Below are positions 1 to 64,000 of a stretch of DNA of 64,000 nt, piece after piece. Source of the DNA: Cyanobium sp. Aljojuca 7A6 (GTDB taxonomy: Bacteria > Cyanobacteriota > Cyanobacteriia > PCC-6307 > Cyanobiaceae). The stretch covers positions 124,001 through 188,000 of the forward strand of contig NZ_JAGQCY010000002.1 in the NCBI RefSeq assembly GCF_024346455.1, given 5' to 3'. Positions within the stretch are counted from its first letter, which is position 1. Each line of letters starts with the position of its first letter. The notes beneath the pieces are model-generated. The model saw only the letters and a list, made by a program, of their open reading frames with translations, was not told where the DNA came from and searched no databases. A program made the translations under genes and the position numbers.

Positions 1-15
1 AACTGGTGCGGGTGC

Positions 16-1341
16 TCATCGGTTTTGCTGAGGCCTGCCTGGGGTGCCCGCCACGGAGCGCAGCACCTGCAGGCTCTGGCGCTGGGCGGTGGCCATGGTC
101 TGTTCGGGCCCCGCCTGGCCGGTGAGCATGCCGTTCACCTGCCGGGCCAGCAGGTCGCTGAGCTGGGCATAGGCGGGCGTGAGTGGCCGTAGCTGGGGGT
201 GCTGCAGGGCCTGCCGCTGCACCGCCAGCAGCGGGGCTTGCCGTTGCAGGTCGGGGTCGTCGTAGAGCTGGCTCCAGGTGGGGGCGTAGCCCTGCTCAAT
301 GGCGAGCTGGCGCTGCACGACGGGGCCAGTGAGCCAGCGGATCACCGCCACCGCCTCCTCGGGATGGGGGCTGCCCTTGATCAAGGAGAGGCCCCAGGTG
401 CCCAGGGTGCCGCCTCCCTGTTCCCCAGGGGCCCCCACCATCGGCGTCACGCCCACCTTGCCCTTCACCGGGCCTTCGCCTTTCTCGATCTCCCGCCAGG
501 CATAGGGCCAGTTGCGCAGGAAGGCGGCCTCACCGGCGGCAAAGGACTGCAGGGCATCGTTCTCGGCGTAATTGGCCACCGCCCTGGGGCTGACCCCGTC
601 GCGCAGCAGGGCATCGAGCCAGGAGGCCGCCGCGACCGCTCCGGGGCTGTCGAGCACCGTGCTGGCCGTGGAGGCCTCCCACCAGCGGGCGCCGAAGGCC
701 TGCAGCATTTCCACCATCACGCAGCTCAGCCCCTCGTACTGGCGCCCCTGCCAGAGGTAGCCCCAACGCACCTTGCCGCGGCGCTGCAGATCGCGGGAGA
801 TGGCCACCAGCTCCGCCGTGTCTCTGGGCGGGCGCGGCATCAGATCGGTGCGCCAGTAGAGCAGACCGGTGTCGCCGGTGAGGGGCATGCGCCAGAGGTG
901 TTGACCCAGGCCATTGCCGAGGCGGGCGCCGGGTTCCATGGCCGCCAGCACCTGGGGGCCGAACCAGCGCTCCAACGGCACGAACCAGCCGGCGGCCACG
1001 TACTTGGCCAGCCAGCTGACATCCACCAACAACAGATCGAAGGGGGCCTCCCCCAGCAACAGGCTGCTGATCGCCAGATCGGAGATGGTCTCGGTGTCCA
1101 GGGGGCCGCGGATCACCTCCACCGCCACGCCGGAGTTGCTGGCGTTGAAGCGCGCCACCGGACCTGCCACCGCGTCGGCGAGGGGGGCGGGCATCAGCAC
1201 CCGGATCGGCACCGGCTCCGCCGCGACCGCCTGCACGGCCCTCAGGCCGTTGCCGGTGAGCAGCACCAGCAGCAGAACCGCGAGCAGCCCGAGGACAGCG
1301 GGCTGCTGCCGCAGGCTGGAGAGAAGGGGGCGGGCCGCCAT
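16..1341 (-). CDS. ABC transporter substrate-binding protein (sugar type)
   Basis: A 441-residue extracellular solute-binding protein. Residues about 14-31 form a hydrophobic segment (LLAVLLLVLL) that is a signal peptide or membrane anchor. The mature part has the two-lobe layout of maltose/trehalose-type binding proteins (family 1), including a DLLLVDVSW segment, a GDTGLLYWRTDL segment after the first lobe, and a late GGGTLGTWGLSLIKGS segment followed by HPEEAVAVIRWLTG. The family captures sugars or compatible solutes in the periplasm for ABC import. The ligand cannot be read from the sequence; glucosylglycerol, trehalose or sucrose are possible in a cyanobacterium. Permease genes are not in the window and may lie to the left. 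Confidence 0.8.
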   Translation of the reverse strand: MAARPLLSSLRQQPAVLGLLAVLLLVLLTGNGLRAVQAVAAEPVPIRVLMPAPLADAVAGPVARFNASNSGVAVEVIRGPLDTETISDLAISSLLLGEAPFDLLLVDVSWLAKYVAAGWFVPLERWFGPQVLAAMEPGARLGNGLGQHLWRMPLTGDTGLLYWRTDLMPRPPRDTAELVAISRDLQRRGKVRWGYLWQGRQYEGLSCVMVEMLQAFGARWWEASTASTVLDSPGAVAAASWLDALLRDGVSPRAVANYAENDALQSFAAGEAAFLRNWPYAWREIEKGEGPVKGKVGVTPMVGAPGEQGGGTLGTWGLSLIKGSPHPEEAVAVIRWLTGPVVQRQLAIEQGYAPTWSQLYDDPDLQRQAPLLAVQRQALQHPQLRPLTPAYAQLSDLLARQVNGMLTGQAGPEQTMATAQRQSLQVLRSVAGTPGRPQQNR

Positions 1342-1363
1342 CGGCCAACGTTACGCGGCCCGT

Positions 1364-3286
1364 TCAGAGCCCCCGCTGCATCAGCTGGCCCATCAGGTCG
1401 GAGCTGCGCTGCTGGAAGCCGGCCAGCTGGTTGGGCTCCAGACCCCCCACGGCCAGGCGGGCCACCTCATAGATGTGGCGGCTGAGGTCCTCCGCCAGCT
1501 GGCGGCTGGGGGAAGTGGTGTCGGAGCCGGTGATGACGGCGCCGGCCGAGAGCTTGAGCAGACCCTCCACCAGGGGATGGCGGCGGTTCACCAGCAGCAC
1601 GTGGTGGTCGGGCAGGCCCGGCAGCCGTTGCTCCATCAAGGCCCCCATGTCGTTGAGACGGCGCATCTGCTCCGGCAGCAGGATCAGGGCCGCCGGTGAG
1701 CCCTCCCCCTTCAGCGACTGCACCTGGATGGTGATCTTGTTGTCATCGAGGGCGGCCCTGAACAGGTCGCGCAGTTTCTCGCCGCTGTCCTTGCCTTCGG
1801 CGTCGGCCAGCTCGCTCTCGGGCTCATGCAGGCTGGCGTCCAGCTCGGCATCGACCCGCTGGAAGCGCAGGTCGCCGTGGCGGGCCTCCAGCCAGGGGAT
1901 GAACTGGGAATCGATCAGGGTGTCGGCCAGCAACACCTCAGCGCCTTGTCCCTTCCACAGGGCCAGGGCGCCGGCCTGCCCGGCTTCATCGGTGCAATAA
2001 AGGATCCGGTCGGCGTTGTCGCCGGCCAGGCGGCCCCGGTAACCGGCCAGGGTGGTGTAGGTGCGGCCATCGGTGGCGACCGGGTCGAGGCCGCTGCCCT
2101 CCCCGCCGTCCTCGGCCGGCTGGGCGGCCGCCGCGGTGGTGCCGTAGAGGATCAGGTCCGCCACCTGCTCGGCGAACTTCTCGTCCTCCATGGCGCCGAT
2201 CTTGATGAAGGGGGCCAGCGAATCCCAGATCGCCGCATACCGGGCCGGTTCGTCGCGGTGCAGCTCCTTGAGGCGGTCGCCCACCTTCTTGGCCACGAAG
2301 CCGCCGATCGAACGCACCCGGCGGTCGGTCTGCAGGGCGCTGCGGCTGACGTTGAGGGGGATATCGGGCGAATCGATCACGCCCCGCAGGGGCAGCAGGT
2401 AGCGGGGTACCACCTCCTTGATCGAGTCACTGACGAACACCTGATTGCAGTACAGGCGGATCTCCCCCTTCTCCCAGTCGGCGCGGCCGGTGATCCTGGG
2501 GAAATAGAGAATGCCCTGCAGGTTGTAGGGGTAGTCGGTGTTGAGGTGCACCCAGAGCAGGGGATCCCCCTGGAAAGGGTAGAGATAGCGGTAAAGGTTG
2601 ATGTAGTCGTCGTCGCTGAGGTCGCGGGGGCTCTTGCGCCAGGGGGCCTCCCGCTTGTTGACCGTCTCTCCATCCAGCTGCACCGCCACCGGCAGGAAGT
2701 CGCAGTAGGTGGTGATCAGGGTGCGGATCCTGGAGGGCTCGATGTACTCCAGTTCCTCCTCCATCAGGTGCAGGATCACATCGGTGCCGGGTTCGGACCG
2801 TTCCGCTCCCTCAAGGCTGAAGTTGGGGGAGCCATCGCAGCTCCAGCGCACCGCTTCGGCGCCGGGTCTGGCACTCAGGCTGACCAGCTCCACCCGGGAG
2901 GCGACCATGAAACTGGAATAGAACCCCAGGCCGAAATGGCCGATGATGGCGTCGCTCTCGCTTTTGTACTTCTCGAGGAAGTCCTCGGCGCTGGAGAAGG
3001 CCACCTGGTTGATGTAGCGCTTCACCTCATCGGCGGTCATGCCGATGCCGTTGTCGCTGATGGTGAGGGTCTTGGCTTCCCGGTCGATGCGGATGGCGAT
3101 CGTCCCTTCCTCCCCTTCGCTGCAGTCGCCGGCCATGGCGGCCATGCGCCGCTTGCTGATGGCATCCACCCCATTGCTCACCAGCTCCCGCAGAAACACC
3201 TCATGGCCGGAATAGACGGCCTTCTTGATGATCGGGAAGATGTTCTCGGTGTGGATCTGAATCTGGCCCTGTTCCAGCACCGTCAT
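1364..3286 (-). CDS. htpG: Molecular chaperone HtpG (Hsp90)
   Basis: Full-length 640-residue bacterial Hsp90, an ATP-dependent cytosolic chaperone. The GHKL ATPase motifs are visible: ELVSNGVDAI at 34-43 with the conserved Asn38, SDNGIGM at 77-83, and GHFGLGFYSS at 116-125. The middle domain and the dimerisation domain follow in the usual order. The start codon ATG at 3286 gives the usual short N terminus. It lies 22 bp upstream of the substrate-binding protein gene on the same strand. In cyanobacteria Hsp90 is linked to heat and high-light stress and to phycobilisome assembly; here nothing regulatory is obvious upstream. Confidence 0.97.
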   Translation of the reverse strand: MTVLEQGQIQIHTENIFPIIKKAVYSGHEVFLRELVSNGVDAISKRRMAAMAGDCSEGEEGTIAIRIDREAKTLTISDNGIGMTADEVKRYINQVAFSSAEDFLEKYKSESDAIIGHFGLGFYSSFMVASRVELVSLSARPGAEAVRWSCDGSPNFSLEGAERSEPGTDVILHLMEEELEYIEPSRIRTLITTYCDFLPVAVQLDGETVNKREAPWRKSPRDLSDDDYINLYRYLYPFQGDPLLWVHLNTDYPYNLQGILYFPRITGRADWEKGEIRLYCNQVFVSDSIKEVVPRYLLPLRGVIDSPDIPLNVSRSALQTDRRVRSIGGFVAKKVGDRLKELHRDEPARYAAIWDSLAPFIKIGAMEDEKFAEQVADLILYGTTAAAAQPAEDGGEGSGLDPVATDGRTYTTLAGYRGRLAGDNADRILYCTDEAGQAGALALWKGQGAEVLLADTLIDSQFIPWLEARHGDLRFQRVDAELDASLHEPESELADAEGKDSGEKLRDLFRAALDDNKITIQVQSLKGEGSPAALILLPEQMRRLNDMGALMEQRLPGLPDHHVLLVNRRHPLVEGLLKLSAGAVITGSDTTSPSRQLAEDLSRHIYEVARLAVGGLEPNQLAGFQQRSSDLMGQLMQRGL

Positions 3287-3374
3287 GGCGAAAGAGATGA
3301 ATCGCTCCGAACCTAGGTGGGGCGCCGGCGGCGGCTCAAGACCAGCGAGGGTGGGGTCCCCGAACCAGCGGACC

Positions 3375-3602
3375 TCAGCCCCCGGGCTTCTGCAGGTCGG
3401 GCCGCTCCTCCGGCAGGATCGCCCCCGCCACCGGACACACCTGCAGGCAGATGCCGCAGTCGATGCAGGTGTCGAAATCGATCCAGTAGAAGGTGGTTCC
3501 CTTGCTGTTCGCCCCCGCTCCGGGGTGGATGCAGGCCACCGGACAGGCGTCGACGCAGTCGGCCACGCCCTCGCAGACGTTGGTGACGATCGAGTGGGCC
3601 AT
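3375..3602 (-). CDS. Two-cluster 4Fe-4S-type ferredoxin
   Basis: A 75-residue ferredoxin. Cys10, Cys16, Cys20 and Cys24 form the first cluster motif, and Cys46, Cys49, Cys52 and Cys56 give the classic CxxCxxCxxxCP of the second. The larger spacing in the first motif resembles 7Fe-type ferredoxins (one [3Fe-4S] and one [4Fe-4S]), but the cluster type cannot be decided from sequence. The ATG at 3602 gives the family-typical N terminus MAHSIV; upstream starts in the same frame would add an improbable Arg-rich leader. It is a low-potential electron carrier with unknown partners. It lies between htpG and hisZ on the same strand. Confidence 0.9.
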   Translation of the reverse strand: MAHSIVTNVCEGVADCVDACPVACIHPGAGANSKGTTFYWIDFDTCIDCGICLQVCPVAGAILPEERPDLQKPGG

Positions 3603-3628
3603 CGATGGGGAGACGCAGCGGCGGGATC

Positions 3629-4819
3629 CTAGGCAGCCAGCCAGACCGCACCACGGCAGCCCCGCTCCGCCGCCAGCTGCTCGGCGGACGCCTGGTCGGC
3701 GCAGGGGTGGGTGCACAGCTCGGCGGCCTCCCCCCCGCGATGCAGGTCGGCCATGCGGCTGAGGGCCTGAGCCAGGCCAGCGGCGGTGGCGCTGGCCACC
3801 AGCCAGGGCCCCGGGGCCTGGACCTTGGCCGCACCAGCGGCTCCCTCCGATTCGAGCAGGTCGCGGATCGCTTCCACGTCGAAACCGAAGCCGGTGCCGG
3901 CCGCCACGGAGCTGTCGGCGCAGAAGCGACCCACCAGGGCGTCGTAGCGGCCGCCGCTGGCGATGGCCACCGGAGCCTCGGCCGCCTGGCAGACGAGCTT
4001 GAACACCAGGCCGTCGTAGAGATCAAAGTGGGGCTGGAAGGTGGGATCCAGCTGCACCCGCACCCCCAGGGCGCTGGCCGGCTCCTGAACGCTGGCCAGG
4101 GTGGCGGCGAAGGACTCCAGCAACGGCACCGGTCCGAGCCATTGCTCCAGTTGATAGAGCACCTGCACCGGCTCCCCCCGCAGCCCGATCAGGGCCATCA
4201 GACGCTGGCGCTGGCTGTCGGGCAGGGCCAGGGCCGCGAGGGCCAGGGGGTCGAAATCGGTGAGGGCATGACGCGCCGCTGAGCGCTGCTCCTCCGGGAC
4301 CTGGCTCAGCAGGGCGCCGAGCAGGCCGTGGTGGCCCACCAGCAGGGTGGGTTGGTGCCGGGGCGGCAGCCCCAGGCTGGCCACGGCCGCCAGCAGCAGA
4401 TGCAGCAGCTCGGTGTCCGCGGCGGGGGAGGGTTCACCAAGCAGTTCGACGCCGCTTTGCAGTTGCTCGCTGATGCGCTGGCCGCCACCATCGCCGCTGA
4501 AGCTGCGGAAGGTGGTGCCGCTGGACCAGAGCCGCAGGGGCCGGGGTCGACCCAGCATCCGGGTGCTGGCGGCCCGGGCGATCGGAGCGGTGAGTTCCGG
4601 CCGCAGCCCGAGGGGCTCATCGGCCACCAGCCGCACCAGCTCCCGTTCGGCGATGGCGCCGCCGGCCTCGAGGGTGTCGAGCCGCTCGATGGTGGGGGGG
4701 GCCACCTCCTGGTAGCCCCAGAGGCGGTACACGTTGGCCAGCAGATCGCACAGACGCCGGTTACTGTCCACCTGACCCGGGTTCAGGTCCCGCGCACCGG
4801 CGGCAGGTTGGAGGGCCAT
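3629..4819 (-). CDS. hisZ: ATP phosphoribosyltransferase regulatory subunit HisZ
   Basis: A 396-residue HisS-like protein without a tRNA-synthetase role. The class II aminoacyl-tRNA synthetase fold is visible (GARDLNPGQ near the N terminus, LGLRPELTAPIAR, and the Gly-rich ASGGRYDALVGRF motif near residue 290). HisZ forms a complex with the short form of HisG for the first step of histidine synthesis. The C-terminal anticodon-binding domain of true HisRS is reduced to a short ending, which favours HisZ. The start is the ATG at 4819 (MALQPAAG); a longer reading adds 40 Arg/Pro-rich residues and is unlikely. hisG is not in the window. Confidence 0.93.
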   Translation of the reverse strand: MALQPAAGARDLNPGQVDSNRRLCDLLANVYRLWGYQEVAPPTIERLDTLEAGGAIAERELVRLVADEPLGLRPELTAPIARAASTRMLGRPRPLRLWSSGTTFRSFSGDGGGQRISEQLQSGVELLGEPSPAADTELLHLLLAAVASLGLPPRHQPTLLVGHHGLLGALLSQVPEEQRSAARHALTDFDPLALAALALPDSQRQRLMALIGLRGEPVQVLYQLEQWLGPVPLLESFAATLASVQEPASALGVRVQLDPTFQPHFDLYDGLVFKLVCQAAEAPVAIASGGRYDALVGRFCADSSVAAGTGFGFDVEAIRDLLESEGAAGAAKVQAPGPWLVASATAAGLAQALSRMADLHRGGEAAELCTHPCADQASAEQLAAERGCRGAVWLAA

Positions 4820-4860
4820 GGAGGGGAGTGTTCGGGCGGTGGGGTGGTGAGGGGCGGATC

Positions 4861-5763
4861 CTATGGAACGTCGGCTACGCCGCCGGCGAGGCCATCCAGC
4901 TCCGGGGCGCCGAAGCTGGCCCCGCTGAGGGGGCGGCACTGGGCCAGCCCCTCGATCAGGGGCTGGCGCAGGGCGGGGGTGCAGGCGATCACCCGGCCGT
5001 CGCCCAGGTCGAGGCGGCCGCCGTCGTAGGCGCAGACCTGCCCGCCGGCCTCTTCCACCAGCACAACGCCGGCCACCAGGTCCCAGGGCGACAGGCCGCG
5101 CTCCCAGTAGCCGTCAACCCGGCCGGCGGCGACGAAGGCCAGATCCACGGCGGCAGCCCCGGCACGGCGCACGCCGTGGCTGCGGTGGGTGAACCAGGCG
5201 AACTCGGCGTAGTTGTTGTCGAGGCGGCGCACCCGGTCGTAGGAGAAGCCCGTGACGAGCAGGGAATCCGCCAGGGCGGCGCAGTCGCTCACCTGCAGGC
5301 GGCGGTCGTTGCACCAGGCGCCCCGGCCCGGAGCGGCCCAGTAACGCTCCTCCAGCACCGGCACCTCCAGGGCACCGAGCAGCGGCAGCCCCTGCCAGCT
5401 GAGGCCCACGGAGGTGCCGAAGAACGGATAGCCATGGGCGTAGTTGGTGGTGCCATCGAGGGGGTCGACGCACCAGAGCAGGTCGCCCTGGCCGGCGAGC
5501 TGACCACTTTCCTCGGCCAGAATGGCGACGCCGGGGGTGCCGGCCGCCAGCACTGCCAGCACGGCGGCTTCGGCTGCCAGGTCGGCCTCGGTGACCAGAT
5601 TGCCCGCCATGCCCTTCTCCTTCACCTGCTCCAGGCGGCCGAAATGGCGCCGAAGCTCAAGGCCCCCGGCCTCGGCCGCCTCGCGGGCCACCTGCAGCAG
5701 ACGCTCCAGTTCAGAGGCATCAAGGCCGGAGCCCGCCAGGGCCTGTTGACTGAGGGAGGTCAT
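4861..5763 (-). CDS. Inositol monophosphatase family protein
   Basis: A 300-residue member of the Mg-dependent inositol monophosphatase superfamily. The metal-binding motifs are present: AEESG at 83-87 and DPLDGTTN at 100-107, with the late SPWDLVAG motif. In cyanobacteria such proteins hydrolyse inositol-1-phosphate, histidinol phosphate or similar sugar-alcohol phosphates; the neighbouring hisZ makes a histidinol-phosphatase role conceivable, but this is only inference. The ATG at 5763 overlaps the stop of the upstream ferredoxin gene (ATGA at 5763-5760), so the two are translationally coupled. Confidence 0.92.
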   Translation of the reverse strand: MTSLSQQALAGSGLDASELERLLQVAREAAEAGGLELRRHFGRLEQVKEKGMAGNLVTEADLAAEAAVLAVLAAGTPGVAILAEESGQLAGQGDLLWCVDPLDGTTNYAHGYPFFGTSVGLSWQGLPLLGALEVPVLEERYWAAPGRGAWCNDRRLQVSDCAALADSLLVTGFSYDRVRRLDNNYAEFAWFTHRSHGVRRAGAAAVDLAFVAAGRVDGYWERGLSPWDLVAGVVLVEEAGGQVCAYDGGRLDLGDGRVIACTPALRQPLIEGLAQCRPLSGASFGAPELDGLAGGVADVP

Positions 5764-6128
5764 TCGTCGTCCAGGGGCAGGCCGGGACGTACCAGACCGC
5801 GGCCGAAGAAGCGGCCGAACTGGCGGTCGTAGACCTCGTCCTCGTCCTGGGTTTCCACCTCCAGCGGGCCGGTGGCCCTGGCGACGCAGAGCAGGCCGTA
5901 GCCCTCCTGGCGGAGCACTTTCGACAGGCCGAGGGCCTCCCGTTGATCGATGCTTCCAGCCAGCACCCGCACCGCGCAGGCGGTGCAACAGCCGTTTCGG
6001 CAGCTGAAGGGGAGCGGCTCGCCCTGGGCTTCGAAGCTGCGCAGGATGTACTCCCCCTCCGGCACATCAAGTCGGATGACGCGGTTGGCCTGTCGCCAGT
6101 GGACCGTGATCGGGTGGGTGCGGGTCAT
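5760..6128 (-). CDS. [2Fe-2S] plant-type ferredoxin with acidic tail
   Basis: A 122-residue ferredoxin with the plant-type ligand pattern CxxxxCxxC (Cys43, Cys48, Cys51) and a fourth Cys in GYGLLCVARA. It has an extra Cys47 next to Cys48 and a C-terminal extension of about 25 residues ending in LPLDDE, so it is longer than the roughly 97-residue photosynthetic ferredoxin PetF. This form is common in picocyanobacteria, probably as a minor ferredoxin with a specialised partner. The gene is the first of the block with the phosphatase, hisZ and htpG on the minus strand, and overlaps the phosphatase gene by 4 bp. Confidence 0.92.
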   Translation of the reverse strand: MTRTHPITVHWRQANRVIRLDVPEGEYILRSFEAQGEPLPFSCRNGCCTACAVRVLAGSIDQREALGLSKVLRQEGYGLLCVARATGPLEVETQDEDEVYDRQFGRFFGRGLVRPGLPLDDE

Positions 6129-6216
6129 GGGGACGTGGGCGGAGGGGATGGTGCCGTTGGGGCGCGGAGGCCAGGAGCAGCCCCTGCTACATTGCCATCT
6201 GCCCCATTTCGCCGCT

Positions 6217-6303
6217 GGAGAGGTGGCCGAGTGGTCGAAGGCGCAGCACTGGAAATGCTGTATAGGGGCAACTCTATCGAGGGTTCGAATCCCTCCCTCT
6301 CCG
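6217..6303 (+). tRNA. tRNA-Ser (anticodon GGA)
   Basis: An 87-nt tRNA with a long variable arm. The acceptor stem GGAGAGG (6217-6223) pairs with CCTCTCC (6296-6302), with discriminator G at 6303. The anticodon stem CAGCA/TGCTG (6244-6248 and 6256-6260) encloses the 7-nt loop with anticodon GGA at 6251-6253, reading UCC and UCU codons. The T arm carries GGTTCGAATCC. CCA is not encoded. A terminator follows directly. Confidence 0.97.
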
Positions 6304-6311
6304 CTTTTGAA

Positions 6312-6338
6312 GTCGGTCCTCCGGGCCGGCTTTTTTTT
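6312..6338 (+). terminator. Rho-independent terminator of tRNA-Ser
   Basis: An 8-bp stem (6312-6319 with 6323-6330, two G-T pairs) with a 3-nt loop, followed by eight T residues at 6331-6338. It lies 8 nt after the tRNA, so it terminates this single-gene transcript. Confidence 0.9.
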
Positions 6339-6354
6339 GGCTTACAGGCGACTG

Positions 6355-6386
6355 AAAACCCTCCCAGTGCAGGCACTGAAAGGGTT
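6355..6386 (-). terminator. Terminator of the pst operon
   Basis: On the minus strand, AACCCT (6386-6381) pairs with AGGGTT (6362-6357), and inside it CAGTG (6378-6374) pairs with CACTG (6369-6365) across a 2x2 internal loop. The transcript then ends in TTTT (6358-6355). It lies about 40 bp downstream of the pstB stop and faces the tRNA-Ser terminator. Confidence 0.75.
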
Positions 6387-6426
6387 CTGGTAGCCGCATT
6401 TCGTTTGACGACCCCGAAGCCAGGAG

Positions 6427-7242
6427 TCAGCCGAAGCGTCCGCTGACGTAGTCGAGCGTTGACTGCTGACTGGGGGAGTTGAAGATGTTTTCGGTCTCGT
6501 TGAATTCCACCAGATAGCCCACTTTCCCTGAACCTCCTTCGACGGCCTCGGCGTTGAAGAAGGCTGTCATGTCGGCCACGCGCACAGCCTGCTGCATGTT
6601 GTGGGTCACGATCATGATCGTGTAGCTGCGCTTCAGTTCGTGCATCGTCTCCTCGATCTTGAGGGTTGAGATCGGATCGAGCGCCGAGCAGGGTTCGTCC
6701 ATCAGGATCACCTCGGGTTCCGTGGCGATGGCACGGGCAATGCAGAGGCGTTGCTGCTGGCCGCCCGAGAGGGAGAAGCCGCTTTCCTTGAGCTTGTCCT
6801 TGCACTCATCCCAGACGGCCGCCTTGCGCAGGGAGCGTTCCACCAACTCGTCCATGTCGCCTTTGTAGCCGTTGATCCGGGCACCGAAGGCGATGTTCTC
6901 GTAGATGGACTTGGGGAAGGGATTGGGCTTCTGGAACACCATCCCGATGCGACGCCGCACCTCCACGGGATCGACGCGCTTGTCGTAGAGATCGTGCTGA
7001 TCAAAGATCACCCGGCCCTTGAGGGAGCAACCGGGGATCAGGTCGTTCATGCGGTTGAGCGCCCGCAGCACCGTGCTCTTGCCGCAGCCCGAGGGGCCGA
7101 TGAACGCGGTCACCTTGCCCTTCGGCAGATCCATGTAGACGTTCTTGACCGCTTCAAAGCTGCCGTAGGAGATGGTGACATCCTGCAGGGACATGCAGAC
7201 GTCGCTGGCCACGGTGGAGGAGGAAGAGGAGGAGGAAGTCAT
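6427..7242 (-). CDS. pstB: Phosphate ABC transporter ATP-binding protein PstB
   Basis: A 271-residue ATPase of the high-affinity phosphate importer. Walker [10 protein letters not shown] is near residue 49, the signature LSGGQQQR is in the helical domain, and the Walker B segment [14 protein letters not shown] follows. PstB powers uptake through PstC/PstA. The chosen ATG at 7242 gives an N terminus with a short poly-Ser run before [12 protein letters not shown]; the open frame extends upstream but the extra part overlaps pstA and looks non-coding. It is the last gene of pstC-pstA-pstB and is followed by a hairpin terminator. Confidence 0.97.
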
Positions 7243-7291
7243 GTCAGGAACGAAAGGAAACGGAGCCGGAGGAAATGGGCAGGGAGAGCGA

Positions 7292-8200
7292 TCAGGCGCG
7301 AGTGGCGTGGCTGATCCAGCGGGCCAGCAGGTTGGCTCCAAGAATCATGAGCACCAGCACGAACGAAGCGGCCCAGGCCAGTTGGTTCTGTGCTTCGTAG
7401 GGCATGATCGCGAAGTTGAAGATCAGCACCGACATGGTGGCGATCGGATTGAACAGTCCTTCCGGCCAGAAGGGGGAGAACAGGGCCGTGAAGATCAGGG
7501 GCGCCGTTTCACCGGCGGCCCTGGCAATCCCCAGCACCACGCCAGTGGCGATGGGCGTGAAGGCGGCGGGCAGGGTGATCTGGGTGATGGTGACGAACCG
7601 GGAGGCACCGACCCCGTAGGCACCCATGCGCATCTCCTGGGGAACGAGCAGCAGGCCCTCGTAGGTGGTCTTGATGACGGTGGGCAGCATCAGCACGGAA
7701 AGGGCGATGCCGCCGGCCATGGCGCTGAAGCTCTGGTCGAAAAAGATCCGCGTGGCGACGATCAGGGAATAGATGAAGACGCCGCAGATGATCGATGGAA
7801 CCCCGGCGAGCACGTCGTTGCCGAAGCGGACGAACTTGGAAAACCAGCCGTCCTGGGCGTATTCCGAGAGGTAGACGCCACCGCCCACACCCACGGGGAT
7901 GGCGATCAGGGAGGCGATCAGGGTCACCACGATCGTGCCGAGGATGGCGTTACCGATGCCCCCGCCCTCCAGTCCAGGTGCCGGTGGCAGTTCGGTGAGC
8001 AGCTGCAGGCTGAGCAGACGCCCCCCCTGGATCAGCACATAGATCAGCACCAGGAAAAGGGGAATCACCGCGAGGGCGGCGAACGTGCCCGCAACGGCAT
8101 TGGCGATCTGGTTCAAGCGATTGCGCTTCAGACCAGGGTCGTAATGGAGGGTGAGCCGCTCGGTGAACTGGCTGGTCGTTGGTGGGGACGTGACGGACAT
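7292..8200 (-). CDS. pstA: Phosphate ABC transporter permease PstA
   Basis: A 302-residue inner-membrane permease with about six transmembrane segments, beginning with [18 protein letters not shown]. The EAA-type loop is visible near [19 protein letters not shown], which contacts PstB. PstA forms the phosphate channel with PstC. The ATG at 8200 gives [11 protein letters not shown]. The gene lies 52 bp after pstC and 49 bp before pstB, so the three are one operon. pstS, the binding protein, is not in this window. Confidence 0.96.
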
Positions 8201-8252
8201 GGCCTGGGGACGTCGTTGGCGAGGTGGAGGGACTGGAAAGGAAGAACGGGCG

Positions 8253-9206
8253 TCAGTAACGCAGGCTGAGACGCCGCACGATCCACTGGGCCAAGACGTT
8301 GACGACGAAGGTGAGGATCATCAGCACGACGGCCGCGTACATCAGGGCCGAAACCTGAATCCCATCCGCTTCACCGAACTGGTTGGCGAGCATCGAGGCG
8401 ATGGTGTTGCCCGGAGCCAGGAGGGACAGGCTGAAATTGAGGGAGTTGCCGATGATCATGGTGACAGCCATGGTTTCACCCATGGCCCTTCCGAGGGAGA
8501 GCATCACCCCGCCCATGATCGACGAGACGGCCGCGGGCAGGATCACGTTGAAAATCGCCCCCCAGCGGGTCGTGCCGACCCCGTAGGCCCCCTGGCGCAA
8601 TTCAATCGGCACCTGGTTGAGGGCATCACGGGAGATGGCGGTGATGATCGGCAGCACCATCACCACCAGGATCAGGATCGCTGGAGCCGTGCCGGGGCCC
8701 TGGGGCTCGGTGGAAAAGAACGGCGTCCAGCCCAGGGTGGTGTGCAGCAGGGAGAGGAACGGCCGGATGGCCGGTTCCATCACGAAGATCGCCCACAGGC
8801 CGAGGACCACGGAGGGGATGGCGGCGAGGAGCTCCACCAGCAGGCCGATCACGTCCCTGAGGCTGCGGGGGAGCAGATCCTCGGTGATGAAAATCGCCGT
8901 TCCCAGGCCGATGGGCACCGCGATCAGCAGGGAAAGAACCGCGGTGACGAGGGTGCCGTAGATGGCGATCAGGGCGCCGTACTGCTCGTTGACCGGATCC
9001 CAGGCGGACGTGGTCAGGAAGCGCAGGCCAAAGGTGGCCATGGCTTCCCTGGCGCCGGTGAACACCGTGACGAAGATGGCCAGCAGGATGATCCCCACCG
9101 AGGCGGCCAGCACCAGGGTGAGCTGGCGGAAGCCGATGTCGGTCAGCTTTTCCTGGGGGGGACGTCGTCGAAGGGTGAACGCGTCGATGGGTGGAGCGCT
9201 CCTCAT
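8253..9206 (-). CDS. pstC: Phosphate ABC transporter permease PstC
   Basis: A 317-residue membrane permease, first gene of the pst operon. It shows about six transmembrane helices, the first being LTLVLAASVGIILLAIFVTV, and the cytoplasmic coupling loop GAYGVGTTRWGAIFNVILP that pairs with PstB. The family-typical GRAMGETMAV motif is present. The ATG at 9206 (MRSAPPIDAF) is preferred; a longer frame extends 77 residues into the regulatory region and would remove the Pho box from upstream sequence. Expression is probably switched on by phosphate starvation through the Pho box at 9269-9287. Confidence 0.95.
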   Translation of the reverse strand: MRSAPPIDAFTLRRRPPQEKLTDIGFRQLTLVLAASVGIILLAIFVTVFTGAREAMATFGLRFLTTSAWDPVNEQYGALIAIYGTLVTAVLSLLIAVPIGLGTAIFITEDLLPRSLRDVIGLLVELLAAIPSVVLGLWAIFVMEPAIRPFLSLLHTTLGWTPFFSTEPQGPGTAPAILILVVMVLPIITAISRDALNQVPIELRQGAYGVGTTRWGAIFNVILPAAVSSIMGGVMLSLGRAMGETMAVTMIIGNSLNFSLSLLAPGNTIASMLANQFGEADGIQVSALMYAAVVLMILTFVVNVLAQWIVRRLSLRY

Positions 9207-9268
9207 GCAGGGATGGTGCCGGTCGGCATGGACGTTCCACCTGATCTGAGCACGAGTTTCAGCCCCCG

Positions 9269-9287
9269 CGTTTAAGCTCGGTTTAAC
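9269..9287 (-). promoter_or_regulatory. Pho box upstream of pstC
   Basis: On the minus strand the sequence reads GTTAAACC-GAG-CTTAAACG, two 8-bp repeats with an 11-bp period. This fits the cyanobacterial PhoB (SphR) site, tandem YTTAAYYW-like octamers separated by 3 nt, with mismatches at some positions. It lies 63-81 bp before the pstC start, as expected for activation. The dnaK start is 44 bp away on the other strand. Confidence 0.65.
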
Positions 9288-9330
9288 GGCCGTCAGGCTC
9301 CGGTAGCGTTGGGGCGCCATCAGGACATCC

Positions 9331-11478
9331 ATGGGGCGCATCGTCGGCATCGATCTGGGCACCACCAACTCGGTGGTGGCCGTGCTCGAAGGCGGCAGGC
9401 CCCAGGTCATCGCCAATGCCGAGGGGGGGCGCACCACCCCTTCGGTGGTGGGATTCAGCCGTGATCAGGAGCTGCTGGTGGGCCAGCTGGCCCGACGCCA
9501 GCTGGTGCTCAACCCCCGCAACACCTTCGCCAACCTGAAGCGTTTCGTCGGACGCAGCTGGGACGAGCTGGACGAGGGCAGTCTGGGGGTGCCCTACAGC
9601 GTGCGCGCCAACGACCAGGGCAATGTGCGCGTGATCGCGCCGGCCACCGAGCGGGAGTACGCCCCTGAGGAACTGGTGGCCTCCATCCTGCGCAAGCTGG
9701 TGGATGACGCCACCACCTACCTCGGCGAGGAGGTCGAGGCGGCCGTGATCACGGTGCCGGCCTATTTCAACGACGCCCAGCGCCAGGCCACCCGCGATGC
9801 GGGCCGGTTGGCGGGAATCGCTGTGGAGCGGATCCTCAACGAGCCCACCGCAGCGGCCCTGGCCTACGGCTTCGATCGCAGCACGGTCAAGCGGGTGCTG
9901 GTGTTCGACCTCGGCGGTGGCACCTTCGATGTATCGGTGCTGCGCATCGCCAACGGCGTCTTCGACGTGATGGCCACCAGCGGCGACACCCAGCTGGGCG
10001 GCAACGACTGGGACCGGCGCATCGTCGACTGGGTGGCCGAAGCCTTCCTGCAGCAGAATGGCCTCGACCTGCGTCGCGACCGCCAGGCCCTGCAGCGACT
10101 CACCGAGGCCGCCGAGAAGGCCAAGGAGGAGCTGTCGGGGGTCCAGAGCACCCCGTTGTCGCTGCCCTTCATCGCCACGGGACCCGATGGCCCCCTCCAC
10201 ATCGAGACGACCCTGGAGCGGAGCACCTTCGAAGGCCTCTGCCCCGATCTGCTCGACCGGCTGCTGCGGCCGGTCCAGAGGGCCCTGCGGGATTCGGGCC
10301 TGACGGCCGACGCCATCGATGACCTGGTGCTGGTGGGGGGCTCCACCCGCATGCCCATGGTGCAGGAGATGGTGCGCACCCTCATTCCCCGCGAGCCCTG
10401 CCAGTCGGTCAACCCCGACGAGGTGGTGGCGATCGGCGCGGCCGTGCAGGCCGGCATCCTCACTGGTGAGCTGCGCGATCTGATGCTCAACGACGTCACC
10501 CCCCTCTCCCTCGGCCTGGAGACGATCGGTGGGGTGATGAAGGTACTGATCCCGCGCAACACCTCCATTCCCGTGCGCAAGTCGGATCTGTTCAGCACCT
10601 CGGAGGCCAACCAGTCGTCGGTCGAGATCCACGTGCTGCAGGGCGAGCGCCAGATGGCCGCCGACAACAAGTCCCTCGGTCGCTTCCGCCTCTCCGGCAT
10701 TCCACCGGCCCCCCGCGGGGTGCCCCAGGTGCAGGTGTCCTTCGACATCGATGCCAACGGCCTGCTGCAGGTGTCCGCCACCGACCGCACCACCGGACGT
10801 CAGCAGAGCGTCTCGATCCAGGGGGGGTCGAACCTCAGCGAGGAGGAGATCAACCGCTTGCTGGAGGAGGCGGAGCGCAAGTCGGTCGAGGATCGCCGCA
10901 AGCGGGCCGTCATCGACCGCCGCAACCGCGCCCTGACCCTGGTGGCCCAGGCCGAACGGCGCCTGCGGGATGCCGCCCTCGAGCTGGGGCCCGCCGGAGC
11001 CGAACGCCAGCAGCGCGCCGTGGAGCTGGCCCTGCGGGATGTGCAGGATGTGCTGGCCCAGGACGACCCTGCCGACCTCGACCTGACCGTCAGCCAGCTT
11101 CAGGAGGCCCTGTTCGGGCTCAACAGGCGCCTGCTGGGGGAACGGCGTTCGGAGAGCGGCCCGCTCAGGGGACTCAAGAACACCCTGGGCTCCCTCAAGG
11201 ACGAACTCTTCGCCGACGACGACTGGGACGACTGGGGCGGATCGGGCCGCTCCGATCCCTGGGCCAGCCCGCCGCGGTTGCCCCAGCGGGATGCCTACCC
11301 TCTCGGCCGCTACGCCGAGCGGGAGGGGGGCTACGACGACGACCTTCCTTCCCGCCGCTGGGAAAACGGCCGTTCCTGGGATCGGCAGGAGCCCCTGGAT
11401 CGCGACCTGGCGTCCGAGCGGCACCGCCCCCGCCGTGGCGGCAGGGCCGATCAGGATGATCCCTGGGCCGACGGCTGA
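9331..11478 (+). CDS. dnaK: Molecular chaperone DnaK with long charged C-terminal tail
   Basis: A 715-residue Hsp70. The nucleotide-binding domain has GIDLGTTNS at 6-14 and DLGGGTFDV at 193-201; the interdomain linker region NDVTPLSLGLE begins at 387. The substrate-binding domain is followed by about 120 extra residues rich in Asp, Arg and Trp, including DDDWDDWGG near 629-637. This replaces the usual short EEVD-like end. The size, tail and J-protein neighbour match DnaK3-type proteins of cyanobacteria, which have been linked to thylakoid-bound translation; that role here is inference. It heads an operon with the J-protein gene, DUF3110 and murQ. Confidence 0.95.
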   Translation: MGRIVGIDLGTTNSVVAVLEGGRPQVIANAEGGRTTPSVVGFSRDQELLVGQLARRQLVLNPRNTFANLKRFVGRSWDELDEGSLGVPYSVRANDQGNVRVIAPATEREYAPEELVASILRKLVDDATTYLGEEVEAAVITVPAYFNDAQRQATRDAGRLAGIAVERILNEPTAAALAYGFDRSTVKRVLVFDLGGGTFDVSVLRIANGVFDVMATSGDTQLGGNDWDRRIVDWVAEAFLQQNGLDLRRDRQALQRLTEAAEKAKEELSGVQSTPLSLPFIATGPDGPLHIETTLERSTFEGLCPDLLDRLLRPVQRALRDSGLTADAIDDLVLVGGSTRMPMVQEMVRTLIPREPCQSVNPDEVVAIGAAVQAGILTGELRDLMLNDVTPLSLGLETIGGVMKVLIPRNTSIPVRKSDLFSTSEANQSSVEIHVLQGERQMAADNKSLGRFRLSGIPPAPRGVPQVQVSFDIDANGLLQVSATDRTTGRQQSVSIQGGSNLSEEEINRLLEEAERKSVEDRRKRAVIDRRNRALTLVAQAERRLRDAALELGPAGAERQQRAVELALRDVQDVLAQDDPADLDLTVSQLQEALFGLNRRLLGERRSESGPLRGLKNTLGSLKDELFADDDWDDWGGSGRSDPWASPPRLPQRDAYPLGRYAEREGGYDDDLPSRRWENGRSWDRQEPLDRDLASERHRPRRGGRADQDDPWADG

Positions 11479-11483
11479 GGGTC

Positions 11484-12428
11484 GTGAGCCAATCCACCCG
11501 CTCGGATTCGGTGGCGACGGCCGCCCGCGACCACTGGGAGGTGCTCGGTCTGGCGGCGGGTGCCGACGCGGCAAGCATCAAGCGGGCCTTCCGCCAGCAG
11601 GCCCGCCGCTGGCATCCCGACCTCAACGGCAACGATCCGGTGGCCGAGGCCCGCTTCAAGCGGGTCAACGAGGCCTATGCGGTGCTCTCGGATCCGATCC
11701 GGCGCCGCGCCTGGGAGGCCGGCGAGGGGCAGGACAGTGCCGGCTTCGAAGCCGATCCCTTCGCCACTGGCTTCCCCCGTTTCGAGGACTACCTGGCCCA
11801 GCTCTTCGGCCAGGAGCGCCGCAGCGCCCGGGCCTGGGCTGAGGAGCCCGAACAGGAGGAGCCCCCCGATGCCGGCAGCGTCACTGCGGCACCGGCCTCA
11901 CCGCCCCCGGTGATGGCCGCCAGCGACGAGGAAACCCTGGTGAGCCTCACCCCGGAGCAGGCGCTTTCCGGCCAACGACTGGAGCTGGAGTTGCGCGACG
12001 GCACCGTGGTGGAGGTCTGGTCGCCGCCCCTGGCGGGGGATGGCTGGCGGCTGCGGCTGGCCGGGGTGGCGGCAGGCGGCGCTGATCATTTCCTGCAGTT
12101 GCGGGTTCGCACCGAAGAGGGCTTGCGCATCGATGGACTGCGGGTGCTCTACCAACTCGATCTGCACCCTGCGGATGCCGCCCTCGGCTGTCAGGCGGTG
12201 GTGCCCACCCTGGAGGGTCCCGTGCGGCTGCGGGTGCCCCCGGGTTCCTCCAGCGGCCGGTTGCTGCGCCTGCGGCACCGGGGCCAGAGCCAGGGGGAGC
12301 ACCGGGGTGACCAGCTGGTGGAAGTCAGGATCGTTGTGCCGGCCACCCCGACAGAGGCGGAGGAGGCCCTGTTCCGGCGCCTGCAGGAGCTGCACCGGGA
12401 GCAGGGCAGCGTTCCCATCAACGACTGA
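11484..12428 (+). CDS. J-domain co-chaperone (DnaJ/CbpA-like, no zinc finger)
   Basis: A 314-residue DnaJ-family protein. The J domain occupies about residues 17-80 with HPD at 44-46. There is no CxxCxGxG zinc-binding region, so it is a class II or CbpA-like protein. An acidic, Pro/Ala-rich linker (near EEPEQEEPPDAG) leads to a C-terminal beta domain with ALGCQAVVPTLEGPVRLRVP, typical of the DnaJ substrate-binding domain. Translation starts at GTG 11484, only 5 bp after the dnaK stop, so it is very likely the dedicated partner of that DnaK. Confidence 0.92.
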   Translation: MSQSTRSDSVATAARDHWEVLGLAAGADAASIKRAFRQQARRWHPDLNGNDPVAEARFKRVNEAYAVLSDPIRRRAWEAGEGQDSAGFEADPFATGFPRFEDYLAQLFGQERRSARAWAEEPEQEEPPDAGSVTAAPASPPPVMAASDEETLVSLTPEQALSGQRLELELRDGTVVEVWSPPLAGDGWRLRLAGVAAGGADHFLQLRVRTEEGLRIDGLRVLYQLDLHPADAALGCQAVVPTLEGPVRLRVPPGSSSGRLLRLRHRGQSQGEHRGDQLVEVRIVVPATPTEAEEALFRRLQELHREQGSVPIND

Positions 12429-12484
12429 CCGTCACAGGGGCAGCCAACGGATGAGACACTGGCCAACGCCCCATCCCGAACGAT

Positions 12485-12925
12485 GTGACTGCCAGCGGTC
12501 CCCCACCCAAACCGGTGCATGTCCTGCTGTTCGATCCGGGCAGCGACCAGGAGGGCATCCATTCGCTCGAGCTCGGGGGGCGCACGGTGGTGCTGTTGTT
12601 TGAGGACCCGGATGACGCCGAGCGCTACGCCGGCCTGCTCGAGGCCCAGGATTTTCCGGTGCCCTGTGTTGAGGCCCTGGACCGGGAGGAGCTCGAGACG
12701 TTCTGTGCTGAGGCTGGCTACGAAGCCCGCTTCGTTCCAGCCGGCTTTCTGCCCAACAGCGAGGAGGAGCGGCTGCTGATTGCGCCGCCCGAACGCAACA
12801 TGGACGTGACCACCTGGAAGGAGGAGCAGGCGGCGGCGGCGCAGGCTGGCTCCGAGGGCCCCGACGGCTCCGGCAGCGATCCCGAGCTGGAGGCCTTTCG
12901 TCGCCGCCTCGAAGGACTGCTTTGA
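12485..12925 (+). CDS. DUF3110 domain-containing protein
   Basis: A 146-residue cyanobacterial protein of unknown function with a DUF3110 core (VHVLLFDPGSDQEGIHSLEL, then VVLLFEDPDDAERYAGLLEAQ and FCAEAGYEARFVPAG). The core looks like a small alpha/beta fold. The C-terminal 35 residues are Ala/Gly/acidic and probably flexible. It starts at GTG 12485; an ATG two bases earlier is followed immediately by a stop. It sits 56 bp after the J-protein gene and overlaps murQ by 4 bp, so it is in the chaperone operon. No catalytic residues can be named. Confidence 0.85.
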   Translation: MTASGPPPKPVHVLLFDPGSDQEGIHSLELGGRTVVLLFEDPDDAERYAGLLEAQDFPVPCVEALDREELETFCAEAGYEARFVPAGFLPNSEEERLLIAPPERNMDVTTWKEEQAAAAQAGSEGPDGSGSDPELEAFRRRLEGLL

Positions 12926-13872
12926 GCGATCCCGGCAGCGACAGGGGCCATCTGCTCACCGAGCGGCCCAACCCGGCTAGCGACGATCTCGACCGCCTGC
13001 CGACGGCCAGCCTGGTGGAGCTGTTCTGCGCCAACGACCTGCTGCCCCAGCAGGCGGTGGCCGCTGCCGCGCCGGCCCTGGCGGCCGCCATCGATGCGAT
13101 CGCGGCTCGCCTGTCGGGCGGCGGGCGCCTGTTTTATCTGGGGGCCGGTACCTCCGGCCGGCTGGGTGTGCTGGATGCGGCGGAGTGCCCGCCCACCTTC
13201 TGCAGTCCCCCTGAGCTGGTGCAGGGTGTGCTGGCGGGCGGGGCTGCGGCCCTGCTGCGCAGCTCTGAAGGGCTGGAGGACCTGCGGGAGGCGGGCCGGG
13301 ACGACCTCAACCAGCGGGGCTTCGGCCCAGGTGATGCCCTGGTCGGCATCGCCGCCGGCGGCACCACCCCCTATGTGCTGGGGGGGCTGGCCCATGGCCG
13401 CGCCATCGGGGCCCTCACCGTGGCCATGGCCTGTGTGCCCGCTGAGCAGGTACCGATGCCCTGCGACATCGATATCCGCCTTCTCACCGGCCCGGAGCTG
13501 CTCACCGGCTCCACCCGGCTCAAGGCAGGCACGGCCACCAAGATGGCGCTGAACATCTTGTCCACCGGCGTCATGGTCCGCCTGGGCAAGGTCTTCGGCA
13601 ACCGAATGGTGGATGTGGCCGTCACGAACACCAAGCTGGAGGACCGGGCCCTGCGCATCCTGAGGGACCTGGCCGGAGTACCCAGGGAGGAGGGCCTGGG
13701 CCTGCTGCAGCGATCCGGTGGATCAGTGCGACTGGCGCTGCTGATGGCGGCCTCCGGCCTTGGGGTCGAGGCGGCACGGGCGGCGCTGGAACACCACGGC
13801 CCCGGCCTGCGCCAGTGCCTCGAAGCCCTCGGCCTCAGCTTGCCGCCGTCGTCGACGCCTCCTCTGGCGTGA
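12922..13872 (+). CDS. murQ: N-acetylmuramic acid 6-phosphate etherase MurQ
   Basis: A 316-residue SIS-domain enzyme that cleaves the lactyl ether of MurNAc-6-phosphate to give GlcNAc-6-phosphate and lactate, a step of peptidoglycan recycling. The family signature GAGTSGRLGVLDAAECPPTF spans 74-93; Glu88 aligns with the catalytic Glu of characterised MurQ proteins. A second signature, GSTRLKAGTATKMALNI, lies near residue 193. The start is TTG at 12922, overlapping the DUF3110 stop (TTGA). The 3' end overlaps the convergent mtnP gene by 38 bp. Confidence 0.95.
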   Translation: MSDPGSDRGHLLTERPNPASDDLDRLPTASLVELFCANDLLPQQAVAAAAPALAAAIDAIAARLSGGGRLFYLGAGTSGRLGVLDAAECPPTFCSPPELVQGVLAGGAAALLRSSEGLEDLREAGRDDLNQRGFGPGDALVGIAAGGTTPYVLGGLAHGRAIGALTVAMACVPAEQVPMPCDIDIRLLTGPELLTGSTRLKAGTATKMALNILSTGVMVRLGKVFGNRMVDVAVTNTKLEDRALRILRDLAGVPREEGLGLLQRSGGSVRLALLMAASGLGVEAARAALEHHGPGLRQCLEALGLSLPPSSTPPLA

Positions 13873-14809
13873 ACGGTCCCCAGTAGGGGGCTGTGAACAG
13901 CTCGGTGCGGCGCCGGGTGGCTGGCGGCACCTGGGCGGCCGGGGTCATCAGCGCATCACGCAGCGCCTGGTGGGCCGGGCTGGGGGGGCGCAGGGCCTGG
14001 ATCCGCTCGGCCGCCAGGCGCACGATCTGTTGGGCCAGCAGCGCATTGGCGCGCAGGTTGTCAATCACCAGTTCGACAGTGACGGCATCATGCATCGCGT
14101 GCCAGCAGTCGTAGTCGGTGACCATCGCCAGGGTGGCGTAGGCCATCTCCGCCTCACGGGCCAGGCGGGCTTCGGTGTGGTTCGTCATGCCGATCACGGC
14201 GCAGCCCCAGGAGCGGTAGAGCTCGGATTCGGCCCGGGTGGAAAAGGCCGGCCCCTCCATGCAGAGATAGGTGCCGCCGCGGTGCAGCTGGCGACCTTCC
14301 GGCATCAGGCTGTCGCTCACGTCGCCCAGCACCCTGGAGAGCACGGCGCAGTAGGGATCGGCGTTGCCCACGTGGGCCACCAACCCCTCACCAAAAAAGG
14401 TGAGGGGTCGCTGCATGGTGCGATCGATGAACTGATCCGGCACCAGCATGTCGAGGGGGCGCACGCTCTCCTGCAGCGAGCCAACGGCCGACACCGACAG
14501 GATCCAGCGCACGCCCAGGGAGCGCAGGGCCCAGAGGTTGGCCCGGTAGGGAACCTCACTGGGGGTAAAGGTGTGGTGGCGGCCGTGCCGGGCGAGGAAC
14601 ACCACCTCCAGATCACCGATGCGCCCCATCCGCAGGCTGTCGGACGGGGGCCCGTAGGGGGTCTCAACGGTCAGTTCGCGAACATCCTCCAGGCCCTCGA
14701 TGGCGTAGAGGCCGCTGCCACCCAGCACCCCAAGGCGGGCATGGGCAAGATCGGGGCTGGCCAGACCGCCGGCCTGGGGGGATGGGGAGCGGGGCTCGGA
14801 GGTAGCCAT
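13835..14809 (-). CDS. mtnP: S-methyl-5'-thioadenosine phosphorylase
   Basis: A 324-residue purine phosphorylase-family protein. It shows [15 protein letters not shown], then [20 protein letters not shown] and the [12 protein letters not shown] and [16 protein letters not shown] motifs of methylthioadenosine phosphorylases. It converts MTA, a by-product of polyamine and related pathways, to adenine and methylthioribose-1-phosphate for methionine salvage. The ATG at 14809 gives a 24-residue leader before the first strand; a longer frame is unlikely. The C-terminal 30 residues are Pro/Thr-rich, and their codons overlap the end of murQ on the other strand. Confidence 0.93.
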
Positions 14810-14858
14810 GGAAGCAGGGTGCCCTGGACAGATACAGTCGAAGTTTGCCTCCCCGACC

Positions 14859-15299
14859 GTGACCAAGGCCCTGATGGACACCGACGCCGGCCTGATCACC
14901 ATCGATCTGTTCGACACCGATGCTCCCGGCACCGTCGCGAATTTCGTCAAGCTCTCCAAGGATGGCTTCTACGACGGCCTCGCCTTTCACCGGGTGATCA
15001 ATGGCTTCATGGCCCAGGGGGGCTGTCCCAACAGCCGTGAGGGTGCCCGCGGAACGGCCGGCACCGGCGGCCCCGGCTACACGATTCCCTGCGAGATCAA
15101 CGCCCAGAAGCACAAGGCCGGCAGCCTGTCGATGGCCCATGCGGGCCGCAACACCGGCGGAAGTCAGTTCTTCCTCTGCCACGGCCCCCAGCCCCACCTG
15201 GATGGTCAGCACACCGTGTTCGGTCACACCGAAAACATCGATGTGGTGCTGGCGCTCAAAAACGGCAGCCGCATCCGCACGGTGACGATCGAGGACTAG
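14859..15299 (+). CDS. Peptidyl-prolyl cis-trans isomerase, cyclophilin type
   Basis: A 146-residue cytosolic cyclophilin without a signal peptide. The active-site motif [13 protein letters not shown] is at 43-55 with catalytic Arg45, and GGSQFFLC follows near residue 102. It catalyses proline isomerisation in folding proteins. GTG at 14859 gives [11 protein letters not shown], the typical cyanobacterial N terminus; an upstream ATG in the same frame (14808) would add 17 residues and overlap the mtnP start codon. The stop codon is part of a CTAG shared with the convergent ribBA gene. Confidence 0.93.
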
Positions 15300-16993
15300 C
15301 CCCAGACGATGAAGGCCCCGGGGGTGAGGTTGAGCAGGGGGCAGGCGAGGGTGCCGGCCGGCTGACCATCCCCGGCTTCCGCACCCGTGGCAGCGGCTGG
15401 CACGAGGTCGGCCAGTTGGCGACGCTCCGGTTCCAAGTCGATGCTCGGATGGCCTTTGCGGCGGGAGTCGGGTGCCAGCAGCAGCGTCACACCGGAGGTG
15501 CCCTGCCAGCGGGCCACCTCCATCAGCGGGCCGGCCAGGTCGGCGGCCGTCAGCTGGCGGCCCTGCTGGGCGGCCAGCAGCAGGGCCAGACCAGGGCGAT
15601 GGAGCAGGGCGAGCAGGCGTGGGTCCTCCTCACGCTCCAGCACCAGGCCCTTGCGCCGAGCCCAGTCCCGCAGGCTCTCAAGGCGGCTGGCCCCCAGCAG
15701 CGGATCCACAGGGCCGTGCCAGCCGAGCACGGCCGTGAGTCCATGGGACTCGACATCCATCAGGTGCCCCAGCTTGGTGCGCTTCACCCGCAGGTAGGCG
15801 GCGTTGTGGATGCCGGGGTCCATCACCAGGGGGACCCGGTCGACCACCTGCAGGCCATAGCCGCCGAGCCCGGCGATCTTGCGGGGGTTGTTGGTGATCA
15901 GCCGCAGCCGATGCACACCCAGGTCGCTGAGGATCTGGGCCCCGACGCCATAGTTGCGCAGATCGGCGGCGAAACCCAGCCGCTCGTTCGCTTCCACCGT
16001 GTCCAGGCCGCCATCCTGGAGGCTGTAGGCCTTGAGCTTGTTGACCAGGCCGATGCCGCGGCCCTCCTGGCGCAGGTAGACCACCACACCTTCGCCGGCG
16101 GACTCGATCATGCGCAGGGCCGCTTCCAGCTGGGGGCGGCAATCGCAGCGGAGTGAACCGAAGGCATCCCCGGTGAGGCACTCGGAATGCACCCGCACCA
16201 GCACCGGCCCGGAGCTGCGCTCGGGGTATCCCTTGACGATCGCCACATGCTCACTGCCATCGAGCTCGTTGCGGTAGCCGATGGCCCGGAACTGCCCGAA
16301 GCTGCTGGGCAGGGAGGCCTCCGCCTGGCGGGCCACGAAACGCTCGGTGTCGAGGCGATAGCGGATCAGGTCGGCGATGCTGATCAGCCGCAGCCCATGC
16401 TGACGGGCGTAGTCGGCGAGCTGGGCCAGACGGGCCATGGAGCCGTCGGCGTTCTGGATCTCGCAGATCACGCCGGCGGGATAGAGCCCGGCCAGACGGG
16501 CCAGGTCGACGGCCGCCTCCGTGTGGCCGGCCCGTTGAAGCACGCCGCCCTGGCGGGCCCGCAGGGGGAAGACGTGGCCGGGCCGGCGCAGGTCGGCGGG
16601 GCGGGAGCCCGGATGGATCGCCACCTGAATCGTCCGGGCCCGGTCCTCCGCCGAGATGCCTGTGCTCACCCCCCGCTCCGGTCCCGCATCCACGCTCACC
16701 GTGAAGGCGGTCTGGTTGCTGTCGGTGTTGCGATCCACCATCAGTGGCAGATCGAGGGCATCGAGCCGTTCCCCTTCCATGGCCAGGCAGATCAGCCCCC
16801 TGGCATCGGTGGCCATGAAGTTGATCTGCTGGGGCGTGGCGAACTGGGCCGCACAGATCAGATCACCTTCGTTCTCGCGGTTCTCGTCATCGACCACCAC
16901 GATCGACTCGCCGTTGCGGATCGCCGCCAGGGCATCGGCGATGGCATCGAAGTGAATTCCCGTGGACTGGCGTGGGCCGGACAGGACGGTCAA
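15296..16993 (-). CDS. ribBA: Bifunctional DHBP synthase / GTP cyclohydrolase II RibBA
   Basis: A 565-residue fusion enzyme for the first steps of both riboflavin branches. The N-terminal 3,4-dihydroxy-2-butanone 4-phosphate synthase domain (about 1-210) has [14 protein letters not shown]. The GTP cyclohydrolase II domain (about 225-425) has zinc ligands in [15 protein letters not shown] and the RQEGRGIGL motif. About 130 further residues follow, as is usual in cyanobacterial RibBA. The start appears to be TTG at 16993, because no ATG or GTG lies just upstream in frame. No FMN riboswitch is recognisable in the 5' region. Confidence 0.95.
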
Positions 16994-17038
16994 GGGAGCG
17001 GGGTGATGGACGTGGCCGATCCCTGAAAGGACCGAACC

Positions 17039-17049
17039 TTATTTATAGG
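17039..17049. promoter_or_regulatory. AT-rich promoter-like site between ribBA and argC
   Basis: An isolated AT-rich stretch (TTATTTATAGG) in otherwise GC-rich sequence, between the divergent ribBA and argC starts. Read on the minus strand it gives TATAAA, 5 of 6 matches to a -10 hexamer about 48 bp before ribBA. On the plus strand TATAGG lies about 36 bp before argC. No good -35 element is visible for either. Confidence 0.3.
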
Positions 17050-17084
17050 GTGCCGGTACGATCCAGCGTTCTTTGGCGTTCCGC

Positions 17085-18149
17085 ATGGCTGGACAGCGCG
17101 TTGCGGTGATCGGTGCCAGCGGCTACGGGGGACTGCAGACCCTCAGGCTGTTGCAGGGCCACCCCCATCTCTCGGTCAGTTTTCTGGGTGGGGAGCGCAG
17201 CACGGGCAAGCGCTGGAGTGAGTTGGTGCCTTTCCTCCCGCTGGAGGACGACCTGGTGGTGCGCTCGCCAGATCCGGACGCCATTGCTGCGGCCGCCGAT
17301 CTGGCCGTGCTGAGCCTGCCGAACGGCCTCGCGGCCGGTCTGGTTCCCGATCTGCTGCAACGCGGCGTCAAGGTGGTGGATCTCTCGGCCGACTACCGCT
17401 ACCGCTCCCTGTCCCATTGGGAGGAGGTGTACGCCGCCGAAGCCCGCCAGGTTTCCCGCCAGGACGACGAGCTCTGTCAGGAGGCGGTGTATGGCCTGGT
17501 GGAGGTGGCCGAAGCACGCATCCGGGAAGCACGGCTGGTGGCGGCTCCCGGTTGTTTCCCCACGGCCAGCCTGCTGGCCCTGCTGCCGTTTCTCGAGCAG
17601 GGACTGATCGAGACGGGCGGCATCGTCATCGATGCCAAGACGGGCACCTCAGGCGGCGGTCGGGCCGCCAAGGAAAACCTGCTGCTGGCTGAAGCCGCCG
17701 AGGCGGTCGCTCCCTATGGGGTGGTGGGCCATCGCCATACCAGTGAGATCGAGCAACTGGCGGCCCAGGCGGCGGGCCAGCCGATCCAGCTGCAGTTCAC
17801 CCCCCACCTGATGCCGATGGTGCGCGGCCTGCTGGCCACGGTCTACGGCCGGCTGCGGGATCCCGGACTCACCGCCGAGGACTGCACAACCCTGTTGAAA
17901 GCCTCCTACCGCCACAGCTCCACCGTGCAGGTGCTGCCGGTGGGGGTATACCCCTCCACCAAGTGGGTGCGCAACACCAACCGCTGCCTGCTCTCGGTGC
18001 AGGTCGACCCGCGCACCGGCCAACTCATTGTGATGAGCGCCATCGACAACCTGGTCAAGGGGCAAGCCGGTCAGGGAGTGCAGTGCCTCAACCTGCTCAG
18101 TGGCCTGGAGGCGGGAACCGGCCTGCCGCTGCTGCCCTTCTACCCCTGA
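17085..18149 (+). CDS. argC: N-acetyl-gamma-glutamyl-phosphate reductase
   Basis: A 354-residue NADPH-dependent enzyme, the third step of arginine synthesis. The nucleotide-binding loop is VIGASGYGG at 8-16, and the catalytic Cys157 lies in AAPGCFPTAS. The C-terminal part has the family motif HTSEIEQ and a HLMPMVRGL segment. The ATG at 17085 is chosen (MAGQRVAVIG); a TTG four codons upstream is also in frame. Its 3' end overlaps the convergent purN gene by 10 bp. Confidence 0.96.
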   Translation: MAGQRVAVIGASGYGGLQTLRLLQGHPHLSVSFLGGERSTGKRWSELVPFLPLEDDLVVRSPDPDAIAAAADLAVLSLPNGLAAGLVPDLLQRGVKVVDLSADYRYRSLSHWEEVYAAEARQVSRQDDELCQEAVYGLVEVAEARIREARLVAAPGCFPTASLLALLPFLEQGLIETGGIVIDAKTGTSGGGRAAKENLLLAEAAEAVAPYGVVGHRHTSEIEQLAAQAAGQPIQLQFTPHLMPMVRGLLATVYGRLRDPGLTAEDCTTLLKASYRHSSTVQVLPVGVYPSTKWVRNTNRCLLSVQVDPRTGQLIVMSAIDNLVKGQAGQGVQCLNLLSGLEAGTGLPLLPFYP

Positions 18150-18808
18150 GCCAGCCGCTGGGCGGCCAGGGTCACAGCCAGCGGCAGGATCCGATGCTCC
18201 TGACGTTGGATGCGGGCATGGAGCCGCTGCCGGTCATCCCCCGCCAGCACCGGGACGGCCGCCTGCGCAAGGATCGGTCCCGCATCCACGTCGGCCGTCA
18301 CCAGGTGGGCGGTGCATCCCGCCAGGGTGACCCCGGCGGCCAGGGCTTCCCCCACCCCATCGGCGCCGCGGAAGCTGGGCAATAAGGAGGGGTGGATGTT
18401 CACCAGACGATCCGGGAAGGCCTCAATCAGCACGTCGGTGACGATGCGCATCCAGCCCGCCATCACCACCAGATCGACCCGGTGCGTGCGGAACAGGGCG
18501 ATCAGGGCGCCGTCGAGGGCCTGCCGCGACGGCTGGCTGCGGTGGTCGATCACCTGGCAGGGGATGCCGAGTCGTTCGGCCCGGCGTTGGGCCCCGCAGC
18601 CCTGCCGGTTCACGGCCAGCACGACCACCTGCCCCTGCAGAAGCCCCTGCGCGCAGGCCTCCACCAGGGCTTCGAAGTTGCTGCCCTCGCCGGAGGCCAT
18701 CACCGCCAGTCGCAGCGGGGTCCCGCCGGCCGGAAGCGGCTGTGGCAATGGCCACTGGAGAGACCCGCTGGGATCGCTATGGTCGGCGGAATCGGGCATT
18801 GCGTCCAT
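18140..18808 (-). CDS. purN: Phosphoribosylglycinamide formyltransferase PurN
   Basis: A 222-residue formyl-THF-dependent enzyme of purine synthesis that converts GAR to FGAR. The substrate motif ASGEGSNFEAL is at about 38-48 and the catalytic triad equivalents are Asn137, His139 (NIHPSLLPSF) and Asp175 (DVDAGPIL). The N terminus carries about 30 non-conserved Pro/Ser-rich residues. Two ATGs are possible: 18808 and, three codons later, 18799. If 18808 is used, its start codon lies in the same CATG tetranucleotide as the divergent DUF1257 gene start. Confidence 0.94.
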   Translation of the reverse strand: MDAMPDSADHSDPSGSLQWPLPQPLPAGGTPLRLAVMASGEGSNFEALVEACAQGLLQGQVVVLAVNRQGCGAQRRAERLGIPCQVIDHRSQPSRQALDGALIALFRTHRVDLVVMAGWMRIVTDVLIEAFPDRLVNIHPSLLPSFRGADGVGEALAAGVTLAGCTAHLVTADVDAGPILAQAAVPVLAGDDRQRLHARIQRQEHRILPLAVTLAAQRLAQG

Positions 18809-19151
18809 GTCCCATCTCTCCATCCTGCCCACCGTGCTGCGGGATGCTGATCTCCTGGGAGCCACACTTTCCACGCTCAAGCTTCCCTGGCGCCTGGGCG
18901 GTGAACTCGCTGGTTTCGGTGACGAGCGTCTACCGGTGACACTCCAGGTGCAGCTGAAGGACGGTCAGTCCCTGGGTTGGGCCCGCCAGGCAGATGGGTC
19001 CCTGGCCTTGGTGGGCGACCTCCAGCGCCTCAGCCGCAGCACCCCCCTGCAACGGCTGCTGGGCCAAATCACCCGGGCCTATGCCGCAAGAGCGGCCCTC
19101 CAGGAGGCCAGCCTGGCTCTTCCCACGGCGTCGATCGAGCTCCGTGTCTGA
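18807..19151 (+). CDS. DUF1257 (Ycf35-like) domain protein
   Basis: A 114-residue protein beginning MSHLSILPTVLRD, the typical opening of the DUF1257/Ycf35 family found in cyanobacteria and some plastids. The core contains VTLQVQLKDGQSLGWARQ and ends with an Ala-rich helix. The function of the family is not established. It starts at ATG 18807 and its last codons overlap the GTG start of the downstream M61 peptidase gene by 8 bp, so it is the first gene of a three-gene operon ending with the amidase. Confidence 0.8.
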   Translation: MSHLSILPTVLRDADLLGATLSTLKLPWRLGGELAGFGDERLPVTLQVQLKDGQSLGWARQADGSLALVGDLQRLSRSTPLQRLLGQITRAYAARAALQEASLALPTASIELRV

Positions 19152-20892
19152 CGACCAACCCCGTGGTGATGGGGCCGCCGGGCCGATCGTCCAGCTCGAT
19201 CTGCGTGAACCCCACCGCCACCTGGTCAGGGTCACGCTCCAGCTCACGCCCCGTTGCCTGCAGCCGGAGCTGCGATTACCGGCCTGGACCCCTGGGTCCT
19301 ACCTGATCCGCGACTACGTTCGCCATCTGGAGGCCCTGGAGGTGTCCCAGGGCGGGACGCCCGTCGCCACCTCCCGTGCGTCGCAGGCCTGCTGGCGTCT
19401 GGATCTCAGGAGCCTGGCGCCGCTTGTGATTCACTATCGCCTCCAGGCCACCGAGCTGAGCGTGCGCACCTGCCATCTCAGTGCTGACCATGGCTTCCTG
19501 GCCCTGGCCGGTGTAGTCCTGCAGGTCAGCGGGGAACGCTGGCACCCCCATCGACTCGAGTTGCAACTGCCCGAGGGCTGGCAGGGGTTTGTTCCCCTTC
19601 CCTGCGACGGCACCAACGCCTGGATCGCTGCAGACTTCGACCAGCTCATCGACAGCCCGGTTGAGGTTGGCCCCCATCCCTGCCACCGGTTCAGCGTCGC
19701 TGACGTGCCCCATCGTTGGGTCACCTGGGGCGCCGACCTGCCCGCCGACGATCCCCTCTGGCTCGCCGACGTGGAACGGGTTGCCCTGGCCTGCTGCCGT
19801 CTGATGGGGGAACCGATCCCCGCCAGCCCCAACTATCTGTTCGTGCTGCATCTGCTGGCCGAGGCCTACGGCGGCCTCGAACACGACCACGCCAGCGTGC
19901 TGCAGTTCGGGCGCCGGGCCCTGGCGGCGCCAGGCGGTCGTCGCAAGCTGCTGCAACTGGTGGCCCATGAGTATCTCCACCAATGGAATGTGCGCCGCCT
20001 GAGGCCCGCTGAGCTCACCCCCATCGACTACGACCGGGTCGCGATCGTTCCCGGTCTCTGGTTTGCCGAAGGCGTCACCTCCTACCTCGACCTCCTGCTG
20101 CCCCTGGCGGCCGGCCTGGGCACGGAGGCCGAACTGCTGGAGGACCTGGGGGCCGACTTCAGCCGTTACCTGCTCACCCCAGGTCGCCGGGTCCAGGGGT
20201 TGCGGCAAAGCGCCGAAGAGGCCTGGGTGAAGCTCTACCGGCAGGACGCCTCTTCTGCCGACAGCCAGATCAGCTACTACCTGAAGGGGGCTGTGGTCGC
20301 CCTGGTGCTCGACCTGCACCTGCGGCGGCAGGGTTCCTGCCTGGCCATGGTGCTGCGGGCCCTCTGGCGCAGTCATGGGGCCTGGGGCCGGGGCTACCGG
20401 AACGACGACCTGATCGCTGCTTTTGCCGAGCAGGCCGCCGACCTGGCCGAGCTTCTGCCCCACTGGCTCGAGAGCACCGACGACCCCGACCTGGCCAGCT
20501 ACCTGGCTGACGTGGGCCTGGCCCTGGTGCCGAAGCCTGCGACAGAGCCGTTCTTCGGCTGGCAGCTCGAGGACGCTGCAGACAGGCCGATGCAGCTGAA
20601 GCGGGTGCACAGGGACGGCCCGGCTGAACGGTCCCGCCTGCAGCCAGGGGATGAGCTGCTGGCCCTTGACGGACGGCGCCTGCGGCGTCCAGAGGACCTT
20701 TCCCTGGCCATCGGCCCCACCACGGTGCCGGCGGAACGAGTGTTGCTCTACTGCCGTGATGGCCTGGTGCGCAGCACCGGGCTGTGGCCCGACCCCCCTG
20801 CGGTGGCCAGTTGGCAGTTGGTGATCGACCCCCTGCTGAACAATGACCAGACGGGCCTGAACCGGCAGCGTTGGCTGTCTCTCCAGCCATGA
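19144..20892 (+). CDS. M61 (glycyl aminopeptidase-like) metallopeptidase with PDZ domain
   Basis: A 582-residue zinc peptidase. The N-terminal beta domain contains LPAWTPGSYLIRDY, characteristic of M61 proteins. The zinc site HEYLH is at 275-279, with the third ligand Glu309 in WFAEGVTSYLD. A C-terminal PDZ-like domain follows (about 485-560: VHRDGPAERSRLQPGDELLA). There is no signal peptide, so it probably acts in the cytoplasm. Substrates are unknown; PDZ domains often read C termini. The start is GTG at 19144, inside the last codons of the DUF1257 gene, and its stop overlaps the amidase start (ATGA). Confidence 0.9.
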   Translation: MSDDQPRGDGAAGPIVQLDLREPHRHLVRVTLQLTPRCLQPELRLPAWTPGSYLIRDYVRHLEALEVSQGGTPVATSRASQACWRLDLRSLAPLVIHYRLQATELSVRTCHLSADHGFLALAGVVLQVSGERWHPHRLELQLPEGWQGFVPLPCDGTNAWIAADFDQLIDSPVEVGPHPCHRFSVADVPHRWVTWGADLPADDPLWLADVERVALACCRLMGEPIPASPNYLFVLHLLAEAYGGLEHDHASVLQFGRRALAAPGGRRKLLQLVAHEYLHQWNVRRLRPAELTPIDYDRVAIVPGLWFAEGVTSYLDLLLPLAAGLGTEAELLEDLGADFSRYLLTPGRRVQGLRQSAEEAWVKLYRQDASSADSQISYYLKGAVVALVLDLHLRRQGSCLAMVLRALWRSHGAWGRGYRNDDLIAAFAEQAADLAELLPHWLESTDDPDLASYLADVGLALVPKPATEPFFGWQLEDAADRPMQLKRVHRDGPAERSRLQPGDELLALDGRRLRRPEDLSLAIGPTTVPAERVLLYCRDGLVRSTGLWPDPPAVASWQLVIDPLLNNDQTGLNRQRWLSLQP

Positions 20893-21767
20893 GTTCGTCC
20901 CTGCGTCCCCTGGTACTGGCGGTGGCCGGCGCGGGTGTGCTGAGCCTCGGTGGTCTCACCTGGCTGGGACGCGACCTGTTCGGCGCCCCGGGCAATGCCG
21001 GCGGCCGTGCCTCCCTGCTCGACCTGCTTGACGAGGTGCGCCAGTCCCCAGGTGCTGGCGGGCAGCTGCAGCCACCTCCACCAGCCCAGACCCTGCCACC
21101 GCCCCATGCGGCCTGGCGAGCTCCGCTGGGTGGCGCCTGCCAGGCCGACCCGCTGCTGCGCAACCGCCTGCTCGCCCTGGCGGAACGCCTCCGTTATGAG
21201 ACCATCCGGCTGCGCATTGATCCGAGCAACTACGGCGAGCGCTTTCGCCAGGATGTCTTCGGCCAGCCGCTGGACCCCACGCCCCAGGTCGTCGTGCTGC
21301 ATGAGACCGTCTACGGCATCAACTCGGCGATCAACACCTTCATGACGCCCCACCCCAGGGACGAGGACCAGGTGAGTTACCACACCCTGATCGGCCTCGA
21401 CGGCCGGGTGGTGGAGGTGCTCGATCCATCCAAACGGGCCTTCGGGTCCGGCAATTCCGCCTTCAACGGCCGCTGGGTGGTGACCAACCCGGAGGTGGGA
21501 GGCTCGATCAACAACTTCTCACTGCACCTGAGCCTGGAAACCCCACTTGATGGGGAGGACCAGGACAGCGCCCACAGCGGGTACACCGCGGCCCAGTACG
21601 ACGCGCTGGCGATCGTCCTGGGCCGCTGGATGCGCCGCTACGGCATTCCGGCCAGCAACATCACCACCCACCAGCACGTGGATCTGGGTGGAGAACGGAT
21701 GGATCCCCGCAGTTTTGACTGGCGCGAGCTGCAGCTTCGGCTCGCCTCCATCGGCGTCCTCTGCTGA
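20889..21767 (+). CDS. N-acetylmuramoyl-L-alanine amidase (amidase_2 family)
   Basis: A 292-residue exported amidase. Residues about 7-25 are a hydrophobic signal or anchor (LVLAVAGAGVLSLGG), followed by a Pro-rich linker at 58-72. The catalytic domain has zinc ligand His138 (VVVLHETVYG), then HTLIGLDGRVVEV and the late THQHVDLGGERMDPRSFDW motif that supplies further ligands. It cleaves the amide bond between MurNAc and the stem peptide, so it acts in the periplasm in wall remodelling or recycling. Translation is coupled to the peptidase gene by a 4-bp overlap. The next gene, on the opposite strand, ends only 6 bp away. Confidence 0.88.
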   Translation: MSSSLRPLVLAVAGAGVLSLGGLTWLGRDLFGAPGNAGGRASLLDLLDEVRQSPGAGGQLQPPPPAQTLPPPHAAWRAPLGGACQADPLLRNRLLALAERLRYETIRLRIDPSNYGERFRQDVFGQPLDPTPQVVVLHETVYGINSAINTFMTPHPRDEDQVSYHTLIGLDGRVVEVLDPSKRAFGSGNSAFNGRWVVTNPEVGGSINNFSLHLSLETPLDGEDQDSAHSGYTAAQYDALAIVLGRWMRRYGIPASNITTHQHVDLGGERMDPRSFDWRELQLRLASIGVLC

Positions 21768-21773
21768 TCGGGC

Positions 21774-22646
21774 TCAGATGAGCGGGCTGGTGATCGGCTT
21801 GCGGCTGCCGTAAAGGAAGGCGTGAAGTTCCGGATCCTGCATGTAGCGGAGCACCCGCGCCGGGTAATCGAGCTTGCCGTTGTGCAGATAGGCCAGGGTG
21901 GCCATGGCCTTGGCGTCGGCCGGGTTGGTGCTGGCGTTCATCAGGGTCTGGCCGGAGAGGCCCAAGGCCTGCTTGAGGCGCACGAACTTGCCGACCAGCA
22001 GCCGCACGTTGCGATCAGGGTCGAGCAGCTGCATGCGGGCCTCATCAATCTGCTCCTGGGTGGCATCGGCCGGCAGCAGGCCCTGCTTGACGAGCTCACC
22101 GAGGCTGAGCTGGGCGGGCCCAAGGGTGCTGAACAAGCCGCTGCGGGCGGCCAGAGGGTGATCCTCACCGGGCTTGGCATGTTGCAGTTCATCGAACAGC
22201 ACAGCGGTCACCAGCATCGGGTTGATGCCGTGACGGCGGCTCTCGCTGAGAATCACCGGCCTGAGCTCCTCAAGCCGACCGAGGGTATGGGTGCGCAGGG
22301 GTTGGAGCTGGTCGATGCCCTCGGTGAACAGCTGGGCGAGGCGAGGCTGGGGGCCGTGGACGCCGAAGCGGCGGTTCAGCTCGCGTAGCTCTTCGGGACT
22401 GAAATCGACCGGGTCAGGACGCAGACCTTCGCTGGTGGAGGGACTGATCAGGGGAAAGGCCTCGATGCCCCGCTCCGCTTCGGTGAGCAGGAAGGGGGTG
22501 CGGCCTTGGCGCTGGGGTTCGCGGCTGAAGGGAACGACACACAGTCCGATCGCCCCAAGCAGCAGCGTGGCGCGAAAAACGGCTGCCCCCCCCCCTCGAA
22601 GGCGAGAAAAGCTCGGAGGCTTAGTTCTTGCGAAGCGGGACAGCAA
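21774..22646 (-). CDS. Lytic-transglycosylase-like exported protein (DUF1402-like)
   Basis: A 290-residue protein with an N-terminal membrane segment (VFRATLLLGAIGLCVVPF) and a helical C-terminal domain. The part SRRHGINPMLVTAVLFDELQH resembles the catalytic helix region of lysozyme-like transglycosylases, with Glu in FDEL as a possible acid, followed by TLGPAQLSLGELVKQG. The resemblance is to DUF1402-type proteins and is not certain. The start seems to be TTG at 22646; no ATG is well placed. A peptidoglycan role fits the convergent amidase gene, but this is inference. Confidence 0.6.
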   Translation of the reverse strand: MLSRFARTKPPSFSRLRGGGAAVFRATLLLGAIGLCVVPFSREPQRQGRTPFLLTEAERGIEAFPLISPSTSEGLRPDPVDFSPEELRELNRRFGVHGPQPRLAQLFTEGIDQLQPLRTHTLGRLEELRPVILSESRRHGINPMLVTAVLFDELQHAKPGEDHPLAARSGLFSTLGPAQLSLGELVKQGLLPADATQEQIDEARMQLLDPDRNVRLLVGKFVRLKQALGLSGQTLMNASTNPADAKAMATLAYLHNGKLDYPARVLRYMQDPELHAFLYGSRKPITSPLI

Positions 22647-22818
22647 GCAAAAACGTGCTCTTTAGATCAATCGTAACGAACACTTCCGGATTTGCCCTCC
22701 TGGTAGGGCGCTCTCGCCGCTGGACCCTGTGGGGGAAGCCCCGCATCCGCCGATCCGCTTGCCGAATATGGAGGCGGATGGATACGGTTCGGGGGCCCGT
22801 CACGGCGTCCCAGGAGCC

Positions 22819-25552
<2,734 letters not shown>

Positions 25553-25576
25553 GTGCCTCAGGCGGCTCCCCCACCC

Positions 25577-26407
25577 ATGCTTGAGCTGCTCAGCGAAAAC
25601 CGCAGCTTCGGCGGTCTGCACCGCCGTTACCGGCACCGTTCCACCCAACTGAACGGGCGGCCACCCTGGCAGTGTTCCTGCCCCCCCAGGCCCTCGAGGG
25701 GGTCCGGGTGCCGGCCCTCTACTGGCTGTCGGGCCTCACCTGCACCGATGAGAACGTGATGCAGAAGGGCGGGGCCCATCGCCTCGCCGCCGACCTCGGC
25801 CTGGCCCTGGTGGCACCGGACACGAGCCCCAGGGGCCCCGAGGTGCCCACGGATCCGCAGGGTGGCTGGGATCTGGGCCCTGGGGCGGGCTTCTACGTGG
25901 ATGCCACCGCCCCACCCTGGGACCGGCACTACCGGATGCACAGCTACGTGGTGGAGGAACTGCCCGCCCTGTTGGAAGCCCAGCTGCCCCTGGGCCAGGC
26001 CCGCAGCATCAGCGGCCATTCGATGGGGGGCCATGGTGCCCTGGTCGCGGCCCTGCGGCACCCGGGCCGTTACCGGTCGGTGTCCGCCTTCGCCCCGATC
26101 TGCCACCCCACGGCTTGTCCGTGGGGGCAGAAGGCCTTTGGCGCCTACCTGGGTCCGGATCAGCGGGCGTGGGCCGACTGGGATGCCTCGCTGCTGCTGG
26201 CTTCAGCGGCGCAGCGGCTGCCCTTGCTGGTGGACCAGGGCCTCGCCGATCCGTTCCTCGAGAGCCAACTGCGGCCCGCCGACCTGGCGGCGGCGGCGGC
26301 AGCGGCCAACCATCCTTTGGAGCTGCGCTACCAGGAGGGCTACGACCACAGCTACTTCTTCATCGCCAGCTTCATCGACGACCATCTGCGTCACCATGCG
26401 GCCGCCC

Positions 26408-26424
<17 letters not shown>
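25577..26424 (+). pseudogene. S-formylglutathione hydrolase with an apparent 1-nt frameshift
   Basis: An esterase D-family gene split between two frames. The first frame begins at ATG 25577 (MLELLSENRSFGGLHRRYRH), the expected N terminus. Homology then continues in another frame from about 25660 (TLAVFLPPQALEGVRVPALY) to the stop at 26424. Adding one base near 25655-25662, in the run GGGCGGCC, would restore a protein of about 282 residues. The rest is intact, including TCTDENV, the nucleophile motif SGHSMGGHG and the YDHSYFFI His region. Without the fix, translation could start only at GTG 25672 and would lack about 32 residues. Sequencing error, recent mutation or a real pseudogene are all possible. 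The 3' end overlaps leuS by 17 bp. Confidence 0.75.
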
Positions 26425-29032
<2,608 letters not shown>

Positions 29033-29077
29033 GGGCCGTATGGGGTGGGAGTGATCGTGTCACAGCCCATGGATCGC

Positions 29078-29317
29078 TCAGCTGAGGGCGCGCAACGAGG
29101 CAATCGCCGTCAGGCTGATCAGCAGCAACGGGGTGCCAGGTTCGGTGCTCATGGCCAGGAAATGGCTGTCCTGCCAGCGGATGATGCCATCACACTCCTG
29201 GCCGGTCAGCAGCACCACGTTCACGGGAGTGCGGATGCGGATCAGCTCCTGAACATGGCGCACACTGGGCAGGGTCGTATCGAGCCTGGGCCCCCGGCGT
29301 TCAAAGAAACTCTGCAT
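29078..29317 (-). CDS. hfq: Cyanobacterial-type Hfq (Sm-like protein)
   Basis: A 79-residue Sm-fold protein matching the divergent Hfq of cyanobacteria: LPSVRHVQELIRIRTPVNVV, then LLTGQECDGIIRWQDSHFL as the Sm1 region. The Sm2 region reads LLLISLTAIASL and lacks the Lys-His pair of enterobacterial Hfq. In Synechocystis the homologue affects motility through pilus proteins rather than acting as a general sRNA chaperone. The ATG at 29317 gives a short, non-conserved leader. It sits between leuS (same strand) and the divergent dapF, a placement seen in other cyanobacteria. Confidence 0.87.
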   Translation of the reverse strand: MQSFFERRGPRLDTTLPSVRHVQELIRIRTPVNVVLLTGQECDGIIRWQDSHFLAMSTEPGTPLLLISLTAIASLRALS

Positions 29318-29360
29318 AGGATCGACCCCAACCTCCAGGACTTACGGAACGGTGCTCCAG

Positions 29361-30434
29361 GTGCTCCAATTCAGCAAATATCAGGGTCTTGGGAATGACT
29401 TCTTACTGCTTGACGGGCGCAGCTTAGAGGATCCTGAGGACCTGTTCGGCTTGACCCCTGAGCTGGTGCAACGGCTCTGTGACCGGCGCTTCGGGGTCGG
29501 TGGCGATGGCGTGATCCTGGCCTTGCCGCCCCGGGAGGGCGGCGAACTGCGGATGCGGATCTTCAACGCCGATGGCACCGAGCCCGAGATGTGCGGCAAC
29601 GGCATCCGCTGTCTGGCCCGCTTCCTGGCCGACAGCGACGGTGACGTCGCCCCTCGCCGCTGGGAGGTCGAGACCCTGGCCGGTCGCATCGTGCCGGCCC
29701 TGGCCGAGGACGGGCGCATCCGCGTTGACATGGGCGCCCCGTTCCTGACGCCGGAGACGATTCCCACCGGACTGGCCATGGGGGTGGAGGGGCTGCCGGT
29801 TGGGATGCTGGAAGTGCTGGGGGAGCCCATGGCCGTGGCGGCTGCCGGCATGGGCAATCCCCACGCCGTGGTGCCGGTGGATGACGTGGCAGCCATCGAT
29901 CTGGAGACCCTGGGCGCCGCCCTGGAGGTGCACGAGGCCTTCCCGGCCCGGACCAACGTCCATTTCGTTGAGGTGATCGCCCCCAACCATCTGGTGATGC
30001 GGGTGTGGGAGCGGGGAGCCGGGCCCACCCTGGCCTGTGGCACCGGTGCCTGCGCCACCCTGGTGGCCTGCCACCTGCTGGGCCTGGCCGACCGCCAGGC
30101 CCGGCTCGATCTGCCCGGGGGGCCCCTGGAGATCGACTGGGAGGAGGCCAGCGGCCACGTCTTCATGACCGGCCCGGCCGAGGCGGTGTTCGACGGCGTG
30201 GTGGCCCCCTCAATGTTCGGGGTTGCCCTGGAGGCACGTCCCACCATTGATTGCGCGACGGTGTGCGTCAACGGCTGCCTCCGTCCCGAGGCCTGCGCCA
30301 GCGCCGAAGCCCGCGCCCGCGTCACGGCCCTGCTGGAGGGCCGCTCCCTCGATGATCTGGTGACCCTGGCTGGCGAGTCCCTGGAATCCCGCACCCGGGG
30401 CCGCCTCTGCCGTGATGAACCCGCCGCGCCCTGA
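29361..30434 (+). CDS. dapF: Diaminopimelate epimerase with Cys-rich C-terminal extension
   Basis: Converts LL- to meso-diaminopimelate for lysine and peptidoglycan. The two catalytic Cys are Cys78 (EPEMCGNGIRC) and Cys226 (TLACGTGA). The catalytic fold ends near residue 280 (FMTGPAEAVFDGVV), the normal size for DapF, but the frame continues for about 77 more residues. That tail carries Cys298, Cys302, Cys306, Cys312 and Cys350, with SLDDLVTLAGESLESR between. The GTG at 29361 gives MLQFSKYQG; another GTG lies three codons upstream. The 3' end overlaps the cysteine desulfurase start by 20 bp. Confidence 0.93.
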   Translation: MLQFSKYQGLGNDFLLLDGRSLEDPEDLFGLTPELVQRLCDRRFGVGGDGVILALPPREGGELRMRIFNADGTEPEMCGNGIRCLARFLADSDGDVAPRRWEVETLAGRIVPALAEDGRIRVDMGAPFLTPETIPTGLAMGVEGLPVGMLEVLGEPMAVAAAGMGNPHAVVPVDDVAAIDLETLGAALEVHEAFPARTNVHFVEVIAPNHLVMRVWERGAGPTLACGTGACATLVACHLLGLADRQARLDLPGGPLEIDWEEASGHVFMTGPAEAVFDGVVAPSMFGVALEARPTIDCATVCVNGCLRPEACASAEARARVTALLEGRSLDDLVTLAGESLESRTRGRLCRDEPAAP

Positions 30435-31629
30435 TATCCCTGGGACGGCAGGCCCCACCCGGGCGGTGTACCTGGACGCCTGCGCCACCAGCCCCCCGGC
30501 GCCGGAAGTGCTCGACGCCATGGACCGTGCCCACCGGGAGGCCTGGGCCAATCCCTCCAGCCTGCACGGCTTCGGCCTGGCGGCGGCGGACCGGCTGGAG
30601 CGCGACCGCCAGGCCCTGGCGTCACGCCTGGGCTGCGGCAGCGACGAGCTGGTGCTTGTATCGGGTGGCAGTGAAGCGATCCATGCCGCCCTGATCGGTT
30701 GCGCCGGCTGCCTGGAGCCCGGCCGGGTGCTGCTCTCGGCGGTGGAACATCCCGCCAGCTATGCCGCTGCCGACGCCATGGTGCGACGAGGTTGGCAGCG
30801 GCAGCTCCTGCCGGTGGATCGCCGTGGGGTGGTGGACCTGGAGGCCCTCGAGGCGCTTCTGCTGCCGCCGACCCGTCTGGTGTCGATCCTCTGGGGCCAG
30901 AGCGAGGTGGGCACGCTCCAGCCGATCACCCGCATCGGCGAGCTCTGCCGCCGGGCTGGCGTGTTGCTGCATGTGGACGGCGTTCAGGTGGTGGGTCACC
31001 AAAGCCTCGATTTCAGCCAGCTGCCGGTGGACCTGCTCAGCTGCGCGGCCCACAAGCTGCAGGGCCCCCGCGGTGTTGGCGCCCTGCTGGTGCGGCGCGG
31101 GCTCCGGCTGGACCCCCTGATCGGCGGAGCTCAGGAAGCGGGCCGCCGCGGCGGTACCGAGCCCGTGGCCCTGGTGGCGGGGTTTGCGGCGGCCCTGGCG
31201 CTGGCCGAGCAGCGTCTGGCGGCCCACGGCGGGCAAGACCCGATAAGGCCCCTGCGTGATCGGCTTCTGGAGGCACTGTTGCCACTCGAGGGGGTGGGCC
31301 TCAGCGGGCCAACACCGGACGACCCCTGCGGGCGCCTGCCCCATCACATCAGCCTGCTGGTGGCTGGCCCGGCGGGACGATCACTGAGCGGACGCCGGCT
31401 GGTGCGGGAGCTGGCCCGGCGGGGTTACGCCGTCAGCAGTGGATCCGCCTGCACCAGTGGCGGGACGGCGGCGGCCAGTGCCGTGCTGCTCGCCATGGGC
31501 TACAACCCCGAGGAGGCCGCCAGCGGCCTGCGACTCAGCCTGGGCCCCTGGCTTACCCCGGCAGATCTGGCCGACCTCCCGGCGGCCCTGGAGGAAGCAC
31601 GCCGCAGTGTCGCCGCAGCGCCTGGGTAG
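30415..31629 (+). CDS. Cysteine desulfurase (NifS/IscS family)
   Basis: A 404-residue PLP enzyme that removes sulfur from cysteine for Fe-S clusters and thiolation. PLP Lys214 lies in CAAHKLQGPRG, and the persulfide Cys346 in SSGSACTSG. The N-terminal motif YLDACATSPP matches the family. The closest pattern is the IscS/NifS group rather than SufS. ATG at 30415 is chosen; GTG one codon earlier is also possible. It starts inside the end of dapF, whose tail carries five Cys residues, a coincidence worth noting. Confidence 0.93.
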   Translation: MNPPRPDIPGTAGPTRAVYLDACATSPPAPEVLDAMDRAHREAWANPSSLHGFGLAAADRLERDRQALASRLGCGSDELVLVSGGSEAIHAALIGCAGCLEPGRVLLSAVEHPASYAAADAMVRRGWQRQLLPVDRRGVVDLEALEALLLPPTRLVSILWGQSEVGTLQPITRIGELCRRAGVLLHVDGVQVVGHQSLDFSQLPVDLLSCAAHKLQGPRGVGALLVRRGLRLDPLIGGAQEAGRRGGTEPVALVAGFAAALALAEQRLAAHGGQDPIRPLRDRLLEALLPLEGVGLSGPTPDDPCGRLPHHISLLVAGPAGRSLSGRRLVRELARRGYAVSSGSACTSGGTAAASAVLLAMGYNPEEAASGLRLSLGPWLTPADLADLPAALEEARRSVAAAPG

Positions 31630-31655
31630 GGTCCGCTCAGCTTTGTCGCACGCCG

Positions 31656-32345
31656 ATGCTGCCTGCTGATCTGCGCACCGCCGAAGCCGAAGCCCGCGAG
31701 GCCCTGCAGGCGGCCCTGGCGTCCGGATCCGGAGGCCGGTGGACCGTGGAGTTCAGCTTCGAAGGCTTACGACTGCTGCCCGTGGTGCTGCGCCTGCTGG
31801 AAGGGCTGCTGACGGAGCGGCCCGCGTTGCGGCTGTTGTTCCCGGATGCCGGTGCCACGGCCCTGGCCCGCCGTGATGCTGCTGCCCTCGCCGATCGCAT
31901 CGGCAGTTTCTCCGACCAGCGCCGGCTCCAGCAGCAGGAACCCTCCCGGGGGGTGCTGCTGCTGGTGGGGGCCAGCCAGGCGGAATACGACTTGGTGGAA
32001 GCGGTGTGCGGCGGCCACGGTGACAGCGTGGTGCTGATCAATCCATCACTGGAAGATGCCGCCATCGGCATCGGCAGCGTGGCGCGCCAGCGCCGCAAGG
32101 GTTTCCTGGCCGGCTGGCGGGCCGCCTATGCCCTGCTGCCCCAGTCCGACCGCGCCCTGCGCTGCGCCTACCCGGCCGAGTGGGAGCTCTACCGGCTTGA
32201 CCCCGACGGTTATCGGCTGGCCGGGCGCTTCGAGCAGAAACCCGATGCCGAGCAGCAGGAGCTGGCCCTCAGCGGCGGGCAGGAGCCTGGCCTGGGGAGC
32301 AACCTGCGGGCCCTTGGCCAGATGATCGAAGACCTGCAGAACTGA
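31656..32345 (+). CDS. DUF1995 family protein
   Basis: A 229-residue protein of the DUF1995 family, found in cyanobacteria and plastids. The N terminus MLPADLRTAEAEAREALQAA, then LRLLFPDAGATALARRD and GVLLLVGASQAEYDLVEAVC are typical; a late VLINPSLEDAAIGIG segment follows. The fold looks Rossmann-like with no clear catalytic motif, and the function is not established. It lies 26 bp after the desulfurase gene and shares its direction. Confidence 0.82.
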   Translation: MLPADLRTAEAEAREALQAALASGSGGRWTVEFSFEGLRLLPVVLRLLEGLLTERPALRLLFPDAGATALARRDAAALADRIGSFSDQRRLQQQEPSRGVLLLVGASQAEYDLVEAVCGGHGDSVVLINPSLEDAAIGIGSVARQRRKGFLAGWRAAYALLPQSDRALRCAYPAEWELYRLDPDGYRLAGRFEQKPDAEQQELALSGGQEPGLGSNLRALGQMIEDLQN

Positions 32346-32408
32346 CCCGCCGGCCCGGCTGGTGCATCCCGGAAAGGCTGCGTACACTTCGCTGGCTTTC
32401 AGGTGCCC

Positions 32409-32933
32409 ATGCCCAGCGATTCGCCCCGCTCCCGTTCCTGGAGTCTCATCGACCTCGGTGCTGCCGTCGCGGCGCTGCTGGCGATCGGGGGCGTGATCTG
32501 GAGTCCCCGTCTGAGCGGGGCCGTGGCCCAGGCGACCGGGGCGCTTGAGCCCGTCACTGTGATGGTGGATGTGCGTGGTGCCCCAGCCGCCTCCCCCCTT
32601 GAGCTCCTGCAACAGATCCGCCAGGAGGCCAAGGTGGCGATCGTGATTCGCAACCAGCCCCACGGCAGCGTGGCTGTGAAGCAGATCATTCCCTTTGACC
32701 GGATCATCTCCACCCTCACCCCAGACGGGAAAGTGGTGAGTGCTCCCGATCCCAACCAGAAGACCTTCAGCACCTTTGATGGGCGTTTCGTCCTTGAAGG
32801 CCAGGGCCGTCGCACCGGCGGCGGGGTTGTCTTCGGCAACCAAACGATCAAGATCGGTGCCCCGGTGGAGCTGGAGGGGACCAACTTCCGCTTCAACGGC
32901 ACCGTCACGGATCTGAAACTCGGAGCCTCCTGA
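32409..32933 (+). CDS. DUF4330 domain membrane-anchored protein
   Basis: A 174-residue protein with one N-terminal transmembrane helix (LIDLGAAVAALLAIGGVIW) followed by a soluble domain that matches DUF4330 (VTVMVDVRGAPAASP, FNGTVTDLKL). The soluble part probably faces the periplasm or lumen. Its function is unknown. ATG 32409 is chosen; GTG 32403 adds two residues. It ends 1 bp before the dacB start, so the two are likely co-translated. Confidence 0.8.
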   Translation: MPSDSPRSRSWSLIDLGAAVAALLAIGGVIWSPRLSGAVAQATGALEPVTVMVDVRGAPAASPLELLQQIRQEAKVAIVIRNQPHGSVAVKQIIPFDRIISTLTPDGKVVSAPDPNQKTFSTFDGRFVLEGQGRRTGGGVVFGNQTIKIGAPVELEGTNFRFNGTVTDLKLGAS

Positions 32934-32934
32934 G

Positions 32935-34263
32935 ATGACTGCGCCTGTCCGCCGATCCCCTGGGTTCCGTCGCCCCCACCGCCCGCTGAGGGCGGCAGCC
33001 ATCCTGCTGATGGCCGGGAGCACCAGTCCCCTGGGCACGGCGGCCTGGGCCCAGAACGCCCCGGCGCTGCCCTCACCCAGGGCCCTGCGCCCCCTGCCGA
33101 TGGCCGCCTTGCCGGAGGCGCCGCCCCCGGTGGGGATGCCGCGGTTGGCCGGGGAGGTCAGCTGTCCGTTGCTGCAACGTCAGGTGGCCCAGGCCCTGGG
33201 GTCGGAACAGTCCCGCTGGAGCGTCAGCGTCGCCGACGGCCGTGGACGTCTGCTGGCCGATGTCAACGGGCGCCTGCCCAGGGTGCCGGCTTCCAACCAG
33301 AAACTGATCAGCACCGCCTTCGCCCTCGACCGGCTCGGCCCCGACTACCGGCTCACCACCCAGTTGTGGCGTCTCCAGGACGGCACCCTGCGCATGGTCG
33401 GCCAAGGGGATCCCGATCTGGCCCTGCCCCAGTTGAAGCGTTTTGCCCAGCTGGCCCTGGCGACCGGCAGCCCCGTGCGGCTGGAGCTGGCGGAGGAAGC
33501 TCCCCAGAACTGGTGGCCGAGTGGCTGGCATCCAGGGGATCGCGTCTACGCCTACGGCGCCCCGATCACCCGGCTGGCCATCACCAGCAACGCCATCGAT
33601 GAGGCGGTGAGCAATCCCGCCTCGCGGTTGCAGACCCTTTTGCGCCGCTCCATGACCCAGAGCGGCGGCCAGCAGGTGCAGCTGGCCCTCGTCTCGGCGC
33701 GGCAGCCGCTCCCCAGCGACGCCGTCCTGCTGCATGAGGAGCCCTCCACTTCAATGCACGGCCTGCTCAGCCTGGCCAACACCGAAAGCCACAACTTCAC
33801 CTCCGAAGTGTTGCTGCGACAGGCCGCCGGCACCTGGGACCTGGCCGAAGCCAGTCGCCGTACGTTTCTCTGGCTGAACGACCAGGGCTTGCCGATGGAG
33901 GGTGTCCGGATCGCCGACGGCAGCGGCTTGGATCGCGCCAATCGACTCACCAGCCGTTTCCTGGTGGCCCTGCTGCTGCGCATGGATCACCATCCCTACT
34001 CCAGGGATTACCTCAGTTCCATGGCCATCGCCGGTCGGCGGGGCACGCTGCGCAATCTCTACAAGGGCACCAGCCTGGACGGCCAGTTCTTCGCCAAGAC
34101 CGGCACTCTGACGGGCGTGCGCTCGATCAGCGGCGTTCTCCAGACCACGGATGGCCCCCGCTACGTGAGCGCCGTGTCCGCCGGGGCGGGGGCTCCTAAC
34201 ACCACCATCGGCCGTGTGCTGCGCCAGATCCAGTCCGCGGGGGCCTGTCAACCCGCGTTCTGA
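32935..34263 (+). CDS. dacB: D-alanyl-D-alanine carboxypeptidase/endopeptidase (S13, PBP4-type)
   Basis: A 442-residue low-molecular-weight penicillin-binding protein. An N-terminal signal peptide ends near AAWAQNAPA. The S13 motifs are present: SxxK at Ser120-Lys123 (PASNQKLIST), DGSGLDRANR as the second element, and KTG at 388-390 (FAKTGTL). It trims or cleaves cross-links of peptidoglycan in the periplasm. It closes the operon that begins with dapF, so meso-DAP supply and wall processing are at the two ends of one unit. The family name dacB is used by analogy. Confidence 0.93.
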   Translation: MTAPVRRSPGFRRPHRPLRAAAILLMAGSTSPLGTAAWAQNAPALPSPRALRPLPMAALPEAPPPVGMPRLAGEVSCPLLQRQVAQALGSEQSRWSVSVADGRGRLLADVNGRLPRVPASNQKLISTAFALDRLGPDYRLTTQLWRLQDGTLRMVGQGDPDLALPQLKRFAQLALATGSPVRLELAEEAPQNWWPSGWHPGDRVYAYGAPITRLAITSNAIDEAVSNPASRLQTLLRRSMTQSGGQQVQLALVSARQPLPSDAVLLHEEPSTSMHGLLSLANTESHNFTSEVLLRQAAGTWDLAEASRRTFLWLNDQGLPMEGVRIADGSGLDRANRLTSRFLVALLLRMDHHPYSRDYLSSMAIAGRRGTLRNLYKGTSLDGQFFAKTGTLTGVRSISGVLQTTDGPRYVSAVSAGAGAPNTTIGRVLRQIQSAGACQPAF

Positions 34264-34269
34264 GCTTTC

Positions 34270-34296
34270 GGAGCGCCCCAGGACTCCGGGCGCTCC
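34270..34296. other. Intergenic hairpin between dacB and the coiled-coil gene
   Basis: A perfect 9-bp inverted repeat, GGAGCGCCC (34270-34278) and GGGCGCTCC (34288-34296), with a 9-nt loop. It sits in the 37-bp gap between two convergent genes. There is no T-run on either side, so it may be a bidirectional, U-tract-free terminator or an mRNA 3' end. Confidence 0.5.
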
Positions 34297-34300
34297 AGCC

Positions 34301-35248
34301 TCAGCTGGCCAGGCCCCGGCTGGCGGCGCGCTTGAGACGGCCGGCGGCACGTCGGGCCCTGTCGACCGTGGCGTTCTCCAGCGGGATCGGAGCTTCGGGG
34401 CTGCGGCTGGCGGCGGCTGTCTCCTGGCCCTGGAGCCGCACCAGTTCGCGCCGACCACCCAGGACCACCTGGCTGAGTTCCTTGAGGCGCACCTCGAGTT
34501 CCCCTAAGACCTGCTCCGCGTAGCGGTTGGAGCCCTCCTGGATCGCTGCAGCCTCCTGGCGGCTGCGGGCGATCAGGGCATCGCACTGCTGCTGGGTCTG
34601 CTGGCGGAACTGCAGGGCGTCGGCATGCAGGCGCTCGGCTTCGGTCTGGCTTTCACGCTGAAGGCGCAGACCCTCCTGGCGGATACCTTCAAGATCCTGC
34701 AGGGCCTGGGCCCGGCCGCGTTCGTGCTGCTCCAGCAGTTGGCGGTTACGTTCTGCTGCCTCCTGCTCCAGCTGCTGGCGACGCTGCTGGGCTTCCTGCT
34801 CCAGCTGCTGACGGCGGCCAGCGAACTGCTGCTCGAACTGGGCCATCCGGGCCTGATGCTCCTGTTCGGTCTGGGCCACCTGCTGGCGGGCCTGCAGCAC
34901 CATCTGCTCACATTGCTGGCGGGCCAGTTCACGCTGTTCCGTCACCTGGCGCTCGGCCTCCTGGCGGATCGCGGCGGCATTGATCAGCTGCTCCCGCTCC
35001 CGCCGCGCCTGGGTGACGATTTCCTCGGCCTGCAGCCTGGCCTTCTCGATGAAGCCTTCCCGCTGGCGGATCAGGTCGTCGGCCTGGGAGATCTGCCCCG
35101 GCAGGGCCTCCCGCAAGGCATCCATCATCTCAATGGCGTCCTGCTCGTTGACCAGCCGTCCGCCGCTGAACGGGATCCTGCTGCCTTCGAGGACGATGTC
35201 CTCCAGCTGATCCAGCTGGTCGAGAACGGAGAAACGGACTTCAGCCAT
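34301..35248 (-). CDS. Gln-rich coiled-coil protein (DivIVA-like)
   Basis: A 315-residue protein. A conserved-looking N terminus ([20 protein letters not shown], then [20 protein letters not shown]) is followed by a long Gln/Glu/Arg heptad-rich coiled coil from about residue 55 to 250, with repeats such as [10 protein letters not shown]. The C terminus is basic ([13 protein letters not shown]). The N-terminal hook plus coiled coil resembles DivIVA or ATP synthase b-like scaffolds, but homology is not certain. It starts within the last 8 bp of coaD, so it is translationally coupled to it. A role in cell shape or division is only a guess. Confidence 0.75.
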
Positions 35249-35744
35249 ATGGGGTTTCCGGCGCTGCCTGTCGATTAAAGAGCTTCTCCAGGTCGATCGC
35301 CACTCCCGGCGGGACCATGTGGGCGACATCTCCACCGAAGCGGGCCACCTCCTTCACCACCGAGCTGCTCAGAAAGCTGTGGTGCGCTGAGGTGGCCATG
35401 AACAGGGTCTCGACGCGGGGGGCCAGGGTCCGGTTGGTGTGTGCGATCTGCAACTCAAATTCGAAGTCGCTCATGGCCCGCAGCCCCCGCAGGATCACCT
35501 GGGCGCCGCAGGTCTGGGCGTAGGTCACGGTGAGACCGTCGAAATGACCCACCTCGATGCCCCCCATCCCTTCCGTGGCCGTGCGGATCTGCTCCAGCCG
35601 GCGCTCGAGGGGGAAACTGGGTTGCTTGGAGGGGTTCATCAGCACCGCCACCACAACACCATCGAAAAGGTGCGCCGCCCTCTCGATCAGGTCGAGGTGG
35701 CCGAGGGTGAGGGGATCGAAACTGCCGGGGTAGAGGGCTCGCAT
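35241..35744 (-). CDS. coaD: Phosphopantetheine adenylyltransferase
   Basis: A 167-residue nucleotidyltransferase for the fourth step of coenzyme A synthesis. It begins [19 protein letters not shown], with the TxGH motif at 13-16, and has [17 protein letters not shown], the ISSxxVRE-like motif. The length is normal. The ATG at 35744 is followed downstream by the coiled-coil gene, which overlaps by 8 bp. Confidence 0.96.
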
Positions 35745-35811
35745 GCCCCCAGCCTATGGAGACGGGCCCAGGCGGGTTCCTAGAGTCGTCCCATCCCTGC
35801 CGGCCACCCCC

Positions 35812-36303
35812 ATGACTGACGTTGTTCTGGACGCGGCCGCCAAGAAGTCGTTGCTGCGCAAGATTCCCCATGGTGTGTTCATCTGCGGCGTGGCCGAAGG
35901 CGTGGAGGTGAACGGCTTCACCGCCAGCTGGGTCACCCAGGGCTCCTTTGAGCCGCCCTTGGTGGTGATGGCGGTGCGTGCTGACTCCACCAGCAACGGC
36001 ATGATCCAGCGCAGCGGGCGCTTCTGCCTCAATGTGTTGGCCGCCGATCAGAAGGACCTGGCGGCCGTGTTCTTCAAGCCCCAGAAGGGGGTGGGCGGAC
36101 GTTTCGACGCCGCTCCGTTCAGTCTGGGGCCCCTGGGTTTGCCGGTTCTGGACGACGCCCTTGGCGCCGTGGAGTGCACCGTGGTGGGCCAGGTGTCCCA
36201 TGGAGACCACACCGTGTTCGTGGGGGAGGTGAAGACGGCGACCCTGCACCGCGATGCCCCCGCCCTGGAACTGTCCGCCACGGGCTGGCAGTACGGCGGT
36301 TGA
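35812..36303 (+). CDS. Flavin reductase domain protein
   Basis: A 163-residue flavin-reductase-like (split beta-barrel, FMN-binding) protein. The N-terminal half has KIPHGVFICGVAEG and NGFTASWVTQGSFEPPLVV, the typical FMN-binding segment, and SHGDHTVFVGEV lies near the end. Such proteins reduce flavin with NAD(P)H or act as small redox partners; the cyanobacterial ones resemble the C-terminal flavin-reductase domain of flavodiiron proteins. The ATG at 35812 is chosen because the longer frame adds a low-complexity leader. It precedes uvrC by 9 bp. Confidence 0.88.
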   Translation: MTDVVLDAAAKKSLLRKIPHGVFICGVAEGVEVNGFTASWVTQGSFEPPLVVMAVRADSTSNGMIQRSGRFCLNVLAADQKDLAAVFFKPQKGVGGRFDAAPFSLGPLGLPVLDDALGAVECTVVGQVSHGDHTVFVGEVKTATLHRDAPALELSATGWQYGG

Positions 36304-36312
36304 GGCGCCGCC

Positions 36313-38313
36313 ATGGCTGAGCCGGTCGGGACTCCGGGCGGGGACGTCGTCGGGCCGCTGCTGCTGCAGCGTGAGCGGCTGTCGGCCCGATTGCGGGAGC
36401 TGCCGGCGGAGCCGGGCTGCTATCTGATGCGGGATGCGAGCGACCGCATCCTCTACATCGGCAAGTCGAAAAGCCTGCGGGCGCGGGTGCGCAGCTACTT
36501 CCGCAACTCCCACGACATCAGCCCCCGCATCGCCCTGATGGTGCGGCAGGTCTGTGAGATCGAGTTCATCGTCACCGACAGCGAGGCGGAGGCGCTGGCG
36601 CTGGAATCGAACCTGATCAAGAACCACCAGCCCCATTTCAATGTCCTGTTGAAGGACGACAAGAAATACCCCTACCTCTGCATCACCTGGAGCGAGGCCT
36701 ACCCGCGCATCTTCATCACGCGCCGCCGCCGCCATCGCAGCCCGTTGGATCGCTTCTATGGGCCCTATGTGGATGTGGGGCTGTTGCGCCGCACCCTGGC
36801 GGTGGTCAAGCGGGTCTTTCCCCTGCGCCAGCGTCCCCAGCCCCTCTACCGCGACCGCACCTGCCTCAACTTCGACATCGGCCGCTGTCCGGGGGTCTGC
36901 CAGGAGAAGATCGGTTCGGACGACTACCACCGCATTCTGCGCAAGGTGGCGATGGTGTTCCAGGGTCGCAATGACGAACTGCTCACCCTCCTGCGGCAGC
37001 AGATGGACCGCTATGCCGAGCGGCTGGATTTTGAGGCCGCTGCCCGGGTGCGCGACCAGCTGCAGGGCCTTGATCTGCTCACCGCCGATCAGAAGATGAG
37101 CCTGGGTGACAGCTCCGTCAGCCGCGATGTGATCGCCCTGGCGGCGGATGATCGGGTGGCGGCGGTGCAGATCTTCCAGATGCGTGCCGGAAAGCTGGTG
37201 GGCAGGCTGGGCTACACCGCCGATGCGGCCATCGCCACACCGGCCGAGGTGCTGCAGCGGGTGGTCGAGGAGCACTACAGCCAGGTAGAGCCCGTGGAGA
37301 TTCCTCCGGAACTGGTGTTGCAGCATGCGCTGCCGGCCCAGGAGTTGATCGGCGAGTGGCTGGCGGAGCGGCGGGGCCGCAAGGTGCGACTGGCCGTGCC
37401 CCAACGGCGCCAGAAGGCCGACCTGATTGAACTGGTGGAGCGCAATGCCGGCTTCGAACTGGCCCGGGCCCAACGCGGGGCGGAGCACCAGCAACTGGCC
37501 ACCGAAGACCTGGCCCAGCTGCTGGAGCTGCCGGTGCCGCCCCGGCGGATCGAGGGCTACGACATCAGCCACATCCAGGGCAGCGACGCGGTGGCCTCCC
37601 AGGTGGTCTTCATCGACGGCCTGCCGGCCAAGCAGCACTACCGCAAATACCGGATCCGCAGCAGCAGCATCCGCGCCGGCCATTCCGACGACTTCATGGC
37701 CATGGCCGAGATCATGCGGCGGCGTTTCCGCCGCTGGTCCCAGGCCAAGGCGGAAGGGGCCGACCTGGCCGCCCTGCGCCGGGCCGGTGCCTCGGCCCTC
37801 CACACCGATGGCCTCAGTGATTGGCCGGATGTGGTGATGATCGATGGTGGCAAGGGCCAGCTGTCGGCGGTGATGGAGGCGCTGCGGGAGCTGGATCTGC
37901 ACGAGGAACTGACCGTCTGTTCCCTGGCCAAGCAACGGGAGGAGGTGTTCCTGCCCGGCGCCAGCCAGCCCCTCGACACCGAGGTCGACCAGCTGGGCGT
38001 GGTGCTGCTGCGGCGGCTGCGGGACGAGGCCCACCGCTTCGCCGTGAGCTACCACCGCCAGCAGCGGGGCGAGCGGATGAAGCGTTCCCGTCTCAGCGAC
38101 ATCGCCGGGCTGGGTCCGAAGCGGGTGAAGGACCTGCTGGCCCACTTCCGCTCCATCGACGCCATCCAGCTGGCCACTTCCGAGCAGATCGCCGCCGTCT
38201 CCGGGATCGGACCGGCGATGGCGCGTCAGGTGTGGGAGCACTTCCATCCCCCGATGGACGGACCCGAAGGCCTCGGCGAAGGGGAGGACGCCCCGATGGA
38301 GCTGGCGGGATGA
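36313..38313 (+). CDS. uvrC: Excinuclease ABC subunit C
   Basis: A 666-residue nucleotide excision repair nuclease. The GIY-YIG domain lies near residues 28-110 ([21 protein letters not shown]), the UVR domain near 225-260 ([13 protein letters not shown]), the RNase H-like 5' nuclease domain contains [11 protein letters not shown] and [11 protein letters not shown], and two helix-hairpin-helix motifs close the protein ([25 protein letters not shown]). All parts are intact. Its stop overlaps the next start codon (ATGA). Confidence 0.97.
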
Positions 38314-38669
38314 CGTCAGGCTTGAGGCTGCCTTCGGTGCGTCGGAGTTCGGTTGGGTTTTGGGCTGGATGGCTGCTGGCCCTGCTGTTGCTGCCTTGGT
38401 TCCCCCGGGGCGTGCTGGCCGCACCAGGCCTCTGCGTCGGGCCGGTCTGTGGCGACGAGATCAGCCGCAGTGCCACACACCCCTGGCAGCTGAAGCTGCG
38501 GGTCAGCGACCAGGATCGCCACCGGGAGCGGATCGTGGTGGATTGCCGCAATGGAGGCATCAGTCCGCAGTTGGGGCCCGTGGACCGGGCCTACGCCGCC
38601 GCCGTAGCCCGTCGCTACTGCCGACTAACTTGGCAATCCAATGCGAGTTCCGGTTCCCCCAGGCCCTGA
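38310..38669 (+). CDS. Small secreted Cys-containing protein, unknown
   Basis: A 119-residue protein I do not recognise. It has a clear signal peptide (basic start, then [15 protein letters not shown], likely cut after VLAAP). The mature part of about 80 residues has four Cys in CVGPVC, VVDCRNG and YCRLTW, suitable for two disulfides in the periplasm or lumen. It starts at ATG 38310, overlapping the uvrC stop by 4 bp, and ends 1 bp before the hemJ start, so it is plausibly translated in an operon. The frame is also open farther upstream, opposite the coding frame of uvrC, but that is chance. Confidence 0.7.
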
Positions 38670-38670
38670 C

Positions 38671-39288
38671 ATGACGCTCCCGCTGCCCCTGGCCTTGAGC
38701 TGGCCCCCCGAGGCCTACCTCTGGTTCAAGACGCTCCACATCGTCGGGGTGGTGGTGTGGTTCGCCGGGCTGTTCTACCTGGTGCGGCTGTTCATCTACC
38801 ACCGGGAGGCGGCTGAGTTGGATCCCCCCCTGCGACAGGCCTTCGAGGCCCAGTACGGCCTGATGGAGCGACGCCTGGCCAACATCATCACCACCCCGGG
38901 CATGGTGGTGGCCGTGGCCATGGCCGTGGGTCTGCTGGTGGTGGAACCGCTCTGGCTGAAACAGGCCTGGATGCACGCCAAGCTGGCCTTCGTGGCGGCC
39001 CTGCTCGCCTATCACTGGTTCTGTTACCGGCTGATGGGCCAGCTGCAGCGCGGTGCGTGCCACTGGAGCGGCCGCCAGCTGCGGGCCCTCAACGAACTGC
39101 CCACCCTGCTCCTGGTGCTGGTGGTGATGCTGGTGGTGTTCAAGAACCAGTTCCCCACCGGCGCTGCCACCTGGTTCCTTGTTGCCCTGGTGGTGGCCAT
39201 GGCCGCCTCCATTCAGTTCTATGCCCGCTGGCGGCGCTTGCGCAGCGAACGGCTGGCCCAGCAGGAGAGTGGTGGTGCTGCGGCCTGA
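38671..39288 (+). CDS. hemJ: Protoporphyrinogen oxidase HemJ
   Basis: A 205-residue membrane protein with four or five transmembrane helices. The first helix has FKTLHIVGVVVWFAGLFYL with His23, the conserved heme-ligating His of the family, and Arg/His residues follow in VRLFIYH. HemJ oxidises protoporphyrinogen IX to protoporphyrin IX for heme and chlorophyll in most cyanobacteria. The ATG at 38671 is preferred to an in-frame ATG ten codons upstream. The GTG start of the PHP gene overlaps its 3' end. Confidence 0.92.
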   Translation: MTLPLPLALSWPPEAYLWFKTLHIVGVVVWFAGLFYLVRLFIYHREAAELDPPLRQAFEAQYGLMERRLANIITTPGMVVAVAMAVGLLVVEPLWLKQAWMHAKLAFVAALLAYHWFCYRLMGQLQRGACHWSGRQLRALNELPTLLLVLVVMLVVFKNQFPTGAATWFLVALVVAMAASIQFYARWRRLRSERLAQQESGGAAA

Positions 39289-39940
39289 AGCTCTCGCCCA
39301 TCCCCTGACGCCGGTGCTGCGGCAGGTGCAGGCCGACAGCTGCCCGGACCGGCTCAACTTCCATTGCCACACCATCTGCAGCGACGGCAGTCTCCACCCG
39401 GAAGCGCTGGCGGCGGAAGCCGTGGCCATTGGCCTGGAGCACCTGGCGGTGACCGATCACCACGCCCTCGCGGCCCATGGGGCCATTGCCGCGTCCCTTG
39501 TCGACCACCGCCAGCGGGGCGCGGCGACGCCCACCCTCTGGCGCGGGGTGGAAATCAGCTGCCTGCTCGAGGGGTGCCTGGTGCACGTACTGGGGCTGGG
39601 TTTCGCCGCTGAGCATCCCTCCCTCCATCCCTACCTGCAGGGCACCTCCGTGGTGGGGCCGGCCCTGTTGGCCGAAGCGGTGGTGGGGGCGATCCGGGCC
39701 GCCGGAGGCCTGGCCCTGCTGGCCCATCCCGCCCGCTACCGCCTGCCCCACCAGCGCCTGATTGCGGCGGCGGCGGATCTGGGCTTCGACGGGGCCGAAG
39801 TCTGGTACGACTACGCCATGCAGCCCCGCTGGCAACCCACCGAACTGGTTTGCGAGGCGATCGCGGCGGATCTGGAACGGCGGGGCCTTCTGATGAGTTG
39901 TGGTACAGATACCCATGGGCTGGTGCTCCGTGGCCGCTAG
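39275..39940 (+). CDS. PHP domain phosphoesterase
   Basis: A 221-residue protein of the polymerase and histidinol phosphatase (PHP) superfamily. Metal-binding motifs are visible: NFHCHTICSDGSL, AVTDHHAL, VEISCLLEG, LLAHPARY and CGTDTHG. Proteins of this kind (for example RNase AM-like or YciV-like enzymes) hydrolyse short nucleotides or phosphoesters using three metal ions. Three consecutive GTG codons (39269, 39272, 39275) could start it, following CAGGAG at 39262-39267; the last has the best spacing. Confidence 0.85.
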   Translation: MLRPEALAHPLTPVLRQVQADSCPDRLNFHCHTICSDGSLHPEALAAEAVAIGLEHLAVTDHHALAAHGAIAASLVDHRQRGAATPTLWRGVEISCLLEGCLVHVLGLGFAAEHPSLHPYLQGTSVVGPALLAEAVVGAIRAAGGLALLAHPARYRLPHQRLIAAAADLGFDGAEVWYDYAMQPRWQPTELVCEAIAADLERRGLLMSCGTDTHGLVLRGR

Positions 39941-39969
39941 GGTTTGCTGACACGTTTCTGCATGCGTCG

Positions 39970-40506
39970 ATGGGCCTGTTCGATCGTCTGTTCGGTTCCC
40001 GTGCCGCCTCGGTGACCAAGCCTGAGGTTGCGGCCAAGGCCAAACCCAAGGCCGAGACTTTCTTCCTCGATCCCGAGGCTTCCACCAGCCTGGGCGATGT
40101 CCAGTTCATGAAGCGGTCGAACACGATCCGCCGCACCTTTCCCGGCAACGCCGACAGCCCCGGGGACAAGGAGATGGTGGCGGAAGTGGCCTCGATGCAG
40201 GCCCGGGTCGAGAAGATGACCCCTGGCCTGGCTGGTATTCAGCCCGCCGAAAAGGGATCCGTGAACCTCACCGGTGGCATCCCCAAACCCGTCAAGAAGA
40301 CCTTCGCCCAGACGATGAGCGCCGCTGAGCTCGGTCAGCGCATGAAAGGGTCTGCCGTGACCCCTACCAACGTGCCTGGCGCAGCGGCGGCAGCCAAGCA
40401 ACAGAAGGAAACTGAGGCCCAGAGCCAGCCGAAGATCAGCCAGCAGCCCGCCAAACCCGGTAACACCGACCCCTTCCGCTCGATGGCGCGGGATCTCGAC
40501 ATCTGA
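39970..40506 (+). CDS. Conserved basic/flexible protein, unknown
   Basis: A 178-residue protein with no recognised domain. It opens MGLFDRLFGSRAA, an amphipathic helix, followed by Lys/Ala-rich sequence and a compact part with ETFFLDPEASTSLGDVQFMK and RRTFPG. The last 90 residues are Ala/Gln/Lys-rich and probably disordered. Codon use and GC match the neighbours, and the N-terminal pattern looks like that of conserved picocyanobacterial proteins, but I cannot name a function. It is the last gene of the uvrC-hemJ block and ends before a strong hairpin. Confidence 0.72.
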   Translation: MGLFDRLFGSRAASVTKPEVAAKAKPKAETFFLDPEASTSLGDVQFMKRSNTIRRTFPGNADSPGDKEMVAEVASMQARVEKMTPGLAGIQPAEKGSVNLTGGIPKPVKKTFAQTMSAAELGQRMKGSAVTPTNVPGAAAAAKQQKETEAQSQPKISQQPAKPGNTDPFRSMARDLDI

Positions 40507-40518
40507 ATCCCCTGAAGG

Positions 40519-40561
40519 GAGCGAGGGCCTGGCTCAGCGCTGCTCCACCAGGCCCTCGCTC
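40519..40561. terminator. Strong hairpin between convergent genes, overlapping the cobN stop
   Basis: A perfect 14-bp inverted repeat, GAGCGAGGGCCTGG (40519-40532) and CCAGGCCCTCGCTC (40548-40561), with a 15-nt loop. It covers the cobN stop codon at 40534-40536. There is no T-run on either strand. It could end transcripts from both directions or protect a 3' end. Confidence 0.55.
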
Positions 40562-43500
40562 TCCAGCACCAGGGCCCGCAGCCGCTCCAGCCGCTGCGGG
40601 TCGGCCCCTTCCCACAGGCCCCGGTTGTGGGCCTCAAGCAGCCGTTCGGCCATGTCCCGCAGGGCCCAGGGATTGGAGCGGCCCAGAAACTCCCGCACGG
40701 CCCCGTCCTCCAGCCAGGCGGCGCTGATGGCGCCGTAGCCCCAGTCCGGCACCCGCCCGGTGCTGGCGTCATAGGCAAACAGGTAATCCAGGCTGGCGGC
40801 CATTTCGAAGCCTCCCTTGTAGCCGTGGCCCTGCATGGCTTCGATCCAGCGGGGATTGAGCAGGCGGGAGCGCAGCACCTTGTCAAATTCGCGCTCGACG
40901 CGGTGCATCCGGGGACGCTCGCTGCGGGAATGGTCGCCGAACCAGAGGGCCGGGGCCTGGCCCTGGAGCCGCTCGGCGGCGGCGCTGAGACCGCCCTGGA
41001 ACTGGTAGTAGTCATCGGAATCCAGCAGATCGTGCTCCCTGTTGTCCTGGTTGTGAAGCACCACCTGCACCTGGGCCAGTCGCCGTTCAAGGCCGCTCCG
41101 GTCCGCCGTGGCGGCGATGGCCCCGCCATTTGCCCCATCGCAGGGATCGCCGTCGTAGCGCCAGGCGCTCCAGTTCAGAAAAGCCTCGCCCAGATCGCCG
41201 CGCCCCTCCCAGTGGCCGCTGTCGATCAGGCCCTGCAGCCCGGCCCCGTAGGCCCCGGGCGCCGATCCGTAGATGCGCCCGCCTTGGCCCTCCATCCGGG
41301 CTGAAGCGGCCAGGGGGTTGTCTTCGGGATCCTCGTCCAGGGCCGCCACCAGGCGAGTGGCTCGGTTGAACCAGCCCACCAGCTGGGGGAAGGCATCGCG
41401 GAACAGGCCGGAGATGCGCAGGGTCACATCCACCCGGGGGCGGCCGAGCAGGCTTAAGGGGATCACTTCCACATCCACCAGCCGACGTGTGGGGCCATCC
41501 CAGACTGGCCGCACGCCCATCAGGGCCAGGGCCTGGCCGATGTCTTCGCCGCCGTTGCGCATGGTGGCGGTCCCCCACACCGAAAGGGCCAGGCTGCGCA
41601 GGTCGTCGCCCTGCTCCTGCAGGTGGAGCTGCAGCAGCAGCTCGGCGCTGCGCCGTCCCAGGTCCCAGGCGGCCTCCGTCGGCAGGCCGCGCAGGTCGAC
41701 GCTGTAGAAGTTGCGACCGGTGGGCAGCAGGTCCGGTCGGCCGCGGGTCGGGGCTCCCGAGGGCCCGGCGGCGATGCGGCCTCCGGCCAGCCCCGTGAGC
41801 AGGGCCCGACGCTCCGCCTCGCCACAGGCCAGCAAGGGCGGCAGCAGGGCCTGGCGCAGATGCTGCAGGGCCCGTTCGGTGGCGGGCCCCTGGGGCCGTA
41901 CAGCCCCAGGAGCAGCGTCGGCCAGCTGGTCGCTGACCAGGGCCAGGGCGAGCCCTTCCAGCACGGCGACCCCGTCGCCGGCATGGCGCAGCAGGCCGCC
42001 TGGATGGGCATGGCCGGCCAGCCGGGCCCGGTCGGCGGCGGACAGGGTGGCCTCCTCCGGATCGGCCCAGGGGTCGAGATCGAGTCCAAGGTCGAGGGCC
42101 AGGGCCTGGGTGAGGCCCGGCTGCCCCGCCTGGGGCGCCCTGGCCAGGCACAGCAGCAGTTCGGCCAGCTTCGCCGGCGCTGGCAGGGTACCGAAGGTGT
42201 GCAGGCCCAGCCGGATCTGGGCTTCCTTGAGTTCACAGAGGTAGCCGTCAGCCGCCTCCAGGCGCGCTTCCAGATCCGCCTGGGCCATGGCGGGAAGTTG
42301 CAGTTGCTCCAGCAGGGTGCCCAGGCGCTCCCGCAGCAGCGGGGCCCGGGCGCTGCCCAGCTGCCGCGCCTCCCAGTACTCATCCAGCAGGGCCTCCAGG
42401 CCCTGCAGGTCACCGTGCAGGCCGGCCCGGCCCAGGGGCGGGGTCAGGTGGTCGAGGATCACCGCCTGGGCGCGGCGCTTGGCCTGGCTGCCTTCGCCCG
42501 GGTCGTTGACGATGAAGGGGTACAGGTGCGGCAGGGGCCCCAGGGCCCATTCGGGGAAGCAGTCCTGCGACAGCCCCAGCCCCTTGCCGGGCAGCCATTC
42601 GAGGTTGCCGTGCTTGCCCACGTGCACCACCACCTGGGCGCCGAAGCTCTGGCGCAGCCACAGATATTGGGCCAGGTAGGCGTGGGTGGGGGGCAGATCG
42701 GGGCTGTGATAGCTGAGGCTCGGATCTCGGTCGTAGCCGCGCTCGGGCTGGATCAGCAGCAGCACCTGGCCGAAGCGCAACCCCCGCACAGGAAAGCCAG
42801 GGCCGCCACCACCCGCTTCCAGACCCGCATCGGCATCGGGTGGCCCCCAGACCGCCTCCAGCCGCTGCCGGCCCTCCACCGGCAGGGTGGCGTACCAGGC
42901 CCGGTAGGTGGCCAGGGGCAGGTGGTCCAGGGGAGGGCGATGGCCGCTCTCCGGGTCATTGCTGCGGCCCTCCAGGAGGCGGTGGATGAGGGCATCGCCA
43001 TCGGCTGGCCGATCGGCGGGCGTCCCCAGGTCGTAGCCGGCCTCCGCCAGCCAGCCGAGCATCAGGGCGGCGCTGGCTGGGGTGTCCAGCCCGACGCCAT
43101 TGGCCAGGCGACTGTTGCGGTTGGGGTAGTTGGCCAGCACCAGGGCTACGCGGCGTTCGGGGGCCGGCGTCAGCCGCAGGCGGGTCCAGGCGCCGGTGAG
43201 CTGGGCGATCCAGTCAAGCCGCTCCCGGTCCGGTTCATAGCGGTGCAGGGCCGTGGCCAGGTTGTCGCTGGTGCAGCTGCGCTCCTTGAAGGCCCCCACC
43301 CGGGTGGTGAGACGCCCATCCAGTTCCGGCAGGGCCACCTGCAGGCTGAGGTCGAGCGGGGCCAGGCCGATGCTGCTCTGCTGCCAGGCCTCCCGGCTGC
43401 GGCCGCTGCACAGCACCTGCAGCACCGGTACCCCCAGCCGTTCCCACAGGGGGGCTCCCAGGCCCGCCTCCTCAAATGACACCGAAGCAAAGCCCGTGCC

Positions 43501-44262
43501 GCAGAGCACCGCCTGCACCTGCTCCCGCCCCAGCAGGTCCGCCACACCCCGCTGCACGGCCCCATCCCGCAGGCTGCTGACCCACAGGGCCCGGGGCGCC
43601 AGCCCCCGGCCACGCAGGGCCGCCAGGAGCGCCTCCATCAGGGCCAGATCACCTGCTTGCCAGAGGGCCCGGTAGAGGATCACCCCCACCCGGGAGCCGG
43701 GATCGTCGCGCCAGTCCTGGGGCAGGGGATCGGCGGCGGGCGTGGGGCAGGGCGGCGCGGGGCGTTCGCCGGCCAGCAGGGCCGCCAGGGTCCGGAGCAA
43801 CAGGCGCAGGTTGGCGGCTCCCCCCTCCCGCAGGCAGGCCGCACAGCCCAGGGCCAGGGGGCCATCGAGGCTGCCGAGGCAGGCCAGGGCCTGCTCCTCC
43901 TCGGCCGTGCCGGCCAGCACCAGCAGCTGGCGCCCCTCACCGTTGCCGACCCAGTGGCGCAGACACTCCAGTCCGTAGCTCCAATGGCCGCGTCCCCCCA
44001 GGAGCCGCACCACCACCAGCCGAGTGGTGGCCAGGCTGCTGGCCACGTAGTGGTCGATCACCGCCGGGTGCTGCAGGGCCGAGAGGTTGAGGGCCCTCAG
44101 CGGGGCCGGCAACAACGTCGGCTCGGCCTCCAGCAACTGCGACACCGCCAGCAGATCCGTGTCGGCGCTGCTGAGCAGCACCACCGGGGCCGGTGGCTGT
44201 TCCACGAAGAGGGCCCCGTCGTCCTCCGTCCTGTCCCCGGGTATGGACGCGAGTCGATGCAT
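40534..44262 (-). CDS. cobN: Cobaltochelatase subunit CobN
   Basis: A 1242-residue member of the CobN/Mg-chelatase H family. Segments such as RVALVLANYPNRNSRLANGV and VVVHVGKHGNLEWLPGKGLG are typical of CobN, which inserts cobalt into the corrin ring with CobS/CobT-like or ChlI/ChlD subunits. The second sequence is close to the motif that in BchH/ChlH reads differently, which supports CobN rather than ChlH. The ATG at 44262 (MHRLASIPG) is chosen over one 15 codons upstream. The start is 53 bp from the divergent ilvE start. No cobalamin riboswitch is visible. Confidence 0.93.
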   Translation of the reverse strand: MHRLASIPGDRTEDDGALFVEQPPAPVVLLSSADTDLLAVSQLLEAEPTLLPAPLRALNLSALQHPAVIDHYVASSLATTRLVVVRLLGGRGHWSYGLECLRHWVGNGEGRQLLVLAGTAEEEQALACLGSLDGPLALGCAACLREGGAANLRLLLRTLAALLAGERPAPPCPTPAADPLPQDWRDDPGSRVGVILYRALWQAGDLALMEALLAALRGRGLAPRALWVSSLRDGAVQRGVADLLGREQVQAVLCGTGFASVSFEEAGLGAPLWERLGVPVLQVLCSGRSREAWQQSSIGLAPLDLSLQVALPELDGRLTTRVGAFKERSCTSDNLATALHRYEPDRERLDWIAQLTGAWTRLRLTPAPERRVALVLANYPNRNSRLANGVGLDTPASAALMLGWLAEAGYDLGTPADRPADGDALIHRLLEGRSNDPESGHRPPLDHLPLATYRAWYATLPVEGRQRLEAVWGPPDADAGLEAGGGGPGFPVRGLRFGQVLLLIQPERGYDRDPSLSYHSPDLPPTHAYLAQYLWLRQSFGAQVVVHVGKHGNLEWLPGKGLGLSQDCFPEWALGPLPHLYPFIVNDPGEGSQAKRRAQAVILDHLTPPLGRAGLHGDLQGLEALLDEYWEARQLGSARAPLLRERLGTLLEQLQLPAMAQADLEARLEAADGYLCELKEAQIRLGLHTFGTLPAPAKLAELLLCLARAPQAGQPGLTQALALDLGLDLDPWADPEEATLSAADRARLAGHAHPGGLLRHAGDGVAVLEGLALALVSDQLADAAPGAVRPQGPATERALQHLRQALLPPLLACGEAERRALLTGLAGGRIAAGPSGAPTRGRPDLLPTGRNFYSVDLRGLPTEAAWDLGRRSAELLLQLHLQEQGDDLRSLALSVWGTATMRNGGEDIGQALALMGVRPVWDGPTRRLVDVEVIPLSLLGRPRVDVTLRISGLFRDAFPQLVGWFNRATRLVAALDEDPEDNPLAASARMEGQGGRIYGSAPGAYGAGLQGLIDSGHWEGRGDLGEAFLNWSAWRYDGDPCDGANGGAIAATADRSGLERRLAQVQVVLHNQDNREHDLLDSDDYYQFQGGLSAAAERLQGQAPALWFGDHSRSERPRMHRVEREFDKVLRSRLLNPRWIEAMQGHGYKGGFEMAASLDYLFAYDASTGRVPDWGYGAISAAWLEDGAVREFLGRSNPWALRDMAERLLEAHNRGLWEGADPQRLERLRALVLESEGLVEQR

Positions 44263-44315
44263 CACCCCATCCTGCCGAACGCGGTGAGAAGATCGCATCG
44301 TCGCCACCGCCTTCC

Positions 44316-45233
44316 ATGCACCAGTTCCTGCCCTATGCCTGGTTCGGCGGACAGTGCGTCCCCTTTGCTGAGGCCACCCTGTCGGTGGCCACCCATGCGC
44401 TGCATTACGGCACGGGCGCCTTCGGCGGCATGCGGGCCCTGCCCAACCCGGCCGACAACAACGAAATCCTGCTGTTCCGTGCCGACCGCCACGCCCGCCG
44501 GCTCAGCCAGAGTGCCCGGCTGTTGCTGACCGAGCTGGCTGAGGAGACGATCCACAGCGCCATCCAGGCGTTTCTTCAGGCCAACCGACCCACCTGCCCG
44601 ATCTACCTGCGGCCCTTCGTCTACACCAGCGACCTCGGCATCGCTCCGCGGCTGCACAACATCCAGACCGACTTCCTCATCTACGGCATTGAGATGGGCG
44701 ACTATCTCTCCCCCGAGGGGGTCAGCTGCCGGATCAGCAGCTGGTGCCGCCAGGAGGACCGCTCCCTGCCCCTGAGGGGCAAGATCAGTGGGGCCTACAT
44801 CACCAGTTCGCTGGCCAAGACCGAAGCCGTCAAGAGCGGCTTCGATGAGGCCCTGCTGCTCAACAGTCGCGGCAAGGTGAGCGAGGCCAGCGGCATGAAT
44901 CTTTTCATCGTGCGGGACGGTGTGCTGATCACCCCCGGCGTCGATCAGGACATCCTCGAGGGCATCACCCGCGCCAGTCTCATGGAGCTGGCACGGTCGA
45001 TGGATATCCCCGTGCTCGAGCGGGCGGTCGATAAGACCGAACTGATGATCGCCGACGAGGTGTTCCTCAGCGGCACCGCCGCCAGGGTCACCCCGGTTCG
45101 TCGCATCGAATCCACCGACCTGCCCAGCCATCGTCCCGTGATGGAGCGTCTGCGCGACCGTCTTACAGCGATCACGGAGGGCCGCGATCCTTCCTATGAC
45201 CACTGGGTCACCCGTATTCGCCTCGACGCCTGA
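44316..45233 (+). CDS. ilvE: Branched-chain amino acid aminotransferase
   Basis: A 305-residue fold-type IV PLP aminotransferase. It has [15 protein letters not shown] at 27-41, the PLP Lys156 in [12 protein letters not shown], and [17 protein letters not shown], the phosphate-binding region. It catalyses the last step of valine, leucine and isoleucine synthesis. The ATG at 44316 follows a short gap from the divergent cobN start. Its stop codon TGA overlaps the metH ATG (TGATG), so the two are translationally coupled. Confidence 0.95.
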
Positions 45234-48200
45234 TGGTCGTCTCCGCCGCCATCCATTGCCCCACCGATCGCATCGGCTTCCTCGACTGGTTGCATGGACC
45301 GGGACGTCCTGTGCTCGTCTTCGACGGCGCCACCGGCACCTCCCTGCAGGAGATGGACCTGACGGCGGAGGATTTCGGTGGCGCGGCCCTCGAGGGTTGC
45401 AATGAGAATCTCGTCTTCACCCGGCCCGATGCGGTCCAGGCGGTCCATCGCCTGTTCCTCGAGGCAGGTTGCGATGTGATCGAAACGGACACCTTCGGGG
45501 CCGCCTCGATCGTGCTGGCCGAGTACGGACTGGAGGACCAGGCCTTCGCCATCAACCGCCGGGCCGCGGAACTGGCCAGGGAGATGGCCGCCGCCTTCAG
45601 CACCCCGGCGAAACCCCGCTTCGTGGCCGGATCGATGGGTCCCACCACCAAGTTGCCCACCCTGGGCCACATCGATTTCGACACGATGAAAGCCTCTTTC
45701 CGGGAGCAGGCCGCGGGCCTGATCGCCGGTGACGTTGATCTGTTCATCGTCGAGACCTGCCAGGACGTGCTGCAGATCAAGGCGGCCCTGCAGGGGATCG
45801 AAGAGGCCTTTGCCGCCGCAGGGGAACGGCGACCCCTGATGGTCTCCGTCACCATGGAGACCACCGGGACCATGCTGGTGGGCTCGGATATCGCCGCCGT
45901 GGTGGCGATCCTGGAGCCCTTCCCGATCGACGTGCTCGGCCTCAACTGCGCCACGGGGCCCGAGCAGATGAAGGAGCACATCCGCTACCTGAGTCAGCAC
46001 AGTCCCTTCGTGGTGAGCTGCATTCCCAACGCGGGATTGCCGGAGAACATCGGCGGGGTGGCTCACTATCGCCTCACCCCCACCGAGATGAGGATGCAGA
46101 TGATGCACTTCGTCGAAGATCTGGGCGTTCAGGTGATCGGTGGCTGCTGCGGCACCACCCCGGCCCACATCGGTGCGCTGGCGGAGCTCGCTGCCGGCCT
46201 CCATCCGGCCCAACGGGAGGTGCGGCGGCCCCAGCAACGGCTGGAGAGGCCCCCGCTCCACTACGAACCGGCGGTGGCCTCGATCTATGGCGTCACCCCT
46301 TATTTCCAGGACAACTCCTTCCTGATCATCGGCGAACGGCTCAATGCCAGCGGCTCGAAAATGGTGCGGGAGCTGCTCAACGCCGAGGATTGGGATGGCC
46401 TGGTGGCGGTGGCCCGGGGCCAGGTGAAGGAGAACGCCCATGTGCTTGACGTCAACGTCGATTACGTGGGACGCGATGGGGTCAAGGACATGCACGACCT
46501 GGTGAGCCGACTGGTCACCAATGTGAACCTGCCGCTGATGCTCGATTCCACCGAGTGGCAGAAGATGGAGGCCGGCCTCAAAGTGGCCGGCGGCAAGTGC
46601 ATTCTCAACTCCACTAACTACGAAGATGGCGATGAGCGCTTCTTCAAAGTGCTCGAACTGGCCAGAGACTACGGCGCCGGGGTGGTGGTGGGCACCATCG
46701 ACGAGGAGGGCATGGCCCGCAGCGCCGAGCGCAAGTTCGCCATCGCCCAGAGGGCCTACCGGGATGCGCTCGAATTCGGCCTTCCAGCCCACGAGATCTT
46801 TTACGACCCCCTCGCCCTGCCCATCTCCACGGGCATCGAGGAAGATCGGGCCAATGCGGCCGCCACGATCGAGGCGATCCGCCGGATCCGCAGCGAACTT
46901 CCTGGGGTTCACGTGGTGCTGGGGGTCAGCAACGTCAGCTTCGGGCTGTCTCCGGCCGCCCGCATCGTGCTCAATTCGGTATTCCTGCACGACTGCTGCC
47001 AGGCCGGCATGGATGCCGCCATCGTCAGCCCAGCGAAGATCCTGCCGCTGGCCAAGATCAGTGAAGAGCACCAGCAGATCTGTCGCGATCTGATCCACGA
47101 CCGGCGAAGATTCGATAACGGGATCTGTGTCCATGACCCGCTCACCCTGCTGACCACCGAGTTCGAGGGGGTCAGCGCCAAAGAGGCCCGGGCCTCAGGA
47201 CCTTCGCTGGCCGATCTGCCGCTTGAGGAGCGTCTCAAGCAGCACATCATTGACGGTGAACGCATTGGCCTGGATACCGCCCTCCAGTCGGCCCTCGCGG
47301 TGCATCCACCCCTGAAGATCATCAACACCTATCTGCTGGATGGCATGAAGGTGGTGGGTGAATTGTTCGGCTCCGGCCAGATGCAGTTGCCCTTCGTGTT
47401 GCAGAGCGCCGAAACGATGAAGGCCGCCGTGGCCTTTCTCGAGCCGCACATGGAGAGAAAGGAGGGAGAATCGAGCAGCAAGGGCAAGTTTCTGATCGCC
47501 ACTGTCAAGGGCGACGTCCACGATATCGGCAAGAATCTGGTGGACATCATCCTCACCAACAATGGCTATGAGGTGATCAACCTGGGCATCAAGCAAAGCG
47601 TCGATGCCATCGTCGAGGCCCAACGGCTGCACGGAGCTGACTGCATCGCCATGAGCGGCCTGCTGGTCAAATCCACCGCCTTCATGAAGGACAATCTGGA
47701 AACGTTCAACGACGTCGGGATTTCCGTTCCTGTGATTCTCGGCGGTGCGGCCCTGACGCCCCGGTTCGTCAACGGCGACTGCCGCCAGGCCTACAGGGGC
47801 CAGGTGATCTACGGCCGCGATGCCTTCGCCGACCTGCGCTTCATGGATGCCCTGATGGACGCCAAATCGGGTGGTAGGTGGGATGACCACGAGGGTTTCC
47901 TCGACGGTGCTCCCGAGGGCTTGGGCCTCAACGAGCCCGCCGCACCTTCAGTGGCTGCAGGGGAGGCCGCGCCGCCGGCCGCCATGGAGCCTGCGGTTGG
48001 GTCCCCAGCCGACGTTCCATCCACCGGCAGCGAGGAGCGTTCTGCGGCCGTGCCGGCCGAAGCGGCGATCATCCCCCCCTTCTGGGGATCGAGGGTGCTC
48101 ACCGAGACGGCCATCGACCTCGACGAGGTTTTCGCCTACCTCGATCGCAACGCCCTTTTCGCCGGCCAGTGGCAGCTGCGCAAGACCCAGCAGCAGAGCC

Positions 48201-48913
48201 GGCAGGACTATGAAGCGATGCTGGCTGAAAAGGCAGAGCCGGTGTTGCAGGAATGGCTTGGACGTTGCCGCAGTGAAGGCCTGCTGACCCCGCGGGTGGC
48301 CTACGGCTACTTCCCCTGTGGCCGCGACGGCAATGGCCTGGTGGTGTTCGATCCCGAGGGGATGGCGGCTGGGGCGCCACCGGCCGCCGCTGGCCTTGAG
48401 CTGGGGCGTTTTGTTCTGCCGCGCCAGCGGGGCGGCAACCGCTACTGCATCGCCGATTTCTACGGCGACAGCGATACCGGCGCTGATGGGTCCCTACGCC
48501 CGTCGGATGTGCTGCCGATGCAGGCCGTCACCATGGGCGAAGGCGCCACCACCTTTGCCCAGCAGCTGTTCCGCGCCGACCGCTATACCGACTACCTCTA
48601 CTTCCATGGGCTGGCGGTTCAGATGGCCGAAGCGCTTGCGGAGTGGACCCATGCCCGCGTCCGGAGGGAGATGGGATTGGCTGCCGAAGAACCTACGGCC
48701 CTCCGGGAGGTGCTGGCCCAGCGTTACCGGGGCAGCCGCTATTCCTTCGGTTACCCCGCCTGCCCGAACGTGGCCGACTCCCGCCAGCAGCTCGCCTGGC
48801 TGGGCACTGACCGCATCGGCCTCACCATGGACGACAGCGACCAGCTGGAGCCCGAGCAGAGCACCACAGCCCTGGTGGCCCTGCACAGCCAGGCCCGCTA
48901 CTTCAGCGCCTGA
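45233..48913 (+). CDS. metH: Cobalamin-dependent methionine synthase
   Basis: A 1226-residue, four-module enzyme that methylates homocysteine using methyl-THF. The homocysteine domain has [10 protein letters not shown] and zinc Cys305/Cys306 ([10 protein letters not shown]). The pterin domain begins near 355 ([12 protein letters not shown]). The B12 domain carries DxHxxG as Asp761, His763, Gly766 ([10 protein letters not shown]). An Ala/Pro-rich linker of about 60 residues (near 900-950) leads to the SAM-binding reactivation domain, ending near residue 1226 with GYPACPN. All modules are present. It depends on corrinoid, and cobN lies just beyond ilvE. Confidence 0.96.
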
Positions 48914-48928
48914 ACCGCCCCCCACACC

Positions 48929-48946
48929 CGGCCAGGGGCCTGGCCG
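48929..48946. other. Short hairpin after metH
   Basis: Seven paired bases (CGGCCAG at 48929-48935 with CTGGCCG at 48940-48946) around a GGGC tetraloop, 16 bp after the metH stop. There is no T-run. It may weaken read-through into the small downstream gene. Confidence 0.35.
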
Positions 48947-48980
48947 TGGCAGGCTTTGGAGACCCTCTGACTCCCTTGCC

Positions 48981-49253
48981 ATGGCCATCGCAGGACCCGG
49001 CGGCGTCGATGACGCCATTGCGGCCGGTGTGGACCTCGACGGCACGCCGATCCCGGCCGCCATGCTCGCGCTCTACGGCGAAGTGATGGAGCTGGAGGGT
49101 CGCCGGGCCCGCAGCGGAGTCAAGAAGTCGATGCGCAACCGCATCGTGCGCACCGGCGCCAAGCACCTCGATCGCCTCAGCCTTGACCAACGTCTGCGGG
49201 AGGCCGGCTGGGAGGGGCTCAAGGACAAGGAAATCGCCTTCTTTTACGGCTGA
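48981..49253 (+). CDS. Small conserved cyanobacterial protein, unknown
   Basis: A 90-residue protein with no domain I can name. It begins MAIAGPGGVDDAIAAGVDLD, then has a helical part (MLALYGEVMELEGRRARSGV) and a basic C-terminal half with KKSMRNRIVRTGAKHLDR and a distinctive ending, KEIAFFYG. The composition suggests a small DNA-, RNA- or protein-binding helical protein. Codon use matches the surroundings. It lies 67 bp after metH, behind a short hairpin, and faces the 75-residue acidic gene, whose end is 15 bp away. Confidence 0.72.
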   Translation: MAIAGPGGVDDAIAAGVDLDGTPIPAAMLALYGEVMELEGRRARSGVKKSMRNRIVRTGAKHLDRLSLDQRLREAGWEGLKDKEIAFFYG

Positions 49254-49268
49254 GACCTTGGGGAGGCA

Positions 49269-49496
49269 TCAGCTGCACAGCTCTTCAAGACTGTCGATCA
49301 CCTCCTGCTGGAAGGCATCGAGGGCATCGGAATCGCTCAGATCGATGCCCTCCCCGGCCGCGTTCTGGGTGAGTTCCTGGAAGTGGAAGGCGCCTTCGCC
49401 ATGGGCCAGAAACTCCATGGCGGAGGGCTCACCGCTTTCCTTGTAGGCGTCGCAGAGGGCCAGGAAGGCCGCATCCTCGGTGAAATCCCAGCTCAT
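49269..49496 (-). CDS. Small acidic conserved protein, unknown
   Basis: A 75-residue, strongly acidic protein (MSWDFTEDAAFLALCDAYKE at the start, DLSDSDALDAFQQEVIDSL near the end). It looks like a single helical domain. Similar short acidic proteins are common in picocyanobacteria, but I cannot assign a role. The ATG at 49496 is 17 bp from the start of the divergent DUF2237 gene, so the two share a very short promoter region if both starts are right. Confidence 0.68.
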   Translation of the reverse strand: MSWDFTEDAAFLALCDAYKESGEPSAMEFLAHGEGAFHFQELTQNAAGEGIDLSDSDALDAFQQEVIDSLEELCS

Positions 49497-49513
49497 GAAG
49501 GGGGTCGTGCTGA

Positions 49514-49999
49514 ATGACCTTTAACGCCTCCCCCCCGGAATTCGTCAACCTCCTGGCCGCTTTTTGTGCCAGTCCTCCGGCAGACTCAGCCCGTTCCACC
49601 TGCTCCCGGGCCTTGGCCGCTTCCTCTCTGCAGCCCCCAGCCGACCAGCGCAATGTGCTGGGTGAACCCTTGCAGGAGTGTGGATGTGCCCCCCTCACCG
49701 GATGGTTCCGGGATGGCTACTGCCAGGGCGATCCAGCCGATTTTGGCCGCCACACGGTTTGCTGCGTCGTGAACGAGTCTTTTCTGAACTACAGCCGCGC
49801 CCAGGGCAACGACCTCTCCACCCCGGTGCCGGCCCATTCCTTCCCCGGCCTCCAGGCCGGAGATCACTGGTGCGTCTGTGCCGCCCGCTGGCTGGAGGCC
49901 TATGAGGACGGCATGGCCCCACCGGTGCGGCTGGAGAGTTCCGCCATCGCCACCCTGGAGGTGATCCCGCTGGAGGTGCTCCGCGGCCACGCCGCCTAG
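49514..49999 (+). CDS. DUF2237 family protein
   Basis: A 161-residue protein whose core (about residue 46 onward) matches DUF2237: RNVLGEPLQECGCAPLTGWF, then CCVVNESFLNYSRAQGNDL and GDHWCVCAARWLEAYEDG. Several conserved Cys suggest metal binding or a redox role; the function is not established. The first 33-45 residues look non-conserved, so translation may begin at TTG 49613 instead of ATG 49514, which would give the usual length of about 128. Confidence 0.83.
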   Translation: MTFNASPPEFVNLLAAFCASPPADSARSTCSRALAASSLQPPADQRNVLGEPLQECGCAPLTGWFRDGYCQGDPADFGRHTVCCVVNESFLNYSRAQGNDLSTPVPAHSFPGLQAGDHWCVCAARWLEAYEDGMAPPVRLESSAIATLEVIPLEVLRGHAA

Positions 50000-50005
50000 C
50001 ACGCC

Positions 50006-50734
50006 TCACCAGGGAACCGGCTGACCGTCCCAGGCCAGGAAGGCGCCGCTGCTGGCGGCCGTCTGTCCTTCCAGCACATCAAGCAGATGGGAGGCGGAGC
50101 GGGCGGGCGTGAACAGGGCCGAGGCGGCCAGGGAGCCGCTGAAGGGGGCCGAGAGCGGGGTGGCGGCGGTGCCCGGGTGGAGCAGGGTCACGCAGGCCTG
50201 GGGCAGGCGGCGTTGCCATTCGATCGCCAGGGTGCGCAACAGCTGGTTCTGGGCCGCCTTGGCGGCCCGGTAGGCGTACCACCCCCCCAGCCGGTTGTCG
50301 CCGATGCTGCCCACCCGGGCCGAGAGGCTGGCGAAGTGCACCGGACAATCTCTTGCCATGGCCGGCTCGATCGCCTGGGCCAGCAGCAGGGATCCATAGG
50401 CGTTGACGGCGAAGCTGCGCTCCAGGGCTTGGCGACGCACCTGGGAGAGGCGCTTCTCCGGCTGCATCGCGCCATCGTGCAGCAGTCCGGCCGTGTTGAT
50501 CACGACCCGCAACGGGGTCAGGTCGCGGGCGGCCATGGCCGAGAACCGCTCCAGGCTGACGTCGTCGCAAAGGTCGAGCGGCAGGTCAGCAGCGCGGCGA
50601 CCGGCGGTGCGGACCCGCAGCGATGGGGCCCGCCGAGCCAGTTCTGCTGCCAACGCGAGGCCCAGCCCCCCTGGCCCAACGACGAGGGCCTGGCCCTCCC
50701 AGGCCTGCCAGTAGGGGTTGGGGGCGGTCGCCAT
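50006..50734 (-). CDS. Short-chain dehydrogenase/reductase (C-factor-like)
   Basis: A 242-residue SDR. The cofactor loop reads VVGPGGLGLALA, a departure from the standard TGxxxGxG. The NTAGLLHD segment (NNAG equivalent) is at about 80-87, with FASLSARVGS for the catalytic Ser and Tyr155-Lys159 (YAYRAAK) for the active site. The sequence around RLGGWYAYRAAKAAQNQL is like the CsgA/C-factor group of SDRs. The substrate is unknown. The ATG at 50734 faces away from gpsA, with a 63-bp gap. Confidence 0.88.
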   Translation of the reverse strand: MATAPNPYWQAWEGQALVVGPGGLGLALAAELARRAPSLRVRTAGRRAADLPLDLCDDVSLERFSAMAARDLTPLRVVINTAGLLHDGAMQPEKRLSQVRRQALERSFAVNAYGSLLLAQAIEPAMARDCPVHFASLSARVGSIGDNRLGGWYAYRAAKAAQNQLLRTLAIEWQRRLPQACVTLLHPGTAATPLSAPFSGSLAASALFTPARSASHLLDVLEGQTAASSGAFLAWDGQPVPW

Positions 50735-50797
50735 GGTGAGCTCGGGGATGGCGCATGATGGCAAGGCGATCAGGGGAACCGATCCCCGCGTTGGTCC

Positions 50798-51718
50798 ATG
50801 AGTTTGCGCATCACGGTGCTGGGTCGGGGCGCCTGGGGCGCCACGCTCCTGCGGCTCTGGGAGCGTCAGGGCCACCATCTCAGCAGCTGGTCCCGGAGGG
50901 ATGGGGGCCATCCGGCCACGCTGCTTCAGGACTGCGATCTCGTGGTGGTGGCCGTGTCGATGGTGGGGGTGGCCCCCCTGGGCACGCAGCTGCAAAGGCT
51001 CTGGCCGGCGGATCTTCCCTTGTTGAGTTGCAGCAAGGGAATCGATCTGGACACCCTCTGCACCGCCAGTCAGCTGTGGCGCCGCCATCTCCCCGACGTG
51101 CCGCTGGCGGTGCTGAGCGGCCCGAATCTGGCCGATGAACTCGAGCGGGGGTTGCCGGCGGCCAGCGTTCTCAGCAGCCGGGATCACGGCTTGGCCCGCC
51201 ACCTGCAGGAGCAGCTGCGGGCCCCCCATTTTCGCCTTTACACGAATGCCGATCCGATCGGCACCGAGGCCGCCGGGGCGCTCAAGAACGTCATCGCCCT
51301 AGCAGCCGGCATCAGCGATGGGCTGGGTCTGGGAGCCAATGCCAAGGCCTCCCTGCTCTGCCGGGGCCTGTCGGAGATCGCCGTGGTTCTCACGGCCCTC
51401 GGGGGCCAGCCCACCACCCTCTACGGCCTGGCGGGCCTGGGGGACCTCTTGGCAACGGCCAACAGCAGCCTGAGCCGCAATTACCGCTTCGGCACCCTGC
51501 TGGCGGAGGGGTGTGACGAGGCCACTGCCCTGGGACAAATCGGCGCCACCGTGGAGGGCCCCCGAACGGCGCGGGCCACCCTGGCCCTCGCCCAGCGGGA
51601 GGGCTGGCAACTGCCGATCTGCGACCAGGTCGTGCGGCTGCTGGCGGGCCGGGTGGAGGCCAGGCAGGCGGTGCAGGAGCTGATGCAGCGAGACCTGAAG
51701 GCTGAAGCTGCCACCTGA
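50798..51718 (+). CDS. gpsA: Glycerol-3-phosphate dehydrogenase [NAD(P)+]
   Basis: A 306-residue enzyme making sn-glycerol-3-phosphate for phospholipids. The nucleotide loop GRGAWG is at 9-14, CSKGIDLD and LSGPNLADEL are typical, and EAAGALKNVIALAAG carries the catalytic Lys. The YGLAGLGDLLATA segment follows. Length is normal for GpsA. The start at ATG 50798 fits the family. Confidence 0.96.
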   Translation: MSLRITVLGRGAWGATLLRLWERQGHHLSSWSRRDGGHPATLLQDCDLVVVAVSMVGVAPLGTQLQRLWPADLPLLSCSKGIDLDTLCTASQLWRRHLPDVPLAVLSGPNLADELERGLPAASVLSSRDHGLARHLQEQLRAPHFRLYTNADPIGTEAAGALKNVIALAAGISDGLGLGANAKASLLCRGLSEIAVVLTALGGQPTTLYGLAGLGDLLATANSSLSRNYRFGTLLAEGCDEATALGQIGATVEGPRTARATLALAQREGWQLPICDQVVRLLAGRVEARQAVQELMQRDLKAEAAT

Positions 51719-51834
51719 TCCCGGCCTTTGGCCCCCACGGGACCACGGGTGCAATGCGGCGACCGTCCTGCGCCACGAGGGTGCAGGGTCGCGTTTTCCG
51801 GCATGATCCGACTACCCCTTCGTGGAACCCTGCT

Positions 51835-52884
51835 GTGCGTCGGCACTTCGCGGCCGCCATCGCCGCACTCCGTGCCAGTGGCCGGCGCCTGCTCCAGGGT
51901 TGTCGTCGCCACCCGATCCTGCTGACCGCTCCCCTGGCCGTCGTAGCGGTAGGAGCGGGCTTTGCGGCCCAGGATCTCCTTCCCGGCTCCCGTTCCGGTT
52001 CGGAAGCGGACCTGCTCGAAGCTCTCATCGCCCAGCCACGGGAGGTGTCGCAAACAACCACCGGCGCCTCGGCTCCCCCTGACAAGGACCTCCTGGCCGC
52101 GACATCGCTGCAGGCCCAGCGCACCAGCCTGAGTGATCCCGACCCGACCCTTGTGGAGCCGGAGGCTGGCCCAGAAGTGCCCCTCGAAATCCGGGTGGCT
52201 CTGCTGGGAGCTTCCCCTTCCCCCCAGCTCGGTGCCAATGGCTACTGGCGACTGGTGGATCGCGATGGGCGCGCCGTTCAGGATGGCGGTCCCGACGCCT
52301 CGCCCGACCTGGGCGCCGCCATGGCGGCCCGGGCCGAGGTGTGGCTGGAGACCGGCTCTGGTCATGTCCTGTCGGTGGACGGACGGCCCTATGAGGGCCG
52401 CCTCCGGGTGCTGCGTGGTCCCAGGGGCCTCCAGCTGGTGAACCATGTCTCCCTGGAGCGCTACATCAGCTCCGTGGTGGGGGCCGAGATGCCCAGCAGC
52501 TGGCACATGGAGGCCCTGAAGGCCCAGGCGGTGGCGGCCCGCTCCTACGCCATGGCCCACATGGCGCGCCCAGCCAGTGCCCACTGGCATCTGGGCGATA
52601 CCACCCGCTGGCAGGCCTACCGGGGTTTGAGCAGTGTCACCCCCCGCACCCGCCAGGCCACCGCCGGCACCTCGGGTGTGATCCTGAGCTACCAGGGCGG
52701 GATCGTCGAGAGTCTTTACGCGGCCACCACGCGCATCACCCAGGAAGCCCATGGTCACCTGGGCGCCAGCATGAGCCAGCACGGCGCTCAGGATCTGGCC
52801 CAGCAGGGCCTCCGCTACAACGAGATCCTTGGGCGCTATTACCAGGGCGCCTCCCTGGCCCGTCTGCAGGCCGGTGCGAGCTGA
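51835..52884 (+). CDS. SpoIID/LytB domain protein
   Basis: A 349-residue exported protein. An N-terminal membrane segment (LTAPLAVVAVGAGFAAQ) is followed by a low-complexity acidic stretch and the SpoIID domain from about residue 190. The domain shows SLERYISSVVGAEMP, LKAQAVAARSYAM, and a late MSQHGAQDLAQQG. SpoIID of Bacillus is a lytic transglycosylase acting on denuded glycan; the cyanobacterial homologues probably act on peptidoglycan, though their role is unproven. GTG 51835 is preferred; ATG 51754 in the same frame adds 27 non-conserved residues. Confidence 0.87.
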   Translation: MRRHFAAAIAALRASGRRLLQGCRRHPILLTAPLAVVAVGAGFAAQDLLPGSRSGSEADLLEALIAQPREVSQTTTGASAPPDKDLLAATSLQAQRTSLSDPDPTLVEPEAGPEVPLEIRVALLGASPSPQLGANGYWRLVDRDGRAVQDGGPDASPDLGAAMAARAEVWLETGSGHVLSVDGRPYEGRLRVLRGPRGLQLVNHVSLERYISSVVGAEMPSSWHMEALKAQAVAARSYAMAHMARPASAHWHLGDTTRWQAYRGLSSVTPRTRQATAGTSGVILSYQGGIVESLYAATTRITQEAHGHLGASMSQHGAQDLAQQGLRYNEILGRYYQGASLARLQAGAS

Positions 52885-53704
52885 GCGTCATTGGCAGCGC
52901 GCCAGGGAGGTCTCGGAGCTGGCCCGCCTGCGGGGAGCCCTGGTGCCCCTGGAGACACGCCTGCTGGAGATTCCTGGCGCTGAGCCCTTCCTCGTCCGCC
53001 AGCTCCTGTCCAGCACGCCCCGTCACCTCCGCCAGGAGGGACCCCGTCCCAACCCCTTCCTGCCCTGGGACAGGCCCCTGCAGGTGGCGTTGCTCAAGCC
53101 CGCCCATGTGTTGCTGCTCAACAAATATCCGGTCCAGGACGCCCACCTGCTTGTGATCACGAGCGACTGGCGACCCCAGAGCGGCTGGATCGAGGACTCC
53201 GACTGGCGGGCGGTGTGCCAGGTGAGTCAGGACACCGGAGGGCTGTGGTTCTTCAACAGCGGTGCCCGATCCGGAGCCAGCCAGCCCCATCGGCACCTGC
53301 AGTTGCTGCCGCGCCGACAGGGGGAGCTCAGCTGCCCGCTGGCTCCGCTGTTTCTGGCGCAGCTGGCAGGGACCGAGGCGTCCTGGACCTGGGCTTATCG
53401 CCTCAGTCGGCGCACCGATCCCTGTGGCGGATCCGACCTGGCCGCTCTCTACCGGGCCCATTCCCGCGCGCTCGATCTCGGCGATCCCAGCACCAACAGC
53501 GAGCCCCTGCACCCGTACAACCTTCTGTTCGACGACCAGTGGTTCATGACCGTGCGCCGGGTGCGGGAGCACGGCGCCGGTTTCAGTGTCAACGCCCTTG
53601 GATTTGCAGGGTTTCTGCTCTGCACCGTGGGCTCCGACAGGGCGTGGCTGGAGCGGCACGGTCCCTGGTCTCTGTTGGCGCACGTGGCGGCCCTGCGGGC
53701 CTGA
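52874..53704 (+). CDS. Ap4A phosphorylase (ATP adenylyltransferase-like, HIT superfamily)
   Basis: A 276-residue protein like the diadenosine tetraphosphate phosphorylases. The conserved KYPVQDAHLLVIT is at about 84-96, and NSGARSGASQPHRHLQLLP holds the HxH of the active site (His139, His141). A C-terminal part with LLFDDQWFMTVRR completes the family layout. It cleaves Ap4A to ADP and ATP using phosphate. The likely start, GTG 52874, overlaps the end of the SpoIID gene by 11 bp. Confidence 0.87.
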   Translation: MRAERHWQRAREVSELARLRGALVPLETRLLEIPGAEPFLVRQLLSSTPRHLRQEGPRPNPFLPWDRPLQVALLKPAHVLLLNKYPVQDAHLLVITSDWRPQSGWIEDSDWRAVCQVSQDTGGLWFFNSGARSGASQPHRHLQLLPRRQGELSCPLAPLFLAQLAGTEASWTWAYRLSRRTDPCGGSDLAALYRAHSRALDLGDPSTNSEPLHPYNLLFDDQWFMTVRRVREHGAGFSVNALGFAGFLLCTVGSDRAWLERHGPWSLLAHVAALRA

Positions 53705-53867
53705 GCCAGCGGATCCCGGCTCCGGCCCCAGAACCGAGAACTTCCGTGGTTTCACGGTTGCGTGTTTCGGCAGGCCTGTCCCTCCCTGGAAAGGAGATCA
53801 CCGCGGCCCCAACGGCACTGCGGCCCATCAGATCCACCGAACCAGCCCAGGCTGTGCTTTCCAGACC

Positions 53868-54629
53868 ATGACCCCCTCCTCCTGCCATCAATTCCATCGC
53901 GGCTCGACCACAAGCCGCAACCGCCGCGTCGAGCAGTATCGCGCCGTGGTCCGACCCCTCGCCCTGCATTACTCCCGCTGTTGCAGGGAATCCTTCGAAG
54001 ATCTGCTCCAGGTGGGCCTGATGGGACTGATCCGGGCCGCCGAGCTCTACAGCGAAGAACGCCGCACCCCGTTCGAGGCCTTCGCCAGACCACACATCCG
54101 TGGGGCGATCCTCCATTACCTCCGCGACGAGGCTCCGGTGGTGCGGCTTCCCAGACGGCAGGCGGAACTGCAGGAGCGGTTCAACCGCCTGCAATACCAT
54201 CCGCTTCTCCAATCAGATCCAGGCCTGGGAGTCGTGGCCCTGAGCCAGACCCTGGGCATCACCCCGGCGGAGTGGCGGCGGCTTGAGGTGCAGCGATTGC
54301 TGGCAAGACCCGCCAACCTGGACGACCCCATACTGGCCGAGGCGGTGGCAGCCAGCACAGTCTGTGAGCCCTGTGGCCAGGAATCTGAAGGGCCCTCAGT
54401 GGTCTCGATGCTGGCCTTGCTGGAGCCCCGCCAGCGTCTGGTGGTGCGGCAGGTGGTGCTGGCGGGTTGGAGCTACCGCCGCCTGGGCCGCCAGATGGAG
54501 GTCAGCCCGATGACGGTGAAACGTTTGCTGCACAAGGGCCTTGAGCAACTGCGGCAACAGCTGGAGGCCAGCGGCCTCAGCCCTGATGGTCAGGCTGATC
54601 GCGGTGCATCTGGTGTTCGAGGGTGCTGA
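53868..54629 (+). CDS. Group 3 (SigF-like) sigma-70 family factor
   Basis: A 253-residue alternative sigma factor without region 1. Region 2 is at about 22-86 (CRESFEDLLQVGLMGLIRAA, FARPHIRGAILHYLRD), and region 4 near 185-233 (LEPRQRLVVRQVVLAG, SPMTVKRLLHKGLEQL) with its helix-turn-helix. The spacing and the RPHIRGAI wording fit group 3 factors, which in cyanobacteria govern pili and stress genes. ATG 53868 is chosen; the open frame upstream has no conserved residues. Its 3' end overlaps the small gene on the other strand by 53 bp. Confidence 0.87.
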   Translation: MTPSSCHQFHRGSTTSRNRRVEQYRAVVRPLALHYSRCCRESFEDLLQVGLMGLIRAAELYSEERRTPFEAFARPHIRGAILHYLRDEAPVVRLPRRQAELQERFNRLQYHPLLQSDPGLGVVALSQTLGITPAEWRRLEVQRLLARPANLDDPILAEAVAASTVCEPCGQESEGPSVVSMLALLEPRQRLVVRQVVLAGWSYRRLGRQMEVSPMTVKRLLHKGLEQLRQQLEASGLSPDGQADRGASGVRGC

Positions 54630-54768
54630 TGGCGGCGTTCAACGCGGCAAGCTGGCGTTCAATGCCATCGCGCCAGAAGCTCAACATGCGCAGCTTGCGT
54701 TCCTGATACCGCCGCAGGGCACCGGTTCCGGACTCCGAGCCGGAGCAGGTCCCGAAGGGAGGAATCAT
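54577..54768 (-). CDS. Small helical conserved protein, unknown
   Basis: A 63-residue protein. The core RRYQERKLRMLSFWRDGIER, continued by QLAALNAAISTLEHQM, forms a long amphipathic helix resembling small conserved proteins of picocyanobacteria that carry a similar Trp-rich helix. A Ser/Gly-rich leader precedes it. The last 53 bp lie over the 3' end of the sigma factor gene. The function is unknown. Because the overlapped part encodes the end of both proteins, one of the two ends may be mis-called; the helix core lies outside the overlap. Confidence 0.62.
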   Translation of the reverse strand: MIPPFGTCSGSESGTGALRRYQERKLRMLSFWRDGIERQLAALNAAISTLEHQMHRDQPDHQG

Positions 54769-54912
54769 GACAAAATCTTCAGAGTGGGACCGTTCTAGCG
54801 AGCCCGCCGTTCCATCCGGGGCTCCCCAGGTGCGCGCACCCCCCAGTGACTGGGCTGGTCGCTTCCCGCCTTACCCTCCCCTGGCCACCCACACCATCAA
54901 GCCTGTCGCAAT

Positions 54913-56583
54913 TTGAGATTGGTCGCTCCCATTGGTTCCTTCGGTGTCTGGCTGACGCTTGGTCTGGGCATGGTGCTGCTGCAGCCCGCCCAGCCCGTTC
55001 ACGCCTACGTGTCCCTGATGGCAGGGCAGAAGGCTCGCCCCCTGAACGGCACCTTCAACAACGTGCCTGTGCTGCACTCCAACCAGCCCGAGGAAGTGGA
55101 GGGGCCGGGCATCCTGATCACCACAACCCCCGGGTACGCCTACGCCAGTGAGACGGGGCAAGCTCTCCGCTCTGCGGAATACACCTTCAATGGTGAGTTC
55201 GGCATGCATCTTCACCACAAGTACTTCCCACCCAATCGCCGCTCCATTTCTCGCTCCGAGCGTCGGGCCGAGCTCACCTTGGCCGCCATCCTGATCAATC
55301 CGGGCATCCGGCCGGTGCACATTCGTTTTTCCAAAGGAGCGGTGCGCAACAGCTTCGAGGCCCCCTACCTCGCCAACAACCTGATGGGGGTCAAACCCCT
55401 GGGACCAAGGCCCTGGAACACCGGTCCCGGTGATGCCACCGCGGTCCAGATGCTGCGCGGCAGGCTTGACAGCCGACTCAGCGACGAGATCACCATTCCG
55501 GCCCGCAGCCGCATCGTCCTCTTCCAGACGGATCTGCCCGCCCTGGGTATTGCCAATGCCCTGCTGCGGGGCCGCAGTGATGGGCCGTTTCAGATGGCGG
55601 TGGTGGCCGCCAAGATGCCCAATTCGGATCGTGATGTGCTGGCGGTGCTGGACGCGGGTCGGCTGGCCCCTGGCCGGGTCTACCTGAGTCGCATCAACGA
55701 CATCCACAACCGGCGGATCTTCTCCCGGGTGGGTGGAGTGGCTCTGGGCGATTCGTACCAGGCCACCATCACCCACGACCTCAATGCCAAGGGCCCGTTG
55801 CACGTGCCGTTCACCAGCACCGACCGGCACCACTTCGGCACCCGTGACGTGCAGGTCAATGCCCTGGCCAGCCGCATGGTCGATTCCTCCCTCGACAACG
55901 TCGGTACCTACGGGGTGAGGTTTGATGTGGACTTGAACCTCAAGGGGAATGGCCCCTACGAGCTGGTGATGAGCCACCCCACCCTGATCGGGGGGCAGCC
56001 GTTCACGGCCTTCCGGGGCTCGATCCAGATCCAGACGTCTGCCGGCCTGCGCGAGGTGCACGTGGGGCTGCGCTCGGGGCAGAGTTTGTCCCTGGGCCAG
56101 ATCGATCTGGTCCCGGGGGTCGTGAACCCCGTGCGGGTCAGCCTGGTCTATCCGGCTGATGCCACCCCGGGCCACCTCCTGAGCGTGGTGAGTGGCAGTC
56201 AGCTGGCGCTCGTCCAGCAGCGGGAACGGCAGTTGGAGTTGGCGCGGGCCGGTGCCACCAGCCGCCCGACCCAACCGCCCGTCGCCCCTCCGGCCGTGAC
56301 CATCGCCCCCCAGCCCGGCCCTATCAACCCTGTGCCGATGGGGGGCACCGGACCCCTGGTGCCGCCACCCCAGATTTTGCGTCCATCACCGGCTCCGGGT
56401 TGGCTGAACCCGCCGCCGCCCCCGCCCGCCTCCTCCAACCGAGGCGTCCTGGCCCCCTCGCCCCTGGTCTCACCGATGCGCAGCCGCTCTGGATCCGCCG
56501 GTACCGGGGGGACGCTGGTTGATCGCTACCGCGACGCCGTGGAGGCCCAGCAGCAGTTCCTGCGGGATCAACGGGGACCCTAA
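54913..56583 (+). CDS. DUF3370 family exported protein
   Basis: A 556-residue exported protein. The signal peptide spans about 1-31 (GVWLTLGLGMVLLQPAQPVHA). The body (about 35-430) matches the DUF3370 family of cyanobacteria: LMAGQKARPLNGTFNNVPVL, then GEFGMHLHHKYFP and HDLNAKGPLHVPFTSTDRHH. The C terminus is a Pro-rich stretch (about 440-515) with PPPPP, probably a wall- or surface-spanning linker, and an ending helix. Function is unknown. The start appears to be TTG 54913 (or TTG 54919), since a later ATG would cut the signal peptide. Confidence 0.85.
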   Translation: MRLVAPIGSFGVWLTLGLGMVLLQPAQPVHAYVSLMAGQKARPLNGTFNNVPVLHSNQPEEVEGPGILITTTPGYAYASETGQALRSAEYTFNGEFGMHLHHKYFPPNRRSISRSERRAELTLAAILINPGIRPVHIRFSKGAVRNSFEAPYLANNLMGVKPLGPRPWNTGPGDATAVQMLRGRLDSRLSDEITIPARSRIVLFQTDLPALGIANALLRGRSDGPFQMAVVAAKMPNSDRDVLAVLDAGRLAPGRVYLSRINDIHNRRIFSRVGGVALGDSYQATITHDLNAKGPLHVPFTSTDRHHFGTRDVQVNALASRMVDSSLDNVGTYGVRFDVDLNLKGNGPYELVMSHPTLIGGQPFTAFRGSIQIQTSAGLREVHVGLRSGQSLSLGQIDLVPGVVNPVRVSLVYPADATPGHLLSVVSGSQLALVQQRERQLELARAGATSRPTQPPVAPPAVTIAPQPGPINPVPMGGTGPLVPPPQILRPSPAPGWLNPPPPPPASSNRGVLAPSPLVSPMRSRSGSAGTGGTLVDRYRDAVEAQQQFLRDQRGP

Positions 56584-56637
56584 TCAGGAACCCCATGCCA
56601 GCGAACCCAGCGCCGATGGAACGCCGCCGTGGCTGAG

Positions 56638-57663
56638 ATGTCCAGCGACGCCAAACAGCGGATCAGCCTCGACCTGACCAGGGAGCTGGTCTCGCATTTG
56701 GATGGGCTGCGCCGGGAGTGGGGAATCCGCAGCCGGGGCGATGTGCTCGAGCGGTTGCTCCACGATCTGTTCGGCTCCGACGAGGAGGACGACGACGGGC
56801 TCTCAGCGGAGTCTGGCCAGCTGCCCCAGCATCCAGATGACAGCAGGGACTTCGACGAGCAGGGGGCCCTGGTGCTGCTCGGGCGCGGGGCCATGGACAC
56901 GCTCCAGGCGGAATTCGAATGGGAGGCCCCGACGGAGGATCCTCCCCGTCCAGTGCCAGGTGGCGGCGGGATCGACCTGCCCGGCTTTGTGCGTCGCCGC
57001 TCTGACGTCATCAAGCGCAGCCTTCGGCCACCCTCCCCGGCGCGCGCCGCGTCGTTGCCCCTGGCCCCATTGCCCGCCCTCGGCGGGGAGCTGGTGCAAC
57101 AGGCCCTGGAGGAAGCTGGGAACCACTGGCACGCCCTGTACGGGTCGCCGGCCAACGAGGCGGTGCTGGAGGCGGCCATGGTCTGGCTGGCCCAGGACAT
57201 CTGGCCCCAGTCGGATCAGAGCGATGGCCGCAGCTTCACCTGGTCGGCGGCCTGCCAGGTGATGCAGCCGTTCGCCCCCGGCTGGAGTGAGGCGGCGCCC
57301 ACCTTTGAGCGGGTCATGGTCACCGCCGGTGTGCTTGAGGACCCCTTCAGCGGTCAGACCCTCACGCTGCGAATCCCGACCCTGATCCGTCGCTTCGTGC
57401 ACCGGTTCCGCCGCCGTCGCCGTGGCACCTCCTTCCAGACCCTGGAGCACACCATGACCCTGCACGGTGCGCTGCGGTTGCTGCAGTTGCCCACCGACCC
57501 CGGCCAGCGACTCACCCTGGCTCAGATCCGTGAGGCTTACCGGGACATGGCCCAGAGCCATCACCCCGATGCCGGCGGTTCGCTCGAGGCGATGCGCCGC
57601 CTCAACGAGGCTTACCAGCTGTTGAAGGAGCTGTATCGCCAGGGTGCGTCTGTGGACCGCTGA
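56638..57663 (+). CDS. RHH-like N terminus plus C-terminal J-domain protein
   Basis: A 341-residue protein. The first 40 residues (KQRISLDLTRELVSHLDGLR, then IRSRGDVLERLLHDLF) look like a ribbon-helix-helix DNA-binding unit. A variable acidic linker and a helical middle part with FERVMVTAGVLEDPFSGQ follow. The C-terminal 50 residues form a J domain (LTLAQIREAYRDMAQSHHPD, with HPD at 309-311, then AMRRLNEAYQLLKEL). A J domain recruits Hsp70, so it may link DNA or a regulator to DnaK; this is inference. GTG 56629 is an alternative start three codons upstream. It is the last gene before the low-GC gap. Confidence 0.75.
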   Translation: MSSDAKQRISLDLTRELVSHLDGLRREWGIRSRGDVLERLLHDLFGSDEEDDDGLSAESGQLPQHPDDSRDFDEQGALVLLGRGAMDTLQAEFEWEAPTEDPPRPVPGGGGIDLPGFVRRRSDVIKRSLRPPSPARAASLPLAPLPALGGELVQQALEEAGNHWHALYGSPANEAVLEAAMVWLAQDIWPQSDQSDGRSFTWSAACQVMQPFAPGWSEAAPTFERVMVTAGVLEDPFSGQTLTLRIPTLIRRFVHRFRRRRRGTSFQTLEHTMTLHGALRLLQLPTDPGQRLTLAQIREAYRDMAQSHHPDAGGSLEAMRRLNEAYQLLKELYRQGASVDR

Positions 57664-58023
57664 GCAAGGAATCCGCGCCGGCGATGCGCCGAATGAATCG
57701 CATTGCGTCTCTCATCCGAGTCCAGCTATTGGTCCCTATGCAGGTCACTTATGGGACTACAAAGACTTCGCGACGTGAGGCTCAAGGTGAACCAGTCTCA
57801 CTCATCCCATCTTGGGATCCAGGCTGGTCTAGCTGTGCGAACCAGTCATGACTACTGATACAGCAAATAGTTCTCGATCTGAGTTGTCGTGGGTGAGGTT
57901 GCTGTCCTTCATCTCCAGGCACGCGCATGGTCTTGGTGGAATGGGGACTGGCCACTCCGCTGCTTCCATGTCCATGAACTGGACATTCCATAAGAACGCC
58001 GTGGCAGCAATCGATCTGTGAAC

Positions 58024-58054
58024 CTGCGTATCTGTCTTTGACACAGATACGCAG
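58024..58054. repeat. Perfect 12-bp inverted repeat in the gene-free region
   Basis: CTGCGTATCTGT (58024-58035) and ACAGATACGCAG (58043-58054) pair over 12 bp around the 7-nt loop CTTTGAC. There is no T-run afterward. The surroundings are AT-richer than the genome. Confidence 0.6.
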
Positions 58055-58341
58055 AGCAGATCGGTGATGCGCAGGCGTTCCAGGACGGCAGGGCGGACCG
58101 TTCTACCTCTTTGCCCCTGACTGAGATCAGTCATCTCGGGTAGGACGATCAACAAGACCCGCCTCTAGACCCAGCTGAGACCAGTGGACCCTTCTGACTG
58201 GCCTGTGTCGAATCGCCTAGGGCATTTCGGCCGTGCCGATGGCAAGGGGTGGTGCCTTCGACCTCGAGATGTCCGGCCCCCTCTGGCGGCGACCCCGACG
58301 CCAGCCCATGCAGGACCTCGCGTCTAACTCATCTTGGTCTC

Positions 58342-58361
58342 TTCATGAGATCGTTCATGAG
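58342..58361 (+). repeat. Short direct repeat TTCATGAG
   Basis: TTCATGAG occurs at 58342-58349 and again at 58354-58361, separated by ATCG, a 12-bp period. Each copy contains the palindrome TCATGA. It could be a regulator site, but nothing downstream supports this. Confidence 0.3.
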
Positions 58362-58443
58362 TCGCAGGCTGGAAAGAGGAGACGGTTCTGCCCCGACTCT
58401 CTCACCGCCTTGCCATGGGATATCGCGACGATCTCTGCTGACA

Positions 58444-58474
58444 CAAAAAATCCCCCGTCAGTCACGAGGGGGAT
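58444..58474 (-). terminator. Rho-independent terminator of apcD
   Basis: On the minus strand ATCCCCC (58474-58468) pairs with GGGGGAT (58456-58450), with an 11-nt loop, followed by a run of T (58450-58445 complement of AAAAAA). It lies about 70 bp past the apcD stop. A smaller hairpin, AGACCTC/GAGGTCT at 58542-58560, covers the stop itself. Confidence 0.85.
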
Positions 58475-58546
58475 TGGCCGCTTGGCTGTCTCACCTAAGT
58501 CTAGAGTATGGTCTCGTGCTGGGTCTCAAGGTGGAATATCTAGACC

Positions 58547-59041
58547 TCAGGTGGAGGTCTGCAGCCCCTGGATCAGGTAGTCGAAGTACGGGCCGGCCAA
58601 GGTGGCCTCCTCGCCGCCCAGCAGAACCAAGGCCGCCTCTTTGAGGGTGCGCATCGCTTCCACCATGCCGGGCAGGGGCACGCCGAGGCTGTTGTACATC
58701 TCCCGGGCCCCCACAACGCCGATCTGCTGGATCAGCTCGGTGCTGCCGGCCAGGATTCCGTAGGTGACCAGCCGCAGATACCAGCTGTAGTCACGCAGGC
58801 ACTGGGCCCGCTGCTTCTGCCCGAAGGCGTTGCCGCCGGGAGCCACGTAATCCGGCTTGCGCAGAAACAGTTGCTTGGAGGCCTCGGCGATGATCTTCTT
58901 CTCGTTGTCGGTCAGCACCCGGACAACGCTCAGCCGGCGGGCTCCTCCACTGAGGAACTCCACCATCGCGCGCAGCTCGCCGCCCGTGGGATAGCGGAGC
59001 TGATCATCGGCCTGGAGGATCAGATCGCGAACGACGCTCAT
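58547..59041 (-). CDS. apcD: Allophycocyanin alpha-B subunit ApcD
   Basis: A 164-residue phycobiliprotein of the phycobilisome core. It starts MSVVRDLILQADDQLRYPTG, the typical ApcD opening, and carries the chromophore Cys81 in RAQCLRDYSWYLRL. Near the end, FDYLIQGL is shared with ApcA-type subunits. ApcD acts as one of the terminal energy emitters of the core, favouring transfer to photosystem I. The ATG at 59041 fits; a longer frame adds only four residues. It is a single-gene unit with its own terminator; the other apc genes are not in the window. Confidence 0.92.
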   Translation of the reverse strand: MSVVRDLILQADDQLRYPTGGELRAMVEFLSGGARRLSVVRVLTDNEKKIIAEASKQLFLRKPDYVAPGGNAFGQKQRAQCLRDYSWYLRLVTYGILAGSTELIQQIGVVGAREMYNSLGVPLPGMVEAMRTLKEAALVLLGGEEATLAGPYFDYLIQGLQTST

Positions 59042-59163
59042 AGCAGCGACCACAGTCCGGCGAATCCTATCGAGAGCAGAGCCCCAGCTTGGGCATCAGG
59101 TGCAAGGTGTAACGCCCCTTTGCACGACCCCCGATAGGGTCGCAGCAGTGGTGCGGATCGCAC

Positions 59164-60534
59164 ATGGCCTCGGTGGGCGAAAAGCTGCAGATGGAGATCA
59201 CCGATCTGGGCCACGACGGCCAGGGGGTGGGACGCCATGACGGCCAGGTGGTGTTCGTCAGCGGTGCCCTGCCCGGTGACACGGTGGAGGTACGCCTGCA
59301 GGTGGTGGCCCGCCGCCATCTGGTGGGCCAGCTGCAGCGTGTGATCACGCCCTCTCCCGAGCGCCGGCGTACCCCCTGCATCCTGGCCGACAACTGTGGC
59401 GGCTGCAGCTTGCAGCCCCTCACCGACGCCGCCGAAGCGGCCTGGAAGCAGCGCAGCCTTGAGCAGACCCTGCAGCGCATCGGCGGCCTGAGCGCGCCGG
59501 TGCGGCCCCTGCTGGCGGCGGAGCCCACCCTGGGATACCGCAACCGCGCCCTGATTCCCCTGGAGCGCAGTGCCGATGGCACCCTGCGCGCCGGCTACTA
59601 CCGGCGGGGCACGCATCGGATCGTCAACATGGCCCGCTGTCCGGTGCTCGACCCCCGCATCGACGCCATGATCGCGCCGCTCAAGGCCGATCTGGAGGCC
59701 AGCGACTGGCCGATCGACCGCCATGGCGGAGACCCCGAGGCCGAGGACGGTCCTGGCCTGCGCCATCTGGGCCTGCGGGTGGGGGCGGCCACCGGCGAGC
59801 GGCTGCTCACCCTGATCAGCAGCCATGACGACCTGCCCGGTCTCGAGGCCCTGGCCGACTCCTGGCGGCAACGCTGGCCCGAGCTGGTGGGCGTTTGCCT
59901 CAACCTCCAACCCCGGCCGACCAATCGCCTGATGGGGGACGAGACGCGGGTGATCCGCGGCCGGGACTGGCTGAATGAAACGTTCTCCGGCCTGCGCTTC
60001 CGCATCGCCGCCGACACCTTCTTCCAGGTCAACACCCGCCAGGCCGAGCGACTGGTGCCCCATCTGATGGAGGCCCTTGGACCCGGCCCAGGCGACGCCT
60101 CCCTGCTGGATGCCTATTGCGGCATCGGCACCTACAGCCTGCCCCTGGCCGCCGCCGGCTGGCACGTGACCGGCCTGGAGCTGCACCCCCGTGCGGTGGC
60201 CATGGCACGGCTCAATGCCGCCGCCAATGAACTGGAGGGTCGGGTGCAGTTTGAGCAGGCCGATGTGCCCCTGGTGCTGGAGGAGCGCCTGCAGGGCATG
60301 CAGGCCCTGGTGCTGGATCCGCCCCGGAAGGGGCTGAACCCGGCCGCCACGGCGGCGATCCTGGCGGCGCCACCCAACCGGATTGCTTACGTGAGCTGTG
60401 ATCCAGCCGCCCTGGCCCGGGACCTGGCCCAGCTGTGCGGTTCTGGCGTCTACCGGCTGAACTGGGTGCAGCCCATCGATTTCTTCCCCAACACCAGCCA
60501 CGTGGAGGCCCTGGCGGCCCTGGAACGCCGCTAG
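59164..60534 (+). CDS. rlmD: 23S rRNA (uracil-C5)-methyltransferase, RlmD/RumA family
   Basis: A 456-residue SAM-dependent RNA methyltransferase. An N-terminal TRAM domain (about 5-60) is followed by the Fe-S motif with Cys72, Cys78, Cys81 and Cys159 (NCGGCSLQ, MARCP). The SAM-binding part has DAYCGIGTYSLPLA, and the catalytic Cys412 lies in YVSCDPAALARDL, after LVLDPPRKGLNP. The family methylates U1939 (RlmD) or related uridines, and I cannot tell which from sequence alone. Its stop forms a CTAG with the convergent pheT stop. Confidence 0.9.
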   Translation: MASVGEKLQMEITDLGHDGQGVGRHDGQVVFVSGALPGDTVEVRLQVVARRHLVGQLQRVITPSPERRRTPCILADNCGGCSLQPLTDAAEAAWKQRSLEQTLQRIGGLSAPVRPLLAAEPTLGYRNRALIPLERSADGTLRAGYYRRGTHRIVNMARCPVLDPRIDAMIAPLKADLEASDWPIDRHGGDPEAEDGPGLRHLGLRVGAATGERLLTLISSHDDLPGLEALADSWRQRWPELVGVCLNLQPRPTNRLMGDETRVIRGRDWLNETFSGLRFRIAADTFFQVNTRQAERLVPHLMEALGPGPGDASLLDAYCGIGTYSLPLAAAGWHVTGLELHPRAVAMARLNAAANELEGRVQFEQADVPLVLEERLQGMQALVLDPPRKGLNPAATAAILAAPPNRIAYVSCDPAALARDLAQLCGSGVYRLNWVQPIDFFPNTSHVEALAALERR

Positions 60535-62987
60535 CGGCGCTGCTCAGCCCCGAACTGGCGCTCAAGGGCTTCACGCACCCGGCCATGGGCCGTCTCCACC
60601 TCCTCGTCGGTGAGGGTGCGGGCGCTGTCGCGGTAGCGCAGCCGGAAAGCCTGACTGCAGCGGCCGGCCTCCAGCTGGGCGCCCTCGTAGCGATCAACCA
60701 GTTCGGCCTGCTCCAGCAACGGCTTGCCCGCCTTGCGGATTGCCGTCAGCAGGGCGGCGGCACTGGTGTCGATGGGAACGACAAGGGCCAGGTCCCGCTC
60801 GGAGGCTGGCACGGTGGCGAAGGGGCGGAAGGCCGGCTGCCAGCGGTTGCGTCGGGTGCCGGCGCTGAGCAGCGGCTCCAGCTCCAGCTGGAACACGTAG
60901 GTGGCCGAAGGCAGGTCGAGGGCTTCGGCCTCGGTTGGGTGGAGCTGGCCGAACCAGCCCGCGGACTTGCCTTCCACCACCAGCTGGGCGGCGCGCCCCG
61001 GGTGAAGCAGAGGCGCGTCGGTCAGGGGGCGATCCTCCATTGGCAGGCGCAGGGGCTCGAGGCCGGCCTGGAGCACGCCGCGGGCCTGGAAGTAGTCGGG
61101 GGGGGTGGGCTTGCCGGAGCTGCGCCAGCGTTCGCTGCACCGTTCCCCGGCGATCACGCCCACCAGCAGGGTGCGTTCAGCGTGGCGCCCCTCACCACTG
61201 GCCGCCCCACCAGGGAACACCCGGCCGATCTCGAAGCCCCAGAACCCTGGCAGGGAAGCCTGAAGGTTGCGCCGGGCGGCCTGGAGCAACTCCTGATGCA
61301 GGTTGTCGCGCAGGTGGCCGTAGTCGGCCAGGAGCGGGTTGGCCAGGGGAACCCGATCAGTGGCTGCCGAAACCAGAGACAGCGAAACGACCTCCTGAAG
61401 GCCAGCTGCGCAGAGGGCCCGCCGCAGGCGCCGCTCCAGCTGCTGGGCCGGTTCAAGGCCGCCAGGAATGAGGGGATCAGGCAAGTGGGTGGCGAAACGG
61501 TCGTAGCCCACCAGCCGCGCCACCTCCTCGATCAGGTCCACCTCGCGCTTGAGGTCCATGGCCCGCTCGGGCGGCACCCGCACCTGCCAGCCCTCCGCGT
61601 CCTCCTCCAGCACGCAGCCGAGAGCTTCCAAGGTGACGCTGATGCGCCCGTCATCGAGGTCGCGCTCCTCACCGTCCTCCACGATGGGGCCCAGGAGGTT
61701 GTGGAGAGCGTCGCGACGCAGCCCCAGGGGAAGCTGCGCGGCCCATTCATTCTGGTGCAGCCAGCGGCCTTTCAGCTGGGCTGCGGCCAGCTCCTGCAGC
61801 AGGGCCACGGCCCGGTCGGCGGCAGCCAGGGTGATCTCCCGCGGCACCCCCTTTTCGAAACGGCTGCAGGCCTCGGTGCGCAATCCAACGCTGCGGGCCG
61901 AACGCCTTACGGCCTGGGGGGCGAACACCGCCGCCTCGAGCCAGATGGCGGTGGTGGCTTCAGTGACCGCCTCGCCCAGGCCCCCTATCACCCCGGCCAG
62001 GGCGATCGGATGGTCGGCGCAGGTGACCACCAGGGCCTCTTCGCTCAAGGTGCGCTCCTGGCCGTCAAGGGCCACAAAGGACTCACCGCTGCGGCCCTGG
62101 CGCAGGCCGATACTCCCCGGCTGGGGAGTGGCACCAGTGAGTTCTCCCAGGCGATCCCGGTCGAAGGCGTGCAGGGGCTGGCCGGTTTCCAGCATCACCA
62201 GGTTGGTGATATCGACCACGTTGTTGATGGGGCGCACACCGGCCCGCTCCAGCCGCTGGCGCAGCCAGTCCGGGGAGGGGCCCACCCGCACGCCCTCGAG
62301 CGACGTGAGGCTGAACAGGCCCCCCGCCTCGATGGCCTCGCGGTCGGGCGCCGCTGGGGCCAGGGGCTCGGCCGCCACCACCGCCGCCGCCGCGGGGAAG
62401 CTGGTGCTGCCGCCGCTGAGGGCTGCCACCTCCCGGGCGATCCCCCGCATCGACAGGCCATCGGGGCGGTTGGCGGTGATCGCCAGCTCCAGCACCTGGT
62501 CATCCAGGCCCAGCAGCGGGCCCACGGCCGTCCCCAGTGGGGGCACGCTGGTCAGCAGCTTGTCGAGCTCGGCGATGCCGTCGCTGCCGTCGTCGAGGCC
62601 CAGCTCCCGCAGGGAGCAGATCATGCCGCTGCTGGCCACCCCGCGCAGTTCGGCCGGTTTGATCGTCAGTCCCACAGCCGGCAGGGTGCTGCCCACCAGG
62701 GCCACGGGCACGTGCAGACCCTGGCGCACATTCGGGGCGCCGCAGACAATCTGAAGGGGCTCGCCATCGCCCACATCCACCTTGCACACGCTGAGCTTGT
62801 CGGCGTTGGGGTGGCGGTCGCGCTGCACCACGTGGCCCACCACCACGCCGGCCGCCCGGGCCGCCAGATCCTCGATGCCTTCCACCTCGAAGCCGGCGAT
62901 CGAGAGGCGCTCCGCCAGGTGCCCAGGCTCCAGGCAGGCCGGATCCACGCTGACCAGCTCCCGGAGCCATTGGAGCGAAACCAGCAT
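60531..62987 (-). CDS. pheT: Phenylalanyl-tRNA synthetase beta subunit
   Basis: An 818-residue beta chain. It opens MLVSLQWLRELVSVDPACLE, with a tRNA-binding domain near 45-150 (HPNADKLSVCKVDVGDGEPL), the B3/B4 editing domain with NVVDITNLVML, the B5 domain, and a C-terminal ferredoxin-like anticodon-binding domain (LVVPIDTSAAALL, then LRYRDSARTLTDEEV). All parts are present. The alpha subunit gene pheS is not in the window. The stop lies in a CTAG shared with rlmD. Confidence 0.96.
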   Translation of the reverse strand: MLVSLQWLRELVSVDPACLEPGHLAERLSIAGFEVEGIEDLAARAAGVVVGHVVQRDRHPNADKLSVCKVDVGDGEPLQIVCGAPNVRQGLHVPVALVGSTLPAVGLTIKPAELRGVASSGMICSLRELGLDDGSDGIAELDKLLTSVPPLGTAVGPLLGLDDQVLELAITANRPDGLSMRGIAREVAALSGGSTSFPAAAAVVAAEPLAPAAPDREAIEAGGLFSLTSLEGVRVGPSPDWLRQRLERAGVRPINNVVDITNLVMLETGQPLHAFDRDRLGELTGATPQPGSIGLRQGRSGESFVALDGQERTLSEEALVVTCADHPIALAGVIGGLGEAVTEATTAIWLEAAVFAPQAVRRSARSVGLRTEACSRFEKGVPREITLAAADRAVALLQELAAAQLKGRWLHQNEWAAQLPLGLRRDALHNLLGPIVEDGEERDLDDGRISVTLEALGCVLEEDAEGWQVRVPPERAMDLKREVDLIEEVARLVGYDRFATHLPDPLIPGGLEPAQQLERRLRRALCAAGLQEVVSLSLVSAATDRVPLANPLLADYGHLRDNLHQELLQAARRNLQASLPGFWGFEIGRVFPGGAASGEGRHAERTLLVGVIAGERCSERWRSSGKPTPPDYFQARGVLQAGLEPLRLPMEDRPLTDAPLLHPGRAAQLVVEGKSAGWFGQLHPTEAEALDLPSATYVFQLELEPLLSAGTRRNRWQPAFRPFATVPASERDLALVVPIDTSAAALLTAIRKAGKPLLEQAELVDRYEGAQLEAGRCSQAFRLRYRDSARTLTDEEVETAHGRVREALERQFGAEQRR

Positions 62988-63099
62988 CGGAACGTTGCAC
63001 AGCAGCCATCCACCTTAGGAAGCGACCAAGGCCTGTCCCACCGGGAGGTATGGTGCTGAATCGTCTCCCTGCAACGCATACGCGGCGCAACGTCCTTCC

Positions 63100-63294
63100 A
63101 TGGCCAAGAACAAGGGCGTCCGGCTGGTGATCACCCTCGAGTGCACCGAATGCCGGTCCAACCCCGCCAAGCGGTCCCCTGGCGTGTCCCGTTACACGAC
63201 CCAGAAGAACCGCCGCAACACCACCGAACGGATTGAACTCAAGAAGTTTTGCCCCCACTGCAACGCACCCACCGTCCACAAGGAGATCAAGTGA
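63100..63294 (+). CDS. rpmG: Ribosomal protein bL33
   Basis: A 64-residue large-subunit protein. It begins [20 protein letters not shown] and retains the zinc-ribbon Cys pairs CTEC and CPHC, so it is the C+ form. It sits 112 bp after the divergent pheT start and 89 bp before rpsR, as in many picocyanobacteria. Confidence 0.97.
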
Positions 63295-63383
63295 GGTTGT
63301 TTCCCTTGCGGAAATCCCTCTCCTGACAACACTCCGGAGCCTGCAGCGGCAGTTCCCCCCCTTCGTTCCCTCACTCCGTTTCC

Positions 63384-63605
63384 ATGTCCAGTTCCTTCTT
63401 CAAAAAGCGCCTGTCGCCGATCAAGCCCGGTGATCCGATCGACTACAAGGACGTCGATCTGCTCAAGAAGTTCATCACCGAACGCGGCAAGATCCTTCCC
63501 CGCCGGCTCACCGGCCTGACGGCCAAGCAGCAGCGCGATCTCACCAATGCCGTCAAGCGGGCCCGGATCGTGGCCCTGCTGCCCTTCGTGAATCCCGAAG
63601 GCTGA
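63384..63605 (+). CDS. rpsR: Ribosomal protein bS18
   Basis: A 73-residue small-subunit protein, [20 protein letters not shown], with the typical [18 protein letters not shown] and a late [11 protein letters not shown]. It follows rpmG and ends directly before the next gene, whose start is 1 bp beyond the stop. Confidence 0.97.
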
Positions 63606-63606
63606 G

Positions 63607-64000
63607 TTGCCCGCCGCCTCGCGTCGGTTCACGGCGGGTGACCTGGTCGGCCTCCACGACGACAGTCGCAGTCTGCTCGCGGTCGTTGTGGCCGAAAAGG
63701 GCACGCGCCTCGATCTCAGGGTGGGTTTCGAAGCCAAGGCCGTCCAACGGGGAGTCCGGCAACTCGATCTGATCGCCGCACTGCCTGGCGATCAACCGCC
63801 CCCCTCCCGGCTGTCCCAACCCCCCTGGGGACTGAGCCAGGAGGCGTTGCAGCAGGCCGTCCCCAGCCCCCGGGAGCTGGGGGCGGCCTGGCTGCTGCTG
63901 CTGGACGAGCCGGCATCCCTGGACCTGGGCGACTTCGTCGACCTGATCGGCGACGGCGGCGACCCAATCCAGCGGGCCGCCTCCTGGCTCTGGCTGCAGG
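63607..64000 (+). CDS. Start of an RNase II/R-type gene (incomplete at window end)
   Basis: The last 394 bp open a frame that is still open at the window edge. It likely starts at TTG 63607 (LPAASRRFTAGDLVGLHDD, the first residue read as Met). About 131 residues are visible: a beta-rich segment (LAVVVAEKGTRLDLRVGF), then a helical part with REAL-like SQEALQQAVPSPRELGAAWL. In picocyanobacteria the gene after rpmG-rpsR is commonly an RNase II/R-family exonuclease, and this fits, but no catalytic motif is within the window, so the name rests mainly on context. Confidence 0.55.
   Translation, partial: MPAASRRFTAGDLVGLHDDSRSLLAVVVAEKGTRLDLRVGFEAKAVQRGVRQLDLIAALPGDQPPPSRLSQPPWGLSQEALQQAVPSPRELGAAWLLLLDEPASLDLGDFVDLIGDGGDPIQRAASWLWLQ

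Follow-up and report, generated by a model that had tools for sequence, protein, structure and literature searches.

A conserved domain fusion joins DapF to an uncharacterised cyanobacterial small protein

The stretch of DNA analysed here, 64,000 nucleotides in all (the window), contains a dapF gene fused to a C-terminal domain at 29352–30434 on the forward strand (360 codons plus stop; TIGR00652, E 3e-83). The frame is continuous from GTG 29352 to TGA 30432–30434, with no internal stop, and the whole-protein score of 279.4 bits lies above the curated TIGR00652 cut-off of 114.65. In the NCBIfam profile search, TIGR00652 matches residues 6–284 of 360 and leaves about 76 extra residues. The DapF catalytic part accordingly occupies 29361–30203 (+) and also matches PF01678. 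We read both candidate catalytic Cys in the frame, one in an MCGNG and one in an ACGTG context; they are probably the catalytic pair, by analogy with Cys75 and Cys224 of the Anabaena enzyme as given in the excerpts of that report available to us (PMC12039745). The same excerpts assign residues 1–123 and 269–280 of the Anabaena structure to the N-terminal domain. The window protein thus has the catalytic motifs of ordinary DapF (TIGR00652, PF01678) and is matched over residues 6–284, but where ordinary DapF stops it continues into a linker and then a helix domain with four Cys, so the Cys-rich extension described in the initial annotation is real. A frameshift or an assembly artefact was considered and rejected, since the same frame is open in other genomes. 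At the start of dapF there is a short direct repeat (GTGCTCCA twice, 29352–29368), which gives two in-frame GTG candidates three codons apart. The alternative start, GTG 29361, yields 357 residues and matches the Cys numbering of the initial annotation. Upstream of dapF and divergent from it lies an Hfq-related gene (29078–29317, reverse strand; PF21979 Hfq_1, E 7e-18).

Behind dapF lies an aminotransferase class V gene (30412–31629, +; PF00266, E 5e-55), called a cysteine desulfurase in the initial annotation and cysteine-desulfurase-like here. Its candidate starts are GTG 30412 and ATG 30415, and with either one the frame overlaps the end of the tail, in line with the earlier claim that the next gene begins inside the tail codons. 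It is followed by a DUF1995 gene (31656–32345, +), the next member of a block that is common to the window's family and to two other families (f1, f10 and f11, respectively). After DUF1995, in the same direction, come a DUF4330 gene and a D-Ala-D-Ala carboxypeptidase S13 gene (32403–34263).

The tail itself has three parts. The linker (30204–30245, +) is short in the window; measured from one fixed cut, linkers in 26 same-genus rows range from 19 to 88 residues, and that of the window is the shortest. Next comes the four-Cys knuckle IDCATVCVNGCLRPEAC (30246–30296, +), with the spacing C-x3-C-x3-C-x5-C, and then two predicted helices, AEARARVTALLEG and LDDLVTLAGESLESRTRGRLCR (30303–30413, +). 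The five Cys codons of the tail begin at 30252, 30264, 30276, 30294 and 30408 (residues 298, 302, 306, 312 and 350 in the 357-residue numbering). We found the clustered four Cys in 30 of 30 tails, from the window's genome and 29 same-genus genomes (L001–L030). Of these tails 26 could be cut by script, and in them neither the Gly ahead of the third Cys nor the S-L-D-x-L core of the helix varies; the script passes over rows without the Cys pattern, and none was dropped for that reason. The knuckle Cys and Gly are likewise invariant in alignments A1 (22 rows) and A3 (12 rows), as in the 26 genus rows. From the first Cys to the helix the length is constant, except for a 2-residue insertion directly after the fourth Cys in two loci (L007 and L067). 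The initial annotation had emphasised five Cys: the four clustered ones are indeed conserved, but the fifth (350) is retained in few relatives, is Ser or another residue in most, and is incidental.

AlphaFold models built from a 12-row alignment agree, at modest confidence, with the earlier suggestion of a separate small domain containing a helix. For the tail alone (mean pLDDT 68) helices are predicted at 5–10, 22–34 and 37–58, and the full-length model (mean pLDDT 64) has tail helices at 312–322 and 327–349. In the latter, pLDDT falls below 50 in the linker and knuckle (271–306), in the last 18 residues and in most of the first 59. The models support a helical module, not a detailed fold, and they say little on its placement against DapF. 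Foldseek with the tail model returned no match, and a PDB search with the A1 profile gave four chance-level matches (best E 0.18) and no credible relative. No Pfam or NCBIfam profile matches the window tail up to E 5. The linker of the window contains an ATG, which among the loci read is common only to its near twin L061. Among 71 fused loci, in which some genomes recur, 26 have a Met somewhere in the linker, at differing places. No start is conserved across these 71 loci, and we therefore reject independent initiation of translation within the linker.

The fusion is widespread among relatives of the window's genome. Queries with the whole protein and with the tail alone against 60 relatives located the tail in 34 of the 36 genomes of the same genus, in frames of at least 293 codons; 29 of those 34, together with the window's genome, were read as DapF frames running into the tail. 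The two same-genus misses are a genome in which the dapF match covers only residues 3–144 (G012) and one in which no dapF was found (G036). All 11 named GTDB loci are fused (Cyanobium, Synechococcus, Vulcanococcus, Aphanothece saxicola and two uncultured cyanobacteria), a set that overlaps the 60 relatives, several of its loci having the same tail as a genome among them. At the level of families, the fusion is present in f1, with its named relatives Cyanobium, Synechococcus and Vulcanococcus, and in one f10 genome. DapF in f1 is often not the plain 280-residue enzyme. We profiled 250 f1 genomes, of which 148 were matched; in 146 of the 148 the profile matches once only, and these 146 thus show no additional free copy. 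Our searches of open-licence PMC papers turned up no description of the fusion.

Outside f1 the tail has free-standing homologues, a family of small Cys4 proteins that we define here by profile A1. Of 17 loci read in other families, 15 are separate genes in 15 families, one is fused (G045, f10) and one is a gene adjacent to dapF (G046, f11). The free homologues in the 15 families are about 60–83 residues long and are encoded apart from dapF. The 17 loci share an [IV][DN]C-like start, a Gly before the third Cys, a Pro after the fourth and an SLDxMLEIA-like helix, and the Pro follows the fourth Cys in 15 of 15 separate copies. In A1, C4, C8, G11, C12 and C18 are invariant in 22 of 22 rows, the window tail included, and D37 and A43 are conserved in at least 90% of rows, in a helix with an SLDxM/L core. 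The profile matches 199 of 242 sampled genomes of class Cyanobacteriia and misses 43; among the matches listed, the only long-frame match outside f1 is the f10 fusion. A draw across the phylum gave matches in 68 of 194 genomes, all of the same class among the matches listed. These counts point to a small-protein family whose members have no Pfam or NCBIfam match: up to E 5, Pfam gave nothing for the tail-like part in two small proteins and the f10 fusion, and NCBIfam gave nothing for the two small proteins. Nine of the 15 separate copies have a PPKWVFPEDG-like C-terminal end that is absent from the window tail and from 41 f1 loci; we do not count this end as a defining feature because it is also missing from the other six separate copies (L074, L076, L081, L083, L087 and L088). 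Around 16 copies (15 separate, one adjacent) there is no recurrent neighbour gene, which indicates that gene order does not link the older job of the protein to dapF. No tail homologue was confirmed on viral contigs, and none was found in plasmids and phages with one free homologue as the query.

We compared the tail with known small proteins, and it is neither CP12 nor NblD. CP12 and NblD are, like the tail, small and cyanobacterial with four conserved Cys, arranged in two pairs according to the excerpts of the reports available to us (PMC7760959, PMC5126843). In these excerpts CP12 has two Cys at each end (PMC7760959), whereas the four Cys of the tail lie together within 15 residues before the helix. 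NblD was rejected, as it is described there as beginning with a CPVC pair (C-x2-C) as against C-x3-C in the tail (PMC5126843). NirP1 and PirN were rejected as well; in the available parts of their reports the former has one invariant Cys with three Trp and the latter is a DUF1830 protein (PMC10907346, PMC13205821). The unnamed Cys4 small protein, on the other hand, has the same four Cys, the Gly before the third and the SLDxM/L-like helix of the window tail, and differs in its occurrence: the other families that we read have it as a free protein, f1 and f10 as a fused domain.

Family f11 (G046 and G285; 2.7–2.8 Mb) has the small gene directly behind dapF and in the same frame, with a junction that consists of TAG or TAA, then four codons, then ATG. 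The f10 copy is fused and retains a GPKWVIPEGG end. The order dapF–tail–desulfurase–DUF1995 is present in both f10 and f11. All 34 f1 loci tested have a desulfurase homologue behind dapF, and 23 of the 34 also have DUF1995, near which many of the loci end. None of 32 dapF loci from other families carries the tail, and a desulfurase is absent nearby save for one weak desulfurase-like match (E 3e-15). In 31 of these 32 (the end of L148 was unreadable by script) DapF ends at most 14 residues past the cut used. The initial annotation had raised the possibility of a formerly separate gene fused to dapF, with a search by the tail alone for stand-alone homologues and for recurrence as the check. Both were found, and the free homologues in 15 families, the one-stop neighbour in f11 and the recurrence of the fusion in the genus uphold that origin. 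DapFs ending at residue 280, with no conservation of the tail Cys, had been named as evidence against it; DapFs of other families do end near 280, and the tail Cys are conserved in the genus and in the free homologues.

These arrangements suggest that the small-protein gene came to adjoin dapF in an ancestor of f1, f10 and f11, and that the in-frame stop between the two genes later disappeared, by which the small protein would have become the C-terminal domain of DapF. A single relocation rests on the shared gene order; the DapF tree does not join f10 or f11 to f1. In that tree (64 rows, midpoint root; L016, L018, L028 and L134 are left out, their DapF frame having been missed by the script) f10 groups with f18 (86/68) and f11 with f23 (99/79), in a region where few forks are well supported. 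The fusion may have occurred once, with f11 splitting it later, or twice.

Within f1 the tail has also been dismantled. The profile match covers the Cys part in 125 of the 148 matched genomes (start at profile position 2–4) and starts at position 16 or later in the other 23. We read 18 of these 23 directly and found the four-Cys cluster in none; a Cys near the site of the last Cys of the cluster is kept in three (L095, L096 and L113). All 18 keep a helix like FLxxTSLDxMLxLAxxSLxxRT, a segment that resembles the second helix of the window tail. Mapped on the DapF tree, the Cys-less state takes six changes, of which starred branches force three or more, and one clear pair sets L101, with Cys4, beside L094, with none (100/99). 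The Cys half has been lost more than once within f1 with the helix staying, which speaks against the Cys being all that the tail is for. A further 102 of the 250 genomes have no profile match, and 17 of the 20 listed are at most 2.0 Mb. Among those 20, dapF is present in 19 and a usable locus in 14. Nine of the 14 DapFs end normally (L125, L127, L128 and L130–L135), each in a genome no larger than 2.0 Mb, and five run on further and lack the domain (L111, L112, L120, L126 and L129). Loss of the Cys half or of the whole tail means that the tail is dispensable within f1. The DapFs of L111 (G073) and L112 (G101) are close to each other, one with a long domain-less tail and the other ending early in the linker; these ends are vestigial tails.

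The explanation we favour, with slightly better than an even chance of being right, is that a free cyanobacterial small protein was relocated next to dapF, was fused to it by loss of the stop and is now a tethered module, for which DapF is mainly the carrier. The tail would keep its own older job in this tethered form. An own older role, with DapF carrying, is suggested by the lack of a recurrent neighbour, by the free copies encoded apart from dapF and by the persistence of DapF without a tail. The Cys4 motif, compact and with a Pro behind its fourth Cys, resembles a metal site (Zn or 4Fe-4S). Binding of metal or sulfur by the four clustered Cys, which had been proposed earlier, is plausible from the sequence, and the knuckle, N-terminal to the helical segment, would probably hold a metal (Zn or an Fe-S cluster). 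The helical segment may bind a partner; it looks like the partner-binding part because it outlasts the Cys. DapF as the carrier would provide joint expression, via a linker of variable length. The natural series of free, adjacent, fused, Cys-less and lost states allows the roles of the Cys and of the helix to be asked separately.

Among the alternatives to the tethered module, a redox connection with DapF deserves to be taken seriously, even if it is unlikely. The small protein could be a general cyanobacterial partner of DapF, for example a thiol/redox guard of its catalytic Cys, and the fusion would make this interaction permanent. Fusion and adjacency unite exactly DapF and the small protein, the tail is thiol rich, and a disulfide linking the two catalytic Cys acts as a switch in DapF of Corynebacterium (PMC5296763). 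However, the small gene is not near dapF in the 32 loci of other families, several f1 lineages have lost the Cys and kept the helix, and small genomes retain a DapF without the tail. Somewhat less likely again is that the Cys4 protein of most Cyanobacteriia is a general redox- or metal-state partner controlling DapF or another target, a link that the fusion would bring to light, and that its stepwise loss (Cys4 plus helix, then helix only, then none) follows genome streamlining.

Next among the rivals, and in our view improbable, is a sulfur connection with the enzyme whose gene comes after the tail. The tail could be a sulfur or Fe-S helper, acting as acceptor or scaffold for the desulfurase-like enzyme; a homologue of its gene comes next in f1, f10 and f11, and the window's gene overlaps the tail. 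Four Cys followed by a Pro, as in all 15 separate copies, resemble Fe-S ligand sets. The free copies, however, have no recurrent neighbour, and the desulfurase-like gene follows dapF in 30 of 30 loci of the loss survey, including those in which the Cys or the whole tail are gone.

The least probable reading is that loss of the stop left a read-through extension with no function, which is tolerated while it decays. This would account for the graded loss (no Cys part in 23 of 148 matched genomes, vestiges or normal ends in others) and for the missing PPKWVFPEDG-like end in f1, but is at odds with the four Cys kept in every genus tail despite a freely changing linker, and with the constraint on both the domain and the Cys-less helix. 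Over 26 genus rows the median pairwise dN/dS, from values that are mutually non-independent, is 0.18 for the DapF core and 0.33 for the domain (325 pairs), and 0.54 for the linker (309 pairs); these rows are 26 of 30 loci, L016, L018, L024 and L028 being out because the script missed their DapF frame. The ratios indicate that the domain is constrained, but less than DapF itself. The helix, too, appears to stay constrained without the Cys: pooled pN/pS in two groups of Cys-less helices is 0.16 (six loci) and 0.33 (seven loci), for stretches picked by motif and hence biased towards conservation. One genome (G157) has two dapF matches on different contigs (C7 and C28), and in both the tail match leaves out the Cys part.
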